This document shows, piece after piece, positions 1 through 64,000 of a DNA stretch of 64,000 nucleotides; within the stretch, counting starts at the first letter, position 1, and each line of letters opens with the position of its first letter. Source of the DNA: Thioalkalivibrio sp. ALJ16 (GTDB lineage: Bacteria; Pseudomonadota; Gammaproteobacteria; Ectothiorhodospirales; Ectothiorhodospiraceae); the NCBI RefSeq assembly GCF_000377345.1, contig NZ_KB898039.1, positions 62,001 through 126,000 on the forward strand, written 5' to 3'. Below the pieces are notes generated by a model, which was given only the letters and a program-made list of their open reading frames with translations, was not told where the DNA came from and did not search any database. The position numbers were made by a program, and so were the translations under genes.

Positions 1-1
1 G

Positions 2-790
2 CAGGTGCTGCAGGGCATGACCTTCCTCGGCATGATCTCGCTGCTGGCCTGGGGGCTGGGCTATTTCGGTCAGCCGCATATCCTGGCGCGCTTCATGGCG
101 CTGCGCTCCGAGCGCGACGTGCCGCGCGCCACGCTGATCGGCATGACCTGGATGGTTCTGGCCCTGATCGGCGCGGTGGCCACGGGCTACATGGGGATCG
201 CCTACTTTGCCGACGCGCCGCTGGCGGACGGCGAGACCGTGTTGATCGAGCTGATCCGCGCGCTGTTCAATCCGTGGGTGGCGGGCATCCTGATGGCGGC
301 GATCCTTGCCGCGATCATGAGCACCATCGACTCGCAGCTGATCGTCTCCGCCAGTGCGATCACCAACGACTTCTACCGCGGCATCCTGCGCACCGAGGCG
401 GGGGCGACCGAGCTGGTGTGGATCAGCCGCGCCGCCGTGCTGGGCGTGTCGCTGGTGGCCCTGCTGCTGGCGATGGCGCCGGAGGCCGGGGTACTGGACC
501 TGGTGGCCTACGCCTGGGGCGGCTTTGGCGCGGCCTTCGGCCCGGTGATCATCCTCGCGCTGTACTGGTCGCGGATGACGCGCAACGGGGCGCTGGCCGG
601 CATGGTGGTCGGCGCGGTTACCGTGATCCTCTGGAACCAGGCCGAGGGCGGGCTGTTCGATGTCTACGAACTGCTGCCCGGCTTTATCTTCGCGACCGTG
701 GCCATCGTCGTGGTGAGCCTGCTGACCGGCAAGCCCTCCGCCTCGGTGCAGGAGCAGTTCCGGCACTCGCGCCAGCAGCCGCTGGAGTAG
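2..790 (+). CDS. putP: Sodium/proline symporter PutP, C-terminal part (cut by window edge)
   Basis: This is the C-terminal half of a sodium:solute symporter that imports L-proline with Na+, for nutrition and as an osmolyte. The frame is open from base 2, so the true start lies left of the window. About 262 residues remain, against roughly 500 for the full family. The segment GYFGQPHILARFMA and the later stretch AAIMSTIDSQLIVSASAITN closely match the PutP signature around its Na+/substrate-binding helices. At least six further hydrophobic helices follow, and the protein ends in a short polar tail. The next gene converges from the other strand directly at its stop. Osmolyte uptake fits a saline habitat, as does the BCCT carrier at 17.2 kb. 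Other solute-sodium symporters are possible, but the motif agreement with PutP is strong. Confidence 0.9.
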   Translation, partial: QVLQGMTFLGMISLLAWGLGYFGQPHILARFMALRSERDVPRATLIGMTWMVLALIGAVATGYMGIAYFADAPLADGETVLIELIRALFNPWVAGILMAAILAAIMSTIDSQLIVSASAITNDFYRGILRTEAGATELVWISRAAVLGVSLVALLLAMAPEAGVLDLVAYAWGGFGAAFGPVIILALYWSRMTRNGALAGMVVGAVTVILWNQAEGGLFDVYELLPGFIFATVAIVVVSLLTGKPSASVQEQFRHSRQQPLE

Positions 791-1135
791 TCACGTCGCC
801 GAAGGCAGCCGGCAGACGCTGGCGGCGTTCGCCCAGTCGCGGGCGAGGTCCCGCTTGGCGGCAGGGCTGTAGCACTTGATGCGCAGTTCCATGCGCAGCG
901 CCTCGCCACGGGAGCTGAAAGGCCGCGCGGCGAGCAGCTGCCGCGGGCGGTGCATCCGGGTGAAACGGGCACCGCGTCCGCTGCCATGGGCGGCCATGCG
1001 GGCGGCCAGACGCGGTGTCACCCCGGTGTAGATGCGCCCACCCGCACATTCCAGCAGGTAGACGAACCAGGCCCCGGTGTAGCGGCCGGTCTCGCCGGGC
1101 GTGAAAGCGGGCGCGGGCGCGCAAGCCACGGGCAC
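791..1135 (-). CDS. GIY-YIG domain protein (YhbQ-like)
   Basis: A single-domain GIY-YIG nuclease-fold protein of about 114 residues. The core is visible as WFVYLLECAGGRIYTG, followed by the conserved Arg in TPRLAARM and the metal-binding Glu in GEALRMELRIK. Stand-alone members of this size (the YhbQ / UPF0213 type) are common in proteobacteria, and their cellular role is not well settled. I chose a GTG start at 1135. No ATG precedes the domain, and GTG at 1129 is an alternative. The gene begins 8 bases after the stop of the DUF3634 gene upstream on the same strand, so the two are probably cotranscribed. It ends immediately beside the putP stop, a tail-to-tail arrangement with no obvious terminator between them. 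Confidence 0.8.
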   Translation of the reverse strand: MPVACAPAPAFTPGETGRYTGAWFVYLLECAGGRIYTGVTPRLAARMAAHGSGRGARFTRMHRPRQLLAARPFSSRGEALRMELRIKCYSPAAKRDLARDWANAASVCRLPSAT

Positions 1136-1143
1136 GGCTTCGG

Positions 1144-1470
1144 TCAGCGCCGCTTCTTGCGGCGCTTGCGGCCTACCTTGATGCGCTGCAGGGCGTGCTG
1201 CAGTTCGGACCTGGCCTCTTTGGGTATCGAGGCCGAGCCGCGCAGCTGCAACCCCTGCTGGCGGCGCACGGCGGTCAGGCGACCCTGCTGAATGCCGTAG
1301 CGGCGTACCACGTCCCGCACCGTGTGCTGGAACGACTTTGGCGGATCGCCCCGGCGAACGCGTGGCTGTCCGTCCTCGATCTCGATGCTGAAGATGATGC
1401 TGACCTGCCAGATCAGCACGGCACCGGCTGCCAGCAGCAGCGCGATCATCAGTAGCAGGGCCAGCAGCAT
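1144..1470 (-). CDS. DUF3634 family membrane-anchored protein, copy 1
   Basis: A 108-residue protein with one N-terminal transmembrane helix (about residues 3-28) and a small basic cytoplasmic domain containing QPRVRRGDPPKSF and GRLTAVRRQQGLQL. This is the pattern of the DUF3634 family, whose function is unknown. The tail is very basic (RKRRKKRR). The ATG at 1470 is preceded by AAGGAG at good spacing, which decides the start over longer in-frame options. A second family member lies at 9567-9899 and shares the RVRRG-x-PP core, so the window carries paralogues. The gene is followed closely by the GIY-YIG gene on the same strand. The basic tail suggests contact with nucleic acid or acidic lipid, but that is only inference. 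Confidence 0.8.
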   Translation of the reverse strand: MLLALLLMIALLLAAGAVLIWQVSIIFSIEIEDGQPRVRRGDPPKSFQHTVRDVVRRYGIQQGRLTAVRRQQGLQLRGSASIPKEARSELQHALQRIKVGRKRRKKRR

Positions 1471-1825
1471 GCAGGTGTCTCCTTCCTTTGCCCAAGCGGG
1501 CCGCGCGGTACGCGGTTTGTAGTCCTCGCGGCCGTCTGCCGCGTGCCCATAGTGTCGGTCCCGGGCCGCTGGAACACCACCCCCGCCTCTGGTGCCGCAT
1601 GCCGGCAACCCGGTTCCGGTGGATCGGATCGTGCTTGCCGATCATCGCAACCCGGACGCGGGGACGGATGGCGCACGCGGCGCGCCATGGGGCGCCCTGG
1701 CCGATCAGCGGCAGGGCCTGGCATGGTCCGTGCTTTTTCACCGGTCCGAGCCGGGACTCGCGTTCCGGAAGTGCACACCGTCGCGCCATCCGCGCCGGAC
1801 GGATTGAGAGACCAGGAGCCGAATC
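1471..1825. other. Intergenic region between divergent genes
   Basis: This 355-base stretch separates a leftward DUF3634 gene from a rightward hypothetical gene and should hold both promoters. I see no convincing coding frame and no clear -35/-10 pair. It contains the short sequence GCATGCCGGCAACCCGGT near 1598, which recurs near 3008 upstream of the ankyrin gene. An AGGAG ribosome binding site for the next gene lies at 1814-1818. Confidence 0.5.
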
Positions 1826-2272
1826 ATGCTTGACGGAATCGGAGCCAGCCCCGCATTCAGCCGCCCCCAGTCCGGGAACACGTCCAGCGGTCAGGGTAAC
1901 GAGCAGCCCCCTGCCCATGCCGCCGCTCAGTCGTCGCAGGAGGCGCGCGCCGCCAGCGGACAGGAGGCCCGGGCGATCCCTGCAGCCGCCGCCGATGCCC
2001 AGCCCCCGACACAGGCTCACGCCCTGTCCGCACCGGCCATCCAGGCGATGGCCACCGCAAGTGCGACGTCGATCACAACGGCCGGCACATCCATGGGCGC
2101 GATGGCGCCGCCGGCGGGTCTGGCCAGCTTTGCGGGTCCGGCCGTGGCGCCGGGCGTGCAGCCAGGTCCGGTTGCCGCGGCCTCCGGGTTTGGCGAGACG
2201 CTGCAACCGGACGGCACGCTGGATGCCACCGATCCTGCCAATCGGGGTTCGCAGGTGGATACCGAGATCTGA
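1826..2272 (+). CDS. Hypothetical Ala/Gln/Pro-rich protein
   Basis: I do not recognise this 148-residue protein. It is low in complexity, rich in Ala, Gln, Pro, Ser and Thr, and has no signal peptide, transmembrane helix or cysteine. The only ordered-looking segments are the start MLDGIGASPAF and the acidic end, which finishes SQVDTEI. An AGGAG seven bases before the ATG supports real translation. The composition resembles a disordered linker or secreted scaffold rather than an enzyme. It stands alone between the DUF3634 gene and the glutathione peroxidase gene. It could be a spurious frame in GC-rich DNA, but the ribosome binding site and clean start make a genuine gene more likely than not. 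Confidence 0.5.
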   Translation: MLDGIGASPAFSRPQSGNTSSGQGNEQPPAHAAAQSSQEARAASGQEARAIPAAAADAQPPTQAHALSAPAIQAMATASATSITTAGTSMGAMAPPAGLASFAGPAVAPGVQPGPVAAASGFGETLQPDGTLDATDPANRGSQVDTEI

Positions 2273-2393
2273 CCGGGGTGCCCGGGTCGGCCTCGGTCCC
2301 GGGGTGCCGCGCCCATGTTCGTGCGCAGCCTGCTGGTCCAGAACCCCGGGGCCATGGCGTGGTCACAGGATCATTGCCTTCCGGAGAATTGCG

Positions 2394-2942
2394 ATGTCCC
2401 TGTCCGCGCGTCTGCTGGTCCTGTTGCTGTCCCCGCTGCTTGCGGCGGTTGCCGCTGCCTCGGAACCGGATCGGTCGGCCCTGTTCGAGCACGAACTCGG
2501 CCGGCTGCATTCCCCCGAGATGGTCAACCTGCAGGAGCGGTTCCAGGGTCAGCCGCTATTGATCGTCAACACGGCCAGTCACTGTGGCTACACCGACCAG
2601 TTCGGCGGGCTGGAACAGCTGCACCAGGATTACCGGGAGCGGGGGCTCAAGGTGGTCGGCTTCCCCTCGCACGACTTCAATCAGGAGGCGGACGACGAGG
2701 CCGAGACCGCGCGTGTCTGCTTCCAGAACTTTGGCGTGACCTTCGACATGTTCCGGCCGATCGGTGTGCGCGGTGACGACGCGCACCCGATCTTCCGCGA
2801 ACTGGCGCGCCAGGCCGCCGCCCCGCGCTGGAACTTCTACAAGTACGTGGTGGACCGGGAAGGCCGCGTGGTCGCGCACTTTCCCAGCCGGGTCGGTCCC
2901 GGCTCCGCCGACCTGCGCGGCGCGATCGAGAGCATCCTCTAA
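2394..2942 (+). CDS. Glutathione peroxidase family protein with signal peptide
   Basis: A 182-residue thiol peroxidase of the glutathione peroxidase family, which reduces peroxides using a thiol partner. The catalytic residue is Cys (not selenocysteine) at 64 in NTASHCGYTDQF. The Gln of the tetrad is about residue 98 (NQEADDE, where the family usually has GGQEPG) and the Trp is about 146 in WNFYKYVVDREG. Residues 1-22 form a hydrophobic signal peptide ending AVAAASE, so the enzyme should act in the periplasm; most bacterial relatives are cytoplasmic. GGAG at 2383-2386 sets the ATG at 2394 inside a longer open frame. The family is clear. The electron donor (thioredoxin, glutaredoxin or glutathione) cannot be read from the sequence. 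Confidence 0.9.
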   Translation: MSLSARLLVLLLSPLLAAVAAASEPDRSALFEHELGRLHSPEMVNLQERFQGQPLLIVNTASHCGYTDQFGGLEQLHQDYRERGLKVVGFPSHDFNQEADDEAETARVCFQNFGVTFDMFRPIGVRGDDAHPIFRELARQAAAPRWNFYKYVVDREGRVVAHFPSRVGPGSADLRGAIESIL

Positions 2943-3484
2943 ACCCCGTCAGACCCGGCACGGCGGTGCCGGCGCGCTTGCGAGCGGGGCGGCGCCGCCG
3001 TGCCCGCATGCCGGCAACCCGGTGTAAACCCGGGGCGTGCAGCGTCAGGACGCATTCGCGCAGGGCCCCGCGGGGCTTCACCGATCCCACCACCGGCGCG
3101 GAACGGGCTCCGATCGAAGTCCCGTTCCGCCATCACCCCTGGCGATCCAATGGGCCTGCCGCCCGAGGCGTGGTGGCGCGACGTCGATGTGCCACGCATC
3201 AATACCCGTGCGACTGCCTGGGCGGGCCGGCCCGTTGCCCGGGCGTGGGAACATGCGGTTGCGCAGGCGGGACCCGCTCGCCATCGCGCAAGGCCTGTTG
3301 TAGGCTCAGTCTTGTCGACCCGGGTTTTGGATGTTCGTCGCAATTTGCGGGAAATGTCGACATTGTCCTGTATTTTTACATAACGCTTTCGGGCGGTTCC
3401 GCTGGAGATGCGGGGCGCCTGGATGGCCGTACCCCGCATGGGTTGCCGAGTTGGCCAGAGAGGCCGCTTACAAGGAGAGAGCCG
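2943..3484. other. Intergenic region upstream of the ankyrin lipoprotein
   Basis: This 542-base gap holds no convincing gene. It contains a second copy of GCATGCCGGCAACCCGGT (near 3008) and a 10-base palindrome ATGTCGACAT at 3354-3363, just before an AT-rich stretch around 3370-3383 that is the most likely promoter region of the ankyrin gene. The ribosome binding site AAGGAG lies at 3472-3477. In-frame reading upstream of the ankyrin start is an uninterrupted frame typical of GC-rich DNA and lacks protein-like features. Confidence 0.5.
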
Positions 3485-5968
3485 ATGACCAGCCACCTCA
3501 TTTCGCGGGCCGGATTCGCCGTTGCTGCGGCGTTCGTGCTGGGCGGTTGCGTCGCGACGACCGTCCCCGACCACGTTGCGGTGCTGGAGCATCCCGACGC
3601 CTTCGAGACGATTGTGGGCGGGGGGCTGGACCCGGCGGCCCGGGACACCCACGACAGGACCATGGCGGAAGCGGTCGCCGCCAGGGGGTCGGTCGATCAG
3701 CTGCGTTTCTTGCTCGATCGGGATGTCGAGCTTGAAGGTGGTCTGCATTCCACGGCACCGCTGCTGAACGAGGTGGCGAAGAATCCCGACCACGACCCGG
3801 GCAATGCCAAGATGAGGCTGCTCCTGGAGTCCGGGGCCGATGTGAATCGAGCAGACCCCTCGGGGCGCACCGCGCTTCACGAGGCGGCCGAGCACGGGAC
3901 GGCGGAGCAGGTGCAGCTGCTGCTTGAGAATGGCGCGGCCCTCGATACGGTCGACGAGGAGACGCGAACCCCGCTGTATCTCGCCGCGCGCGATCCGCAG
4001 CAGGACCCCGAGGGCCGCAAGGTGCATCTGCTGCTGGACGCCGGGGCCGACCCGAACATCGCCAACAGGTACGGCTGGACGCCGCTCTTGGCGGCAACCG
4101 TCCAGGGGGATATGGACGTGGTGCGCTGGCTCGTCGAGGCCGGTGCTGACCAAAGTGCCGTCAACGCGAACGGCTGGACCCTCCTGCATGCCGCGGCGTA
4201 CAACCGCGATCGGGATTCGCAGCAGGCACGGCTGCGCATGGCGCTCGAGCAGGACGTCGATGTCAACCGACAGACCGAGGACGGCTGGACGGCGCTGCAC
4301 ATCGTCGCTTTGCAGGGAGATGCCGACGCGATGGCCTTGCTGCTTGGGGCAGGCGCTTCTCTCGATCAGCGGAAGAACGATGGCGCGACCGCCCTGTATC
4401 TGGCCGCACGCAATCCGGATCAGGATCCTGGCGCGCGAAAGGTTCGTCAGTTGCTGGACGCGGGCGCCAACCCGAACATCGCCCGAAGCGACGATGCCTG
4501 GACGCCACTGTTTGCGGCTGCGCGCTACGGGCATGTCGAGGCCGTCGAGCGGCTGCTGGACGCAGGCGCGGAGGTGGATTGGCGGAACAGCCAGGGCTGG
4601 ACCGCCCTGTATGCCGCCACACGTAAACCGGAGCTGGACCCAGGCGCGCGGAAGGTGCGTTTGTTGCTGGATGCGGGTGCGAATCCGAATATCGCCGGGG
4701 GTGACAATGCCTGGACATCACTGCATGCCGCGGCGCGCTACGGGCATGCCGCGGCCGTCGAGTGGATGCTGGACGCAGGCGCGGATGTTGATCGGCTGAC
4801 CGAAGACGGCTGGTCCGTTCTGCATCTGGTCGCGCGTAACCCGGAGCAGGATCCGGATACGGCGAAGCTGCGTGCGATCCTCGCGGCGGGTGCCGATGTG
4901 GATGTTCGGTTCACGAATGGCTCAACACCGCTCAACACCGCTGCCCGTTACGGTGTCGCGGAGCAGGTGCGGCTGTTGCTGGCCGCCGGGGCGGATCCGA
5001 ATGCGGCGAATGACACTGGCTGGAGTCCGGTGCATCGAGCATCCCGGCACGGCAGTGGCGAACAGCTTGGGCTGGTGTTGGCCGCGGGGGGTGACGCGAA
5101 TCGTACGAACGCAAACAATTCCACCCCCCTGGCCCTGGTCGGGGATGCCGACCAGGAGCGCAAGCGGCGATATCTGATCGCGGCCGGGGCGCGCCCGCCG
5201 CAGCAGGGGTCCCAGGATTCCGCGGTCGGCCAGATGCTGGGTGCGCTGACGGCCGCCGGGATGGGGCGCCGGATGGGTATGTCGAATCAGGATGCCCTGG
5301 GTTTTGGTCAGGACATCGCTCAGGGGATCGCCGCCCTGCCTGATGGCCAGTCCGGGCAGGGAGTGACGGCCGGTACCCGGGAGCAGCAGGCACTGGCCGC
5401 CTATCGTGCCAGCATTATGGAGACCCGGACTGCGCTGCAGCAGCAAATAGCGGCGCGCTCGGATGGAGGGCACGGCACGCCTGCCGCAACGGCCGGCCAG
5501 GGGCAGGAGGAGTGGGAACAGATTCCCGCGCAGCCCACGCCGGTCGCAGCGGATGGCCAGGGTGGCGGCTCGCTGATGGCCGCGTTCGCCGGTGTCTATG
5601 CCAGCGAACACACCGATAACCGGTTTGCCCACCATCACTTTATCCTGCGTGAAGACGGCTCCGCCGTGCTGTGCGAGCGGGCCTGCGACAGCTGTATCGG
5701 TACGCCGCATGGGCGTGACTGGTATCCGATGCGGAATGCCATCAGCTGGGCGCCATCCATCGACGCCAATGGCGAGGTGGAGGCGTCGCGCGTGAGCCAT
5801 TTTGGTCAGGTCTTCGACAGCCAGGTGCTGCTGATCGAACAGGCCGATGCCGATCCGCTGCGTCTTCACGTGGTGGAGCGCGACGGGCGCCGCGCGATTC
5901 ACGGCCCGTATCAGCCGCGCTGGTTCCAGGGTTCCAATACTGCGAATGTGGCGGCGAAGTGCCGCTGA
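3485..5968 (+). CDS. Large ankyrin-repeat lipoprotein
   Basis: An 827-residue envelope lipoprotein. Residues 1-20 are a lipoprotein signal peptide with lipobox LGGC. Residues 60 to about 560 contain roughly a dozen ankyrin repeats, recognisable by helix motifs such as WTPLFAAARYGHVEAVERLL and turns DAGANPN. Canonical 33-residue repeats alternate with longer ones carrying an inserted loop of the pattern NPxxDPxxxK; six of these are visible. The C-terminal 130 residues form a separate domain starting FAGVYASEHTD, with several Cys (CERACDSC). Ankyrin arrays bind other proteins, so a periplasmic or surface scaffold is likely; the partner is unknown. AAGGAG seven bases before the ATG at 3485 fixes the start. 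A perfect 71-codon DNA periodicity around 4521/4734 suggests recent internal duplication. Confidence 0.85.
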   Translation: MTSHLISRAGFAVAAAFVLGGCVATTVPDHVAVLEHPDAFETIVGGGLDPAARDTHDRTMAEAVAARGSVDQLRFLLDRDVELEGGLHSTAPLLNEVAKNPDHDPGNAKMRLLLESGADVNRADPSGRTALHEAAEHGTAEQVQLLLENGAALDTVDEETRTPLYLAARDPQQDPEGRKVHLLLDAGADPNIANRYGWTPLLAATVQGDMDVVRWLVEAGADQSAVNANGWTLLHAAAYNRDRDSQQARLRMALEQDVDVNRQTEDGWTALHIVALQGDADAMALLLGAGASLDQRKNDGATALYLAARNPDQDPGARKVRQLLDAGANPNIARSDDAWTPLFAAARYGHVEAVERLLDAGAEVDWRNSQGWTALYAATRKPELDPGARKVRLLLDAGANPNIAGGDNAWTSLHAAARYGHAAAVEWMLDAGADVDRLTEDGWSVLHLVARNPEQDPDTAKLRAILAAGADVDVRFTNGSTPLNTAARYGVAEQVRLLLAAGADPNAANDTGWSPVHRASRHGSGEQLGLVLAAGGDANRTNANNSTPLALVGDADQERKRRYLIAAGARPPQQGSQDSAVGQMLGALTAAGMGRRMGMSNQDALGFGQDIAQGIAALPDGQSGQGVTAGTREQQALAAYRASIMETRTALQQQIAARSDGGHGTPAATAGQGQEEWEQIPAQPTPVAADGQGGGSLMAAFAGVYASEHTDNRFAHHHFILREDGSAVLCERACDSCIGTPHGRDWYPMRNAISWAPSIDANGEVEASRVSHFGQVFDSQVLLIEQADADPLRLHVVERDGRRAIHGPYQPRWFQGSNTANVAAKCR

Positions 5969-6031
5969 GGCTGCGGGCTCGTACAGCGCGTCTCTGAACG
6001 GGGGCGGCTGCACGGGGGGCCGGTCAGACAC

Positions 6032-6067
6032 GCCCCGGGCCATCCGGCGATCCGAATGGCCCGGGGC
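6032..6067. terminator. Perfect 12-bp hairpin between convergent genes
   Basis: GCCCCGGGCCAT (6032-6043) pairs perfectly with ATGGCCCGGGGC (6056-6067) around a 12-base loop. It lies between the ankyrin gene stop and the stop of the leftward lipoprotein gene. No run of T follows on either strand, so it may be a transcript-end hairpin rather than a complete intrinsic terminator. Confidence 0.5.
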
Positions 6068-6156
6068 AGGGCGAGGATTACCGGATCAGCTGCTCGGCGT
6101 TCCCGATTCCTTGAATCGACCGAGGGTCGATCGAAACCTGTCTCCGCCGCTCGGTC

Positions 6157-6555
6157 TCAAAGGCCGTGCGGGTAAAATCCGCGAGTGTCACGTTCCAGAT
6201 CGAAGTGGATGGTCGTGGGGTGGCCCATCATGAACGTGGGCTGCTGATGCACCTCCGAATCCACGTAGCCTTCCTTGCGTGCCTGAAAGTACTGCTGCGA
6301 CCAGTTCAGGGATTCCGAGGTACGCCGCTCGAATGGCGTGGTCACATAGTGCTCCAGCTGATCCGGTGCGCTGCCCATGTAGATGTCCGCGCCCTCAGGG
6401 TCGGATGTCAGCCGGTACATCGTCTCGGGGTGGACGGGGGTCAGGCATCCTGCGAGAAGCAGGGCTGCAGGCACGATGGCCGCGAGTGCCCTGACGTGAA
6501 CCGAAAAGTACTTTGCGTGCCCCTTTGCGGGATTCGAGCTCTGTTTCCCCACCAC
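6157..6555 (-). CDS. Small lipoprotein with PEGA-like segment
   Basis: A 132-residue predicted lipoprotein of unknown function. The lipobox is LLAGC after a basic, hydrophobic leader, so it should be anchored in the inner or outer membrane. The mature part contains LTSDPEGADIYMG, which resembles the short PEGA beta-module found in many envelope proteins, then a polar C-terminal region ending in RDTRGFYPHGL. The GTG start at 6555 is chosen because AGGGAGG lies about six bases upstream; the longer ATG start at 6636 has no comparable site. It converges with the ankyrin lipoprotein gene. Confidence 0.7.
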   Translation of the reverse strand: MVGKQSSNPAKGHAKYFSVHVRALAAIVPAALLLAGCLTPVHPETMYRLTSDPEGADIYMGSAPDQLEHYVTTPFERRTSESLNWSQQYFQARKEGYVDSEVHQQPTFMMGHPTTIHFDLERDTRGFYPHGL

Positions 6556-6714
6556 CGCACCCTCCCTGTTGGTTCTTCCGGTTGATCGCAGTATAGCCGC
6601 CTTCGCGGCCGCGTTGACGTTGGCGCGCGTGCGCAAGCGCTACCGCGTATGAACCGGTATGCAGTGGCTGTACCTGTGTGTTCCGGGGCAGGTCTTCCTG
6701 CGCCCGCCCGGTAT

Positions 6715-7629
6715 TCAGGGCAGCGGGATGAACTCGTGCTCGTCGCCGGGGACCTTCGGGAAGCGGCCGGCCTGCCAGTCTGTTTTGGCCTGTTCGATAC
6801 GTTCGCGGCGGCTGGAGACGAAGTTCCATTCGATATGGCGCTCGCCGACCGGGGCGCCGCCGACCAGGGCGATGGTCGAGGCCGAGGTGGCGGTGATGGC
6901 AATGCCGGGCTGGTCGGAGAAGATCGTCATCGAATGCGTCGGCATGGCGGTGTCCTGCGCGCGCAGCTCGCCGGATACCACGTAGACCGCGCGTTCGTCG
7001 GCATCGGGCAGGGTCAGGGTCTGGCCGGGTTGCAGGCGGGCCTCCAGATAGAGCGTCTCGGAGAACACCCGCACTGGCGACTGCACGCCGTAGGCGCTGC
7101 CTATCATCACGCGCACGGGGACCCCGTCGACGGTGACGGTCGGGATCGACTGCTCCGGATAGTGATGAAACGCGGGGTCGGTTTCCTCGTCGGTCCCCGG
7201 CAGGGCGAGCCAGAGCTGCAGCCCGTGCTGGATGTGTTCCCTGGCACTGATCTCCGGGCGCTCGCGCTCGGAATGGACGATGCCATGTCCGGCGACCATC
7301 AGGTTGAGATCCCCGGGCCGAATGGCCTGCAGTGAACCCAGCGAATCGCGGTGCAGGATCTCGCCCTCGAACAGGTAGGTGACCGTCGCGATCCCGATAT
7401 GCGGGTGCGGGCGCACGTTGATCCCCTCGCCCGCGGGGAAGCGCGCCGGGCCCATGTGATCGAAAAAGATCCACGGCCCGACCATCCGGCGCTGTGCGGT
7501 GGGCAGCACCCGGCGCACGGAAAAGCCGCCCAGGTCGTGCTCGCGGGGTTGCAGCACGGCCTCGATGGCCGCGCAGGGGGCCGGCGAGGCGGTACAGGGC
7601 TGCTCGGTGCTGTCCAGGGTGTTGCTCAT
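6715..7629 (-). CDS. Pirin family protein
   Basis: A 304-residue bicupin pirin. The N-terminal cupin carries the pirin signature GPWIFFDHMGPARF and the metal-site run PHPHIGIATVTYLFEGE; a third ligand is in HGIVHSERE. The C-terminal cupin is weaker, and the end EWNFVSSRRERIEQAKTDW is typical of the YhaK/pirin branch. Bacterial pirins bind a metal and have been reported as quercetinases or as regulators, so the substrate is open. The start ATG overlaps the stop of the FMN reductase gene by four bases (ATGA), so the two are translationally coupled. A decayed second pirin lies just upstream of the reductase. Confidence 0.9.
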   Translation of the reverse strand: MSNTLDSTEQPCTASPAPCAAIEAVLQPREHDLGGFSVRRVLPTAQRRMVGPWIFFDHMGPARFPAGEGINVRPHPHIGIATVTYLFEGEILHRDSLGSLQAIRPGDLNLMVAGHGIVHSERERPEISAREHIQHGLQLWLALPGTDEETDPAFHHYPEQSIPTVTVDGVPVRVMIGSAYGVQSPVRVFSETLYLEARLQPGQTLTLPDADERAVYVVSGELRAQDTAMPTHSMTIFSDQPGIAITATSASTIALVGGAPVGERHIEWNFVSSRRERIEQAKTDWQAGRFPKVPGDEHEFIPLP

Positions 7630-8213
7630 CAGAGGGCTCCGGCTGTCGTGTCGCGCATGGGCTGCAGGGCATGGGCCCATCTCGCCAGTTCCTCCAGCAT
7701 GCCCCGGGCGGAGTCATCGTGCATCGGTTCAGGCACGAATCGCCGCGCGTCGTCCAGGTGGTTCCAGGGCATCTGGATCATCACGCCCTCCGGGATAGGC
7801 ATCATCCTGAGGGCCGTCACCATCTGCCGGGCCATCTGTGCCGAGCGCAGCCCGCCGGAGGCGCCGCCGTAGCTCACGAACGCGCAGGGCTTGTAGTTCC
7901 ACTCGGCATAGACGTAATCGAGGGCGTTGATCAGCGCGGGTGGTGCCGAGTAGTTGTACTCGGGGATCACGAACACGTAGGCGTCGGCACTCGCGACGCT
8001 GCGCGACCAGACCCGGGTATGTTCGTGTTCGTACTGCTGTGTGCGCGGATGCTGAGGTTCGTCATAGACTGGCAGCTGGAAGTCCGCCAGGTCGACCCGC
8101 TCACTCTGGAACGCGCCGTGTGCGCTGGCCAGGGTATGAAACCAGTCGCCCACCGAGGGGCCGATGCGGCCCGGGCGGGTGCTGGCGATGATCGTCTGAA
8201 GCTGCAGTGACAT
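7629..8213 (-). CDS. NADPH-dependent FMN reductase
   Basis: A 194-residue flavodoxin-fold reductase of the NADPH-dependent FMN reductase group. IIASTRPGRIGPSVGDW at the N-terminus is the FMN phosphate loop, and PEYNYSAPPALINALDYV is the hallmark central motif. Members reduce quinones, azo compounds or free flavin. AGGAG precedes the ATG at 8213. The frame remains open upstream of this ATG into a pirin remnant, but homology to FMN reductases begins at MSLQLQTI, so the internal start is right. The gene is coupled to pirin through an ATGA overlap; pirin-oxidoreductase neighbours are common in bacteria and suggest shared regulation. Confidence 0.9.
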   Translation of the reverse strand: MSLQLQTIIASTRPGRIGPSVGDWFHTLASAHGAFQSERVDLADFQLPVYDEPQHPRTQQYEHEHTRVWSRSVASADAYVFVIPEYNYSAPPALINALDYVYAEWNYKPCAFVSYGGASGGLRSAQMARQMVTALRMMPIPEGVMIQMPWNHLDDARRFVPEPMHDDSARGMLEELARWAHALQPMRDTTAGAL

Positions 8214-8309
8214 GGGTGTCTCCTGGAGTTTGAAGGCCTGGATTTGGAGGCTTGGGTTTGGGGGCGTGAGTTCGAAGGCCTGGGTTTGGGGGCGGCACCA
8301 GCCGCCGCG

Positions 8310-8690
8310 CAGGTCGAACAGCAGGGCCTCGGCCTCGCCGTTGGTGGTGAACTCAAGCTCGTGCTCCTGGCGGATGGTGGCGCCGTCGCCGGCGGCCATC
8401 GTCTGGCCGTTCAGGGTCAGCTCGCCCCGGGTGATCTGTACGTAATAGACCCGGCCCGGGTCCGCCGGAAACCGCGTGGTCTCGTGTGCCAGCCGGAGTC
8501 TGTGGATGCAGGCGTCCTGCCGGATGGGCAGCGACCCGTCCCGGCCATCGGGCGAGACCAGCAGGGCGTGCCCGCCGGCGTCGGAAAAACCCTTCTGGGC
8601 ATAGCGCGGTTCGCCCCCCTTGCGATCCGGGATGATCCAGACCTGCAGGAAGTGCAGCGGATCGCTTGGCGATGCATGTGGATGAGCGGC
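8310..8690 (-). pseudogene. Decayed pirin: C-terminal cupin only
   Basis: In the same frame as the FMN reductase, the minus strand encodes a clear pirin C-terminal cupin, beginning around SDPLHFLQVWIIPDRKGG and ending near ALLFDLR. About 120 residues survive. The N-terminal cupin with the metal ligands is missing, there is no plausible start codon, and homology stops near 8690, close to the end of the neighbouring lipoprotein gene. The original stop codon is also gone, and the frame runs through a short repeat region into the reductase ATG. It is best read as the remnant of a second pirin (YhhW-like branch) truncated by deletion. Confidence 0.75.
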
Positions 8691-8761
8691 CCTTTTGCCG
8701 CTCTTTCGTGCACGGCTTCCACTACGCTCGCGACCATCACCCAGACCCGGCCGGTGCCCGG

Positions 8762-9244
8762 CTACTCACCCGAGGCGTTCGAGTCCGCCGACTGGCCGGT
8801 CATCGGTTCCAGGATTTCGCGGGCAAACTCGCCTGGTTGCTTGCGGTTCAGCGAGCCGCGCTCGGCCGTGCCGGTCGCCCACGCCTCTCGGGTCTCCGGG
8901 TCGCGGAACTGGATGTCGAGCCGGCGCATGTACATCGTGATGTCCCACGCCCAGCGGTCCTGGTAGGTCACCAGCACATCGACATTGTCCAGCGCGTCGC
9001 GGCGCGGGCCCGAGGTCGCGTCGTAGTTCATTGCTCGCAACTCCTGGGCGATCACGTGCTCGATCCCGCGTTCATCCGCCGGCAGCTTTTCCACATAGAA
9101 CCGCTCGGCGGCCGCCAGTCGCTCGGGGTCACCCGAGTCCACATCCAGCGTGGCGCAGCCCGCAAGCATCGCGAGGGCCGCCAGCGCGAGGGCAAGTCGC
9201 ACCAGGCTAAATCGCATCAGGGGAAAGGGGTGGCATTCATTCAT
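8762..9244 (-). CDS. Small lipoprotein, DUF4136-like
   Basis: A 160-residue lipoprotein with lipobox LAGC and a mature domain containing VDVLVTYQDRWAWDITMYMRR and DPETREAWATG. This layout resembles DUF4136-type lipoproteins, which have an aspartate-rich beta-sheet and unknown function. Two starts are possible. ATG at 9244 has GGAGAG upstream and is chosen; ATG at 9217 gives a shorter, more typical signal peptide (MRFSLVRLALAL) but lacks a ribosome binding site. The C-terminal end lies beside the truncated pirin, so a deletion joined these two loci. Confidence 0.7.
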   Translation of the reverse strand: MNECHPFPLMRFSLVRLALALAALAMLAGCATLDVDSGDPERLAAAERFYVEKLPADERGIEHVIAQELRAMNYDATSGPRRDALDNVDVLVTYQDRWAWDITMYMRRLDIQFRDPETREAWATGTAERGSLNRKQPGEFAREILEPMTGQSADSNASGE

Positions 9245-9566
9245 GTCATTCTCTCCATTCGATGTCAGGGTGGCCGCATTCCTTGCGCAGCCGAGGGCGT
9301 TTCGGTGACAGGCGGCATGCTCGCGGTGAACCCCTGCGCGGGTCATGTATCCCGGTGCCGTGTAGCCCCCGGGGCCTGCTCGCCGGGGGCGAGACTATCG
9401 GATTCCGCCTTCCATCAGGAAATGTTCGGATGCGGGTCCACCCGCGTGATCGCACTGTCGTGCCCCCGAGGCGACCCCTTGGGGCGAATCCCGCGTCGCT
9501 GCATCCGAGAGGGCCACAGTCACATGCCCCCGAGCAGGTTCCGGGCGTCCGCAAGTCGGTGTGGCG
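9245..9566. other. Intergenic region with hairpin
   Basis: A 322-base gap between two leftward genes. I find no convincing coding frame. It has an 8-bp hairpin, GCCCCCGG (9365-9372) with CCGGGGGC (9383-9390), that could end the upstream DUF3634 transcript, although no T run follows. The promoter of the lipoprotein gene should lie near its right-hand side. Confidence 0.4.
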
Positions 9567-9899
9567 TTATCCCGTAGCGCGCATGCCGCCGCCACCCCCG
9601 CTGCCCGGCGGGGGTGTCCAGACGTTGCGAAAGGCCTGGTGTGTCTTCTTCGGGAGATCGCGGGAGAAGCGCAGCTGCACGCCGGCGTCGGTGCGCACGG
9701 CGGTGATCCGGCCGCGCTGCAGCCGGAACTGGCGCGCGACGTCCTCGCAGCCGCGCAGGAACGCGGCCGGCGGCTTGCCGCGCCGCACGCGGGTTGCGCC
9801 ATCGCGCAGCTCCACCGCAAACACCTGCCGTGCATGCCAGAGCATCAGCGCCAGGCCAAGGCCCAGCAGGGCGAACATAATGAGCAGGGTGAGCAGCAT
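9567..9899 (-). CDS. DUF3634 family membrane-anchored protein, copy 2
   Basis: A 110-residue paralogue of the protein at 1144-1470. It has one N-terminal transmembrane helix (residues 2-24) followed by TRVRRGKPPAAF, GRITAVRTDAGVQLRF and FRNVW, the standard DUF3634 sequence order. The C-terminus is a Pro/Gly-rich tail (TPPPGSGGGGG) unlike the basic tail of copy 1. The start at 9899 matches the family N-terminus but has no clear Shine-Dalgarno; an in-frame ATG at 9959 would add 20 residues. The function of the family is unknown. Confidence 0.8.
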   Translation of the reverse strand: MLLTLLIMFALLGLGLALMLWHARQVFAVELRDGATRVRRGKPPAAFLRGCEDVARQFRLQRGRITAVRTDAGVQLRFSRDLPKKTHQAFRNVWTPPPGSGGGGGMRATG

Positions 9900-10005
9900 G
9901 ACGGGTGGTGGTGTCGGACGTGATCTGAGCGGGGACTCAGTGTAGCGCACACCATTCATGCCCCTGCCGCGTGGCGTCTCGAATGGGTGCGGGCCGGCGC
10001 TGGCC

Positions 10006-10953
10006 TCAGCGCTTCAGCATCTCGTCCAGCGGGCGTCGGGGCGTGGGGTGAGGCGTGCCGTACGGGCGGCCCAGCGCGAACAGCAGCTGTGGCTGGCCCC
10101 CGCCGAGCCGTTCCGCCAGTTTCGGGCGCCATTCGGCCTGCTGGATCGGCTGATTCAGATAACGCGCGCAGAGCCCGTGGCGCGCGGCCTCGAGCAGTAC
10201 ACGCTGCAGGGCCTGCCCGGCTGTCAGCCACTGCATCGGGCCCTCGATCCCGGTGCCCAGTGCCAGCAGCACCGGGGCGGCCCGGGCCGCGCGGGCCTCG
10301 CCCCGGGCCATCGCCCGTGCGGATACCAGATGGCGCACGCTCCAGCGCGTCAGACCGCCGCTCAGGCGGCCGACTGGCAGGCCGTCACCATGGGAGGGTG
10401 CGCGCATCCAGTGCGCCAGCTCGCGCCGCCAGGCCGGGTTCTTCCACTGCGCCGCCGTCGCCCCCCGGACCAGATCGGCGACCTCCCCGCAGCATTCCGG
10501 GTCCGTGACCGGGCGCAGCCAGGCCCCTTCCTGGCGGGCGGCCTGTACGAGGGTGGCGATGATGTCCGGGGCGGGTGCGTCCGGGCGAAACCGGCCGCGC
10601 CAGGAATGGCGCGCGCCGATCCCGTCCCGCAGGGGTGCCAGCTCCTGCCGGTCCGGCCCGCCCTGGTGCCCGGTGAGCAGGCGTACGAACGGGCCGTCGC
10701 CCGCCTGTTCCGGGCGCACGTTCAGGCCCTGGCCGTCCGCGGCGGCGGCCACGCGCAGGTTCAGCACCGCGCAGCCACAGCTGATGATGCGCTCGCGCCC
10801 GGTCGAGTCGTTTACGGGCAGCGAGCGCGCCGGATCGGTCCAGACCTCGACCCCTGCGCGATCCACGCGGAACCGCCAGGGCTGGGTGTTGTGCGAGGAG
10901 GGCGCCTGCGCGGCCAGGCGCAGCCACTCGCGGATGACGGGGTCAATCTCCAT
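10006..10953 (-). CDS. Acg-type nitroreductase family protein
   Basis: A 315-residue member of the nitroreductase superfamily resembling the Acg / FMN-binding subgroup. APSSHNTQPWRFRV near residues 17-30 is the FMN-phosphate contact motif, and LEAARHGLCARYLNQPIQ plus LFALGRPYGTPHPTPRRPL near the end is the usual terminal signature. The protein is longer than typical 200-residue nitroreductases and carries an internally duplicated-looking fold, as in Acg of actinobacteria, for which flavin sequestration has been proposed. The substrate is unknown. It stands alone, leftward, with about 50 bases to the next leftward gene. Confidence 0.8.
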   Translation of the reverse strand: MEIDPVIREWLRLAAQAPSSHNTQPWRFRVDRAGVEVWTDPARSLPVNDSTGRERIISCGCAVLNLRVAAAADGQGLNVRPEQAGDGPFVRLLTGHQGGPDRQELAPLRDGIGARHSWRGRFRPDAPAPDIIATLVQAARQEGAWLRPVTDPECCGEVADLVRGATAAQWKNPAWRRELAHWMRAPSHGDGLPVGRLSGGLTRWSVRHLVSARAMARGEARAARAAPVLLALGTGIEGPMQWLTAGQALQRVLLEAARHGLCARYLNQPIQQAEWRPKLAERLGGGQPQLLFALGRPYGTPHPTPRRPLDEMLKR

Positions 10954-11190
10954 GGCGCCAACATACCGCCGCCCTGCGCAGCTGGCGACTGTTGCCGGTG
11001 CAGCCGCAAGCAGATCACGACGTTGTGCCTGTCCCGCCCGGGCCGCCGGCGGTGATGGGTCGGAAGTCAGGGGTTACAGCGATCAGCCGGTCAGCCGTCG
11101 GTACAAGGCGAAGCCGGCATCGAGGTCGGGGTCTGTTTCATCCAGTGGCGGTGCGCATGGCCGACCCGCAGGTCAGCAAGGTTGAGTCCT

Positions 11191-11700
11191 TCATGATCGA
11201 TCTCCGGGCGACACCGGTGCCGAGTCCCCTGCGGGTCTCGATGTCGGGGTATCCGGAGGGTTCAGCCACCAGATGGTGAACAGCAGAAGAGCGGTGGAGA
11301 TGGGGTAGATCGCGAGGCTCATGCCGGTGGATGGTATGACGATGGCGGCCGGGAGGCCCGCTACCAGCCCGGCCTTGATAGTCAGCGGCACCTTGCGCAA
11401 TGGCCGGTTCATCAGGCAGGCGCCTGCATAGAGGGCGATCCAGCCCCACAGCCCGGCGATTGCCGCAAACAGGCTTCTGGCTTCAAAGATGATTCGGGCG
11501 CGGGTGAAATCCTCTTCGCGGATACCCCGGTCCCGCGCCAGGTGCGAGGCATCGTCGAAGACCGAGCCGAGTCCCCACGCCGTAGAGAAATAGCCGCTGC
11601 CCAGCCAGAACAACCAGGCCAGGAACCAGAGAAAAATCACGCTGGAGACGCCCAGTAACACGAGCATGGCGGCCTTCAGGCCTAGTTTCAGGATTCTCAT
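11191..11700 (-). CDS. Unrecognised membrane protein (last gene of a four-gene run)
   Basis: A 169-residue protein I do not recognise. It has four hydrophobic segments: residues 8-35, about 80-95, about 108-125 and about 128-145. A soluble loop around residues 40-75 contains GSVFDDASHLARDRGIREEDF. The C-terminal tail is Pro/Ser-rich. The ATG overlaps the stop of the next upstream gene (11697-12011) by four bases, so translation is coupled. It belongs to the run 11191-13721, all leftward. Confidence 0.65.
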   Translation of the reverse strand: MRILKLGLKAAMLVLLGVSSVIFLWFLAWLFWLGSGYFSTAWGLGSVFDDASHLARDRGIREEDFTRARIIFEARSLFAAIAGLWGWIALYAGACLMNRPLRKVPLTIKAGLVAGLPAAIVIPSTGMSLAIYPISTALLLFTIWWLNPPDTPTSRPAGDSAPVSPGDRS

Positions 11701-12011
11701 GGCTTACCTCTGGATGCGCTCAGGGCGTTACGAATGGGCGCCCGGAATACGAACAGGGCGCGGACCGTGTACGGCACCAGCAGCGGGAGGCCGAACACCA
11801 GCATCCGTTCGAGCTTTGGAGGTGTCCCGTCGGGCATACCCCAGGCAGCCAGGAAGAACACCGGGAAAGGGGCAAGCAGGGCCAGGGCCGCGTAGAACAC
11901 CCGTGTATCCGGGCGTGCACGGGCACGGGCTCCGAGGATGATCAGGGCGAATAGGGCCGCGTAAACGAAAAGAAAAAGCAGAAACCACGTAAACAACGCC
12001 AGTGTGAACAT
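11697..12011 (-). CDS. Unrecognised small membrane protein
   Basis: A 104-residue protein with three predicted transmembrane helices (residues 1-27, about 40-58 and about 70-88) and a short basic tail ending ALSASRGKP. No domain is recognised. It sits 6 bases after the 393-residue membrane protein gene and overlaps the next gene by ATGA, so these form one transcription unit. A role as a small subunit of a membrane complex with its neighbours is plausible but unproven. Confidence 0.6.
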   Translation of the reverse strand: MFTLALFTWFLLFLFVYAALFALIILGARARARPDTRVFYAALALLAPFPVFFLAAWGMPDGTPPKLERMLVFGLPLLVPYTVRALFVFRAPIRNALSASRGKP

Positions 12012-12017
12012 GGGTGG

Positions 12018-13199
12018 TTACTCCCTGCCTTGTGGAGTGACCGAGGCATCCGGAAGCGCGGTATGCATCTGGATCCAGAGTGCCCCGAGCCGCCCCGGGT
12101 ACTCCTCCAGGAGCAGCCGGTCACCCTCGCGTACCGATCGGTAGAGCGCACCTCCGACCGTTATCCCGTATCCCCGTTGGGGGCCGTCCCATCCGTCCAC
12201 GCGCAGGTAACGGCGAGTGCCCCCCCGGCTGCTTGTCTTAGTGGTCTTTTCCTGTACCTCCACCACGTATTGGGCGGGTGCCGCCTGGTCGAACGCCATG
12301 TTCACTTCGCGCAGCAGGCCGTAGCTGGTCATCAGGGCACCCAGATAACCCGCCAGGGCCAGCTCGAGCAGGACCAGATGCGTTAGTGACGTGCGGCCGA
12401 GCAGTACGATGCTCAGCACCATCAACGAGCCGACCACGACGGCCGCGAGGGTGAGCGCAAGCGGCAGCAGGCCCGCCAGGCTGGCAGGTGCAGGCAGGGG
12501 CGAAAACATGATGGGGGCCAGCAGCGCCGTCCCGCCCATCAGCAGGCCCGTACTGGCACCTGCGAACAGCGCCGCCTTCCATGCAAATGGCTCCCTGCGG
12601 CCGCGCACCGCGGCGGGAACCTCCGCCTCCAGTGCCGCGGATATCTCGCGCAAGCCCGGCACGAATGCCCGGGCGAGCACGATCGGTCTTGGTTTCTTTC
12701 GCCGCCTCGGCGATTTGACCTCCACCCAGATCCGTTCGCGCCGAACCCGGAACTGGCGGAACCGAACGTCCTGCGCTTCGCATTCTTCGAGGAGGCGCAG
12801 CATTCGCGCCTGTGTCGTGGCGCAACCCTTGAGGGCGCGGCAGAGGCTTTGCTGGTCCGTGACCAGGTAAAAGGCTCGGTCGAACGCTTGGTTTCCGGTG
12901 CGGCAGGCCACGGAGAGGCCAATGGCCGTAAAAGGGTAGTCCCACCAGCGTCGGGCCTTGACGCGAAGCTCGATATCGGGGGCCTGGTCGAAGCCGATGC
13001 GTTGCAAAGGGGCGTGACGGCTTTCGGTTTTCTGCTCGCTGTAAAGGGCGTCCTCGGGCGGGTTGCCCATCGGTTTTCCGGTGTGCGGGTTGTTGAATGT
13101 CAGGGCCTGCAGTTTCCAGCGGTCCTCCATCCTGTGTCGGTAGCCAATGACCGCCATTCCGATCATCGTGACCAATCCAGCCAGCATCCACATCCGCAC
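12018..13199 (-). CDS. Unrecognised membrane protein with soluble N-terminal and C-terminal domains
   Basis: A 393-residue protein without a recognised family. It starts with a signal-anchor helix (residues 3-20). A soluble domain of about 180 residues follows, containing several Cys and the very basic stretch SPRRRKKPRP. Three or four transmembrane helices occupy about residues 205-300, and a C-terminal soluble domain includes VVEVQEKTTKTSSRGGTRRY, then GYGITVGGALYRSVREGD and LLLEEYPGRLGALW. The C-terminal part resembles small beta-barrel domains seen at the ends of membrane proteins. It is the largest protein of a four-gene leftward run, so its partners are probably the two small membrane proteins downstream and the exported protein upstream. 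Confidence 0.65.
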   Translation of the reverse strand: MRMWMLAGLVTMIGMAVIGYRHRMEDRWKLQALTFNNPHTGKPMGNPPEDALYSEQKTESRHAPLQRIGFDQAPDIELRVKARRWWDYPFTAIGLSVACRTGNQAFDRAFYLVTDQQSLCRALKGCATTQARMLRLLEECEAQDVRFRQFRVRRERIWVEVKSPRRRKKPRPIVLARAFVPGLREISAALEAEVPAAVRGRREPFAWKAALFAGASTGLLMGGTALLAPIMFSPLPAPASLAGLLPLALTLAAVVVGSLMVLSIVLLGRTSLTHLVLLELALAGYLGALMTSYGLLREVNMAFDQAAPAQYVVEVQEKTTKTSSRGGTRRYLRVDGWDGPQRGYGITVGGALYRSVREGDRLLLEEYPGRLGALWIQMHTALPDASVTPQGRE

Positions 13200-13238
13200 G
13201 TCCCCTGTGGCAGTGTGTGACCGCGAACCCGTCGGGCC

Positions 13239-13721
13239 CTACTCGGTGTCGCTCCGGGGTGAGCCGCCCGGGGTCCATTCCGCCTGCATCGCGAACAGAT
13301 CGACCAGTGCCCGGGCATTCGGATCGTCACAGCCGTGTTGGTCGATGCGCTGCTTCACCTGGGCCTGGATGTCTTCCTGGCCGCGCAGCAGGGTCGCCGC
13401 GATCTGCTCTTGGGTGGCTTCGGGGTGCTGGTCCTCCAGCGCCATGACGGAGCGCAGGTAGACCATCTGCTGATTGGCCAGAAACGCGATCATCTGGTCC
13501 TCTTCGACTTCCGTGCAGCGCATGGCGGCCGTACCGACGGCGACGAATTGACTCAGGATGGTCAGGATCTCGGGTGGTTCGTCGGCCTCAGCCGGGGCTA
13601 TCAGACCCATTAACAGCAACCATCCGAGCGTTGCGGCCCCGATGGTCGAAGCGCAAAGGCGGTGCGATCGCGTGCACGAGGCAAGGCCCGGACGGGCCGA
13701 ACTGGGGCGGGTCTTCTTCAT
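13239..13721 (-). CDS. Unrecognised exported protein
   Basis: A 160-residue protein with a long basic leader and a hydrophobic stretch ending LIAPAEADE, consistent with a signal peptide of about 46 residues. The mature part is helical and acidic, with Cys in MRCTEVEEDQM and in DQHGCDDPNARAL that could form a disulfide. GGAGGG before the ATG at 13721 supports the start; a longer start at 13742 lacks this. It is the first gene of the leftward run that continues with the 393-residue membrane protein 39 bases downstream. No family is recognised. Confidence 0.6.
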   Translation of the reverse strand: MKKTRPSSARPGLASCTRSHRLCASTIGAATLGWLLLMGLIAPAEADEPPEILTILSQFVAVGTAAMRCTEVEEDQMIAFLANQQMVYLRSVMALEDQHPEATQEQIAATLLRGQEDIQAQVKQRIDQHGCDDPNARALVDLFAMQAEWTPGGSPRSDTE

Positions 13722-13879
13722 CGTTTCCCTCCCTGGAAACATTGCCAGTACCCTTGATCAGGTGTGCCCCTAATCTAGATGCCAGGCGCGGGACTGTCAC
13801 CCCTTGGGTTGCCCTCGTGCTGATGGGGGTAGCGGGGCGGCCAGGTTGCCCTGGCCAGGCCGGGCGCGGGCTGCCGCTG

Positions 13880-14719
13880 CTACAGCGTGTGGCCGGTGAG
13901 GTGCTGGTAGAGGGCGAAGCCGGCGTCCCGATCCTGGCAGCGCAGGATGGCGGCGCGGCCGGGTGTGGACGGGTCCGGCTGCAGATGCACGCCGGCCGCC
14001 TCGGCGGCGCGGAAATCGGCGTCCTCCAGTTCGAGCTCGCCGAATACCGAGATGACGAAGCCGCCGGGGATCGGCGGGGGCGGGGTGAAGGGTTCGCCGT
14101 CTGCCAGTGCGACCCAGGCGGGGATGAACGCCGGGCCGTAGAAGTCGAAGAAGCCGTTGGAGCCGCGCAGGTGGGCCTCGATCGGTCGCCCGCCGATCAT
14201 CTCGATGTTGCAGATGCCGCTGTAGCCGGCCAGGTTGCGCCGCACCCAGTCGGCGATCCATGGCTCCACTTCGGGCACGGCGGCGCCGATCTCCCAGTAG
14301 ATCGGACGCGCGGCGTCCTTCTCGTCCGAGCCGCGGGTGTGGGCGAACCAGCGCACCTCGCCGTCCTCCACCAGGCAGTCGGTGCTGGTGTGGGCTCCCT
14401 CCAGGCGCTGGCACCAGAAGCTGCCGGGCTCGGCCGGTACCTCGCCGGCGGGCAGGGCGCGGGCATCCAGCCCCATGCCGGCGAGGTTGGTGATCGGCTT
14501 CACGAACACCGTGTCCGCCGCCCCTAGGCCCAGGTCCGTGGGCGCGACGCCGCAGGGCGCGGCCGTCAGGCCCGCATCCAGGGCCAGGCGCAGCTTGTCG
14601 TAGACGTGACGATGCGCGGGATTTAGCCGCCAGGCGGCGGCGTCCGACACCGCCACCTCCCGGCGCGGCTCGGGCCGGAAGATGTGCCGGCGCTCGGGCA
14701 GGACGCCGACGAAGGGCAC
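13880..14719 (-). CDS. ATP-grasp-like protein paired with a molybdoenzyme
   Basis: A protein of about 279 residues that I cannot place in a named family. The segment around IEMIGGRPIEAHLRG followed by SNGFFDFYG resembles the C-terminal catalytic strand of ATP-grasp enzymes, where acidic and Asn residues bind Mg-ATP, and VFVKPITNLAGMG resembles the Lys-containing nucleotide strand. A GTG start two bases after the molybdoenzyme stop is chosen, because the GGAGGCAGG just upstream can serve as ribosome binding site; the much longer ATG frame (to 15157) runs antisense-like through its neighbour. The tight spacing argues for joint function with the oxidoreductase, perhaps modifying its substrate, but that is inference. 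Confidence 0.6.
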   Translation of the reverse strand: MPFVGVLPERRHIFRPEPRREVAVSDAAAWRLNPAHRHVYDKLRLALDAGLTAAPCGVAPTDLGLGAADTVFVKPITNLAGMGLDARALPAGEVPAEPGSFWCQRLEGAHTSTDCLVEDGEVRWFAHTRGSDEKDAARPIYWEIGAAVPEVEPWIADWVRRNLAGYSGICNIEMIGGRPIEAHLRGSNGFFDFYGPAFIPAWVALADGEPFTPPPPIPGGFVISVFGELELEDADFRAAEAAGVHLQPDPSTPGRAAILRCQDRDAGFALYQHLTGHTL

Positions 14720-14721
14720 GC

Positions 14722-16845
14722 TCAGCCTGCCTCCGGCAGGCGTTGTTCGTGCCCGGCGTGCAGGCGTTCCACCTCGCACAGCAGCGACTTGAACGCGGGG
14801 AAGCCGCTGATCGGGTCGAGGTTGCGGTCGTCGGTCAGTTCGTTGACGTTGGCGTGGTTCCAGCCGTGCTGGCAGTGCGCCACACCGGGCTTGATGCGGT
14901 CGGTGACCTTTGCCACGAAGGCCACCCGCCCGCGCGGCGAGCGCACCTCCACGGTGTCGCCATCGGCGATGCCGCGCGCCGCGGCATCCTCGGGGTGCAG
15001 CTCCACCAGCGGCTCCGGCATCGCCCGGCGCATGCGCTCCAGGTACTGGTGCTGCGAGTGGGTGGCGTGCTTGTGGCGGGCCCCGCTGGTCAGAATCAGC
15101 GGGTAGTCCCGGGCGAGTGCTGGCGTGGAGACCGGGCTCTCGGCGGGTTCGCGCCATTCCGGCAGGCCGTTGTGCCCGGCCGCGCGCAGCTCGGCGGAAT
15201 CGAACTCCACCTTGCCGCTGACAGTGCGGAATCCGTGCAGCCGGTATTGGCGGTCACCGTCCTCGAAGCCATGCTCGACCATGTCATCCAGCGCCTTGGC
15301 GAATACCGTCACCCCATCCGGGTCGTTGTACACCTGTTCGCGGATGGTCTCGGGGATGCCCGCGGCGGCCTCGGCCCAGCAGGCCTCCAGGTCGCCGTTC
15401 CAGAACTGCTCGCCCATGCCCAGGCGCACGCCCAGCTCGAGGAACACCTCACCGTCGGCGCGCGCCTCGCCGCGCGGGGCCACGGCCCGATGGCGATAGC
15501 GCAGTTCGCCGCGGAAGTTGCAGCCGGGATAGGCGATCAGCGCCGGGCGCTCGAGGCTGGTGGCGGCCGGCAGCACGATGTCGGCCATGCGCGTGGCCGG
15601 GTTGTGGAAGAAGTCGGATGCGGCGAAGAAATCCAGTGCCCCCAGGGCCTGTTCCATGCGTTTGGAGTTCGGCCACATTGCGGTGTTGATGCCCATGGCC
15701 AGCAGCGCGCGGATCGGTTGTGGGCGGCCTTCGAGGATGGCATCCGGCAACAGCATGCTCTGCGCGGCCGGCCAGTGGGCCGTCCATACCGGGAAGGTCT
15801 CGTCGCCGATGCGCGGCGGCAGATTCTGCTTGCAGTGGTCGAACAGGTCGATCGGCTTCGGCGTGACCTTGTCGTTGAAGAAGCGGTTGCCACCCTCGCG
15901 GTCGATATTGCCGGTGATCGCCGCCAGCAGGATCACCGCGCGGTGATTCTGGAAGCCGTTGGAATGCTGCACGGTGGCGGTGGGCGAAAGCATGATCTGC
16001 GCCGGGGCGCGGGTCGCGTAGAGCTCGGCGGCGCGCTTCAGGTCGGCCTCCTCGATGCCGCAGATCGCCGCCACCCGCTGCGGCGGGAATTCCGCCACGT
16101 ATTCACGAAAGGCCTCCACCCCGTTGCCCCATTCGTCGAGGAAGGCCTGGTCCTGCCAGCCGTTCTCGAAGATCAGGTGGTGCATGCCCAGCGCGAGCGC
16201 CCCGTCGGTGCCCGGGCGGATCTGCAGGTGCACCTCGGCCTGCTCCGCCAGCGGGGTCACCCGCGGGTCCACGACCACGGAGGCGCAGCCGGGGCGTGCC
16301 GCGGCCAGCGCATGCTGATGGAACGGAGGGATGGACCCGCGCGGGTTGGTGGACCACACCAGCAGGCAGCGCGTCGCATCCGAGGCCACGGTGGAGGAGG
16401 TCTTGATCTTGGTGCCGAAGGTCACCTTCTCCGCCACCTTGGTGGCGGAGAAGCAGCAGCCGCTCTCGGTCAGGTAGTTGGGCGAGCCGAAGGCATGCGC
16501 CAGGCGTTGCAGCTGCGGCCGCGCCTCCTTGGTGTAGCCGGCGAAGAACGCGGCCGCCGGGGCACCGTGCGCGTCCCGGGTCGCGCGCAGGCGCTCGGCG
16601 ATGGTGTCCAGCGCCTCGTCCCAGGAGATGCGCTCGAACTCGCCGCTGCCGCGCGGTCCGGTGCGCCGCAGCGGGTACAGCAGGCGTTCGGGATGGTTGC
16701 GTCGATCCAGCTGCACGTAGCAGCGCGGACAGTCGGGGCCGTCGATCTTCACCGGCTCGCCGGCGGCATCCAGGGTGACGTCGATCGCGCAGTTGGCGTC
16801 GCATTCGTAGCAGGTGCTTTTCACCGTCGCCATCACCGGGGGCAT
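14722..16845 (-). CDS. Molybdopterin-dependent oxidoreductase (DMSO reductase superfamily), function unknown
   Basis: A 707-residue catalytic subunit of the DMSO-reductase superfamily. The N-terminus has a [4Fe-4S] motif, CYECDANC at residues 12-19 with further Cys at 39 and 42. The usual domains follow: WDEALDTIAERL, a double Cys in ESGCCFSATKVAEK where the molybdenum ligand normally lies, then NIDREGGNRFF, and a C-terminal pterin-binding domain with ARHKHATHSQHQY and GWNHANVNELTDD. There is no Tat signal, so it should be cytoplasmic. No iron-sulfur or membrane subunit gene is adjacent; the only partner is the ATP-grasp-like gene two bases downstream. Start at 16845 (MPPVMATVK) is preferred over 16941 because the extra N-terminus is not family-like; 16833 is also possible. 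The substrate cannot be read from sequence. Confidence 0.85.
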   Translation of the reverse strand: MPPVMATVKSTCYECDANCAIDVTLDAAGEPVKIDGPDCPRCYVQLDRRNHPERLLYPLRRTGPRGSGEFERISWDEALDTIAERLRATRDAHGAPAAAFFAGYTKEARPQLQRLAHAFGSPNYLTESGCCFSATKVAEKVTFGTKIKTSSTVASDATRCLLVWSTNPRGSIPPFHQHALAAARPGCASVVVDPRVTPLAEQAEVHLQIRPGTDGALALGMHHLIFENGWQDQAFLDEWGNGVEAFREYVAEFPPQRVAAICGIEEADLKRAAELYATRAPAQIMLSPTATVQHSNGFQNHRAVILLAAITGNIDREGGNRFFNDKVTPKPIDLFDHCKQNLPPRIGDETFPVWTAHWPAAQSMLLPDAILEGRPQPIRALLAMGINTAMWPNSKRMEQALGALDFFAASDFFHNPATRMADIVLPAATSLERPALIAYPGCNFRGELRYRHRAVAPRGEARADGEVFLELGVRLGMGEQFWNGDLEACWAEAAAGIPETIREQVYNDPDGVTVFAKALDDMVEHGFEDGDRQYRLHGFRTVSGKVEFDSAELRAAGHNGLPEWREPAESPVSTPALARDYPLILTSGARHKHATHSQHQYLERMRRAMPEPLVELHPEDAAARGIADGDTVEVRSPRGRVAFVAKVTDRIKPGVAHCQHGWNHANVNELTDDRNLDPISGFPAFKSLLCEVERLHAGHEQRLPEAG

Positions 16846-17209
16846 CTCGTCTGGGTAACCGAAAAAGGAATTCGAGTATGCAAAGCGGCAGGGGGCCTGG
16901 CGAACAACGCCACGAACCCCGGGGGTGACGCGGATCGCCATGCCGCGGCGAGGGGCGGGATTCGCAGGGGGCCGCCACAGATCGATGGGGCGGGGCGGAC
17001 TGTGCGGGGGTGGCGGCTGGTTCGCCGGACAATCTCAACAACCGGCTCCGGAGGGCATGAAGGAACCTTCGCGCGCATCCTTAATCCTCTACCTGAGGGT
17101 TTTCGCCTCACGGCCCCGCCCGGCCTCAGTCGCGACGAACCGCGCTGGAGCGAGGCTGCACATAACGGGAAGGCCTATCCGGGTTGTCCACCAGCAAGGA
17201 GAAACGCTT
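16846..17209. other. Divergent intergenic region
   Basis: This 364-base stretch lies between the leftward molybdoenzyme gene and the rightward BCCT gene and should contain both promoters. No convincing gene is present. The AAGGAG ribosome binding site for the transporter is at 17196-17201. I could not identify an operator or a confident promoter pair. Confidence 0.4.
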
Positions 17210-18799
17210 GTGCCCAGGGAACATGAAGGGTCGGAACCGGTTCGCAGCTCACGCATGGGCGATCCGCTGGTGGTGGGTATCAGTGTCGGCTTTGTCCTGC
17301 TCTTTCTTGCGGCCTCGTTGTTCGACATGGATGCGGTCGCTCGAGGTATCGGCGAAGGCTTCGCATCGACGGCGCGCTTGTTGGGTTCCTACTTTCAGCT
17401 CTTGTTGCTGCTCACCTTTGTAACCGCCCTCGGCTTGCTGTTTACACCCGCGGCCGGTGCCCGAATTGGGGGTCTGCCGCAGCCGGAGATGAGCCGTTTT
17501 CGCTGGATCTCGATCATCCTGTGTACGCTGCTGGCGGGTGGCGGCGTCTTCTTTGCTGCGGGGGAGCCGGTTTACCATTTTCTGGTTACGCCGCCGAGCT
17601 TTACGACCGAAGCCGGCACGGCCGAGGCGGTCGCCCCGGCGCTGGCGCAGTCGTTCATGCACTGGGGCTTTCTGGCCTGGGCCATCCTCGGCGCCCTGAC
17701 GGCGATTGTGCTGGCACATGCGCATTACAGTCGCGGGCTTCCGCTGCGTCCGCGCAGCCTGCTGGTTCCGGTTTTTGGCGAACGCGCAATGCGCGGTGCG
17801 TTCGGCAGCCTGGTGGATGCGATCTGCATCATCGCCGTGGTGGCCGGGACCGTGGGCCCTATCGGATTCCTGGCGACCCAGATGACCTTCGGGCTTGACG
17901 AGCTCTTCGGGGTAGGCGGCGGTTTCGGGGTTCAGCTGACCATTCTCGGTGGACTGGCCGCACTGTACGTAACATCGGCGGTAACCGGTATCCACCGAGG
18001 AATCCAGCTGCTGTCGCGCCTGAATGTGCTGCTGGTGCTGGCGATCGGGGCTGTCATCCTGGTGTTCGGCCCCACGCTTTTCCTCGTCAACAGCTGGTTC
18101 TCCGGCTTCGGGGCTTACGCGGATTCGTTTCTTGCCATGGCGACGCAGACGGCCGAGACCGCGCCGGACTGGTGGATGCAATGGTGGACGGTGTTTTTCT
18201 TTGCCTGGTTTCTTGGCTACGGGCCGTTGATGGCCGTGTTCGTGGCACGCATCTCGCGGGGGCGCACGATCCGCGAGATGATCCTGGCGATTGCCGTGAT
18301 CGCACCTGTTGCGACCACTGTATGGTTCACCCTGCTTGGCGGTGCGGGGATTCATGCCCAGCTCCATGGCGTGTTCGATCTGACCGAGGCGCTGAACGAC
18401 TTCCGTTTCGATATCGCCACCCTGACCGTGGCCCAGGCACTGCCGGGCGGATTGCTGATGGCGGTTGCGGTTCTCCTGCTGACGACGCTGTTCGTTGCCA
18501 CCACCGGGGACTCGATGAGCTACTCCATCGCCGTCGTCAGCACCGGCCACGATGACCCGCTCCCGGGATTGCGGGCTTTCTGGGGCCTGGCAATGGCGCT
18601 GATGGCCGGCGTGCTGCTCTACATGGGCGAAGGACAGATCAGCGTGCTGCAGCAGTTTATTGTCCTCACTGCGATCCCGGTATCGCTGATCCTGCTGCCT
18701 TCGCTCTGGACCGGGCCCCGCGCGGCGTACGCGCTTGCGCGCGAGCAGGGCCTGATCGCGCCGCTTCCCGGTCCTGGCACAGCACGCCCGCCCGGGTAG
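17210..18799 (+). CDS. BCCT family betaine/carnitine/choline-type transporter
   Basis: A 529-residue BCCT carrier with about twelve transmembrane helices. These carriers bring trimethylammonium osmolytes such as glycine betaine into the cell with Na+ or H+. The signature is the Trp-rich helix WWMQWWTVFFFAWFLGYGP followed by VARISRGRTIREM, very close to the family consensus. FFAAGEPVYHF matches the first-helix motif (GEP). The usual charged N- and C-terminal regulatory tails are short. The GTG start at 17210 is supported by AAGGAG eight bases before it. It is a single-gene unit. With PutP at the left edge it points to osmoprotectant uptake; the exact substrate is not readable. Confidence 0.88.
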   Translation: MPREHEGSEPVRSSRMGDPLVVGISVGFVLLFLAASLFDMDAVARGIGEGFASTARLLGSYFQLLLLLTFVTALGLLFTPAAGARIGGLPQPEMSRFRWISIILCTLLAGGGVFFAAGEPVYHFLVTPPSFTTEAGTAEAVAPALAQSFMHWGFLAWAILGALTAIVLAHAHYSRGLPLRPRSLLVPVFGERAMRGAFGSLVDAICIIAVVAGTVGPIGFLATQMTFGLDELFGVGGGFGVQLTILGGLAALYVTSAVTGIHRGIQLLSRLNVLLVLAIGAVILVFGPTLFLVNSWFSGFGAYADSFLAMATQTAETAPDWWMQWWTVFFFAWFLGYGPLMAVFVARISRGRTIREMILAIAVIAPVATTVWFTLLGGAGIHAQLHGVFDLTEALNDFRFDIATLTVAQALPGGLLMAVAVLLLTTLFVATTGDSMSYSIAVVSTGHDDPLPGLRAFWGLAMALMAGVLLYMGEGQISVLQQFIVLTAIPVSLILLPSLWTGPRAAYALAREQGLIAPLPGPGTARPPG

Positions 18800-21504
<2,705 letters not shown>

Positions 21505-21550
21505 TCACAGCCCGATCCGGGGCGGGCGCAACGTCCCGTCCCTGAACGAG

Positions 21551-21581
21551 AACGCCCGGGGGCAACCCCGGGCGTTTTTTT
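21551..21581 (+). terminator. Intrinsic terminator after katG
   Basis: AACGCCCGGGG (21551-21561) pairs with CCCCGGGCGTT around a four-base loop GCAA and is followed by seven T. This is a textbook rho-independent terminator 47 bases after the katG stop. The reverse strand has no comparable T run, so it serves katG only. Confidence 0.9.
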
Positions 21582-21621
21582 GTGGGCGAGGGCCGCGCGC
21601 TGGCCCTGTGCCGCCTTGCTG

Positions 21622-22704
21622 CTACAGCCAGCCACGGCGGCGGAAGAAGTACAGCATCCCCGCGACCACCGAGAGCATGACCAGCCAGACTACGGGATAG
21701 CCGTAGTAGGTGTAGAGCTCGGGCATGGACCAGGGGCTGTCCGGGTTGTCGAAGTTCATGCCGTAGATACCGACCAGGAAGGTCAGCGGGATGAAGATGG
21801 TGGCAATGATGGTGAGTACGCGCATCACGTCGTTGGAGCGCTGGTTGATCGCGGACATGTAGGCCTCGATCAGGGTGGCGGCCATCTCGCGGTAGGACTC
21901 CAGCAGATCCATGATCTGGATGGTGTGGTCGTGGGCATCGCGCAGATAGGGGAACAGCTCCGGCGTGAACGGCTCCAGGTCGTCGCGCATCAGGCGGGCG
22001 ATCACGTCGCGCGTTGGCCAGAGCTGACGGCGCAGCACGAGGAGCTCGCGGCGCAGGATGTGGATCTGGTTCAGGGTATTCCGGTCGGGCTGGTCGAGAA
22101 CGGTCTCCTCCAGGGTCTCCAGGCGACCGCTGATGTGTTCCAGCACCGGGAAGGCCTGGTCGATGACGGTGTCCATCAGGGCATAGGCGAGGTAGGCGGC
22201 GCCCAGACGGTTGAAGTTGCGGTTGGCGCTGCGCATGCGTTCGCGGATCGGGGCGAAGGGGTCGTGTTCGCCGCTGTGTACGCTGATGACCACACGCTCG
22301 CCCACCATGAAGACGTTGACCTGGTCCAGCTCGACGCTGCCGTTGTGATGGCGCGGCTGGCGCAGGATCGCGACCAGTTGCCCCTCGAAGAAGTCCACCT
22401 TGGGGCGCTGGCCCTGGTGGCGTACGTCCTCCAGCGCCAGCGGGTGCAGCCCGAAGGCCTCGCCCATGGCATGCAGTTGCTGCGAGCTGGGAGTGCCCTG
22501 CAAGTGCAGCCAGACCAGCCCGCCCGCGTGGGCACCAGCGCCGTCCCTGAGGGTGCGCTGCGCGTCCAGCTCGGAGAGCTGTTCGTGGTGATAGTGCCAG
22601 GCCGACACGGTGGCGTCGCCGGTGTGCGGGTGTTCACTGGCGTGGGCGCCGTGGCCTGGGGCGGCACCGGGCTTGAGGTAGGTCTTTTCAAACAGGCGGG
22701 TCAT
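21622..22704 (-). CDS. corA: Magnesium/cobalt transporter CorA
   Basis: A 360-residue CorA-family (2-TM-GxN) divalent-cation channel. The defining YGMNFDN motif ends the first transmembrane helix (TIFIPLTFLVGIYGMNFDN), and a second helix follows before the basic tail RRRGWL. The long N-terminal cytoplasmic domain of about 300 residues, with extended coiled helices, is typical. CorA pentamers import Mg2+ down the membrane potential; some relatives carry other metals. The N-terminal tail is His-rich (HGAHASEHPHTGD), unusual for the family and possibly a metal contact. It converges with katG. The region before its ATG is shared with the divergent universal stress gene. Confidence 0.93.
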   Translation of the reverse strand: MTRLFEKTYLKPGAAPGHGAHASEHPHTGDATVSAWHYHHEQLSELDAQRTLRDGAGAHAGGLVWLHLQGTPSSQQLHAMGEAFGLHPLALEDVRHQGQRPKVDFFEGQLVAILRQPRHHNGSVELDQVNVFMVGERVVISVHSGEHDPFAPIRERMRSANRNFNRLGAAYLAYALMDTVIDQAFPVLEHISGRLETLEETVLDQPDRNTLNQIHILRRELLVLRRQLWPTRDVIARLMRDDLEPFTPELFPYLRDAHDHTIQIMDLLESYREMAATLIEAYMSAINQRSNDVMRVLTIIATIFIPLTFLVGIYGMNFDNPDSPWSMPELYTYYGYPVVWLVMLSVVAGMLYFFRRRGWL

Positions 22705-22845
22705 CGCGGCTCCCGAAGCATTGGGCTGTGCCCAGTATAGGGGCGCGATTATTCGTGCGCGTGGGGTACAAGTCTGGCAGTCTGGTCAGCGACTGAACGG
22801 CCCGGATTCGGGCGAGTCCCACGGGTGAGGAAGGAGGAGTGCGAT

Positions 22846-23331
22846 ATGGAATTGAAGACTATGCTGGTGCCGGTGGATGGTTCCGCCAACGCCTGGCGTG
22901 CGGTGGAGGTGGCCGCGGATCTGGCCGCCAAGTATCAGGCGCGGGTGGTACTGGCCAGCGTGCTGCTGCAGGGCGAGGTGCCGCCGCATATCCGCAAGCT
23001 TTCCGATCTTCCGGACCCGGATGATCCGCCCCTGGCGATGGGTGGCGCGGCGGTCGGCTCCGCGGTGCCGCCAAAGGTGCTGCGCGATATCGCCAGGAAG
23101 CTGGTGGAACAGGCGCACGAATACTTCACCGATCTGGGCGTAACCGACATCGAACACCACATTGAGGACGGCTCGCCGGCCAAGGTGATCCTGCAGCAGG
23201 CCGAGTACCACGACGTGGACATGGTGGTGATGGGTTCGCGCGGACTGGGCGGGCTGCAGGGCCTGCTGTCCGGCAGCGTGTCGCACAAGGTGCAGCAGCT
23301 GGCGCGCTGTATCGTGGTCACGGTGAACTGA
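22846..23331 (+). CDS. Universal stress protein (UspA family)
   Basis: A 161-residue single-domain universal stress protein. It has the Rossmann-like fold start KTMLVPVDGSANAWRAV and the ATP-binding motif GSRGLGGLQGLLSGSVSHKV near the C-terminus, which matches G-x2-G-x9-G(S/T). Such proteins form ATP-binding dimers and support survival under stress; specific action is unknown. AAGGAGGAG is placed just before the ATG at 22846. The gene is followed 16 bases later by a small Smr-domain gene and probably shares its transcript. Confidence 0.9.
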   Translation: MELKTMLVPVDGSANAWRAVEVAADLAAKYQARVVLASVLLQGEVPPHIRKLSDLPDPDDPPLAMGGAAVGSAVPPKVLRDIARKLVEQAHEYFTDLGVTDIEHHIEDGSPAKVILQQAEYHDVDMVVMGSRGLGGLQGLLSGSVSHKVQQLARCIVVTVN

Positions 23332-23347
23332 GACCGGTATTGCTGCG

Positions 23348-23602
23348 ATGTCGCGGCTGTCGGTCGACTTGCACGAGTGCTTTCGCAATGGGCGTCGCAT
23401 TGACGCCGAGCTGAACGGCGCCATCGAACAGGCCTGCGACAAGCGCATCAAGACGGTGGAGATTATCCACGGCAAGGGCAGCGGGCAGTTGAAGAAGCGC
23501 GTGCTGCGGTTCCTGCAGCAGCCGGACATCAAGGCCCGCTACCACCGCCTCGAGAAGGACTCGAAGAACCACGGCCGCCTGTTCGTGCATTTCCGGCACT
23601 GA
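23348..23602 (+). CDS. Small Smr-domain protein
   Basis: An 84-residue stand-alone Smr domain, the module found at the C-terminus of MutS2. The core LSVDLHECFRNG and TVEIIHGKGSGQLKKRVL are the two diagnostic motifs; the LDLHG and HGKG segments form the nucleic-acid-processing site in nuclease members. No other domain is present. It follows the universal stress gene by 16 bases, so cotranscription is likely. A role in nicking or RNA processing is inferred from the family only. Confidence 0.85.
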   Translation: MSRLSVDLHECFRNGRRIDAELNGAIEQACDKRIKTVEIIHGKGSGQLKKRVLRFLQQPDIKARYHRLEKDSKNHGRLFVHFRH

Positions 23603-23627
23603 TCCACACCCCCTCCTTGAACCCCGC

Positions 23628-23711
23628 CCCGTAGGAGCCTGCTTGCAGGCGAAGCTCCTGCCCACATTTGACTCTGGCAGGGACATTCGCTGGCAAGCAG
23701 GCTTCTACGGG
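23628..23711. repeat. REP-like palindromic repeat, copy 1
   Basis: Two inverted arms, GTAGGAGCCTGCTTGCAGG and GGCAAGCAGGCTTCTAC, enclose a central block with ACTCTGGCAGGGA. Copies at 24824-24906 and 25975-26059 have the same arms and core, and a half copy lies at 35321-35353. The form resembles extragenic palindromic repeats mobilised by RAYT transposases; no such transposase is in this window. The stop codon of the patatin gene falls inside this copy. Confidence 0.8.
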
Positions 23712-24673
23712 GGAGGGTGGCGCTCGCCCAGCTTGCGGTCGGCGAGTGCATAGCCGAGGTCGATCATCTCGGTGGCGCGGTGGAAGTCGAACACCCCGCA
23801 GGCGTTGACCGGGACCTCGATCAGGTGCTCCGGGTTGTAGGCGGCGATGCGAAAGCGCGCGATCGTGCCCTGCATGGCCTCGATGGAGTGGGAGACGATG
23901 TCGATCAGCCCCAGTGCGCGGGCCTCCTGTTCGCGGCTCAGGCTCGGGTCGGTCTCGCCCAGGCCCAGCTTGTCCTGCCAGTCCTGCAGCCAGGTTCCGA
24001 CTCGGTCGGGCAGGGCCTCGGCCAGGCGGTGGTTCAGCAGGCCCCGGTTATCAGGTGCGCCCACGTTCGGGTCGGAAGCCCCGGTGCGCTCGGGGCGGAT
24101 CAGGTCTTCGCCGACGCGGCCGTTCAGGCTGACCGCCAGGGTGATGTCGGTGTCGTCGTTCAGAGTCGGGGCGATCGGGACCGGGTTCAGCAGGCCGCCA
24201 TCCACCAGCAGCCGCCCCTTGTGGCGCACCGGGGTGAACACGGTGGGGATGGCGATGGACGCGCGGATGGCGTCGAACAGAGAACCGGTGTTCAGCCAGA
24301 CCTCGCGTTCGCGCTCGATGTCGGTGGCCACGGCGGTAAACGAGATCGGCAGCTGTTCGATGTCGGTGTCGCCGAGCATGTCGCGCAGCTTCTCGATCAG
24401 GCGCTCGCCGCGAATCAGGCCGGCGCCACGAAAGGAGAAATCCAGTAGCCGCCAGACATCCTGGCGGCGCAGGGTCTTCACCCAGGCCTCGTAGGCGTCC
24501 AGCTGGCCGGCCGCGTAGATGCCGCCGACGACCGCGCCCATGGAAGCGCCCGCGATGGAGCGGATCTGGTAGTCCGAGTGTTCCTCCAGCCAGCGGATCA
24601 CGCCGATCTGCGTTAGGCCGCGGGCGCCGCCGCTGCCAAGGACCAGGGAAATGGACTGGGGCTTTCGCGTCAT
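23705..24673 (-). CDS. Patatin-like phospholipase, RssA/NTE type
   Basis: A 322-residue patatin-fold acyl hydrolase. LVLGSGGARGLTQIGVIR provides the oxyanion hole, the nucleophile elbow is GASMG, and the catalytic Asp is in LLVDGGLLNPVP. These bacterial proteins hydrolyse lysophospholipids or related esters, often at the inner membrane face. The ATG at 24673 (MTRKPQSI) is chosen because homology starts there; an upstream ATG at 24805 would add an unlikely N-terminus. The stop codon and last residues come from a REP-like repeat, and a second copy lies about 150 bases upstream of the start, so the gene is framed by direct repeats. Confidence 0.88.
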   Translation of the reverse strand: MTRKPQSISLVLGSGGARGLTQIGVIRWLEEHSDYQIRSIAGASMGAVVGGIYAAGQLDAYEAWVKTLRRQDVWRLLDFSFRGAGLIRGERLIEKLRDMLGDTDIEQLPISFTAVATDIEREREVWLNTGSLFDAIRASIAIPTVFTPVRHKGRLLVDGGLLNPVPIAPTLNDDTDITLAVSLNGRVGEDLIRPERTGASDPNVGAPDNRGLLNHRLAEALPDRVGTWLQDWQDKLGLGETDPSLSREQEARALGLIDIVSHSIEAMQGTIARFRIAAYNPEHLIEVPVNACGVFDFHRATEMIDLGYALADRKLGERHPPP

Positions 24674-24823
24674 GGTGGCCGTCGTGCCTGTCTGGGGTGA
24701 TGGGGGAAACGCGCCGATCGCTTTGCGGAGCTGCCGTATCCGGTTTGTCTTGAGGAAATGTTGGGGGTGTGACGGGTTTTTTCCAGCGTAGAGACCTGGT
24801 TCCAACGAATGGGTCTCCTGGCA

Positions 24824-24906
24824 GGGGGGCTGCTTGCAGGCGGACGCCCCTGCCGGCGTTCGACTCTGGCGGGGACTTCGCCTGCAAGCAGGCTCCTACC
24901 GGGGGG
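24824..24906. repeat. REP-like palindromic repeat, copy 2
   Basis: Arms GGGCTGCTTGCAGGCG and TTCGCCTGCAAGCAGGCTCC flank a core containing TTCGACTCTGGCGGGGA, which matches copy 1 in order and orientation. It lies upstream of the patatin gene, between it and the leftward hypothetical gene at 24923. The two copies are direct repeats about 1.2 kb apart. Confidence 0.8.
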
Positions 24907-24922
24907 TATGCGGCGATGGGGG

Positions 24923-25360
24923 CTATACGGGGGAGCGGTTCGGGTCCAGGAGGTGATCGTGCAGGGTCTGAGCGGCCTCGCCGGCAGGTTCTTCCACCCG
25001 TAGCTGCCAGACGTGGGCCGGGTGATCCGGTGACCATTCGCTGAAGACCACCAGCCCGGCGTACGGGCCGCACCCGCGGATGGTGCCCAGCGTCAGGCGG
25101 CCTTCGGCATCGCCGTACAGGTGCACCTCGAAATCGGGGGCGGGTGGTGGCAGCCTCCAGTGTCCGTCGCGGCCGGTCTCGCGGAAGGCTTCGTCGGAGG
25201 GTTCGGCATCGTCGCCGAAGTGGCGGCGCAACAGCGGTACCGACAGCCGGTGCGGGAGGCCCAGTACGGTCTCGATGCCGCTGCGGCCGTGGTCCACCGC
25301 CTGGGCGGCGGATTCCAGCGGGTCCCGTGGTCCAAGCCAGTGTTTCAGGATCTTGCGCAT
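24923..25360 (-). CDS. Hypothetical cytoplasmic protein
   Basis: A protein of about 145 residues that I do not recognise. It lacks a signal peptide and transmembrane helices. Visible features are the N-terminal MRKILKHWLGPRDP, a segment DFEVHLYGDAEGRLTLG that looks like two beta strands, and VVFSEWSPDHPAHVWQLRV. The start at 25360 is tentative; a TTG at 25396 would add 12 residues, and neither has a good ribosome binding site. It is leftward, upstream of the patatin gene and separated from it by a REP-like repeat. Confidence 0.55.
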   Translation of the reverse strand: MRKILKHWLGPRDPLESAAQAVDHGRSGIETVLGLPHRLSVPLLRRHFGDDAEPSDEAFRETGRDGHWRLPPPAPDFEVHLYGDAEGRLTLGTIRGCGPYAGLVVFSEWSPDHPAHVWQLRVEEPAGEAAQTLHDHLLDPNRSPV

Positions 25361-25477
25361 GTGGGGATGATCGGTGACGCCGTTGCCGGTCTGCAAGCAG
25401 GGCGTTTCACGGAGTGGTTTGGACGCGGGCGGTGGGCAGCGTTACCGTGCAGGGAGTCGCGACCACAGGAGAGTCTC

Positions 25478-25954
25478 ATGGGCTTCGCATTGTCCGATAT
25501 GCAGCTGTCGAGTTCCGCGTTTGGCCCCGGGCAGCCGATCCCGAAGCGCCATACCGGCGAGGGCGCGGATACGTCGCCGGCATTGCAGTGGCGGGGCGTG
25601 CCGCAAGGCACCCGGTCGCTGGCGGTGATCTGCCACGATCCGGACGCGCCACTGGTCCAGCCGGGCACCTACGGCTTCGTGCACTGGGTGCTGTACAACC
25701 TGCCACCGGATCTGGACGGCCTGCCCGAGGCGACCGATCTGGGCGCGACGGGCCAGACGGATTTTGGTCGCACCGGCTATGGCGGGCCGATGCCGCCCGA
25801 GGGCCACGGCAAGCATCACTACTTCTTCTGGCTGCTGGCGTTGGACGCCGACCTGCAGCTACCGCCGGGGTTGACCCTGTGGCAGTTCCTGGAACACGCC
25901 GAGCCCCACGTCATCGGCATGAACCGGCTGGTGGGTACCTACCAGCGCGGCTAG
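25478..25954 (+). CDS. YbhB/YbcL family Raf-kinase-inhibitor-like (PEBP) protein
   Basis: A 158-residue phosphatidylethanolamine-binding-protein-fold protein of the bacterial YbhB/YbcL type. The signatures are SPALQWRGVPQGTRSLAVI, then CHDPDAP with HWVLYNLPP, and GYGGPMPPEGHGKHHYFFW, which form the anion-binding pocket. The cellular role of bacterial members is unclear. AGGAGA upstream of the ATG at 25478 selects this start within a longer open frame. It is a single gene, followed by a REP-like repeat. Confidence 0.9.
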   Translation: MGFALSDMQLSSSAFGPGQPIPKRHTGEGADTSPALQWRGVPQGTRSLAVICHDPDAPLVQPGTYGFVHWVLYNLPPDLDGLPEATDLGATGQTDFGRTGYGGPMPPEGHGKHHYFFWLLALDADLQLPPGLTLWQFLEHAEPHVIGMNRLVGTYQRG

Positions 25955-25974
25955 CCCTGGGCTCACAATATCTT

Positions 25975-26059
25975 GTTGTGGGAGCGTGCTTGCACGCGAA
26001 TGCCTCCTGCCATAGTCCGGCTCGGGCAGGCGCTTCGCCGGCAAGCCGGCTCCCACAAG
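25975..26059. repeat. REP-like palindromic repeat, copy 3
   Basis: Arms TTGTGGGAGCGTGCTTGCAC and GGCAAGCCGGCTCCCACAA enclose a core related to copies 1 and 2 (CTCCTGCC ... GGGCAGG). The arm sequence GTGGGAGC differs from GTAGGAGC of copy 1, so these are diverged family members. It lies 20 bases after the PEBP gene stop. Confidence 0.8.
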
Positions 26060-26073
26060 GCAGCAGCCATGAA

Positions 26074-26109
26074 AAAGGCCCGGACCGAGGAAACTCGGGC
26101 CGGGCCTTT
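26074..26109 (-). terminator. Intrinsic terminator for the PfkB kinase gene
   Basis: Read on the minus strand, CAAAGGCCCGG pairs with CCGGGCCTTT around a loop that itself contains CCGAG/CTCGG, and is followed by a T run (TTTTTC). It lies about 40 bases beyond the kinase stop at 26148. The + strand also ends in CTTTG, so weak two-way activity is possible for the convergent PEBP gene. Confidence 0.8.
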
Positions 26110-26147
26110 GTGCGTTCCCGGGCGGGTGCCGGGGCGGCGTCAGTCGC

Positions 26148-27080
26148 TTAGTAGCGGTAGCCGAAGGCCTTTTCGAACTTGTCGGCGAACTCTTCGGCGG
26201 TGAAGTGGTGGTTCTGGGTGCCGGAGTGGGCGATCTTGATCGAGCCGATCAGCGAGGCGATGCGGCCGGTGGTTTCCCAGTCATAGCCCTTTTCCAGGCC
26301 GAACAGGATGCCGGCGCGGTAGGAGTCGCCACAGCCGGTCGGGTCCTTGATCGCGGCCGGTTCGACCGACGGGATGGTGATCTTCTTGCCGCCGGTGTAG
26401 ATGTCGGAGCCGTCGCCGCCACGGGTGACGATCATCGCGTCGACCATCTCGGCCAGCTGTTCCAGGCTCATGCCGGTGCGGTCGGCGGTGAGCTGCGCCT
26501 CGTAGTCGTTGAACGCGGCGTAGGTGGCGTTTTCCATGAAACGCTTCAGGTCGTCGCCGTCGAACATCGGCAGACCCTGGCCCGGGTCGAACATGAACGG
26601 GATGCCGGCCTCGGCGAACTGCTGGGCGTGCTCGATCATGCCGTCACGGCCGTCCGGGGAGACGATGCCGACCTTGATGCCGTCGGCCTCGGTGACCTTC
26701 TGCTGGTGCGAGAAGCCCATTGCGCCCGGGTGGAACGCGGTGATCTGGTTGTCGTCCTGGTCGGTGGTGATGAAGGCCTGACCGGTGTAGGTGTCCCGCA
26801 ACTCCTTGACGAACTTGCGCGAGATACCGTGCTTGTCCATCCAGTCGGCATAGGGGGCGAAGTCGCCGCCCACGGTGGCCATGATCGTCGGGTCCGCGCC
26901 CAGCAGCTTCATGTTGTAGGCGATGTTGCCGGCGCAGCCGCCGAACTCGCGGCGCATGTCCGGGACCAGGAAGGACACGTTCAGCATGTGCACCTTGTCC
27001 GGGAGGATGTGGTTCTTGAAGCGGTCGGGGAACACCATGATGGTGTCGTAGGCCATGGACCCACAGATCAGAGCGGACAT
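26148..27080 (-). CDS. PfkB family sugar/adenosine kinase
   Basis: A 310-residue ribokinase/PfkB-fold kinase. REFGGCAGNIAYNMKLLGAD is the N-terminal substrate-binding signature, and IKDPTGCGDSYRAG holds the catalytic Asp in the GCGD anion-hole loop (usually GAGD). Family members phosphorylate sugars or nucleosides with ATP. The overall sequence resembles proteobacterial adenosine-kinase-type members, but the substrate is an inference. AGGAGTCAAC just before the ATG at 27080 supports the start. It is a single leftward unit with its own terminator. Confidence 0.85.
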   Translation of the reverse strand: MSALICGSMAYDTIMVFPDRFKNHILPDKVHMLNVSFLVPDMRREFGGCAGNIAYNMKLLGADPTIMATVGGDFAPYADWMDKHGISRKFVKELRDTYTGQAFITTDQDDNQITAFHPGAMGFSHQQKVTEADGIKVGIVSPDGRDGMIEHAQQFAEAGIPFMFDPGQGLPMFDGDDLKRFMENATYAAFNDYEAQLTADRTGMSLEQLAEMVDAMIVTRGGDGSDIYTGGKKITIPSVEPAAIKDPTGCGDSYRAGILFGLEKGYDWETTGRIASLIGSIKIAHSGTQNHHFTAEEFADKFEKAFGYRY

Positions 27081-27416
27081 GTTGACTCCTTGCGTTGTTG
27101 AAACGGGTTGGCGTGGCGTCCGAAAAAGACGGCGCAGTGGCCTGGCGGCGCGCGATTTCGGGGTTCGCTGCGCGCTCGCAACAGGCCGGACGGTGCGCAT
27201 AGGGTAAATATTTGGGCGCAAAACAACAAATCGGGGCCGGATCGCGAGCCGCGTCGGGCGTGCCTTTTGGTACCGGTGATTCCGGCCGGAGCGCAGCGTA
27301 GAGCCGGAATCACCTGCAGCCAGCAATGCCCAGGCGTGGCGCCCGATCCTGGCCCAACGCCATGCCGGGGGCTTTGTGGCAGCATTGGGGTATTGCCGCG
27401 AGCGAGGGCCTGTCCG
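27081..27416. other. Divergent intergenic region with a 12-bp inverted repeat
   Basis: A 336-base region between the leftward kinase gene and the rightward ABC exporter genes. It includes a perfect inverted repeat, GGTGATTCCGGC at 27275-27286 and GCCGGAATCACC at 27303-27314, with a 16-base loop. The form resembles a second family of dispersed REP-like palindromes rather than an operator. The rest should hold two promoters, which I cannot place confidently. Confidence 0.55.
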
Positions 27417-27575
27417 ATGAATCCGCGCGTACTGATTCCGATCCTGATCATTCTGCTGTTGCTGCTGAGCCTGTGGTCCATGAGCCTGGACGGTGATGGC
27501 GGCATCCTGCCAAGCGCGCCCGAGCCGGGTGCCGCGACGCCGCCGACCACGCACGTGGTGGCCGCCCCCGCATGA
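27417..27575 (+). CDS. 52-residue membrane peptide at the head of an ABC exporter operon
   Basis: A small protein with one strongly hydrophobic helix (residues 5-22: [18 protein letters not shown]) followed by a Pro/Ala/Gly-rich tail ending HVVAAPA. It resembles nothing I can name. A GAGG site precedes the ATG, and its TGA overlaps the ATG of the ATPase gene (ATGA), so translation is coupled. This placement makes a real gene likely. It may be a small accessory subunit of the exporter. Confidence 0.55.
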
Positions 27576-28306
27576 GCGCGTCCCCGGCTCCTGTGCCCAC
27601 GCGGGAGGTGATCTTTCGCGCGGCGGGGGTGACCAAGGTCTATTGCATGGGCGAGGTGACCATCCATGCCCTGCGCGGGGTGGACCTGGAGCTGTACACC
27701 GGCGAACTGGTGGTGATGCTGGGGGCCTCGGGCTCCGGCAAGTCGACGCTCTTGAACATCATGGGTGGGCTGGACACCGCGACCGAGGGCGAGGTGCGCT
27801 ACCGCGATCAGGACTTGGCGCAGGCCTCCGAGCGCACGCTGACGGCCTTTCGCCGTGACCATGTCGGCTTCGTGTTCCAGTTCTACAACCTGATCGCCAG
27901 CCTGACGGCGCGCGAGAACGTGGCGATCGTCACCGAGATCTCGCGCGACCCGATGCCACCGGAGGAGGCGCTCGCGCTGGTCGGGCTGGAGGACCGGATG
28001 GATCACTTCCCCTCGCAGCTCTCCGGCGGTGAGCAGCAGCGCGTGGCGATTGCCCGCGCCATCGCCAAGCAGCCGGCGGTGCTGCTGTGCGACGAGCCGA
28101 CCGGCGCGCTGGACTCGAAGACCGGCATCCGCGTGCTGGAGGTGCTGCAGCATATCAACGAGCGCCTGGACACGACGGTGGCGATCATCACTCACAACGC
28201 GGTGATCGGCGAGATGGCGGACCGGGTGATCCACCTGAGCGACGGGCGCGTGAGCGAGATCCACGAAAACGCCACGCGCCAGTCGCCGGCCGAGCTGCAC
28301 TGGTAG
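27572..28306 (+). CDS. ABC transporter ATP-binding protein, MacB/LolD type
   Basis: A 244-residue nucleotide-binding subunit. Walker A is GASGSGKST (about residues 51-59), the signature is LSGGEQQR, Walker B is [12 protein letters not shown], and the H-loop follows in IITHN. The MacB/LolD-type branch is shown by the Q-loop region [19 protein letters not shown]. It should power the FtsX-type permease encoded 15 bases downstream. Such systems move substrates from the inner membrane outward or drive periplasmic processes instead of importing. The start overlaps the stop of the 52-residue peptide gene. Confidence 0.93.
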
Positions 28307-28321
28307 CGACGGCGTCTGACC

Positions 28322-30682
28322 ATGCGCGCGCTGAACCGCAAGATCCTGCGTGATCTCGGCCACCTGAAGGGGCAGGCGGCCGCGATCGCGCTGGTGATCG
28401 CCAGCGGCGTGATGACGCTGGTGATCGCGGTCACCAGCCTCGACGCCCTGACGATCACCAAGGACCGCTTCTACTCGGAATACCAGTTCGCCGACGTGTT
28501 CGCGGAGATCAAGCGCGCGCCGGAGAGTGCGGTGGAACGCTTTCGCGATACGCCGGGGATCAACCAGATCGAGACCCGGGTGCAGGCGCCGGTGCGCCTG
28601 GAGGTCGCCGATTTTGACGACCCGATCCGCGGCACCGTGCTCTCGATACCGGACGGGGGCGAGCCACTGCTGAACCGGCTCTACCTGCGCGAGGGGCGGC
28701 TGCCGGAGGCCGGGCGCGAGCGCGAGGCGGTCGTCAGCGAGGCCTTCGCGGAGGCCCACGATCTGCGGGCCGGCGACTCCCTGCGCGCGATCATCGACGG
28801 GCGCCTGACCGATCTGCAGATCAGTGGCATCGCGCTGTCGCCGGAGTTTGTCTATCAGATCAGCCCCACCGACCTGCTGCCGGACTACGAGCGCTACGGC
28901 ATCCTGTGGATGAACCGCCGCGCGCTGGCTGCCGCCTACGGGATGGAGGGGGCATTCAACTCGGTGGCCGTGAGCCTGGAGGCGGGTGCGGACCCGGCCC
29001 CCGTGATCGAGGCAATGGACCGGGAACTGTCGCGCTACGGCGGCATGGGGGCCTATGGTCGCGACGACCAGTTCTCGCATCGCTTTCTGTCCGAGGAGCT
29101 GACCCAGCTGCGCGCCCAGGCGGCGATCCTGCCGACCATCTTCCTGGCCGTTGCGGCCTTTCTGCTGAACGTCGTCGTCGGCCGCATCATCCGTTCCCAG
29201 CGCGAGCCGATCGCCGTGCTCAAGGCCTTCGGCTACGGCAACGGCGCGATCGCCGGGCACTATGCCCTGCTGACCGGCGGCATCGTGCTGGTGGGCTGCG
29301 CGCTGGGCCTCGCATTCGGGGCCTGGGCCGCGCAGGGGCTGGCCGGGATCTACGCCGAGTACTTCCGTTTCCCGGAGATGAGCTTTCGCCTGCAGGGCTG
29401 GGTGATGGTGCTGGCGGTGGGTGTGGCCATGGGCGCGGCGATGCTCGGCACCTTCCGCGCGGTCTGGCAGGCGGTGCGCATGCAACCGGCCGAGGCTATG
29501 CGGCCGCCGGCCCCGGAACGTTTTCATCGCGGCTGGCTGGAGCGCTCGGCGGCCTGGGGCGCGTTCGACCAGCCGACCCGGATCATCCTGCGCAACCTCG
29601 CGCGCCACCGGCTTAAGTCTGTGCTGTCGGTGATCGGCATCGGCCTGTCCGGGGGGCTCCTGCTGATGGGTGCCTACCAGCTGAACGCGGTGACCCAGAT
29701 GCTGGACACCCAGTACGGGCAGGTGCTGCAGATGGACATCGACCTGCAGTTCACCGATCCCGTGCCGGCGCGTGCGGCCGGCGAGCTGCGCCACGAGCCG
29801 GGCGTGCTGGCGGTGGAGACGTTCCGCGCGGTGCCGGTGCGGCTGGTCGGCGTGAACCGCGAGGAGCGTGTGCGCCTGCTGGGACTGGATGCCGAGCCGC
29901 GCCTTCGGCAGTTGCCGATGGGCGGCGGACGCGGCCGGCTGCCGGATGAAGGCATCCTGCTAACCGACTACCTGGCCGAACAGCTTGGGCTGCGCGTGGG
30001 CGACCCGGTCGAGGTGGAGATCCTGGAGGGCCGCCGCCGCACGGTCACGGTGCCGCTGGCCGGCGTGGTGGATGAGCCCATCGGTGTCGGCGCCTATATG
30101 TACCGCCCGGCGCTGAACCGTCTGATCGGCGAGGGCCCGGCCGTTTCCGGCGCCTGGCTGCTGACCGACCGCGCACAGGAGCATGCCCTGTTCCGCAGCC
30201 TGTCCGACCGTCCGCGTGTCGCCAGCGTCGGACTGATCGCGGAGGCCGAGCGCAACATCCGCGAATACATCGGCGAGACCGTCATTGTGTTTGCGATGGT
30301 GTTCGTCGCCCTGGCCGTGTCCATCGCCTTTGCCGTGACCTATAACAACGCGCGTATCACCTATGCCGAGCGCGCCCGCGACCTGGCCACGCTGGAGGTG
30401 CTCGGCTATTCGCGCGGCCAGGTCAGCTGGATCCTGCTCGGCGAGATCGCGGTGCTCACCCTGGCCGCGATCCCGGTCGCCTGGCTGACCGGCACGGGCT
30501 TCGCCTGGCTGCTGAACCAGGCCTTTGCGATGGACCTGTTCCGGGTGCCGCTGGTGATTACGCCGCAGGCCTACGGCTTCGCCGCCCTCGGTATCCTGGT
30601 CGCGGCCAGTCTGACCGCCTTCCTTGCGTGGCGGCGCCTGCAGCAGCTCGACCGCGTACAGGCCCTGAAGGCGGCGGAGTAG
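28322..30682 (+). CDS. ABC transporter permease with two FtsX domains
   Basis: A 786-residue permease. It has an N-terminal transmembrane helix (residues 18-38), a large periplasmic domain, an FtsX core of three helices around residues 265-390, then a second repeat of helix, periplasmic domain and FtsX core ending near residue 780. ERARDLATLEVLGYSRGQVS near the C-terminal core is the coupling segment typical of these permeases, and SQREPIAVLKAFGYGNGAI is the matching one in the first half. This duplicated form resembles exporter permeases that partner a HlyD-type adaptor, as here. It lies 15 bases after the ATPase gene. The adaptor gene follows, but only after a 0.9 kb gap filled by an inverted repeat element. 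Confidence 0.9.
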   Translation: MRALNRKILRDLGHLKGQAAAIALVIASGVMTLVIAVTSLDALTITKDRFYSEYQFADVFAEIKRAPESAVERFRDTPGINQIETRVQAPVRLEVADFDDPIRGTVLSIPDGGEPLLNRLYLREGRLPEAGREREAVVSEAFAEAHDLRAGDSLRAIIDGRLTDLQISGIALSPEFVYQISPTDLLPDYERYGILWMNRRALAAAYGMEGAFNSVAVSLEAGADPAPVIEAMDRELSRYGGMGAYGRDDQFSHRFLSEELTQLRAQAAILPTIFLAVAAFLLNVVVGRIIRSQREPIAVLKAFGYGNGAIAGHYALLTGGIVLVGCALGLAFGAWAAQGLAGIYAEYFRFPEMSFRLQGWVMVLAVGVAMGAAMLGTFRAVWQAVRMQPAEAMRPPAPERFHRGWLERSAAWGAFDQPTRIILRNLARHRLKSVLSVIGIGLSGGLLLMGAYQLNAVTQMLDTQYGQVLQMDIDLQFTDPVPARAAGELRHEPGVLAVETFRAVPVRLVGVNREERVRLLGLDAEPRLRQLPMGGGRGRLPDEGILLTDYLAEQLGLRVGDPVEVEILEGRRRTVTVPLAGVVDEPIGVGAYMYRPALNRLIGEGPAVSGAWLLTDRAQEHALFRSLSDRPRVASVGLIAEAERNIREYIGETVIVFAMVFVALAVSIAFAVTYNNARITYAERARDLATLEVLGYSRGQVSWILLGEIAVLTLAAIPVAWLTGTGFAWLLNQAFAMDLFRVPLVITPQAYGFAALGILVAASLTAFLAWRRLQQLDRVQALKAAE

Positions 30683-31586
30683 CCCTCAGCAGCCTTTGGG
30701 GGCTTCGGCTGGCCGCCTGCCTCGTTGAGGCTGGTCCTGGTTCGTCCTCCGGTGTTTACGGTGGCTCCGGTCCGCATACTGCCCGGCGCTGACTCGCCAG
30801 CGCGCCCCGAGGTCCTTTCTTGCTTGCCCAAGAAAGGACCCAAAGAAGGGCACCCGGATTTCGCCCGGGAACCTCGCTCCGGACGTGCTGGGCCGGCGGC
30901 GCTGAACTCGCTGCGCCTTCGGCTCCGCTCAGACATCCAGCGCCTTCTCCCGGCCCATCACGCCCTCCGCGAGGGGCTCCATACGGGAGGCGAAGGTCAA
31001 AACCGAACGTGTCCCCACGTTTGCGCCTAACCATAGGCAACGCCACCCGAAAGCCCCCGGCGCCCGCCCTGCGGGCGCGGCACGCAACGGCCGAAGGCCG
31101 AGCGTGCCCAGATGCCGGAAGACCTAGCCATCCTCCACTGGCAAGACCATCGGGACGGCCGTTGTTTGGACCTGGCTCCCCGTTGTCGTCGCGCCGAGTG
31201 GAGAGGGTTTTCGCGGGATCAGAGGCGCTGGATGTCTGAGCGGAGCCGAAGGCGCAGCGAGTTCAGCGCCGCCCGCGAAAAGCCTCGGAGCGAGGGAAAC
31301 CCCGGCCCGCACAGCGGGCCGGGGTCGCGGCAGTCGGGCGTGTTTCTTGGGTACTTCTTTGCACGAGCAAAGAAGTACCTCGCGGCGCGCTGGCGAGTCA
31401 GCGCTTGGCAGGCGGCCGACCGAAGGCACGGAAACACCCGATGCTGAACCAGGACCAGCCTCACAACGGCTGGCTGCCAAGGGCCGTTCAGGTGATAACC
31501 AAGGTTACAACTTGCAGATATCAGCCCCGGCGCGCCGGACGATGAGGGGGGGAGCGCTGGATGGCGGGATTTGCGAGACTGATCCT
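30683..31586. other. Long gap splitting the ABC exporter genes
   Basis: A 904-base gap between permease and adaptor genes. Most of it is the inverted-repeat element described separately (30726-31461). Open frames inside it encode Arg/Ser-rich peptides such as SERSRRRSEFSAA on both strands, a hallmark of a repeat read in several directions and not of a gene. The last 125 bases hold the leader of the adaptor gene; no clear promoter is seen. Confidence 0.6.
30726..31461. repeat. Composite inverted-repeat element, arms about 230 bp
   Basis: The left arm (30726-30953) begins AGGCTGGTCCTGGTTC and the right arm (31224-31461) ends with its complement GAACCAGGACCAGCCT. Across about 230 bp the arms match in order with moderate mismatches, including GCGCTGACTCGCCAGCGCGCC and TCGCTGCGCCTTCGGCTCCG. 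Each arm also contains an internal short hairpin (GTCCTTTCTTGC with GCCCAAGAAAGGAC on the left; AGGTACTTCTTTG with CAAAGAAGTACCT on the right). About 270 bp lie between. There is no transposase gene and I saw no target-site duplication. It looks like a non-autonomous repeated element. Confidence 0.75.
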
Positions 31587-32780
31587 ATGGCTATGAAAAA
31601 GCGAATTACGGTTGGGCTGATCGTGCTGGCGGGGGTGGCCGCGCTGGTGTGGACGCTGCGCCCGCAGCCGGTACCGGTATCGCTGACCACGGTCGAGGCC
31701 GGCCCGTTCGAGGAGACCGTGCGCGAGGAAGGTCGCACGCGGCTGCGCGACACCTTCACCGTGTCGGCGCCAATCGCCGGCTTCCTGCATCGCGTCGAGC
31801 TGGAAGAAGGGGACGCGGTCGCGCTCGGCGACACCCTGTTCCGCATGGAGCCCCTGCCGACCCCGGCGCTGGATGTGCGCTCGCGCGAGCAGGCGCGCGA
31901 GAACCTGGCGGCCGCGCGGTCGCGCCTGCAGAGCGCCGAGGCGAACCTCGAGAACCTGCGGGCGGAGGCCCGTTTCGCCGAGTCCGAGTATCGCCGGCAC
32001 CAGGAGTTGTTCGAGCGCGGGGCGGTCTCGGCCACCGAGGTGGAACGTATGGAGACCGCGCGTGACCGCGCGCGCTCGGCGGTGCGCGCGGGCGAGTCCG
32101 CCGTGGAGGTCGCGCGCAGCGAGATCGAGGGTGCCCGGATCGTGCTGGAGATCGCCAGCGGCCAGATGCCGGATTCCGAGGCCGAGACCTTGTCCGTGCG
32201 CTCGCCGGCCTCGGGCGTGGTGCTGGAGCGCTATCGCTGCTGCGAGGGCACGATCGGGGCCGGCGAGGCGGTGCTGGTCGTGGGCGATCTCGATGACCTC
32301 GAGGTGCAGGTGGATCTGCTGTCGATGGACGCGGTGCGCGTGGTGCCGGGTATGCGCGTGCGCCTGACCGACTGGGGCCGCGATGCCGAACTGGAGGGCA
32401 GCGTGCGCCGTGTGCAGCCGTTCGGCTTTACCAAGGTGTCTGCGCTGGGTGTGGATGAACAGCGCGTGCCGGTGATTGTCGACCTCGACGCGGTGGAGGC
32501 CCGCATGGCCGGGCTGGCAGTGAGCTACCGCGTGGAGGCCGAGTTCCTGCTGTGGGAAGGGGACGACGTGCTGCAGGTCCCGACCAGTGCGCTGTTCCGC
32601 GACCGCGGCGAGTGGTCGGTGTTCGTGGTCGAAGACGGCCGTGCCGAGCCGCGCCGGGTCGAGGTGGGGCGTCGCTCGGGCTTCGCCACGCAGATCCTCG
32701 AGGGCCTGGAGGCGGGCGAGCGTGTGGTCACCCGCCCGGGGGACCGCGTGCAGGCTGGCACGCGCGTGGTCGCGAACTGA
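31587..32780 (+). CDS. HlyD/RND-type periplasmic adaptor of the ABC exporter
   Basis: A 397-residue membrane-fusion protein. Residues 8-24 are a signal-anchor helix. SAPIAGFLHRVELEEGDAV is the first half of the lipoyl-like domain, about residues 110-190 form an Ala/Glu/Arg-rich coiled-coil hairpin, and SPASGVVLERY begins the second lipoyl half. Beta-barrel and membrane-proximal domains follow, ending AGERVVTRPGDRVQAGTRV. Such adaptors link an inner-membrane transporter to the outside; the likely partner is the FtsX-type permease upstream. The Cys pair in RYRCCEGTIG is unusual for the family. Start ATG 31587 is chosen because the hydrophobic helix begins just after it. Confidence 0.88.
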   Translation: MAMKKRITVGLIVLAGVAALVWTLRPQPVPVSLTTVEAGPFEETVREEGRTRLRDTFTVSAPIAGFLHRVELEEGDAVALGDTLFRMEPLPTPALDVRSREQARENLAAARSRLQSAEANLENLRAEARFAESEYRRHQELFERGAVSATEVERMETARDRARSAVRAGESAVEVARSEIEGARIVLEIASGQMPDSEAETLSVRSPASGVVLERYRCCEGTIGAGEAVLVVGDLDDLEVQVDLLSMDAVRVVPGMRVRLTDWGRDAELEGSVRRVQPFGFTKVSALGVDEQRVPVIVDLDAVEARMAGLAVSYRVEAEFLLWEGDDVLQVPTSALFRDRGEWSVFVVEDGRAEPRRVEVGRRSGFATQILEGLEAGERVVTRPGDRVQAGTRVVAN

Positions 32781-32789
32781 CCGCTGTAG

Positions 32790-35303
32790 ATGGCGAAAGA
32801 GTTGAATGAGGCGCCGCAGGCCCGGGCGCTGGAAGACCTCCTGGACCCCCTGGATGCCGCGCTGCAGACGCGCGGTGCCGCTGTGCTGGTGGCCGAGCCG
32901 GGCGCGGGCAAGACCACCCGCGTACCGCTGCATCTGGCCGCCTCCAGCCCCGAGGATCGTGTGATCGTGCTGCAGCCACGCCGACTGGCCGCGCGCATGG
33001 CGGCGACCTACATGGCCGTGCAGCTGGGCGAATCGGCCGGGCAGACGGTCGGCTACCGCGTGCGTGACGAGCAGAAGGTTTCCGAGCGCACCCGGGTGGA
33101 GCTGGTCACCGATGGCCTGTTCCTGCGGAGCATCCAGGGCGACCCGCTGCTGGAAGGGGTCGGCACCGTGGTCTTCGACGAATTCCATCTGCGCCGGCCC
33201 GAGGCCGAACTGGCGCTGGCCTTTGCGTTGCAGGTGCGTCGGCTGCTGCGCCCGGAGCTGCGCATCGTGGTGATGTCGGCGACCCTCGACGACGAGGCCG
33301 TGGCCAGGCTGCTGGCCGGCCCGGGGGCGGATGCCGTGCCGGTGCTGCGCGCGCGCGGGCGGCAGTTTCCGGTCGAGGTGCGTTATGCCCCAACGGCGAA
33401 GGATGTGCCGCTGGCCGACGGTGTGGCGCAGGCGGTGCGCGACGCGCTGGCGACGGAGACGGGGTCGGTTCTGGTCTTCCTGCCCGGCGAGCGCGAGATC
33501 CGCGAAGTGGCCGCGCGCCTGGGTGAGGGGGTGGACACGGCCTCCGGCCCCGCGCAGATCGCGCCGCTGTTCGGGCGGCTGTCGGCGCAGGAGCAGGCCC
33601 GGGCCGTGCGCCCGGCGCCCGCGGGCGAGCGCAAGGTGGTGCTGGCGACCGACATCGCCGAGACCTCGCTGACCATCGAGGGCGTGCGCGTGGTGATCGA
33701 CGCGGGGCTGTCCCGCGAGCCGCGCTTCGATGCCGCGACCGGGCTCTCGCGCCTGGTGACGCTCCCGGCCTCGAAGGCCGCCGCCGAGCAGCGCGCCGGG
33801 CGTGCCGGTCGCACCGAACCGGGGGTGGCGATCCGTCTGTGGTCGCGGGCCGACGAGGTCACGCGCCCGGATTACGCGACGCCGGGGATGCAGCAGGTGG
33901 ACCTGCTGCCGCTGGCCCTGGAACTGGCCGGCTGGGGCGAGGCGGTGGCCGAGCTCGACTGGCTGGAGCCGCCGCCCGCGCAGGGGCTGGCCTCCGCACA
34001 GGCGGTACTCGCGGAGCTGGGCGCGGTGGATGCCGCCGGTCGGATGACCGGGCACGGGCAGGCCCTGCTGTGCCTGCCGACCCACCCGCGGTTGGCGCAC
34101 ATGCTGTTGCGGGGCCGGGAGCGGGGGCTTGCGCGCCTGGCCTGCGAACTGGCGGTGGCGGTGGAAGAACCGGGCGTGGCCGGGCCGGAGGCGCCGTTGG
34201 AGCTGGGTACGCGCCTGGAGCGCGCGCGGCGCTCGGGTGGTCGGGCCTGGCAATCCGGTCTGCGGCGTCTGGAACAGGCGCTGGCACGAGTCGGGGACGG
34301 CGCCGGCACCCGGGATGCGGTGCTGGATGAAGGCACCGCGCTGGGCGTGCTGGCGGCGCTGGCCTGGCCGGAGCGCATCGCGCGCCGCCGTGGCGAGGCG
34401 GCCGGGCGCTTCGTGATGGGGAATGGTCGTGGCGCGTGGCTGCCGGAGCGCGAGCGTCTGGCGCATGCCGAGTACCTGGTCGCGGTGGACTGCACGGACG
34501 CCTCCCGCGAGGCCCGCATCCGCTGTGCGGTGGTGCTGGATCTGGCGGCACTGGAGCAGGAGGCCCCGGAACTCTTCCACCACGAGACGCGCTGCGACTG
34601 GGTGGAGGACGGCGCGCGGTTGGAGAACGCGCGGATTCGGCGGATCGGCACGCTGGTGGTGGAACGGCAGATGGTCGCGCTGGACGCCCCCGCGGCCACT
34701 ATCCCGCGCTGGTGCGAGCGGCTGCGCCGCGAGGGCCTTGCGCTGTTGCCCTGGGATGACGAGGCGACCCAACTGCGCGCGCGCATTCAGCTGCTGCACG
34801 AGACCCTGCCCGCGGCGGGCTTTCCGGATCTGCGCGACGCCACGTTGCTGATGACCCTCGAGGACTGGCTGGGGCCGTATCTGGCCGGGATCACGCGGCG
34901 CCGGGATCTGGAGCGGCTGGATCTGGCGGCGATCCTGCGCGCGCGGCTGGACTGGGACCACCAGCAGCAACTGGAGCGGGAGGCACCGGCACGGATCGAG
35001 GTCCCCTCCGGCTCCGCTCACCGCATCGATTACACACAGGACCCGCCGGTGCTGGCAGTGAAGCTGCAGGAGCTATTCGGCCTGGGCGAGACACCCCGGG
35101 TGGCGGGTGGCCGCGTGGCGCTGGTGCTGCATCTGCTGTCGCCGGCGCGGCGTCCGGTGCAGGTCACGCAGGATCTCGCGAGCTTCTGGGAGAACGGCTA
35201 TCCGGAGGTGCGCCGCGAGCTGAAGGGGCGCTATCCGAAACACCCCTGGCCGGAGGATCCGTGGAATGCGCCCGCGACGCGACATGCGAAGCGGCGTGGG
35301 TAG
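32790..35303 (+). CDS. hrpB: ATP-dependent helicase HrpB
   Basis: An 837-residue DEAH-type helicase of the HrpB family, close to the E. coli length. Walker A is EPGAGKTT (about residues 36-43), the DExH motif is DEFH, and SAT (motif III) follows in VVMSATLDDEA. Motif VI is in AAEQRAGRAGRTEPG. The C-terminal HrpB domain is present (WPEDPWNAPATRHAKRR). It likely acts in RNA metabolism; the exact substrate is not known. It starts 9 bases after the adaptor stop but lacks a strong ribosome binding site. The last bases lie close to a half REP-like repeat. Confidence 0.93.
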   Translation: MAKELNEAPQARALEDLLDPLDAALQTRGAAVLVAEPGAGKTTRVPLHLAASSPEDRVIVLQPRRLAARMAATYMAVQLGESAGQTVGYRVRDEQKVSERTRVELVTDGLFLRSIQGDPLLEGVGTVVFDEFHLRRPEAELALAFALQVRRLLRPELRIVVMSATLDDEAVARLLAGPGADAVPVLRARGRQFPVEVRYAPTAKDVPLADGVAQAVRDALATETGSVLVFLPGEREIREVAARLGEGVDTASGPAQIAPLFGRLSAQEQARAVRPAPAGERKVVLATDIAETSLTIEGVRVVIDAGLSREPRFDAATGLSRLVTLPASKAAAEQRAGRAGRTEPGVAIRLWSRADEVTRPDYATPGMQQVDLLPLALELAGWGEAVAELDWLEPPPAQGLASAQAVLAELGAVDAAGRMTGHGQALLCLPTHPRLAHMLLRGRERGLARLACELAVAVEEPGVAGPEAPLELGTRLERARRSGGRAWQSGLRRLEQALARVGDGAGTRDAVLDEGTALGVLAALAWPERIARRRGEAAGRFVMGNGRGAWLPERERLAHAEYLVAVDCTDASREARIRCAVVLDLAALEQEAPELFHHETRCDWVEDGARLENARIRRIGTLVVERQMVALDAPAATIPRWCERLRREGLALLPWDDEATQLRARIQLLHETLPAAGFPDLRDATLLMTLEDWLGPYLAGITRRRDLERLDLAAILRARLDWDHQQQLEREAPARIEVPSGSAHRIDYTQDPPVLAVKLQELFGLGETPRVAGGRVALVLHLLSPARRPVQVTQDLASFWENGYPEVRRELKGRYPKHPWPEDPWNAPATRHAKRRG

Positions 35304-35320
35304 CCGGCCCGGGTTCGGCG

Positions 35321-35353
35321 GGGGCTTCGCCTGCAAGCAGGCTCCCACAGGCG
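35321..35353. repeat. Half copy of the REP-like repeat
   Basis: The sequence GGCTTCGCCTGCAAGCAGGCTCCCACAGGC matches the right arm of the repeats at 23.6, 24.8 and 26.0 kb. The left arm is missing. It lies 18 bases after the hrpB stop. Confidence 0.7.
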
Positions 35354-35465
35354 TTCTGCCCGCCAGGGTTACGGGGCAATGGCGCGGCCGTCATCAGAGA
35401 ATGCGGAGGGTGGCGTTCTCGGGTAGTGTCGCGTTCAGTGCCGTCCGACGAGGAAGCGAACCGCG

Positions 35466-35687
35466 ATGCTGAAGTTCCTGACCGTGATCCTGATCCTGCT
35501 GTTTGTCTGGTGGCGGGTAGCGCGCTGGCTGGAGGTGCGGCGCCGGCGCGCGCGCGGCGAGGACATCTCCTACGAGGTGCGGGTGAAGGGCTTTCGGCCG
35601 ATCACGGTGCTCAGCATCATCTTTCTGATCCTCTACGGCGGCTACGTGATCTGGTTTGCCCTGAGCGAGTGGGCCGACTTGTTCTAG
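35466..35687 (+). CDS. Small two-helix membrane protein
   Basis: A 73-residue protein with two transmembrane helices (residues 3-20 and about 45-66) separated by a basic cytoplasmic loop RRRRARGEDISYEVRVKG. No family is recognised. The clear amphipathic layout and Trp-rich membrane ends (VWWRVARW) make a true gene likely. It converges with pilR, with 23 bases between stops. Confidence 0.6.
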   Translation: MLKFLTVILILLFVWWRVARWLEVRRRRARGEDISYEVRVKGFRPITVLSIIFLILYGGYVIWFALSEWADLF

Positions 35688-35710
35688 GTGTGGACCCGGC
35701 AGGGCGTCGG

Positions 35711-37113
<1,403 letters not shown>

Positions 37114-37117
<4 letters not shown>

Positions 37118-38763
37118 GCGCCTGGTTCCTTGTTCTGCGGCGGCGGATCGTCGGTGTCCAGGGGAGCGAACAGGATGCGGAAACAGCCTCCGGTGGGCGT
37201 ATGGACGTATTCCAGCGAGGCCCCGTTGTTTTCGCACAGCATGCGCGAGATGTACAGGCCCAGCCCGGTGCCACCGGCGCGCCCGGAGACAAACGGTTCG
37301 AACAGGTCCTTCTCCTGTTCCACGGAGATCCCCGGGCCGGCGTCGATCACATCCAGACTGACCACACGCGCCACCTGGCCGGCCCCGCCGCGCAGCACGA
37401 TGGGCGGACTGTCCGGCGCATCGTGGCCCCCGTGGATGCGCGCGTTGGTGCACAGGTTCCACAGGATCTGGTTGAGCTGGGAGCGGTCGAACTGGATTTC
37501 GGAGTCCGCCGGCTCGATCCGGGCGTGCAGGGTCTCGCGCGGTAGCTGCAGGGCGCCGCAGAACTCCTCGGCAAAGCGATCGACCGCCTCCTGCAGGTTC
37601 ATGCGCTCGCGCTGGCCGTTCTCGCGCCGCGACAGGCTGAGGACATTGGAGATCAGCTCGTTCACCCGCTTGCTCTGGTTGTTGATGATGTCCAGCAGGC
37701 GCTGATCATGGGGCTGCAGGTCCGGGGATTCGCCGAGCAGCTGTGCGCTATGGCTGATGGCGCCCAGCGGGTTGCGGATCTCGTGGGCGATGCTGGCGGT
37801 CAGGCGCCCCAGCGCCTGCAGCTTGTTGGCCTGGGCCTGACGCTGGAGCTCGGCGGCGTCTTCCAGGATCAGCAGCGAGCCCTGATCGCCCTGGTCGCCC
37901 AGAGGGGCCATGCGGATGCGCAGTGCCGGCTGGTCGCGGTCGCCCGGCAGGTGCAGGCTGGTCGCGGGCATGCCGCTGCGTTTCCAGTCGCGGATGGCGC
38001 GAGCCACGGTCGGTGACAGCGAGGACAGGTGCCGGCCCGGGCGCGGGGGCAGCAGGCGTCGGGCGGCCTCGTTGATGGATCGGATGTAGCCCTCCGGGTC
38101 CACTGCGACCACCCCGGCGCTCATGCGCGCGATGATCTGGGCATTGAGCTCGGCCAGGTTGGCCAGGTCCACCTCCTGGCGTTCCACCTGGGCGCGCGTC
38201 TCGCCGGCGCGGCGCGCGAACTGGCGCGCGAGCAGGCCGGCCGCGAACAGGGTGGCCCCGAGCAGGCCGGCCTGGGTAATCGCGCTTTCGGCCGGGTCCA
38301 GCAGGAGCGTGCTGGCCACCTCCGCCAGCAGCAGGGCGAGGGTGGCAATGGCCGCCAGGGTCAGTGCGAAACGGGCGCTGGAAAGCAGCACGGCGGCCAC
38401 CAGGGCCGGGACCAGCAGCAAGCCGATGCCGGAGCCCACGCCGCCGGAAATGACCAGCAGGGCGATCAGGCCGATCCCATCGCCCGCGCCGCCGATCAGT
38501 GCGCTGCGGGTCAGGCTGGAGGTGTCCGGGTTGCGCGTGCAGCGCCAGGCCAGGGCGGCCGCGACCAGTGCAAAGGCCAGGTAGGCGGTGGCGATGACCG
38601 CGTAGATCTGCGGGGCGACCAGCTGCAGGCCCAGGGGCGTATCCGGGAACAGCCCGAACAGCAGCAGGACGACCGCGACGAAGACGCGATACAGCGCGAA
38701 CAGCCAGGCCGAACGCCGGGTGTCGGCGTCGAGCGGTGTGTTCAACCCGTTCTGGCCTTCCAT
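37114..38763 (-). CDS. pilS: Sensor histidine kinase PilS
   Basis: A 549-residue PilS-type kinase. The first 180 residues hold about six transmembrane helices, followed by a PAS domain (AGVVAVDPEGYIRSINEAARR) and the HisKA box SIAHEIRNPLGAI with the phosphorylated His327. The catalytic ATPase domain has NQILWNLCTNA, GPGIS and GGTGLGLYISR. Known PilS senses pilin level in the membrane. The gene overlaps pilR by four bases. A PP0621-family gene lies upstream on the same strand, an order also seen next to pilSR in other gammaproteobacteria. Confidence 0.94.
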
Positions 38764-38873
38764 GGGTGCGGGATCAGGGGGAAACGGATTGAAGTTTCAC
38801 CGCTTCGGGGCGGATGCCGCGGGCGACAGCGTGTCCCGGGGAGTCTCGAGTCCGCCTGCGGCCGTGTGCATTG

Positions 38874-39146
38874 CTAGTCGTCCTGGCTGTGGGTGTCGGC
38901 GTCCGCGCGGTTGCGGTCGACTTCGGCGTGCGGGCGCGAACAGTACAGGCGGTCGCCGTCGCGGTAGGCCTCGGCCTCCGGCACGTGCACGCCGCAGAAG
39001 GCGCAGCGGATCACCGCGCCGCCTTCCTTCAGGCGCTCCGGGCGAGCGTCTCGGGAGACCTGCCTGCGGCTGCCGCTGGAACGCACCAGGGTGCGCACCG
39101 CGAGGAACACGGCAACGATGGCAACGATCAGGAGCAGCAGGCGCAT
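38874..39146 (-). CDS. PP0621 family protein
   Basis: A 90-residue protein with one N-terminal transmembrane helix (residues 3-19) and a small zinc-ribbon-like module: CAFCGVHVPEAEAYRDGD, then CSRPH. This fits the PP0621 family, often found near bamD and pilSR. The CxxC...C..H set could bind zinc. It lies 110 bases upstream of pilS on the same strand and may be cotranscribed. Function is unknown. Confidence 0.8.
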   Translation of the reverse strand: MRLLLLIVAIVAVFLAVRTLVRSSGSRRQVSRDARPERLKEGGAVIRCAFCGVHVPEAEAYRDGDRLYCSRPHAEVDRNRADADTHSQDD

Positions 39147-39300
39147 GGCGCGATTCTAGCCCGGATATTCAATAAATGACACGCGTCCTCGCCAGTCGCT
39201 TGATTCCCCGAGATATTTTCCCGGTCGGGTGTCTGAGTGGACTACGTGCACGTCCCCGCCCGCGCCCCGTGATGCCGGGGCGTGTCGGATGCGGGACGTG

Positions 39301-42141
<2,841 letters not shown>

Positions 42142-42225
42142 ATCGGGCCTGTGCGCACAGGGCGACGCGTGCCGCGGCCTGGGCTTGCCGGTTGGAAGAA
42201 TCGGGAAGTCGCGAAAAGGACGGGA

Positions 42226-43713
42226 TTATAGCGCAGATGCGGCCTTCGCACGCCGGCGCCGGGACGGCACGCACTCGCGGTACAGCGCGAGGTAGGCATC
42301 CGCGCTTGCGGTCCAGTCGAAGTCGCGGGTCATGCCGGTGCGCAGCAGCTGTTCCCAGGCCCCGTCTTCACGTTCTGCGTATAGCGCCAGGGCGCGCTCG
42401 AGCGCGGTGCCGAGGGCGGAAACGCTGTCCGGGGTGAAGCTGAAGCCGGTGGCGGTGCCGGCGGCCAGATGCTCCGGCGTGGCATCAACGACGGTATCCG
42501 CCAGGCCCCCGGTTGCGTGGACGACCGGCGGGGTACCGTAGCGCAGGCTGTACATCTGGTTCAGGCCGCAGGGTTCGAAGCGTGACGGCATCAGGAACAG
42601 ATCGGCGCCGGCCTCGATCTGGTGGGCCAGCGGTTCGTCGTAGCCGATATGAACGCCGACCCGGCCCGGGTAGGCGCGCGCCAGGGCGCCGGTCGCGTGT
42701 TCCAGGTCCTTCTGCCCGGAGCCGACCAGGGCGAGCTGGATGCGGCCGGCCTCCAGCAGCGGGGTGCAGGCGGCGTGCAGCAGGTCCACGCCCTTTTGTT
42801 CGACCATGCGCCCTACGTGTCCCAGCAGCGGGATGGCCGGGTCCGGGTCCAGGCCCAGGCGGGTCTGCAGCGCGGCCTTGTTGGCGGCCTTGCCGGTCAG
42901 GTCATCGACGCTGTAGCGCGCCGCGATATGGCGGTCGCGCGCCGGGTCCCAGTCGCGGTAGTCGACCCCGTTGAGGATGCCGTGCAGATCGCCGCTGCGT
43001 GCCCGCAGCACGCCGTCCAGGCCCATGCCGTGTTCCGCCTGCTGGATCTCGCGGGCGTAGGTCGGCGACACGGTGGTGATGGCATCGGCGAAGACCAGGG
43101 CCGCCTTCATGAAGGACAGCTGGCCGTGGAACTCGAGGGCCTCCGGGTGCCACAGATGCGCGGGCAGCTGCAGTTCGTGCAGCAGGTCCGCGGGGAACAG
43201 CCCCTGGTAGGCCAGGTTGTGGATCGTGAACACGGTGCGCGGGCGTTCGGCCCCGGTGCGCTCCGGGTCCAGTAGCAGTGGCACCAGGCCGGTCTGCCAG
43301 TCGTTCAGGTGGATCAGCTCCGGGGTCCAGTCCAGCCCGGCGTCGTCGCGGGCCAGGGCGACGATGGCGCGCGCGAACCCGGCAAAGCGCTGGGCGTTGT
43401 CCGGCCAGTCCATGCCGTTGCTGGCGCTGTAGGGGTTGCCGGCGCGCTGGAAGTACTCCGGCCAGTCGATCAGGTACACCGGGAGGCGGGTGCCGGGCAG
43501 ATGGCCTTCCAGGATCTGCCAGGGGGCGTTGTCCGGACCGGGGCGCGAGGTCGCGTCCACCAGTTCCCGACAGGCCTCGGGATAGCCGGGCAGGACCAGG
43601 CGCACGTCCTGCCGCCGTCGCCGCAGGGCGACCGGCAGGCTGGCGCTGACGTCGGCGAGGCCGCCGGTCTTGACCAGACCATAGGCCTCGCTGCTGGCAA
43701 ACAGGATGCGCAT
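42226..43713 (-). CDS. glgA: Glycogen synthase GlgA
   Basis: A 495-residue GT5 glycogen synthase that extends alpha-1,4-glucan chains from ADP-glucose. The nucleotide-sugar loop KTGGLADV starts at Lys15, as in known GlgA, and the second nucleotide-sugar site is in MPSRFEPCGLNQMYSLRYGT. VGRMVEQKGVDLL is the typical C-terminal Rossmann start. The ATG at 43713 is fixed by the conserved N-terminus MRILFASSEAYGL; a longer frame upstream is not coding. It is divergent from pgi, with a 212-base shared control region, and followed by ppc. Confidence 0.96.
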   Translation of the reverse strand: MRILFASSEAYGLVKTGGLADVSASLPVALRRRRQDVRLVLPGYPEACRELVDATSRPGPDNAPWQILEGHLPGTRLPVYLIDWPEYFQRAGNPYSASNGMDWPDNAQRFAGFARAIVALARDDAGLDWTPELIHLNDWQTGLVPLLLDPERTGAERPRTVFTIHNLAYQGLFPADLLHELQLPAHLWHPEALEFHGQLSFMKAALVFADAITTVSPTYAREIQQAEHGMGLDGVLRARSGDLHGILNGVDYRDWDPARDRHIAARYSVDDLTGKAANKAALQTRLGLDPDPAIPLLGHVGRMVEQKGVDLLHAACTPLLEAGRIQLALVGSGQKDLEHATGALARAYPGRVGVHIGYDEPLAHQIEAGADLFLMPSRFEPCGLNQMYSLRYGTPPVVHATGGLADTVVDATPEHLAAGTATGFSFTPDSVSALGTALERALALYAEREDGAWEQLLRTGMTRDFDWTASADAYLALYRECVPSRRRRAKAASAL

Positions 43714-43925
43714 GCAAAAATCCCTGGTTACGTAACCGGTGCGACCGGTCGGGTTTCTATGGATTGTAACGCAGGGGCGGTGGCGGCACTCTGGAGCCTG
43801 GAATGCACCGGTTGTGGCTCGGCTCGAATGTGCCTGTGAACATGGATCAGTGCCTTGTTCGCATGCAAAAGTAATTCGAGCGCGAGCGTGTAGATTGATC
43901 AGTATTTCCCTTGGGGGGCAGCAGG
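43714..43925. promoter_or_regulatory. Divergent glgA/pgi control region with palindrome
   Basis: The 212-base region contains a perfect 12-base palindrome GGTTACGTAACC at 43726-43737, thirteen bases upstream of glgA, followed by ACCGGTGCGACCGGT. The sequence CGCATGCAAAA occurs twice, near 43709 (at the glgA start) and near 43859. These look like possible operators for coordinated control of glycogen synthesis and hexose flux. No regulator is identified. Confidence 0.45.
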
Positions 43926-45593
43926 ATGAAGGCGGGAGCGTACGCGGTGGCTGACGGGGCCTTGCAGGTCGAGGCACGGCGGCTGGAGCAGGAGACCCTG
44001 CGTGATCTGTTCGCGCGCGACGCGGATCGGGTCCGGCGCGATGTGCAGGAGGTGGCCGGGCTGCGCCTGGACTGGTCGCGCCAGCGTCTGGATGGCCCGG
44101 CCTGGGATGCCCTGTACGAACATGCCGCCGCCTGCGAAGTGCCCGAGGCCCTGCGCCGCCTGTTCGCCGGCGAACGGGTGAACACCACCGAGGGGAGGGC
44201 CGCGCTGCACACCGCCCTGCGCCTGCCGCGCGCCGCACAGTGCCGAGTCGACGGGACCGATGTCGTGCCTCTGGTGCACGCCGAGCTCGACCGCATGACG
44301 GCCTTTGTGCAGCAGGTGCATGACGGTGGCCACCGCGGCTACAGCGGCCGTGCCATCCGGCGCGTGGTCAATATCGGGATCGGCGGTTCCGACCTTGGGC
44401 CGCGCATGGTCTGCCGCGCGCTCGCGCCGCATGCGCGAGCGACGGCCGAGGGCGCGCCGCTGGTCGTGGATTTCGTCTCCAATGTGGACGGGGCGGCGCT
44501 GTCGGCGGTGCTGCACGAGGCCGATCCCGAGACCACGCTGTTTGTCGTCGCTTCGAAGACCTTCGGAACCCTCGAGACGCTGACCAATGCGCGTGCGGCG
44601 CGTGCCTGGCTGCTGCGTCATGCCCCGGATGCGCAGGCCGTGGCGCAGCATTTCGTGGCGGTGTCCACCGCGCGCGACCGCGTGGTCGAATTCGGGATCG
44701 ATCCGGACAACATGTTCGGTTTCTGGGACTGGGTCGGCGGGCGTTATTCCGTATGGTCCGCGATCGGGTTGCCGGTGGCGCTGTTGCTGGGCATGGACGG
44801 TTTTCGCGCCTTCCTTGACGGCGCCCACGCGCTGGACGAGCACGTGCGGCGCACGCCGATTGCGCAGAACGCCGCGGTGCGCATGGCGCTGGTGGACCTG
44901 TGGAACCAGAATCTGCTGGGCGCGCAGTCGCGCGCCGTGCTGCCCTATGACGAACGCCTCGCGCTGCTGCCGCCCTACCTGCAGCAGGCGGAGATGGAGA
45001 GCCTGGGCAAGCGTGTGGACCTGGATGGCCAGCCGGTCGCGGATGCGACCGGGGCGGTGGTCTGGGGGGCCGTCGGGACCGATGGTCAGCATGCCTTTTT
45101 CCAGCTGCTGCACCAGGGCACACGTTTCATCCCGGCCGAATTCATTGGCGTCGCCCGGCCGGAGCACGAGCTGCCCGCGCAGCACCCGTTGTTGATCGCC
45201 AACCTGGTGGCGCAGGCCGAGGCCCTGGCGCTGGGGCGGACGCAGCTCGAGGTGCGCGCGGAGATGGCGGCGGCCGGGCAGCCGCCCGCGGTGATCGACG
45301 CCCTGGCCGCACACCGCACGTTCCCGGGGAACCGGCCCAGCACCCTGATCCTGCTCGAACGCCTGGACCCGGCCACGCTGGGGGCCCTGATCGCCCTGTT
45401 CGAGCACAAGATCTATGTGCTCGCGAGCCTCTGGGGTATCAATGCCTTCGATCAGTGGGGGGTAGAGCTGGGCAAGCAGCTCGCGGGGCAGGTGCTCGCG
45501 GACCTGCGCACGGATGCCGGGGCAACGGAGCACGACCCGCCCACGAACGCCACGCTCGACTGGTTGCGCCCGCGCCTGCCGCGCGACGACTGA
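43926..45593 (+). CDS. pgi: Glucose-6-phosphate isomerase
   Basis: A 555-residue phosphoglucose isomerase that interconverts glucose-6-phosphate and fructose-6-phosphate. VNIGIGGSDLGPRM holds the phosphate site, the catalytic base is Glu358 in QAEMESLGKRV, His389 is in GTDGQHAFFQLLHQG, and Lys517 is in GVELGKQLAG. It is cytoplasmic and complete. ATG 43926 is used; an alternative TTG at 43911 adds five residues. It lies head to head with glgA, which consumes glucose-1-phosphate-derived ADP-glucose, consistent with a gluconeogenic, storage-oriented carbon flow. Confidence 0.96.
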   Translation: MKAGAYAVADGALQVEARRLEQETLRDLFARDADRVRRDVQEVAGLRLDWSRQRLDGPAWDALYEHAAACEVPEALRRLFAGERVNTTEGRAALHTALRLPRAAQCRVDGTDVVPLVHAELDRMTAFVQQVHDGGHRGYSGRAIRRVVNIGIGGSDLGPRMVCRALAPHARATAEGAPLVVDFVSNVDGAALSAVLHEADPETTLFVVASKTFGTLETLTNARAARAWLLRHAPDAQAVAQHFVAVSTARDRVVEFGIDPDNMFGFWDWVGGRYSVWSAIGLPVALLLGMDGFRAFLDGAHALDEHVRRTPIAQNAAVRMALVDLWNQNLLGAQSRAVLPYDERLALLPPYLQQAEMESLGKRVDLDGQPVADATGAVVWGAVGTDGQHAFFQLLHQGTRFIPAEFIGVARPEHELPAQHPLLIANLVAQAEALALGRTQLEVRAEMAAAGQPPAVIDALAAHRTFPGNRPSTLILLERLDPATLGALIALFEHKIYVLASLWGINAFDQWGVELGKQLAGQVLADLRTDAGATEHDPPTNATLDWLRPRLPRDD

Positions 45594-45620
45594 GCCCGTT
45601 CCTCTCCTCCGGCAGAGCGG

Positions 45621-46466
45621 TCAGACGGCGAGGGCGTCGTCGGATTCCTCGAACTCGGGGACATCGGTAGGCAGGGTGAGCGTGTGCGTCGCACCGTCCA
45701 GCCAGTAGCGGATGCGGACCTCCTCCCCGTCGTCGGTAGCGGAGACCGCCGCGAGGAAATCCATCGGCGTGGCCGGGGTCTGGCCATTCACCTCCAGGAT
45801 CAGGGCCCCGCTGCGCAGGCCGGCATTCGCCGCGCGCCCGCGGGCGCGGCTGACCAGCACGCCCTGCTCGTCCGGCAGCTGCAGGGCCTCGCGCAGGTCT
45901 TCGCGGGCCTCCACCACGGTAATTCCGAGGGCGGTCACGACCTCGTCTTCGCCCGGCGGGGTGTAGTCGAACGGGACGTCGGCCTCGAGGATCTCCGGGG
46001 CCACATGGATCGCCGCGTCGCTGCGCACCGCCAGCGCCAGCCCGTCGCTGGGGCGGGTGTCGATGCGGCGGGGTTCGGCCTCGCCCGCGACCCGGACCTC
46101 GAGCCAGCCGAGGTAGGTGCCGTTCTCGAGGCCATCGACGATCACCCGCTCCAGTCGGGCATCCAGACGCTCCAGCAGGTCAATGATGAGGTCATGGGTC
46201 TGCGGCCGCGACAGCGGGACCTCGTGCATCGCCAGCAGAATGGCGCGCGCCTGGTCGGTCCCGATCACGATCGGCACCACCTCGCCGGATTCCGGGTGGC
46301 GCAGCAGCGCGATCGGGGCGCCGCTGCCGGCGTCCATGCCGACCGTTGCCAGCTCCACCGGCAGCAGGCGGTCCGGGTCCGTCGCCATCTCGCGCGCCGG
46401 AGCATCGGCGGCGACGAACAGCAGCAGGAGCAGGACGGGAAGCAACAACCGGTGGCGGGAGATCAT
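45621..46466 (-). CDS. Exported DUF151 (BFN) domain protein with PDZ domain
   Basis: A 281-residue protein with a signal peptide (residues 1-24, MISRHRLLLPVLLLLLFVA). Next is a DUF151 / bifunctional-nuclease-like domain of about 130 residues, recognised by LARPxTHDLIIDLLERL-like and SDGLALAVRSDAAIHVAPEI segments. The C-terminal PDZ domain has the carboxylate-loop region VSRARGRAANAGLRSGALIL. DUF151 proteins are usually cytoplasmic and without PDZ, so this exported fusion is uncommon. It likely binds a peptide through the PDZ domain. Start 46466 is preferred for the signal peptide; ATG 46499, with a weak GGAG, is an alternative. Confidence 0.75.
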   Translation of the reverse strand: MISRHRLLLPVLLLLLFVAADAPAREMATDPDRLLPVELATVGMDAGSGAPIALLRHPESGEVVPIVIGTDQARAILLAMHEVPLSRPQTHDLIIDLLERLDARLERVIVDGLENGTYLGWLEVRVAGEAEPRRIDTRPSDGLALAVRSDAAIHVAPEILEADVPFDYTPPGEDEVVTALGITVVEAREDLREALQLPDEQGVLVSRARGRAANAGLRSGALILEVNGQTPATPMDFLAAVSATDDGEEVRIRYWLDGATHTLTLPTDVPEFEESDDALAV

Positions 46467-46556
46467 CGCGGTGGCCGGGCAGGGGTGTCCCCCGATCATG
46501 GCAGTCCCGCTCCGGGCCGTCCAGAATGACTCGCCCCCCTGCCGAGGATTGCCGTG

Positions 46557-47156
46557 ATGTCCCCCGAAAAGCCCTTTGCCCCGGCCGCCGATCAGAACCG
46601 CGGCCCCATCCTGGCCGTGCTGCGCGAGCGCTTTCTCGCCCATGGCCGGGTGCTCGAGATCGGCGCCGGAACCGGACAGCACGCGGTGCATTTCGCCGCG
46701 GCGCTGCCGCACCTGGACTGGTATCCCAGCGACGTGGCGGAAAACCTGCCCGGGGTGGAGGCGTGGCGGCAGGATGCGGCTCTGCCCAACCTGCGTCCGG
46801 CGCGGGCGCTGGATGTGCTGCGGGATGTCTGGCCGGAAGGCCCCTTCGAGTACGCCTACAGCGCCAATACCGTGCACATCATGCACTGGCCGGCGGTCGA
46901 GGCCATGTTTGCCGGCCTGGGGCGGGTGCTGGCGCCGGGTGGCCAGTTTGCCCTGTACGGTCCGTTCGCCCACGACGGGGCCCATACCGCCGCATCCAAC
47001 GCCCGCTTCGATCAGGCGCTGCGCGCCCAGGATCCGGGCATGGGCGTGCGCGACCGCGCCGACCTGGACGCGCTCGCCACCGCCGCCGGCCTCGCACCCG
47101 AGGCCGTGATCGACCTCCCCGCCAACAACCAGATCCTCCTCTGGCGCCACGCCTGA
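46557..47156 (+). CDS. DUF938 SAM-dependent methyltransferase
   Basis: A 199-residue class I methyltransferase of the DUF938 type. The SAM-binding loop is VLEIGAGTGQHAVHFAAALP, followed by the acidic strand WYPSDVAEN and the later motif FEYAYSANTVHIMHW. The substrate is unknown. ATG 46557 follows GAGG; a GTG three bases earlier is equivalent. It stands alone, head to head with the exported DUF151-PDZ gene, so they share a 90-base promoter region. Confidence 0.88.
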   Translation: MSPEKPFAPAADQNRGPILAVLRERFLAHGRVLEIGAGTGQHAVHFAAALPHLDWYPSDVAENLPGVEAWRQDAALPNLRPARALDVLRDVWPEGPFEYAYSANTVHIMHWPAVEAMFAGLGRVLAPGGQFALYGPFAHDGAHTAASNARFDQALRAQDPGMGVRDRADLDALATAAGLAPEAVIDLPANNQILLWRHA

Positions 47157-47250
47157 AAACGCCCGGCCACGGTCATTACGGCGTCACGAAAGCCTTGGAC
47201 GACATTAAGGGATATTCACAGGAAGACGGGAAGTTTGGAAAAAATGCCTT

Positions 47251-47278
47251 GGTGGGTCGTGGCCTGCCCCAGCCCACC
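47251..47278 (-). terminator. Probable terminator for the DUF3617 gene
   Basis: On the minus strand TTGGTGGG pairs with CCCACCAA around an internal loop and is followed by GGCATTTTTT. It is about 70 bases beyond the DUF3617 stop. The stem is 8 bp with a long loop, so strength is moderate. Confidence 0.55.
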
Positions 47279-47347
47279 AATCAGTCTTTCTTCCAGCCTT
47301 CTCATCTTCCTGTTAGCGCCTTTTAGGGCGCGTGACGAAAGCGGAGG

Positions 47348-47773
47348 TCAGCAGTCGCCGATGCGTTGGCCGCGCATTTCCATGCGCACGTTCATCGGGC
47401 CCATCGGGGTGTCCATCTCGCTGGTCATTTCGCCCTCGGCGCGATCGCCCATGAAGCGCATGCTGCCCTCCATCTGCATCTGGCCGCCCTGCGGATCGGT
47501 GCAGCTCATGGTGTAGTCCATGCGGTCGGCGGTCATGTCCATCTGGTCCAGGGTGCAGCCCTCCGGCGCCTCGATGATGTTTTCGCCGCGGTCGATGTCT
47601 TCCTGGGTGACGCACTCGGTCGTGGTCTCGGTCTGGTCCGGCATTCCGGCCATGCCTTCCATGATCATGGTGTTCTGGTTCTCCCACAGGCCCGGCTGGA
47701 TGTTCGGGGTGTCGGCCTGGGCGGCCAGCGGCAGGGCCACGAGGGGCAGGGCGGCGAAAAGGATGCGCAGCAT
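47348..47773 (-). CDS. DUF3617 family exported protein
   Basis: A 141-residue periplasmic protein. Residues 1-20 are a signal peptide (ALPLAAQADT). The mature part has the DUF3617 pattern: NIQPGLWENQNTM near its start, then TECVTQEDID, and paired Cys (GCTLDQ, MSCTDPQ) ending in GDC. Family function is unknown. It is unusually Met-rich, with runs such as GMAGMPDQ. AGGAGA before the ATG at 47773 supports the start. Confidence 0.85.
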   Translation of the reverse strand: MLRILFAALPLVALPLAAQADTPNIQPGLWENQNTMIMEGMAGMPDQTETTTECVTQEDIDRGENIIEAPEGCTLDQMDMTADRMDYTMSCTDPQGGQMQMEGSMRFMGDRAEGEMTSEMDTPMGPMNVRMEMRGQRIGDC

Positions 47774-47920
47774 GGCAGTCTCCTGAAACGGGCTAAGGCG
47801 ATCATTCAATGGTGCCTGCCCCGCCATGACGGGGCAAACGCTGGTCTCCGCGCCCGCGCACTGGCACCTTAAGTAAACATTGATCAGTGGTTCTGCAAGG
47901 CTTCAATCGGAGGGAACGCG

Positions 47921-48877
47921 ATGGCATTGCCGTTGTGGCTGGTCGGGGGTGTCGGCGCGCTCGCGCTGGGGGGTGTGCTGTGGCAGGAGGGGCAGTTGCC
48001 GGGCTCTTCCGGCGGGTATGCGCACCTGGCCGCGCCGCGCTGCGAGGTGCCGGTCACCCTGCACCTGGCGGGCGTGGATCCGCGCTTCCGCCTGGAGCGC
48101 GACGTGGTGCAGGCGGCCCTGGCCGAGGCCGTCCAGATGTGGGACGAGCAGACCCCGGAGGTGCTCTTCCGCCAGCGTGACGGCGAGGGTATGCCGGTGC
48201 GGCTGGTGTTCGACGAGCGCCAGGCGGGAGCCGAGAGCCGGGACCGTGCCCGCGCGGAACTGGATCGCCTCCAGCGGGGGATCGCCGAGCGCGAGGAGCG
48301 CCTGGATCATCGCCACTCGGCGCTGGCGGCCGATGCCGCTGGCTATCAGCGTTATCTCGAGGATTTCCAGGCGCGCCAGCGCGAATACGAGCAGGCGGTG
48401 GCTGCCTGGAATGCCGGGCGCATGGCGCACAGCGCGGGGAATCGCGAACGTCTGGAGCGGCAGCGCCGGGCGCTGGACAGCGCGCGTGATGACCTGGACC
48501 AGCGCCGGCTCACACTGGAACGGCGCCGTGACGAGCTCAACCGCGACATCCGGGCACTGGAACGCGAGATCGATGGGTTCAACGAGCGGGTCGCGGAGCT
48601 GAACCGTGAGGTCGGAGCGACCGGCAACTTCAACATGGCGGTGTATGAACAACAGGGTGCGGCCCGCTCCATCACTGTATTCAAGGCCAGCGACGCGGAC
48701 GAGCTGCGGCTGACACTGGCGCACGAGCTGGGCCATGCCCTGGGGATCAATCACGTGGACGATCCGGCAGCCGTGATGCACGCGATGCTGGGGGAAGCCA
48801 ACGCCGGGCGGCGCGACCTCAGTGAGGCCGACCGCCGCGCGCTGGCGGCGGCCTGCGACGTGGAGCTTGCGCGGTGA
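47921..48877 (+). CDS. Membrane-anchored matrixin-like metalloprotease with coiled-coil insert
   Basis: A 318-residue zinc metalloprotease candidate. HELGHALGINH at residues 268-278 is the HExxHxxGxxH zinc site of matrixins, with a following Met-turn candidate AVMHAML. An N-terminal helix (residues 3-22) anchors or exports it. RCEVPVTLHLAGVDPRF to about residue 100 looks like the start of the catalytic fold. Between this and the zinc site lies about 130 residues of charged, heptad-like sequence rich in Glu, Arg and Gln (ARAELDRLQRGIAERE; LERRRDELNRDIRAL), a strong coiled coil. This coil inserted before the zinc motif is unusual. The target is unknown. Confidence 0.8.
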   Translation: MALPLWLVGGVGALALGGVLWQEGQLPGSSGGYAHLAAPRCEVPVTLHLAGVDPRFRLERDVVQAALAEAVQMWDEQTPEVLFRQRDGEGMPVRLVFDERQAGAESRDRARAELDRLQRGIAEREERLDHRHSALAADAAGYQRYLEDFQARQREYEQAVAAWNAGRMAHSAGNRERLERQRRALDSARDDLDQRRLTLERRRDELNRDIRALEREIDGFNERVAELNREVGATGNFNMAVYEQQGAARSITVFKASDADELRLTLAHELGHALGINHVDDPAAVMHAMLGEANAGRRDLSEADRRALAAACDVELAR

Positions 48878-48882
48878 CAGGC

Positions 48883-48906
48883 GGGGCCGAGCGGATGCCC
48901 GGCCCC
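48883..48906. terminator. Hairpin between convergent genes
   Basis: GGGGCCG pairs with CGGCCCC, separated by about 10 bases, in the 38-base gap between the convergent protease and FadL-type genes. There is no T run, so this is a weak candidate transcript end. Confidence 0.35.
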
Positions 48907-48915
48907 GTATCGGTG

Positions 48916-50211
48916 CTAGAAGTGGTAGCGCATGGCGGCGGCCAGCACGTGCACGTGACCCGAGGTGGTGCCCTGCATGTTCACAAAGGTATCAGTCTGT
49001 CCATCCCCGCTGGAATCGAAGCCCCGGGTGACGTCCAGGTCCTCGCTGCCGATGTGGATGTAGCTGTAGCCGAAGTCGAAGGTGAAGCGGTCACTGCTGT
49101 TTAAGGTGGCGCCGATGGAGAACCAGGTGCGGTCGCCATCCGGGGTGCGTGTGCTGCGGCCGTTGGTCTGCGTCGGGGTCTGGTCATACTGGATGCCGCC
49201 GCGCAGGGTCCAGCGCGGGTTCATCTCGTACTCGGCCCCGACCGCGAGGGCATGGCTGTTGCGGTAGTTCTGCTCCAGCACCTGGTCGCCGTTTGGCAGT
49301 TCGATGCGGATCTCGTCGAAGTTCGACCAGTTGAACCAGGTGTACTGGGCCAGGCCGGTCCAGCGGTCATTGAAGCGGTGGCGGATGCCGATGGATGCGA
49401 TATCCGGCAGCTTCAGGTCGGCCTGCCCGGGCAGCACGGAGACAGGCCCGCCCGCGGGCTCGGTGATGGTCGCCGTGCCGCTCAGGGTGTGGGTGATGCC
49501 ATCGCGGTAATGGATGCCGAGGCGGGTGTCATCGCCCAGATCGAACAGCATCCCGATGTTGAAACCGATATCCCAGTTGTCGCCCTCGAGTTTGAATTCG
49601 CCATCGCTGGCGGGCGTGGGCGGGAAGCCGGCGGGGATGGCGCTGCGCAGGGTCGCGTCGGCGTACTGCAGGTCGAGGCCGCCGCCGATGGAGATGCGGT
49701 CGGTCAGGTCAAAGGCGATGCTGGGCTGCAGGTTCAGCACCTGCAGGTCGGATTCCAGCGAGTCGTAGCGGGCGAAGAAGTCATCGTTGTATTCATTCTT
49801 CAGGCCGAAGGGCGCGCTGAGGCCAAAGCCCAGCCAGACACGTTCCGAGTACTGCTCCGCCCAGTACAGGTTGGGGATCGGAGTCGGGTCGTAGGGGTTG
49901 TTGCCGTCGCGGCCCTCGTACGGGGCTCCATTGATGGTGGAGCTGCTGCGCCGGACCTTGGCCTCGGGGGCCAGCAGATACACGCCTGCCTGCACCTCGT
50001 TGCGTTCCAGGCGGGTCATGCCGGCCGGGTTGAAGTAGACGGTGCTGGCATCGGAGGCGACGGCGGCCTCGCCGGCATAGGCGCGGCCGAGACCGGAGAC
50101 CCCTTGCTCCTGCAGGTAAAAGCCCGCGGCCAGCAGGGTCGTGGGTGCGGCGAACAGCGCGGTGCTGACGGCGGCGGCAAGCGCCAGACGGCGCGAAGGC
50201 TTCATGGTCAT
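48916..50211 (-). CDS. FadL family outer membrane porin
   Basis: A 431-residue outer membrane beta-barrel of the FadL/TodX family for hydrophobic substrates. Residues 1-28 are a signal peptide (cleaved near LLAAG). The mature start GFYLQEQGVSGLGRAYAG and ASTVYFNPAGMTRL are diagnostic of the FadL hatch domain. The protein ends in Phe (AMRYHF), the outer-membrane insertion signal. It likely lets long-chain fatty acids or similar hydrocarbons pass. It is leftward and apparently single. Confidence 0.9.
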   Translation of the reverse strand: MTMKPSRRLALAAAVSTALFAAPTTLLAAGFYLQEQGVSGLGRAYAGEAAVASDASTVYFNPAGMTRLERNEVQAGVYLLAPEAKVRRSSSTINGAPYEGRDGNNPYDPTPIPNLYWAEQYSERVWLGFGLSAPFGLKNEYNDDFFARYDSLESDLQVLNLQPSIAFDLTDRISIGGGLDLQYADATLRSAIPAGFPPTPASDGEFKLEGDNWDIGFNIGMLFDLGDDTRLGIHYRDGITHTLSGTATITEPAGGPVSVLPGQADLKLPDIASIGIRHRFNDRWTGLAQYTWFNWSNFDEIRIELPNGDQVLEQNYRNSHALAVGAEYEMNPRWTLRGGIQYDQTPTQTNGRSTRTPDGDRTWFSIGATLNSSDRFTFDFGYSYIHIGSEDLDVTRGFDSSGDGQTDTFVNMQGTTSGHVHVLAAAMRYHF

Positions 50212-50342
50212 GCGATCTCCCCCTTATTGGTCTTTTTTCGGGGGGACCGTCGGCGGGCGGTCTGGCGCTTCCGGCACGGGCTCCCCCGCCGCGGACACTA
50301 CCGATTCCGGGGAGAGGATGCCAAGCGCATCACGTTTTGCGG

Positions 50343-50531
50343 TCAGGTCACCAGGATCAGGCCCACCAGTGCGGCGACGCCGCCGCCTACCAGCAGCGTG
50401 AGGGTGCGCCGGGTAAAGCGGCCGAGGATCAGGCGTGCCGCCCGCTCGCGCATGCCGAAGGCATCCTGCAGGCCCACAATAGCGGCGATCAGGCCCCCGA
50501 CCAGCAGGATGATTCCAAGGATCTGGGTCAT
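50343..50531 (-). CDS. DUF3185-like small membrane protein
   Basis: A 62-residue protein with two transmembrane helices (residues 3-23 and about 43-61) joined by a basic loop MRERAARLILGRFTRR. This layout resembles DUF3185. It lies three bases after the stop of the GlsB/YeaQ gene on the same strand, so cotranscription is likely. Function is unknown. Confidence 0.65.
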   Translation of the reverse strand: MTQILGIILLVGGLIAAIVGLQDAFGMRERAARLILGRFTRRTLTLLVGGGVAALVGLILVT

Positions 50532-50534
50532 CGT

Positions 50535-50786
50535 TCAGGCCTTGTGGATCAGCCGCAGCAGACCCAGCAGGAGGACGGCGCCGACGGTGGCGGCGGCGAG
50601 GCTGCCGATCAGCCCGCCGGCCTGGACCCCGAGCTGGGTGAACAGCCAGCCGCCGAGGAAGGCCCCGATCACGCCGACCACGATGTTGAGCAGGATGCCC
50701 TGCCCGGAGCCGTGCACCAGTAGCCCGGCGAGCCAGCCGGCGATGCCGCCGATGAGCAGGAGGAGGAGAAGGGATTCGACGGCCAT
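50535..50786 (-). CDS. GlsB/YeaQ/YmgE family membrane protein
   Basis: An 83-residue stress-associated membrane protein of the GlsB/YeaQ/YmgE (transglycosylase-associated) family. IGGIAGWLAGLLVHGSGQGILLNIVVG is abbreviated here as two diagnostic pieces: IAGWLAGLL and NIVVGVIGAFLGGWL. Three helices are present. AGGAG before the ATG at 50786 selects the start. The same transcript probably includes the DUF3185-like gene. Confidence 0.85.
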   Translation of the reverse strand: MAVESLLLLLLIGGIAGWLAGLLVHGSGQGILLNIVVGVIGAFLGGWLFTQLGVQAGGLIGSLAAATVGAVLLLGLLRLIHKA

Positions 50787-51056
50787 GATGTCGCGCTCCT
50801 TGCGGGTAACGGAGTATTGGAGTGTGCCGAGGTCGCTGCGTTCCCCGAATCGCACGGTGGCGGAGAGTTCGACTGTACAGGGCACGCGGCTGGGCCGCCC
50901 AGCAGCGGTGGCCTCCGCAAGGGATGGCAACCCCTTCGTCGTGGGTATTTTTGAGAACCATTCCGCAAAACCCTAGTCTATGGATCGGATATTAGTAGAT
51001 CCGTCATGGACGGGGCCAGCCAATCCGCGTGGCCTGTCGACGGGAAGGAAACCGGA

Positions 51057-52520
51057 ATGCATGAACCGAATGATCGCGCCGCCGCGGGCTGGCGCCCGTC
51101 ACCCCGCGGACAGGTCCGTGCGCTGCTGCCTGCCGCGCTGCTGGCGCTGCTCGCGGGTTGTAGCGCCGAGGAGGGGCAATCCGACTCGATGGTCTCGAAT
51201 GCCAACGCCGGCGAGCGGCTGGCGCCGGTGGAGGAAACGGGCACGCTGACCGTGGTGACCCGCAATGCGCCCACCACCTGGTACTTTGACCAGCACCTGG
51301 AACCGGCGGGCAAGGAGCATGATCTGGTCGAGGGCTTTGCCCAGGCACATGGCTGGCAGGTGGAGTGGGTCATGGCCGAATCAGTCTCCGGTGTGCTTGA
51401 GTCACTGGCCTCCGGCGAGGCCCATATGGCCGCGGCGGGACTGACCCATCTTGCCTCGCGCGACGAGCGTTTCCGGCGCGGTCCCGAGTACATGGAGATC
51501 ACCGAGCAGGTGGTCTGCCATCGGGATCTCGATGGCATGCCCGAATCGGCAGACGACCTGGGGTCGGTCGACCTGGTGGTCTCGGCCGGCAGCAGCTACG
51601 TGGAGACCCTGGAGCAGGTGCTTCCGGAATCGGCCGGGTTCGAGACCCGAGAGATCGGCACCGAGCGGCTGATGGCGCAGGTCGCCCGGCAGGAGATCGA
51701 CTGCACCGTGGCCGACTCGCATATCGTGCGTTACAACCGCCGTTCCTTCCCGCATCTCGACATCGCCTTCGACCTGTCCGAGCCGCGTACCCTGGGCTGG
51801 TACGTGCAGCCGGACCAGGTGGCGCTGGCCGAACTGGCGGAAGACTGGATGCAGGGTGATGGCGGCCGGGAACTACGCGAACTCGTGGACGAGCGCTACT
51901 TCGCCTACATCGACCAGTTCGACTTTGTCGACCTGCGGGCGCTCAACCGCCGAATCGAGGACCGTCTGCCGCAGTTCCAACCGTATTTCGAGAAGGCGGC
52001 CGAGCGCACCGATCTGCCGGCCGATCTGCTGGCGGCCCTGGCCTATCAGGAGTCTCACTGGGATCCGGAGGCGCGCAGTCCCACCGGTGTGCGCGGCCTG
52101 ATGATGCTGACACAGCGCACGGCCGAGTCCCTGGGGGTGGATCGCCTGGACCCGGTGCAGAGCATCGACGGCGGGGCGCGCTACCTGCAGCGCCAGCATG
52201 AACTGCTGCCCGACGACATTGACGAGCCCGACCGCACCTACCTGGCGCTGGCGGCCTACAACATCGGCCGTGGGCACCTGCTGGATGCGCGCAGGCTGGC
52301 GCGCGAGCTCGGGCGCGATCCGGATCGCTGGGCCGACATTCGCGAGACCCTGCCGCTGCTGACCGAGGAGCGCTACTACCAGAACCTGCGTTTCGGCTAC
52401 GCCCGCGGCTATCAGCCGGTGTATTACGTGCAGCGTATCCGCAACTACCGCGACGTGATCCGGCCCGTGTTCACCGCCGAAGACCTGCCCGCGGACGTGA
52501 CCGTGGTTCAGGGCGACTGA
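51057..52520 (+). CDS. mltF: Membrane-bound lytic transglycosylase MltF
   Basis: A 487-residue lipoprotein lytic transglycosylase that cleaves peptidoglycan. The lipobox is LLAGC (Cys35). A periplasmic solute-binding-like domain follows (TLTVVTRNAPTTWYFD ... GLTHLASRDERF), and then the SLT domain with catalytic Glu332 in ALAYQESHWDPEARSPTG and the motif LAAYNIGRGHLLDAR. This two-domain order defines MltF. AAGGA eight bases before the ATG at 51057 supports that start over 51006. The end overlaps the convergent queuosine-tRNA mannosyltransferase gene by 50 bases. Confidence 0.93.
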   Translation: MHEPNDRAAAGWRPSPRGQVRALLPAALLALLAGCSAEEGQSDSMVSNANAGERLAPVEETGTLTVVTRNAPTTWYFDQHLEPAGKEHDLVEGFAQAHGWQVEWVMAESVSGVLESLASGEAHMAAAGLTHLASRDERFRRGPEYMEITEQVVCHRDLDGMPESADDLGSVDLVVSAGSSYVETLEQVLPESAGFETREIGTERLMAQVARQEIDCTVADSHIVRYNRRSFPHLDIAFDLSEPRTLGWYVQPDQVALAELAEDWMQGDGGRELRELVDERYFAYIDQFDFVDLRALNRRIEDRLPQFQPYFEKAAERTDLPADLLAALAYQESHWDPEARSPTGVRGLMMLTQRTAESLGVDRLDPVQSIDGGARYLQRQHELLPDDIDEPDRTYLALAAYNIGRGHLLDARRLARELGRDPDRWADIRETLPLLTEERYYQNLRFGYARGYQPVYYVQRIRNYRDVIRPVFTAEDLPADVTVVQGD

Positions 52521-53580
52521 CACGGCCCAGCAGCCCCTCCAGCGCCTGCTCCCAGCGCGGGCGCAGGGCCGGCTCGGTCCATGCGCGCACATCCGGGGCC
52601 GGCGGGGGCCCATCCTGCAGCCAGGCCTGCAGACGCGTGGCCAGCGCCTCGGCGTCCGCTGCGGGGTAGCGGCAGGTGTCGGGATACTGCTCGCGGTAGG
52701 CGAGGGCGTCCGGCACCAGCGGCGTGGCTCCGGCGGCCGTGGCTTCCAGCATCGCCAGACCCTGGAACTCGTGTACGGCGGTGCTGACCGCGATCCCCGC
52801 GCGGGCCAGTAGCGCCTCGTAGTCGGATCGCGGCAGGTGGCGGTCCGCCACGATGTGCCCGCCCAGGCGCTCGCGCAGCGCGGTCAGCACCTTCGGCGGC
52901 GGTTCCGGCCGGGCGCCCAGCAAGGCCAGCCGGAACGGCACACCACGGGCGGTCAGCCGGTTAAGTGCCGCGGCGAAGGTCTCCGGGGCCTTGTCGTATT
53001 CCCAGCGATGGTTCCACAGGATCAGTCCCGGATCGCGCGGCCCGGCTGCCACGGTCGCGGCGCGGATCGGCACGGGCAGTACGCGGCTGCGGTCGCGCAG
53101 ACGCGCACCCAGGCCTGCTGGCACGGCATCCGGCATGCGTGCCAGCAGGGTCTCGACCCCGTCCAGAAATGAGTCGCGATTGTAGGCCGAGTTGAACAGT
53201 ACCCGGTCGGCAGCCAGCGCGGCATACAGCTGCACCATCTGCGGGTCCAGCGAGGGGTGCTGGCGCTGGCCGCGCGGGTAGGCGAACTGGTTTTCGTGGA
53301 CGTAATACAGCGTCGGGCTGCGTGCCAGCGCCGGGTGTAGCCCGCGCAGGGTGGCCAGGTCCACCATCGAACTGGCGATCACCGCATCGGGCTGCAGCCC
53401 TTCCAGCCGATCCAGCCAGGAGATCGGGTTGCCGCGAATGCGCCAGCGAAAGTGCCGCCCGGGCAGCTCAAGCACCTGCCAGTCGAAGGCATCGAAGGTC
53501 GTGGTCAGCCAGTCGGCCCAGGCGGCGTGGCTGTCGGCGCGGTATGCCGACAGCAGCAGGATGGTGGGACGCTCCGGCAT
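52471..53580 (-). CDS. tRNA-queuosine mannosyltransferase-like protein (DUF3524)
   Basis: A 369-residue glycosyltransferase of the DUF3524 / GTDC1 type. The conserved N-terminal region includes ILLLSAYRADSHAAWADWL, then LPGRHFRWRIRGNPISW and TLYYVHENQFAYP, which is characteristic. The C-terminal Rossmann half has LWNHRWEYDKAPETF and STAVHEFQGLAMLEA. Mammalian GTDC1 has been identified as the enzyme that mannosylates queuosine in tRNA; a tRNA substrate here is by homology only. ATG 53580 fits the family N-terminus. The last 50 bases overlap mltF on the other strand. It lies 17 bases downstream of the GGDEF-EAL gene, same direction. Confidence 0.85.
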   Translation of the reverse strand: MPERPTILLLSAYRADSHAAWADWLTTTFDAFDWQVLELPGRHFRWRIRGNPISWLDRLEGLQPDAVIASSMVDLATLRGLHPALARSPTLYYVHENQFAYPRGQRQHPSLDPQMVQLYAALAADRVLFNSAYNRDSFLDGVETLLARMPDAVPAGLGARLRDRSRVLPVPIRAATVAAGPRDPGLILWNHRWEYDKAPETFAAALNRLTARGVPFRLALLGARPEPPPKVLTALRERLGGHIVADRHLPRSDYEALLARAGIAVSTAVHEFQGLAMLEATAAGATPLVPDALAYREQYPDTCRYPAADAEALATRLQAWLQDGPPPAPDVRAWTEPALRPRWEQALEGLLGRVSRPEPRSRPRAGLRR

Positions 53581-53597
53581 GGCAGGACCGGACCCGC

Positions 53598-56500
53598 TCA
53601 CGTGCGATCGAGCGGTATGTCCGGGGCTGGGCGATGGAGGTGGTAGCCCTGGGCCATGTCCACTCCCAGATCGCCGAGCATCGCGAGGGTCTCGGGGTCC
53701 TCCACGCATTCGGCCACCGTGAGCTTGTCGAGACCGCGGGCGACATCGACCATGGCGCGGATAAAGGCCTGGTTGTCGCGGTTGTTGGGCAGGTCGCGCA
53801 CGAACATGCCGTCGATCTTCAGGACCTGTACGCCGAGGTACTTCAGGTAGGCAAAGGTGGAGAAACCCGAGCCGAAATCGTCCAGGCAGACGCTGCAGCC
53901 GGTCTGCTGCAGGCCTTCGATGAAACGCTGCGCATCCTGCATCTCGGAGACGGCGGCGGTCTCGGTCAGCTCGATGATCAGGCGCCGCGGCGCGACCGTG
54001 TGCTGTTCCAGCTGCTGGGCGATGTACTGCGGCAGACCCGGCTCGTCGAAGCTGCGCCCGGAGATGTTGATCGCGATCCCGGGGATAGCCGGATCGCGGG
54101 CCAGGCAGGCGATGCTCTCGCGGATCACCCAGCGGTCGATGTCCAGGATCTGGCCGGTCTTCTCGGCGATCGGGATGAACTGGCCGGGCATCGAGATCTC
54201 GTCCGGTTTGGCCGGGTCCCGCATGCGCACCAGGGCCTCGACGTGGTGCAGATGCTGGTCGGCGATGGTGTAGATCCCCTGGAAGTGAAGCTCGAACTGG
54301 CCCTGCTCCAGGGCGGTACCGATGCGCTGGCTCCAGGACATGCGTTCCAGCATGTGCGCGGCGGTGTTGCGGCTGCGGTCGAAGACTGCCCAGGTGTTCT
54401 TGCCCAGGTCCTTGGCCTGGTACATCGCGGTGTCGGCATGGGCCACCAGGTCCTCGACATTGTCGCCGTGGTCGGGGAAGTAGGCGATGCCGATGCTGGC
54501 GGTGAGGCGGTAGTTCTGTCCGCGAAAGCGGAATGGAATGGCGGAGATCGCGCGGCCGACGCGCTCGGCCAGTTCGACCGGCTCCTGCTCGCTCTCACAG
54601 TCCACCAGGATCGCGAACTCGTCGCCGCCCAGGCGGGCAAACAGATCCTGGCTGCGCACCAGGGCGGCGATCTCGCCGGCCGCGCGCACCAGCACCGTGT
54701 CGCCGGCGCGATGGCCGAAGGTGTCGTTGATGGTCTTGAATTCGTCGAGATCGAAGTACAGCAGGGCGAAACGGCCGTGGCGCCGGCGTTCGCTGCGGAT
54801 CACGTGTTCCAGGTGCTTCTGGAAGTGGTGGCGGTTGTACAGCCCGGTCAGCGCGTCGTGCTCGGCGAGGTAGACCAGCTGCTGGGCGGTCTGGCGCTCG
54901 TGGGTCACGTCCTCGTAGAGCCACAGGCGACCGATGGAGCGCTCGTCGCTGTCATGCACCGGGTAGGACACCTGGGTCAGGATACGCCCGTCGTAGAGGT
55001 CGACCTCGAAGCGTTCGCTGATCTCGTGGGTGTCCAGCACGTGAAGCACGTAGCGCGAGGCGTGATCCGGCCGCGCGAAGCGGTGGGTCGAGTGCTCCAG
55101 GACGTCGCGCGAAGGGCGGCCGACCAGCTCGATGTCGCCGTGGATGGCCCACATGCGCCGAAAGGCCGGGTTGATGTATTCCACCCGGCCTTCGCGGTCC
55201 TCGAACAGGATGCCGATGCTCATGGCCGACAGCAGCGCCGCCATGCGGCCCTGTTCGCGCTGGGTAAGTTCCAGCAGTCGGCCCTGCTCGTCGCGCGCCG
55301 CCTCCAGGTCACCCAGGGCTTGCAGCAGGGTTTCCTCGTTGCGCTTGCGCTGGGTGATGTCGTGCGAAATGGCGACGTAGCGGGCGGTCTGGCCGCGCGG
55401 GGCAACCAGCTGCACCGAGATCTCCACGGGCACCTCGCGGCCATCGCGGTGGATATGGCGGGTCTCGAAGCGCATCTGGTCGCGCTCGCCCCGGCGCAGC
55501 GGCTCGATCAGCTGGCGAAAACGCGGCTCGGGGTATTCCGGCTTGATGTCGAATGGGTGCAGCGTCAGCAGCTCGTCTCGCGGGATGCCGGTCTGGTCGA
55601 CCGCGCCCTGATTCACGTAGATGAAACGCAGGGTGTCCACGTCGAACAGGAACACGGCATCCAGCGTCAGGTCCAGGGTGGAGCGGAAGGCCTCCAACTC
55701 GTCCGTCTTGCTGCGCAAGTTCTCGCTGGTCGTGACCAGTTCGTTGGCATCGATCACATGGCCCTGCAGGTACTGGATCTGGCCCTGGTCGTCATAGATG
55801 CCCACACCGCGCTCGAAGACCCAGCGCAGGCGGCCGTCGTGCTGAATCAGGCGCCATTGGACCTCGAACTGGCCGTCCCGCTGCAGACCCTCTGCGATCT
55901 CCTGCCAGACCCGGTCGCGGTCCTGCGGGTGGACCAGGTCGCCCAGGGTCATGTCAGTGGAGGCGAAGCGGGCGCGGTCGTAGCCAGTCAATTCCTGTAC
56001 CGCGCCCTCGACGTTGATGGCATCCCAGCGCGGGTTGTTACGACAGCGATAGACGAACCCATTGATGGTGTCGAGGATGCGCACCAGGTCGTCGCCCTGG
56101 CGCGAGCCGAGCGACCGCGTCAGTATCATCAGTGCCACGAACGCAAGCACCGCGGTCAGCATGCGCAGCATCTGCACGGGTACCCCGGTGGCGGCGAGGA
56201 AGTCGCCCTGGGCCGGCAGCCAGCCCGGCAGGGCCGGGTCCACGGCGCTGGGGAAGGGCGTTGCCAGCGCATAGGTAACAAAGGCGATCGCCAGCCCGCC
56301 AAGGGCAAGGTGGTGCGTCAGATGCTGGCGCGCGCTGTCCTCCCGGCGTGCTTCGCGCGCGAACAACAGCGCGAAGGCGACCCCGGTGAGCAGGGCGCCG
56401 GGGAGCCCGAGCAGGTAACGCCCGCCGTTGGTCAGGCCGCGCGTCGGGTCATCGGCAATCCCGATCATCAGCAGCAGCGCGCCGCCAATGAACGGGTAGC

Positions 56501-56819
56501 ACCAGAGGCCCGTGAGGCGAATGCGGGTCTGACTGTCGTTCAGGGCGCGGCGCCCGAATTCCAGCAGCGGCAGGAAGGAGGCGATCTGCCAGGCGGCATT
56601 GAGTCCACCGGCCCTGGCGGCGGGGTAGTGGAAGCCGGCCGCCTGCAGGAATTCGTAGCTGCCATGGATCAGGCCGAACAGCGCCAGCAGCCAGAAATGG
56701 CGCGCGAACGGGAGCCGCGGCTGGTGTTTCGGCAGGACCAGGGCCACTACGCCCAGAGAGAAAAAGGCGAGGCCGTAGGCCAGATAGAGAATGGTGAAGG
56801 CGGCGGTCGAGAGTTCCAT
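53598..56819 (-). CDS. Membrane PAS-GGDEF-EAL cyclic-di-GMP protein
   Basis: A 1073-residue signalling protein. Residues 5-270 have about eight transmembrane helices, followed by three PAS domains (about 280-390, 400-510 and 540-650). The GGDEF domain has an intact RLGGDEFAIL site, and an RSQD inhibitory site five residues upstream. The EAL domain keeps EALVRM, ELTETAA, DDFGSGFSTF and the late Glu in AECVEDPETL. Both synthesis and breakdown of cyclic-di-GMP are therefore possible. The PAS set suggests redox, oxygen or ligand sensing. It is leftward, followed closely by the mannosyltransferase gene. Confidence 0.93.
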   Translation of the reverse strand: MELSTAAFTILYLAYGLAFFSLGVVALVLPKHQPRLPFARHFWLLALFGLIHGSYEFLQAAGFHYPAARAGGLNAAWQIASFLPLLEFGRRALNDSQTRIRLTGLWCYPFIGGALLLMIGIADDPTRGLTNGGRYLLGLPGALLTGVAFALLFAREARREDSARQHLTHHLALGGLAIAFVTYALATPFPSAVDPALPGWLPAQGDFLAATGVPVQMLRMLTAVLAFVALMILTRSLGSRQGDDLVRILDTINGFVYRCRNNPRWDAINVEGAVQELTGYDRARFASTDMTLGDLVHPQDRDRVWQEIAEGLQRDGQFEVQWRLIQHDGRLRWVFERGVGIYDDQGQIQYLQGHVIDANELVTTSENLRSKTDELEAFRSTLDLTLDAVFLFDVDTLRFIYVNQGAVDQTGIPRDELLTLHPFDIKPEYPEPRFRQLIEPLRRGERDQMRFETRHIHRDGREVPVEISVQLVAPRGQTARYVAISHDITQRKRNEETLLQALGDLEAARDEQGRLLELTQREQGRMAALLSAMSIGILFEDREGRVEYINPAFRRMWAIHGDIELVGRPSRDVLEHSTHRFARPDHASRYVLHVLDTHEISERFEVDLYDGRILTQVSYPVHDSDERSIGRLWLYEDVTHERQTAQQLVYLAEHDALTGLYNRHHFQKHLEHVIRSERRRHGRFALLYFDLDEFKTINDTFGHRAGDTVLVRAAGEIAALVRSQDLFARLGGDEFAILVDCESEQEPVELAERVGRAISAIPFRFRGQNYRLTASIGIAYFPDHGDNVEDLVAHADTAMYQAKDLGKNTWAVFDRSRNTAAHMLERMSWSQRIGTALEQGQFELHFQGIYTIADQHLHHVEALVRMRDPAKPDEISMPGQFIPIAEKTGQILDIDRWVIRESIACLARDPAIPGIAINISGRSFDEPGLPQYIAQQLEQHTVAPRRLIIELTETAAVSEMQDAQRFIEGLQQTGCSVCLDDFGSGFSTFAYLKYLGVQVLKIDGMFVRDLPNNRDNQAFIRAMVDVARGLDKLTVAECVEDPETLAMLGDLGVDMAQGYHLHRPAPDIPLDRT

Positions 56820-57006
56820 CAGCGCGGGTCTCGCCGGTTACGTGATGTGGGCGGGGGCTGCGGAAACGGGGTGGCTCGCACGCAGATTCCTCTCGGCCAA
56901 GATCGGCGCGTCGCGGACCCGGATCACCGGGGGATCAGGCTGCAAGCTTGCGGGGTTCGAGCGGAGGGATGCAAGTACGGGCCGGAACTGGCCCGCGGCA
57001 AGAGGT

Positions 57007-57032
57007 GTCCGGCCCGGGACTCCGGGCCGGAC
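57007..57032 (-). terminator. Hairpin downstream of the HiPIP gene
   Basis: GTCCGGCCCGG pairs with CCGGGCCGGAC (11 bp, four-base loop). It starts 14 bases past the HiPIP stop. On the minus strand a short CTCTT follows instead of a full T run, so it may be a stability hairpin or weak terminator. Confidence 0.55.
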
Positions 57033-57045
57033 GGGTACGTCGGGA

Positions 57046-57360
57046 TCAGGCCCCGACGTATTCGTCGCACCAGCCTTCGGCGTTCACCTGAACCCCCTGG
57101 AAGTCGGCGTGGAAGCACTGGCCCCACTGGTCGTCGCCACCGCCCCAGAAGGCGCAGTTCTTGCACTTTTCGCCCTCGGAATAATCCGAGTGGTCGGAGT
57201 CGGCCGCGTTGTTCACGTAGTTGTGGGCGTGACCGTCTTCGGCCTGATCCGCAGCGTGTGCTGCGGGCATGCCGACCAGGCTGACAACCGGGATCGCCGC
57301 CACGGCCGCAGAGGCCTGACGCAGGAACTTACGACGATTCGCATTCGGCTTGTTGGACAT
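57046..57360 (-). CDS. High-potential iron-sulfur protein (HiPIP)
   Basis: A 104-residue precursor of a HiPIP, a small periplasmic [4Fe-4S] electron carrier typical of Ectothiorhodospiraceae and Chromatiaceae. The Tat signal is [17 protein letters not shown], cleaved after AHA. The four cluster ligands are Cys66, Cys69, Cys82 and Cys98 ([12 protein letters not shown] ... WGQCFH ... EGWCDEY). GGAGG precedes the ATG. Its partner reductase or oxidase is not in the window. It stands alone, followed by a hairpin and divergent from the beta-barrel gene. Confidence 0.96.
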
Positions 57361-57717
57361 GAAGTCCTCCGTTTGCTTGGTGGTAATGGGTTTCTGGCGT
57401 TCTTTAACTTGCGAAAATCACCCGCTCCAGGCGGGATCATTCCCTTCGAGGCCACAAGCCGCCGAGGGTTCCCTTGGATTGGTAACCCTTTTCAGCGGAA
57501 TCCCGGGCGCGGCCGTGTGGCCGGGGCCACGCTGTCCCGTGTGCGTGCCGCGCAGGATCCGCCGCAGCGCGCGCATGGGACAGGTGCCCCCACAGGGATG
57601 CGAGGGCCCGGAAAAAAATTCCGTTCGATGCGCTGCCGGGCGTGTTCTTGTGATGAAGATCGCGCCGTTCTGTTCTACCATTAGGGATTCCTAATAAATG
57701 ACGGCAGGAGGTGCGTG
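57361..57717. other. Divergent intergenic region between HiPIP and beta-barrel genes
   Basis: A 357-base region expected to hold both promoters. At 57680-57695 is a small inverted repeat ATTAGG-GATT-CCTAAT just before the beta-barrel ribosome binding site, which could be an operator. An A-rich stretch GGAAAAAAATTCC lies near 57611. I see no gene here. Confidence 0.5.
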
Positions 57718-58260
57718 ATGGCATACAGGAACATGATTGCGGTGCTGGCCCTGGGTACGCTGGCCCTGGCCCCGTTCGCCCAGGCGAGCGCGGTGGAGCG
57801 CGGGATGGAACCGAGTGTGGCGCTGCTGGGTGGCGTGGTCTCGCCGGACCTGTCCGATGCCAGCTCCGATCCAGCGTACGGGGTCGAGATTGGCGCCAAC
57901 TGCCAGCTGTTCCAGCCGGCCGCCGGTGTGCTGCGCCATCACTTCAGTGTCTCGCGCTACAGCGATGATCCGCTGCGGATGACGAGCGCCGAAGTCAACA
58001 GCCACTGGATGTTCGAGCCGAACGAGCGCCTGTCCCTGGGCTTCGGGCCGGGCATCGGCTATGTGCGTGCCAAACTGGACGACACGACCAATGGCCTGTG
58101 GGCCGCGCAGCTGGGTGGCAGCCTGAAGTACCAGCTGGACCAGCAATGGTTCCTGGGGCTGGAGGCGCGCTACCAGTTTACCGAGAGCGACCGCTTCGAC
58201 GGCCGTCGTGCCGACGCCGACAACATGCGCGTGATGGGCAAGGTGGGTATGCAGTTCTGA
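57718..58260 (+). CDS. Exported outer membrane beta-barrel protein
   Basis: A 180-residue protein with a signal peptide (residues 1-24, ending FAQASA) and alternating beta-strand sequence such as HHFSVSRYSDDPLRM, LSLGFGPGIGYVRAKL and WFLGLEARYQFTESD. It ends in Phe (KVGMQF), the outer-membrane insertion signal. A small eight-strand barrel of the OmpW/OmpA-like or acyloxyacyl hydrolase-like kind is probable; exact family is not recognised. AGGAGG precedes the start. It is followed 89 bases later by the P-type ATPase gene. Confidence 0.75.
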   Translation: MAYRNMIAVLALGTLALAPFAQASAVERGMEPSVALLGGVVSPDLSDASSDPAYGVEIGANCQLFQPAAGVLRHHFSVSRYSDDPLRMTSAEVNSHWMFEPNERLSLGFGPGIGYVRAKLDDTTNGLWAAQLGGSLKYQLDQQWFLGLEARYQFTESDRFDGRRADADNMRVMGKVGMQF

Positions 58261-58349
58261 TCCTTCGGCCCGTCCGGTAACCGGGGGGCTTGCTGCCCCT
58301 CGGGTACCGGGTGACGATAAGGCGACGTTGACACAGCAGGGCGTTGCCC

Positions 58350-61109
58350 ATGGCCGAGACCTCCGAACCCACCGACTCGGGCGAGACCCGTGAAGCCCCC
58401 GCATGGCACAGCCGAAATGCGGAGGAAGCGCTCGAGCACTGGGATTCCACGCGTTCGGGTCTGACGGCCGCCACGGCCGAAGAGCGTCTGGCCCACTACG
58501 GGCCCAACCAGTTGCGCCCGCCCGAACGGGCCGGTGTGGTCCGGCGCTTCCTGCGCCATTTCCATAATGTCCTGATCTACATCCTGCTGGTCGCGGCGCT
58601 GGGGACGGCGCTGCTGGGGCACTGGGTGGATACCGGCGTGATCCTGGCCGTGGTCCTGATCAACACGCTGATCGGCTTTGTGCAGGAGGGCAAGGCGGAG
58701 AAGGCGCTGGATGCCATCCGGCGCATGCTGTCCCCGCGTGCGCTGGTCACCCGCGAGGGCGAGCGTCGCGAGATCCCGGCCGAGGAACTGGTACCCGGCG
58801 ATATCGTGCACCTGCAGGCCGGTGACCGGGTTCCCGCCGACCTGCGGCTGTTCGAGACCAAGAACCTGCGCCTGGAAGAGGCGGTCCTGACCGGCGAGTC
58901 GGTAGCGGTAGAAAAGGATACCGCCGCGGTGGAACGGGAGGCGGACCTCGGGGATCGCCGCAGTATGGCCTTCTCCGGGACGCTGGTGGCCTTTGGCCGT
59001 GGCGCCGGCGTTGTCGTGGCCACCGGCGAGCATACCGAGATCGGACGCATCTCCACCATGCTTGGCGAGGTCGAGGGGCTGGAGACGCCGCTGGTCCGAC
59101 AGATGGAACAGTTCGGTCACTGGCTGGCGGCCGTGATCGTGGTCATCGCGGCGGCGACTTTTGCCTTCGGCTACTGGATTCGGAGCTATCCGCTGGACGA
59201 GATGTTCCTCGCGGCGGCGAGCCTGGCGGTGTCCACCATCCCGGAGGGCCTGCCGGCCATCATGACCATCGCGCTGGCCATCGGGGTGCAGAAGATGGCG
59301 CGGCGCAATGCGATCATCCGGCGCCTGCCGGCGGTGGAGACCCTGGGGTCGGTCTCGGCCATCTGCTCCGACAAGACCGGCACGCTCACCCGCAACGAGA
59401 TGACGGCGCAGACCCTGCGCACGGCCACCCGCGAGATCCTCGTTGGCGGCGTGGGCTATGCGCCGCTGGGGCAGTTTTCCGAGGACGAGCGCGATATTGA
59501 CCCGGACGAGGACCCGCTGTTGTGCGAGGTGTTGCGGGCGGGGCTCCTGTGCAATGACGCCCGGCTCTACCAGAAGGATGGCGACTGGGTCATGGAGGGG
59601 GATCCCACCGAGGGCGCCCTGATTACCCTGGCGCAAAAGGCCGGGCTGGACCCGCGCCTGGAAGGCGAACGCCTGCCGCGCACCGACGTGATCCCGTTCG
59701 AGTCGGATCATCGCTACATGGCGACCCTGCACCACGACCACGACGGTCACGCCTGCATCTTCCTGAAAGGGGCGCCCGAGCGCGTGCTGGAGCTTTGCAG
59801 CGAGCAGCAGGTAGATGGCGAGACCCGCGAGGCGCTGGATGGCGAGCGCTGGCACGCCGCCATGGAGGCCGTGGCGGCCCGCGGGCAGCGTCTGCTGGCC
59901 GTGGCGGTGCGCGACACCGAATCCGATCGCGGCGAGCTGCGCTTCGATGATGTCGAGGCCGGCGGTTTTACCCTGCTCGCCCTGCTGGGGATTATCGACC
60001 CGCCACGCGATGAGGCGATCCGCGCGGTGGCCGAGTGTCGCGCGGCCGGAATCGACGTCAAGATGATCACCGGCGACCACCTGGCGACCGCCCGGGCGAT
60101 CGGCGAGCAGCTGGGCCTGGGCCGCGACGCCGAGGCGCGGTCCGGTCACGAGCTGGATGCCCTGGACGAGACGGCGCTGGCCGATGTCGCGGAACGTACG
60201 GACGTCTTTGCCCGGACCTCGCCGGAACACAAGCTGCGGCTGGTGCGGGCCCTGCAGCAGGGCGGGCGCATCGTGGCGATGACTGGCGACGGGGTGAACG
60301 ATGCCCCGGCGCTGAAGCGGGCGGATGTCGGTGTGGCGATGGGCGGCAAGGGGACCGAGGCGGCCAAAGAGGCCTCCGAGATGGTCCTGGCGGACGACAA
60401 TTTCGCCTCCATCGCGCATGCGGTGGAGGAGGGTCGGACGGTCTACGACAACATCCGCAAGGCCATCCTGCACATGCTGCCGACCAACGCCGGGCAGTCG
60501 CTGACCATCATGATGGCGATCCTGATGGGGCTGGCGTTGCCGCTGACGCCGGTGCAGGTGCTGTGGGTCAACATGGTGACCTCGGTGACCCTGGCCATGG
60601 CGCTGGCCTTCGAGCGCGCCGAGCCGGGCGTGATGCAGCGCCCGCCACGGGCACCGGATGCCCCGCTGCTGTCCGGCTTTCTGCTCTGGCGGATCCCGTT
60701 CGTGGCGCTGCTGCTGTGGGCGGGCACCTTCGGTCACTTCGTCTACATGGAGACCGTGGCCGGGGTTGCCGACGAGATCGCGCGCACCGTGGCGATCAAT
60801 ACCCTGGTCGCGGGACAAGCCTTCTACCTGCTGAACCTGCGTCTGATCCATCAACCGGTGCTGCCGGGCGGCGAGCTGTTCCGCTCGCGCGCGATGTGGC
60901 TGGCCATCGGCGTACTGGTTCTGCTGCAGCTGGCGTTCACCTACGTGCCCGTAATGCACACCCTGTTCGGGACCACCGCCATCGGTGCGGACGACTGGGC
61001 GCGCATCCTGGCCTTCGGCCTGGCGGTGTTCGTGATCGTGGAGCTGGAGAAGCTGGTGGTACGCCAGGTGCTGGCCCGACGCCGAGGGGTGGCGCTACAG
61101 GCCGTCTAG
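58350..61109 (+). CDS. P2-type cation-transporting ATPase
   Basis: A 919-residue P-type ATPase of the P2 class. The actuator motif is LTGESVAVEK, the phosphorylation site is SDKTGTLTRNEM, and the hinge is MTGDGVNDAPALK. The M4 helix has VSTIPEGLPA, typical of Ca2+ or Na+/K+-like pumps, and the C-terminal helices include WVNMVTSVTLAMALAFERAE. The N-terminal cation-ATPase domain is present (GLTAATAEERLAHYGPNQL). No heavy-metal-binding CxxC domain is present. A Ca2+ or Na+ substrate is plausible, and an export role would suit a saline habitat, but it is not proven. ATG 58350 is used with a weak AGGG upstream. Confidence 0.9.
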   Translation: MAETSEPTDSGETREAPAWHSRNAEEALEHWDSTRSGLTAATAEERLAHYGPNQLRPPERAGVVRRFLRHFHNVLIYILLVAALGTALLGHWVDTGVILAVVLINTLIGFVQEGKAEKALDAIRRMLSPRALVTREGERREIPAEELVPGDIVHLQAGDRVPADLRLFETKNLRLEEAVLTGESVAVEKDTAAVEREADLGDRRSMAFSGTLVAFGRGAGVVVATGEHTEIGRISTMLGEVEGLETPLVRQMEQFGHWLAAVIVVIAAATFAFGYWIRSYPLDEMFLAAASLAVSTIPEGLPAIMTIALAIGVQKMARRNAIIRRLPAVETLGSVSAICSDKTGTLTRNEMTAQTLRTATREILVGGVGYAPLGQFSEDERDIDPDEDPLLCEVLRAGLLCNDARLYQKDGDWVMEGDPTEGALITLAQKAGLDPRLEGERLPRTDVIPFESDHRYMATLHHDHDGHACIFLKGAPERVLELCSEQQVDGETREALDGERWHAAMEAVAARGQRLLAVAVRDTESDRGELRFDDVEAGGFTLLALLGIIDPPRDEAIRAVAECRAAGIDVKMITGDHLATARAIGEQLGLGRDAEARSGHELDALDETALADVAERTDVFARTSPEHKLRLVRALQQGGRIVAMTGDGVNDAPALKRADVGVAMGGKGTEAAKEASEMVLADDNFASIAHAVEEGRTVYDNIRKAILHMLPTNAGQSLTIMMAILMGLALPLTPVQVLWVNMVTSVTLAMALAFERAEPGVMQRPPRAPDAPLLSGFLLWRIPFVALLLWAGTFGHFVYMETVAGVADEIARTVAINTLVAGQAFYLLNLRLIHQPVLPGGELFRSRAMWLAIGVLVLLQLAFTYVPVMHTLFGTTAIGADDWARILAFGLAVFVIVELEKLVVRQVLARRRGVALQAV

Positions 61110-61164
61110 ACAGGGGACAGGCGCGCTTGCAGTGGGAGCGGTGCTGCCCTTGCGCGTGGCGGGA

Positions 61165-63240
61165 TCAGGCGGCGGTGAAGGCGGTGCGCAGCAGCTCAGT
61201 GGCCTGTTCGGCCGCGACCGGCGGCGAGTAGTGATAGCCCTGGGCGCGGGTGCAGCCGAGGGCGCGCAGTGTGGCGGCGTGGGTGCGGCTCTCCACGCCC
61301 TCGGCCACGGCCTCCAGTCCGAGGTTGCGCGCCATGTGGATGACGGTCTGTACCAGGCGCTGGCTGTATTCGTCGCGGTCGAGGCCGGCGACGAAGCTGC
61401 GATCGATCTTGAGAATGTCCAGCGGCAGCCGGTGCAGGTAGCTGAGCGACGAATACCCGGTGCCGAAGTCGTCCATTGCCAGCTGAATGCCGAGGGCCTT
61501 CAGGCGGCGCAGGGTCTCGATGAGTTCGTCGAGATTCCCGAGCGTGGCGGTCTCGGTGATCTCCAGCCGAACCTGGGTCGGCGGTGCGCCCGTGGCGTCA
61601 AGGATGCCCCGGACCTCGCCGACCAGTTCCGGGCGGGTCAGCTGGCGCGGGGACAGGTTGGTGCTGATGGTCAGCATCGCGTCCGGGTAGTCCGCGTGCC
61701 ACTGTGCGAGCTGACGGCAGGCGGTGCGCAGCACCTGCAGGTCGATCCGGTGGATCAGGCCGGCATCCTCGGCAATACCGATGAAGGCGTCTGGGGCGAC
61801 CAGTCCCCCTTCACGCGGCCAGCGCACCAGGGCCTCAAAGCCGGTGATGCCGTCCTGGCTAAGGGACATGATGGGCTGGTAGTGCACGATGAATTCGCCG
61901 CGCTCCACTGCATGGCGCAGGTCGGTCTCCAGTGCCAGGCTTTGCAGGGCCTGGGTCTGCATGCCGGGGTCGCAGAATTCGCAGCGCGCCTTGCCCAGGG
62001 ATTTTGCGCGATACATGGCCATGTCCGCCTCGCGCATCAGATCGTCCGGAGTGGTGCGGCCCGGGGGCTGCGGCGCATCCGACGCCTGGGCTCCCTGCTG
62101 CGGACAGGTGCGGCCGTAGGGGCGCGTGGCGATGCCGATGCTGACGGTGACGTAGACATCCTGCCCGGCAATGGAGAACGGCTCGTGCAGCACGGACTGC
62201 AGGCGCTCCGCCACACGCAGGGCATCCGCGGGCTCGTTCAGGCCTTCCAGCAGGATGGTGAACTCGTCGCCGCCCAGGCGTGCGAGGGTGTCGTCCGGAC
62301 GCGGCGTCGACTCGCCCTGCGGGCGCGAGACGGTGTCGTTGCTGCGCAGCGCGCTCAGCAGGCGCTGGCCCACACGCACCAGCAGTTCGTCCCCGGCCGG
62401 ATGTCCCAGGCTGTCGTTCACGACCTTGAAGCGGTCGATATCCACGAACAGAACCGCAAACAGGTTGAAGGGGTCGCGGGCGGCGCGGGCGATGGCGTGG
62501 GTCAGACGATCATGAAACAGGCGGCGGTTCGGCAGGCCCGTCAGCTGGTCGTGCGAGGCGTTATGTAGCAGGTGCTCCTCGTGGCGGTTGCGCTCGATCA
62601 CGCGACCCAGCTGCACGCCGATCTGCCACATCAGCCACAGCAGGTCGGGGTCCGTCTCGGTGGGTTTGGTGGCGAAGAACTCGAGGACGCAGGCGACCTC
62701 GGAGCCGACCATCACCGGGAAGGCAAAGCCCGAGCGCAGACCGCTGGAGGTGGCCTGCGGCGCGCGCGGGAAGTTGTCGTCGTTGGCCAGATCCTCGATC
62801 CAGGCCGGTTCGCCGTTGTCCAGGACCCGGCCGGGGAGGCCCTGGCCGATGGCGAAGGACATGTCCTCGGTGCACTCGCGAAACGCTGTGAACGGCTGTG
62901 TGGAGGCCAGATGCCAGATGCCGGTCGGAGTCAGTTCGCTGGCGCCGCTGTGCTCGTTCTGCCGGGCCAGGTAGGCATGCCCGACCGGCCAGTCAAGGTA
63001 GCCACCGATGGCGGTCAGCGCGGCCCGCAGCACATGCGCGATGGAGTCCGACTGGTTGGCGGTGGAGGCAATGGTGTTGAGCAGCTCGATCTGCTGCTGC
63101 TTGGCGTAGATGTCCTGCAGACGGTCCTCGGCCAGCGCCTCGGCGCGTCGCCGCGCCTCGCGCTCGCGCTCCACCAGCCCCTGCAGCCGTTCCCGTTCGA
63201 CCTCCGGTGCACTGCACCGAGCATGCCGCTTCACACGCAC
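61165..63240 (-). CDS. GAF-GGDEF-EAL cyclic-di-GMP protein
   Basis: A 691-residue cytoplasmic signalling protein. Residues 5-40 form a coiled coil, then comes a GAF domain (about 50-215) with GQGLPGRVLDNGEPAWIEDL, GGDEF (about 235-410) and EAL (about 435-685). The GGDEF site RLGGDEFTILL is intact with RPDD five residues before it, the inhibitory site. The EAL keeps FEALVRWPRE, EITETATL, DDFGTGYSSLSYL and AEGVESR, so both activities could work. The GGDEF domain has a 10-residue insert near SRPQGESTPRPDD. It is the second hybrid of this kind in the window. Confidence 0.93.
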   Translation of the reverse strand: MRVKRHARCSAPEVERERLQGLVEREREARRRAEALAEDRLQDIYAKQQQIELLNTIASTANQSDSIAHVLRAALTAIGGYLDWPVGHAYLARQNEHSGASELTPTGIWHLASTQPFTAFRECTEDMSFAIGQGLPGRVLDNGEPAWIEDLANDDNFPRAPQATSSGLRSGFAFPVMVGSEVACVLEFFATKPTETDPDLLWLMWQIGVQLGRVIERNRHEEHLLHNASHDQLTGLPNRRLFHDRLTHAIARAARDPFNLFAVLFVDIDRFKVVNDSLGHPAGDELLVRVGQRLLSALRSNDTVSRPQGESTPRPDDTLARLGGDEFTILLEGLNEPADALRVAERLQSVLHEPFSIAGQDVYVTVSIGIATRPYGRTCPQQGAQASDAPQPPGRTTPDDLMREADMAMYRAKSLGKARCEFCDPGMQTQALQSLALETDLRHAVERGEFIVHYQPIMSLSQDGITGFEALVRWPREGGLVAPDAFIGIAEDAGLIHRIDLQVLRTACRQLAQWHADYPDAMLTISTNLSPRQLTRPELVGEVRGILDATGAPPTQVRLEITETATLGNLDELIETLRRLKALGIQLAMDDFGTGYSSLSYLHRLPLDILKIDRSFVAGLDRDEYSQRLVQTVIHMARNLGLEAVAEGVESRTHAATLRALGCTRAQGYHYSPPVAAEQATELLRTAFTAA

Positions 63241-63451
63241 CCCCGCAGGGCGACGCGATTTCTCTCCGCTCGAGCGTCATGCATGGGCCACCCCTGGCCG
63301 TTCCCGTGTCGAATGCGTTCCCTGACATCCGGCAGGATGCCGCGCACTTCAGATAGAGACGCCGGTTCTCGGATTCCAATTCCGTGTGGATTCTAGAGAA
63401 AGCCCTGAATCGACGTACGCATTCGCGTTGGCAGCGTGCGGCGCGGGTGCG

Positions 63452-64000
63452 TCAGTCGTCGCGGTGCGTGACCCAGGGTTCGCCCATCTCCCGTTCCCAG
63501 TCTTCCTGGGTCGGGTGGTTGCGGTCGTAGCGTATCCAGGCCTCGAAGATCTCGTCCGGCCAGTGCGACTGCAGCCAGGCAATGATGGCCTCGGCATCGC
63601 GTTCGGACAGGGTGTCCTCAAAGCTCGGCATGGCCCCGCCGCGGGCCTCGGCCCCGTAGCGGATCATATCCCTGAGTTGCCAGTACGGGTGATGCCAGGT
63701 GTGGGCACTGCCGTCCAGCGGCGGGGGCGGCAGGGTGCCATCGGGATTGCGCTGACGCCAGTTTTCGGCGCCCTCGCGCTGTTCCCCGTGGCAGGCCGCG
63801 CAATGGAGCTGATACAGGCGTTCGCCGCGCTGCAGGATTTCCGGGTCGGTTGTGCGCTGGTGGTGCTCGGGTGTCCCGGGACCGCCACCGAAACCGTCGC
63901 AGCCGGTGAGTCCGGCGACTGCCAGGCCCAGGATCAGTACCAGGGCTGAGGCGTGGGCCCCGGGGGCGCGTCCGAAGCGGTGCCAGGCGTGACTGGACAT
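63452..64000 (-). CDS. Class I cytochrome c lipoprotein
   Basis: A 182-residue c-type cytochrome. The hydrophobic leader ends with a lipobox-like LTGC (Cys34), so it may be lipid-anchored. The haem site is CAACH (residues 67-71), and a Met ligand candidate is in GGAMPSFEDTLSERDAEAI, as in class I cytochromes. The C-terminal tail is long and acidic (WPDEIFEAWIRYDRN). It would carry electrons in the periplasm. The ATG lies exactly at the window end, so an upstream neighbour cannot be judged; the gene itself seems complete. Confidence 0.85.
   Translation of the reverse strand: MSSHAWHRFGRAPGAHASALVLILGLAVAGLTGCDGFGGGPGTPEHHQRTTDPEILQRGERLYQLHCAACHGEQREGAENWRQRNPDGTLPPPPLDGSAHTWHHPYWQLRDMIRYGAEARGGAMPSFEDTLSERDAEAIIAWLQSHWPDEIFEAWIRYDRNHPTQEDWEREMGEPWVTHRDD

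Follow-up and report, generated by a model that had tools for sequence, protein, structure and literature searches.

A coupled acetylene-hydratase-like metalloenzyme and ATP-grasp-fold protein: a possible two-step pathway in sulfur-oxidising gammaproteobacteria

Why should a stand-alone enzyme of the MopB/DMSO-reductase superfamily keep such close company with a small ATP-grasp-fold protein? Two genes that are nearly always found together point to an undiscovered metabolic step, and our preferred answer, which we would put a little short of an even chance, is a soluble two-enzyme pathway where the product of the metalloenzyme is ligated by its ATP-grasp partner. The pair was studied in a 64,000-nucleotide stretch of DNA from Thioalkalivibrio sp. 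ALJ16 (the window), where it is laid out as follows.

14722..16833, minus strand: molybdo/tungsto-oxidoreductase of the MopB/DMSO-reductase superfamily, acetylene-hydratase-like, 703 amino acids, presumably cytoplasmic
14720..14721, minus strand: intergenic gap of two bases, read from the sequence; probable translational coupling
13880..14719, minus strand: ATP-grasp-fold protein (P0001), 279 amino acids, starting at GTG, no pre-ATP-grasp domain recognisable

The gene pair and its distribution

Both reading frames lie on the minus strand with the two-base spacing that a sequence-only reading of this DNA had described, and the two genes are presumably co-transcribed. The same reading began the oxidoreductase at 16845; the frame is indeed present there, but alignment with relatives sets the start 12 bases inside, at 16833 (MATVKSTCYECDANC), and inspection by eye agrees with it that neither candidate start is followed by a twin-arginine (Tat) signal. 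A promoter and terminator scan of 13200-17300 gave one promoter-like site (0.3 in shuffles) and two terminator-like sites (1.5 in shuffles), nothing usable, and a check of the window and 10 loci found no riboswitch or other RNA family over the gathering score.

Relatives' loci were found through six short peptide patterns, so the list is incomplete and its count is to be read as at least 35. In 30 of these 35 the oxidoreductase gene lies upstream of the ATP-grasp gene, on its strand, and in 27 the distance is within 413 nt; the gap is -1 to 5 nt in 16/35, and stop and start overlap by 1 nt in three. All but one of the loci (34/35) belong to Thioalkalivibrio, Ectothiorhodospira, Chromatiaceae or Thiothrix, which are genera or groups of aerobic and phototrophic sulfur oxidisers. 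Across the order (47 genomes), the oxidoreductase is present in 15/15 genomes with the ATP-grasp protein vs 0/32 without it, and across the family of genome G001 (146 genomes) all 35 genomes with the ATP-grasp protein also carry the oxidoreductase, with two holding the oxidoreductase only (Fisher p 1e-31, a value that ignores kinship among genomes). Such a pairing frequency far exceeds chance, and the pair is found in 12/30 genomes of the window's own genus. An absence of co-location elsewhere would have told against the pairing, and instead the homologues of both proteins proved to be co-located and co-occurring. Indeed, the link outlasts the loss of adjacency: in the genomes of four loci (L018, L024, L034 and L036, the first three being genomes G001, G002 and G003) the oxidoreductase is present elsewhere, though the contig of L034 offers only 131 nt upstream.

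The dependence runs one way, since the oxidoreductase stands alone in four surveyed genomes and the converse was not found. The lone enzymes are 68-69% (G128, G357) and 76-78% (G813, G822) identical, and all four retain the motifs CYECDANC and ESGCC. For G128 and G357 a repeat search scored all candidates, and the partner's absence from G813 and G822 rests on the family survey and on 14 kb around the oxidoreductase. Misses are possible in the class, phylum and family surveys because the number of candidates scored per genome was capped (at six for P0001 in class and phylum, at three for the oxidoreductase in class only, and at 17 and 7, respectively, in the family).

No third partner emerges: besides the pair, every gene cluster is confined to at most 7 of the 36 loci (the window and its 35 relatives, flanks up to 10 kb, most neighbours being judged from sequence only), and no transporter or third enzyme recurs across the loci widely enough to reveal the substrate. 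Nor was any recurrent electron-transfer partner gene found beside the pair in the loci surveyed, so that the earlier description, ‘without FeS or membrane partner genes’, stands insofar as no FeS, membrane or other redox gene recurs, with the correction that the enzyme carries a [4Fe-4S] motif of its own. A plasmid collection held no P0001 relative at E 1e-5 and one oxidoreductase relative (31%, E 1e-60).

The oxidoreductase and its metal site

The molybdopterin (PF00384, E 1.7e-44, 152.8 bits) and dinucleotide-binding (PF01568, E 4.1e-33, 114.1 bits) domains are both above cut-off, and place the enzyme in the MopB/DMSO-reductase superfamily. Its best relative in the PDB is acetylene hydratase (2e7z; sequence E 1.2e-69, profile E 9e-84) from Pelobacter acetylenicus, and in a profile ranking of solved relatives acetylene hydratase and the formate dehydrogenases come nearest, with thiosulfate reductase eighth. 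The clade is tightly conserved (mean column identity 83% over 20 sequences), including at the following features.

16729..16812, minus strand: [4Fe-4S] motif C8-x2-C11-x3-C15-x19-C35, kept in 20/20
16798..16800, minus strand: Asp12, counterpart of acetylene hydratase Asp13 (CxxCD) in alignments, invariant in 20/20
16453..16458, minus strand: Cys126-Cys127 (ESGCC), aligned with Met140-Cys141 of acetylene hydratase, invariant in 20/20

The [4Fe-4S] domain model PF04879 reaches only 14.6 bits, under its cut-off of 22.7, although the four cysteines are invariant (20/20); a PF04879-type domain is absent from some members of the superfamily. The adjacent cysteines of ESGCC, which had been flagged as unusual at the Mo-ligand position, are certainly there, but it is the second that aligns with Cys141 of acetylene hydratase (2e7z numbering, from an offset of 3 derived by hand), making Cys127 the presumed, and ordinary, Mo or W ligand and leaving Cys126 as the only extra. 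Passages of PMC12096430 define the acetylene hydratase subfamily by this Cys141 ligand and by Asp13 beside the cluster residue Cys12, and the oxidoreductase has both. In common with acetylene hydratase, then, are the Cys metal ligand and a CxxCDxNC cluster motif bearing the Asp that the same passages treat as subfamily-specific (PMC12096430), as well as the lack of a visible Tat signal or recurrent redox partner gene.

There are also differences. Met140 is replaced by Cys, the gene is coupled to one for an ATP-grasp protein, and the hosts are aerobic and phototrophic sulfur oxidisers, unlike that of acetylene hydratase. In addition, Trp179, Trp293 and Trp472, which we take to be the acetylene-pocket residues, align with Ser, Leu and Tyr; Trp179 and Trp472 are named in passages of PMC12096430. 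This replacement rules out acetylene hydratase itself, and because of it the reaction, too, may be a different one, perhaps redox. Tungsten is as good a candidate for the metal as molybdenum. An ordinary formate dehydrogenase or thiosulfate reductase is rejected too, with scores far under cut-off (for formate dehydrogenase alpha, TIGR01591, 274 bits vs 666) and no partner subunit genes seen; with the formate dehydrogenase alpha/FdhF type (7qv7, TIGR01591) the enzyme shares superfamily and domains, but not the visible partner subunit genes or the ligand region.

The flags ‘1 TGA’ and ‘1 TAA’ on G921 and G928, which might have meant a frameshift or an internal stop codon at the metal site, mark only the terminal stop codons. 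Class-survey hits scoring 393-420 bits against the oxidoreductase model in three genomes (G068, two in G173, G319) were set aside as paralogues, being 34-37% identical, with neither CxxCD nor CC. Our structure model of the oxidoreductase (pLDDT 46.8) was left out of comparisons.

The ATP-grasp protein

Structure prediction might have given the 279-residue protein some other fold, and it bears out the ATP-grasp-like motifs that had been noticed in the sequence. The AlphaFold2 model (pLDDT 89.7, pTM 0.85) clearly has an ATP-grasp fold: Foldseek places PurK first (3eth, E 1.1e-10), and VIA-align finds its best matches in the L-amino acid ligases YwfE/BacD (Z 17.6-18.0; 18.0 to 3wnz, rmsd 3.4 over 260 residues). 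The sequence is far less forthcoming, with no match to any PDB sequence or, at E values up to 1, to any Pfam or NCBIfam family, no listing in a PF02222 search of its own genome, and no significant profile-profile comparison (hhalign) with PurK or PurT (the clean PurK set leaving out rows L128, L134, L129 and L139, of which L129 and L139 form the PurT set). The modelled fold is shared with YwfE/BacD (3wnz, 3vmm) over 260-263 aligned residues at only 7-8% identity; P0001 differs from them and from PurK (3eth) in that no sequence-profile match links it to them and its model has no Rossmann-like pre-ATP-grasp domain, the first strand coming no earlier than residue 53 (confidence is low for residues 1-11). 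That domain is usual in the ATP-grasp group, and usually helps to hold the small substrate. The candidate catalytic residues (two Lys, two Glu and an Arg), mapped by eye, include the following.

14594..14596, minus strand: Lys42, presumed first ATP-binding Lys, 13/13 in alignment A3, nearly invariant in A1
14498..14500, minus strand: Lys74 (FVKPI), presumed ATP-phosphate Lys, 25/25 in A1, Arg in 3/13 of A3 (L115-L117)
14165..14203, minus strand: Glu173 and Glu181-x-His183-x-Arg185, presumed Mg/ATP acidic strand pair, 25/25 in A1, 13/13 in A3

We take the role of Lys42 from ATP-grasp relatives. Classic members often have E-x-N-x-R where P0001 has E-x-H-x-R, and the L115-L117 loci, with Arg for Lys74, also hold the oxidoreductase. 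Some distant relatives of P0001, members of this truncated family, have no such oxidoreductase near by; three of them (L110, L112 and L113, 30-34% identical) adjoin instead an S15/CocE-type X-Pro dipeptidyl-peptidase-like hydrolase (PF02129 and PF08530 in L110 and L113, L112 being called by eye).

What the pair may do

That an ATP-dependent modification is linked to a Mo-dependent reaction, as the sequence-only reading proposed, can reasonably be inferred from the pair. We picture the pair as a soluble module of two enzymes in sulfur-oxidising gammaproteobacteria. With a single [4Fe-4S] cluster, the conserved Asp12 and a bis-pterin Mo or W ligated by Cys127, the acetylene-hydratase-like enzyme would convert a small cytoplasmic metabolite, probably by hydration or some other oxygen addition that needs no dedicated electron partner. 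The minimal ATP-grasp enzyme, with MgATP, would then turn a carboxylate into an acyl phosphate and couple this to a nucleophile such as an amine or a thiol, the product of the first step being one of its two substrates. We regard this two-step pathway as the most likely reading given the coupled genes, their persistence when apart, the one-way dependence and the predicted ATP-grasp fold, together with the retained Asp and presumed Cys ligand and the lack of a recurrent electron-transfer partner; the loss of the pocket Trp residues and the change of Lys74 to Arg in L115-L117 weigh against it. In its strict form, an undescribed pathway whose acetylene-hydratase-type Mo/W enzyme does no redox chemistry and readies a metabolite for conjugation by a new Rossmann-less ATP-grasp ligase, the proposal is a tentative one about which we have real doubts.

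To our knowledge, a substrate has been established for few enzymes of the acetylene hydratase branch, and, were this strict form true, we know of no earlier case of an ATP-dependent ligase in functional partnership with a Mo/W hydratase-like enzyme. It would also bring a new ATP-grasp family with a swapped partner, the oxidoreductase in sulfur bacteria and an S15 hydrolase elsewhere. The P0001 family defines an ATP-grasp group invisible to Pfam and NCBIfam models, and a companion whose close orthologues are found only with the oxidoreductase is a genetic clue that narrows down the oxidoreductase's product. The conserved oxidoreductase clade sits in ecologically important sulfur oxidisers, and both members of the pair are open to direct testing in culturable hosts. 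The literature searched held no paper concerning the pairing, judged by title or the start of the abstract, and passages of PMC3578206 and PMC11237513, two papers that contain both an ATP-grasp and a molybdenum term, concern other proteins.

Among the alternatives, the ATP-grasp protein might be a dedicated maturase or regulator that uses ATP to modify the oxidoreductase itself, that enzyme's pterin cofactor or its extra Cys126, which we consider unlikely. Close P0001 orthologues without the oxidoreductase were not found in any survey, the extra Cys beside the metal ligand is invariant, and the model lacks the domain that usually helps to hold a small substrate, all of which suit such a role; however, the four genomes with a lone oxidoreductase keep it well conserved, ESGCC included, with no detectable ATP-grasp partner, and the distant ATP-grasp relatives manage without this oxidoreductase near by, three of them beside S15-type hydrolases.

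Less likely again is a sulfur or metalloid redox enzyme (for polysulfide, sulfite or similar) running on general ferredoxin, with the ATP-grasp protein making or loading its thiol carrier. The 34/35 loci in sulfur-oxidiser groups and the sulfur reductases among DMSO-reductase relatives are consistent with this idea, but among solved structures acetylene hydratase and the formate dehydrogenases are closest, and thiosulfate reductase ranks eighth. Moreover, the enzyme is not named in passages of a survey of Thioalkalivibrio sulfur-oxidation genes, which report core sulfur genes in all strains (PMC6382920), vs the pair's 12/30 genomes of the genus.

We judge it quite improbable that P0001 keeps an ATP-grasp fold without catalytic activity and serves as chaperone or subunit of the oxidoreductase: the truncated N-terminal region of the model and the Arg for Lys74 in three relatives would fit, as would His183 where Asn is usual, but a dead ATP site is unexpected given that Glu173, Glu181 and Arg185 are invariant (25/25 and 13/13). 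Finally, that the genes have no functional link and simply co-travel is very improbable indeed, for although the patchy distribution of both would allow them to be transferred as one block, their co-occurrence holds where they lie apart (L018, L024, L036; G001, G002, G003).

Two genes and their distribution

In the window, which lies on contig C3 of a 2.76 Mb genome (G000), the two genes follow one another on the same strand:

14722-16833, minus strand: P0002, the oxidoreductase (reading frame, start from relatives)
13880-14719, minus strand: P0001 (reading frame, GTG start)

The two-base gap between them, already pointed out in the sequence-only reading, is confirmed in the window sequence; that reading's oxidoreductase start at 16845 gives way to MATVKSTCYECDANC at 16833, which comparison with relatives favours. 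Most relatives of P0001 have ATG, GTG or TTG at the same residue as its GTG or at most two codons away. The closest named relatives of the window are Thioalkalivibrio strains, with a P0001 of 96% identity in ALE31.

A pattern-based scan of one genome per species (84,980 species) returned 35 P0001 loci, one in a distant alphaproteobacterial MAG (L040) and 34 gammaproteobacterial, from Thioalkalivibrio, Ectothiorhodospira, Thiocapsa, Thiocystis, Thiorhodococcus, Allochromatium, Thiothrix and others, genera of sulfur oxidisers. The proposed pairing holds among these homologues, since 30 of the 35 have the oxidoreductase on the same strand and upstream of P0001, at -1 to 413 nt in 27 (5 nt or less in 16) and at 1.7-4.8 kb in three. 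Four further genomes carry the oxidoreductase elsewhere (L018, L024, L034, where upstream DNA extends for only 131 nt, and L036; 1367-1506 bits), so that both genes are present in the genome of every one of the 34 gammaproteobacterial loci; the L040 genome has only a generic oxidoreductase relative (130 bits).

Surveys by taxonomic group tell us how far this association reaches. Among 47 genomes of the order, P0001 occurs in 15 and the oxidoreductase in the identical 15; in the 146 genomes of the family of Thiocapsa sp. KS1 (G001, the source of L018), 35 have P0001, 37 the oxidoreductase, 35 both and 109 neither (Fisher p 1e-31, uncorrected for shared ancestry), and 28 of the paired 35 have the oxidoreductase at most 500 nt upstream, four have it at a greater distance along the same strand, and in three the genes lie apart. 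Across 369 genomes of the class, both genes occur in five (G000, G143, G174, G216, G288), a close oxidoreductase without P0001 in two (G128 and G357, where a dedicated search of both genomes found no P0001), oxidoreductase paralogues only in three, and distant P0001 relatives only (214-229 bits) in four. P0001 is present in G216 alone among the five genomes of its small family, and the wider P0001 family appears in two of 398 genomes of the phylum, G000 itself and G542. Close P0001 orthologues, defined as those above 350 bits, thus number 15 + 35 + 4 = 54 genomes over order, family and class, and every one has the oxidoreductase. The reverse does not hold: four genomes (G128, G357, G813 and G822; loci L119, L118, L147 and L148) have close oxidoreductase orthologues and no detectable P0001, so the dependence is one-way.

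The two proteins

P0002 matches PF00384 and PF01568 above the Pfam cut-offs, with PF04879 below its own. Its top NCBIfam match, formate dehydrogenase alpha, scores 274 bits where the cut-off is 666, and the best 25 of the 28 matching families all stay below theirs. Among solved structures acetylene hydratase comes closest (E 1.2e-69 with the single sequence, 9e-84 with a profile), with formate dehydrogenases behind. In that subfamily, according to parts of a review (PMC12096430), Asp13, beside the cluster ligand Cys12, is subfamily-specific and Cys141 is a strictly conserved metal ligand. The corresponding motifs of P0002, CYECDANC and ESGCC, are invariant in all 20 aligned relatives and retained by the four oxidoreductases that stand alone. 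The adjacent Cys pair of ESGCC had been remarked on as unusual at the expected Mo-ligand site; a Cys does occupy that site, the second of the pair aligning with Cys141 (numbering offset 3), and it is the first that is extra, aligning with Met140. The two enzymes share the CxxCD Asp and the Cys metal ligand, but differ in this Met-to-Cys change and at Trp 179, 293 and 472, which we take to be pocket residues and which align with Ser, Leu and Tyr of P0002. Because the Asp13 and Cys141 equivalents are kept, P0002 is an acetylene-hydratase-like enzyme, of either Mo or W, and, because the three Trp are replaced, one distinct from acetylene hydratase itself. Five distant superfamily members (L106, L107, L108, L048, L050) lack both CxxCD and an adjacent Cys pair (residues 90-220), and neither was seen in the inspected stretches of another, L109.

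Up to E 1, P0001 matches neither a Pfam nor an NCBIfam family, and it has no match among PDB sequences (a single profile hit, at E 1.9, is meaningless), and profile-profile comparison with PurK and with PurT gave nothing significant. The AlphaFold2 model, built from 25 sequences (mean pLDDT 89.7), shows a predicted ATP-grasp fold, as the sequence-only reading had supposed: Foldseek places PurK first (E 1.1e-10), the best 50 rows listed are all, judging by their titles, what we in part presume to be ATP-grasp enzymes, and VIA-align superposes the L-amino acid ligase YwfE with Z 18.0 (rmsd 3.4, 260 residues, 8% identity). An ATP-grasp core is usually preceded by a Rossmann-like domain; P0001 is predicted to lack one, since the first strand of its model comes no earlier than residue 53 (confidence is low for residues 1-11). 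Neither the 25-row nor the wider 13-row alignment shows any change at Glu173, Glu181, His183 or Arg185, and Lys42 is nearly invariant; Lys74 does not vary in the former and is Arg in three of 13 in the latter; these conserved residues would bind ATP and Mg.

What the pair might do

The data show tightly coupled genes, a dependence in one direction, a predicted fold and conserved residues. Beyond this, we envisage that the acetylene-hydratase-like enzyme would convert a small cytoplasmic molecule with no dedicated electron partner, and that P0001, with ATP, would activate a carboxylate and join a nucleophile to it, with the first enzyme's product among its substrates. One-way dependence fits P0001 as a second step lost in some lineages; the neighbours of the lone oxidoreductases might reveal an alternative one.

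That P0001 is instead a dedicated maturase of the molybdoenzyme is an idea weakened by the four genomes in which the oxidoreductase is kept without P0001, and by distant P0001 relatives that adjoin S15/CocE-type hydrolase genes on the same strand:

L110:1240-4187, distant P0001-type ATP-grasp and S15/CocE-type hydrolase genes (PF02129 + PF08530)
L112:8418-10358, the same (hydrolase by sequence inspection only)
L113:4816-7338, the same (PF02129 + PF08530)

It seems, then, that the truncated ATP-grasp protein is a module with more than one kind of partner enzyme, and this speaks for a metabolic ligase rather than such a maturase. No S15/CocE-type hydrolase partner was seen on inspection of L111, L126 and L040. 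The neighbouring ATP-grasp and hydrolase genes of L110, L112 and L113 are possibly another undescribed pair, and a D-Ala-D-Ala-ligase-like ATP-grasp gene is also near in L110 and L113. The oxidoreductase and P0001 might serve core sulfur oxidation, but the case for this is weak: the parts consulted of a survey covering the sulfur genes of 75 Thioalkalivibrio genomes (PMC6382920) do not name the enzyme, and within the window's genus just 12 of 30 genomes have the pair.

Each protein belongs to a known superfamily; what appears undescribed is the gene combination, an ATP-grasp family invisible to sequence libraries and a distinct acetylene-hydratase-like clade. The sequence-only reading knew of no described system with this pairing, and the literature searched (subscription papers mostly, and bioRxiv preprints, fall outside it) gave none either, which is not proof of absence; two papers mentioning both ATP-grasp and molybdenum concern other proteins in the passages checked.

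Neighbouring genes

Divergent and upstream of the oxidoreductase, the window has a BCCT betaine/carnitine/choline transporter gene (17129-18799, plus strand), and loci of the Thiocapsa type have a glycine-betaine-type OpuAC ABC transporter in that divergent position (by Pfam in L120 and L028, by clustering in L025, L026 and L033); such transporters may be coincidence or a hint of a quaternary-amine substrate. In Thiorhodococcus, Thiocystis and Allochromatium loci (L020, L021, L022, L029, L030, L122), the gene that diverges from the oxidoreductase on its upstream side, or else the second gene along, is type I phosphodiesterase/nucleotide pyrophosphatase-like (by PF01663 on L029 only, four more by clustering, L122 by eye). 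Farther along the window are two ordinary frames recognised by eye, one catalase-peroxidase (KatG)-like (18832-21504, plus strand) and one CorA-type metal transporter-like (21622-22704, minus strand).
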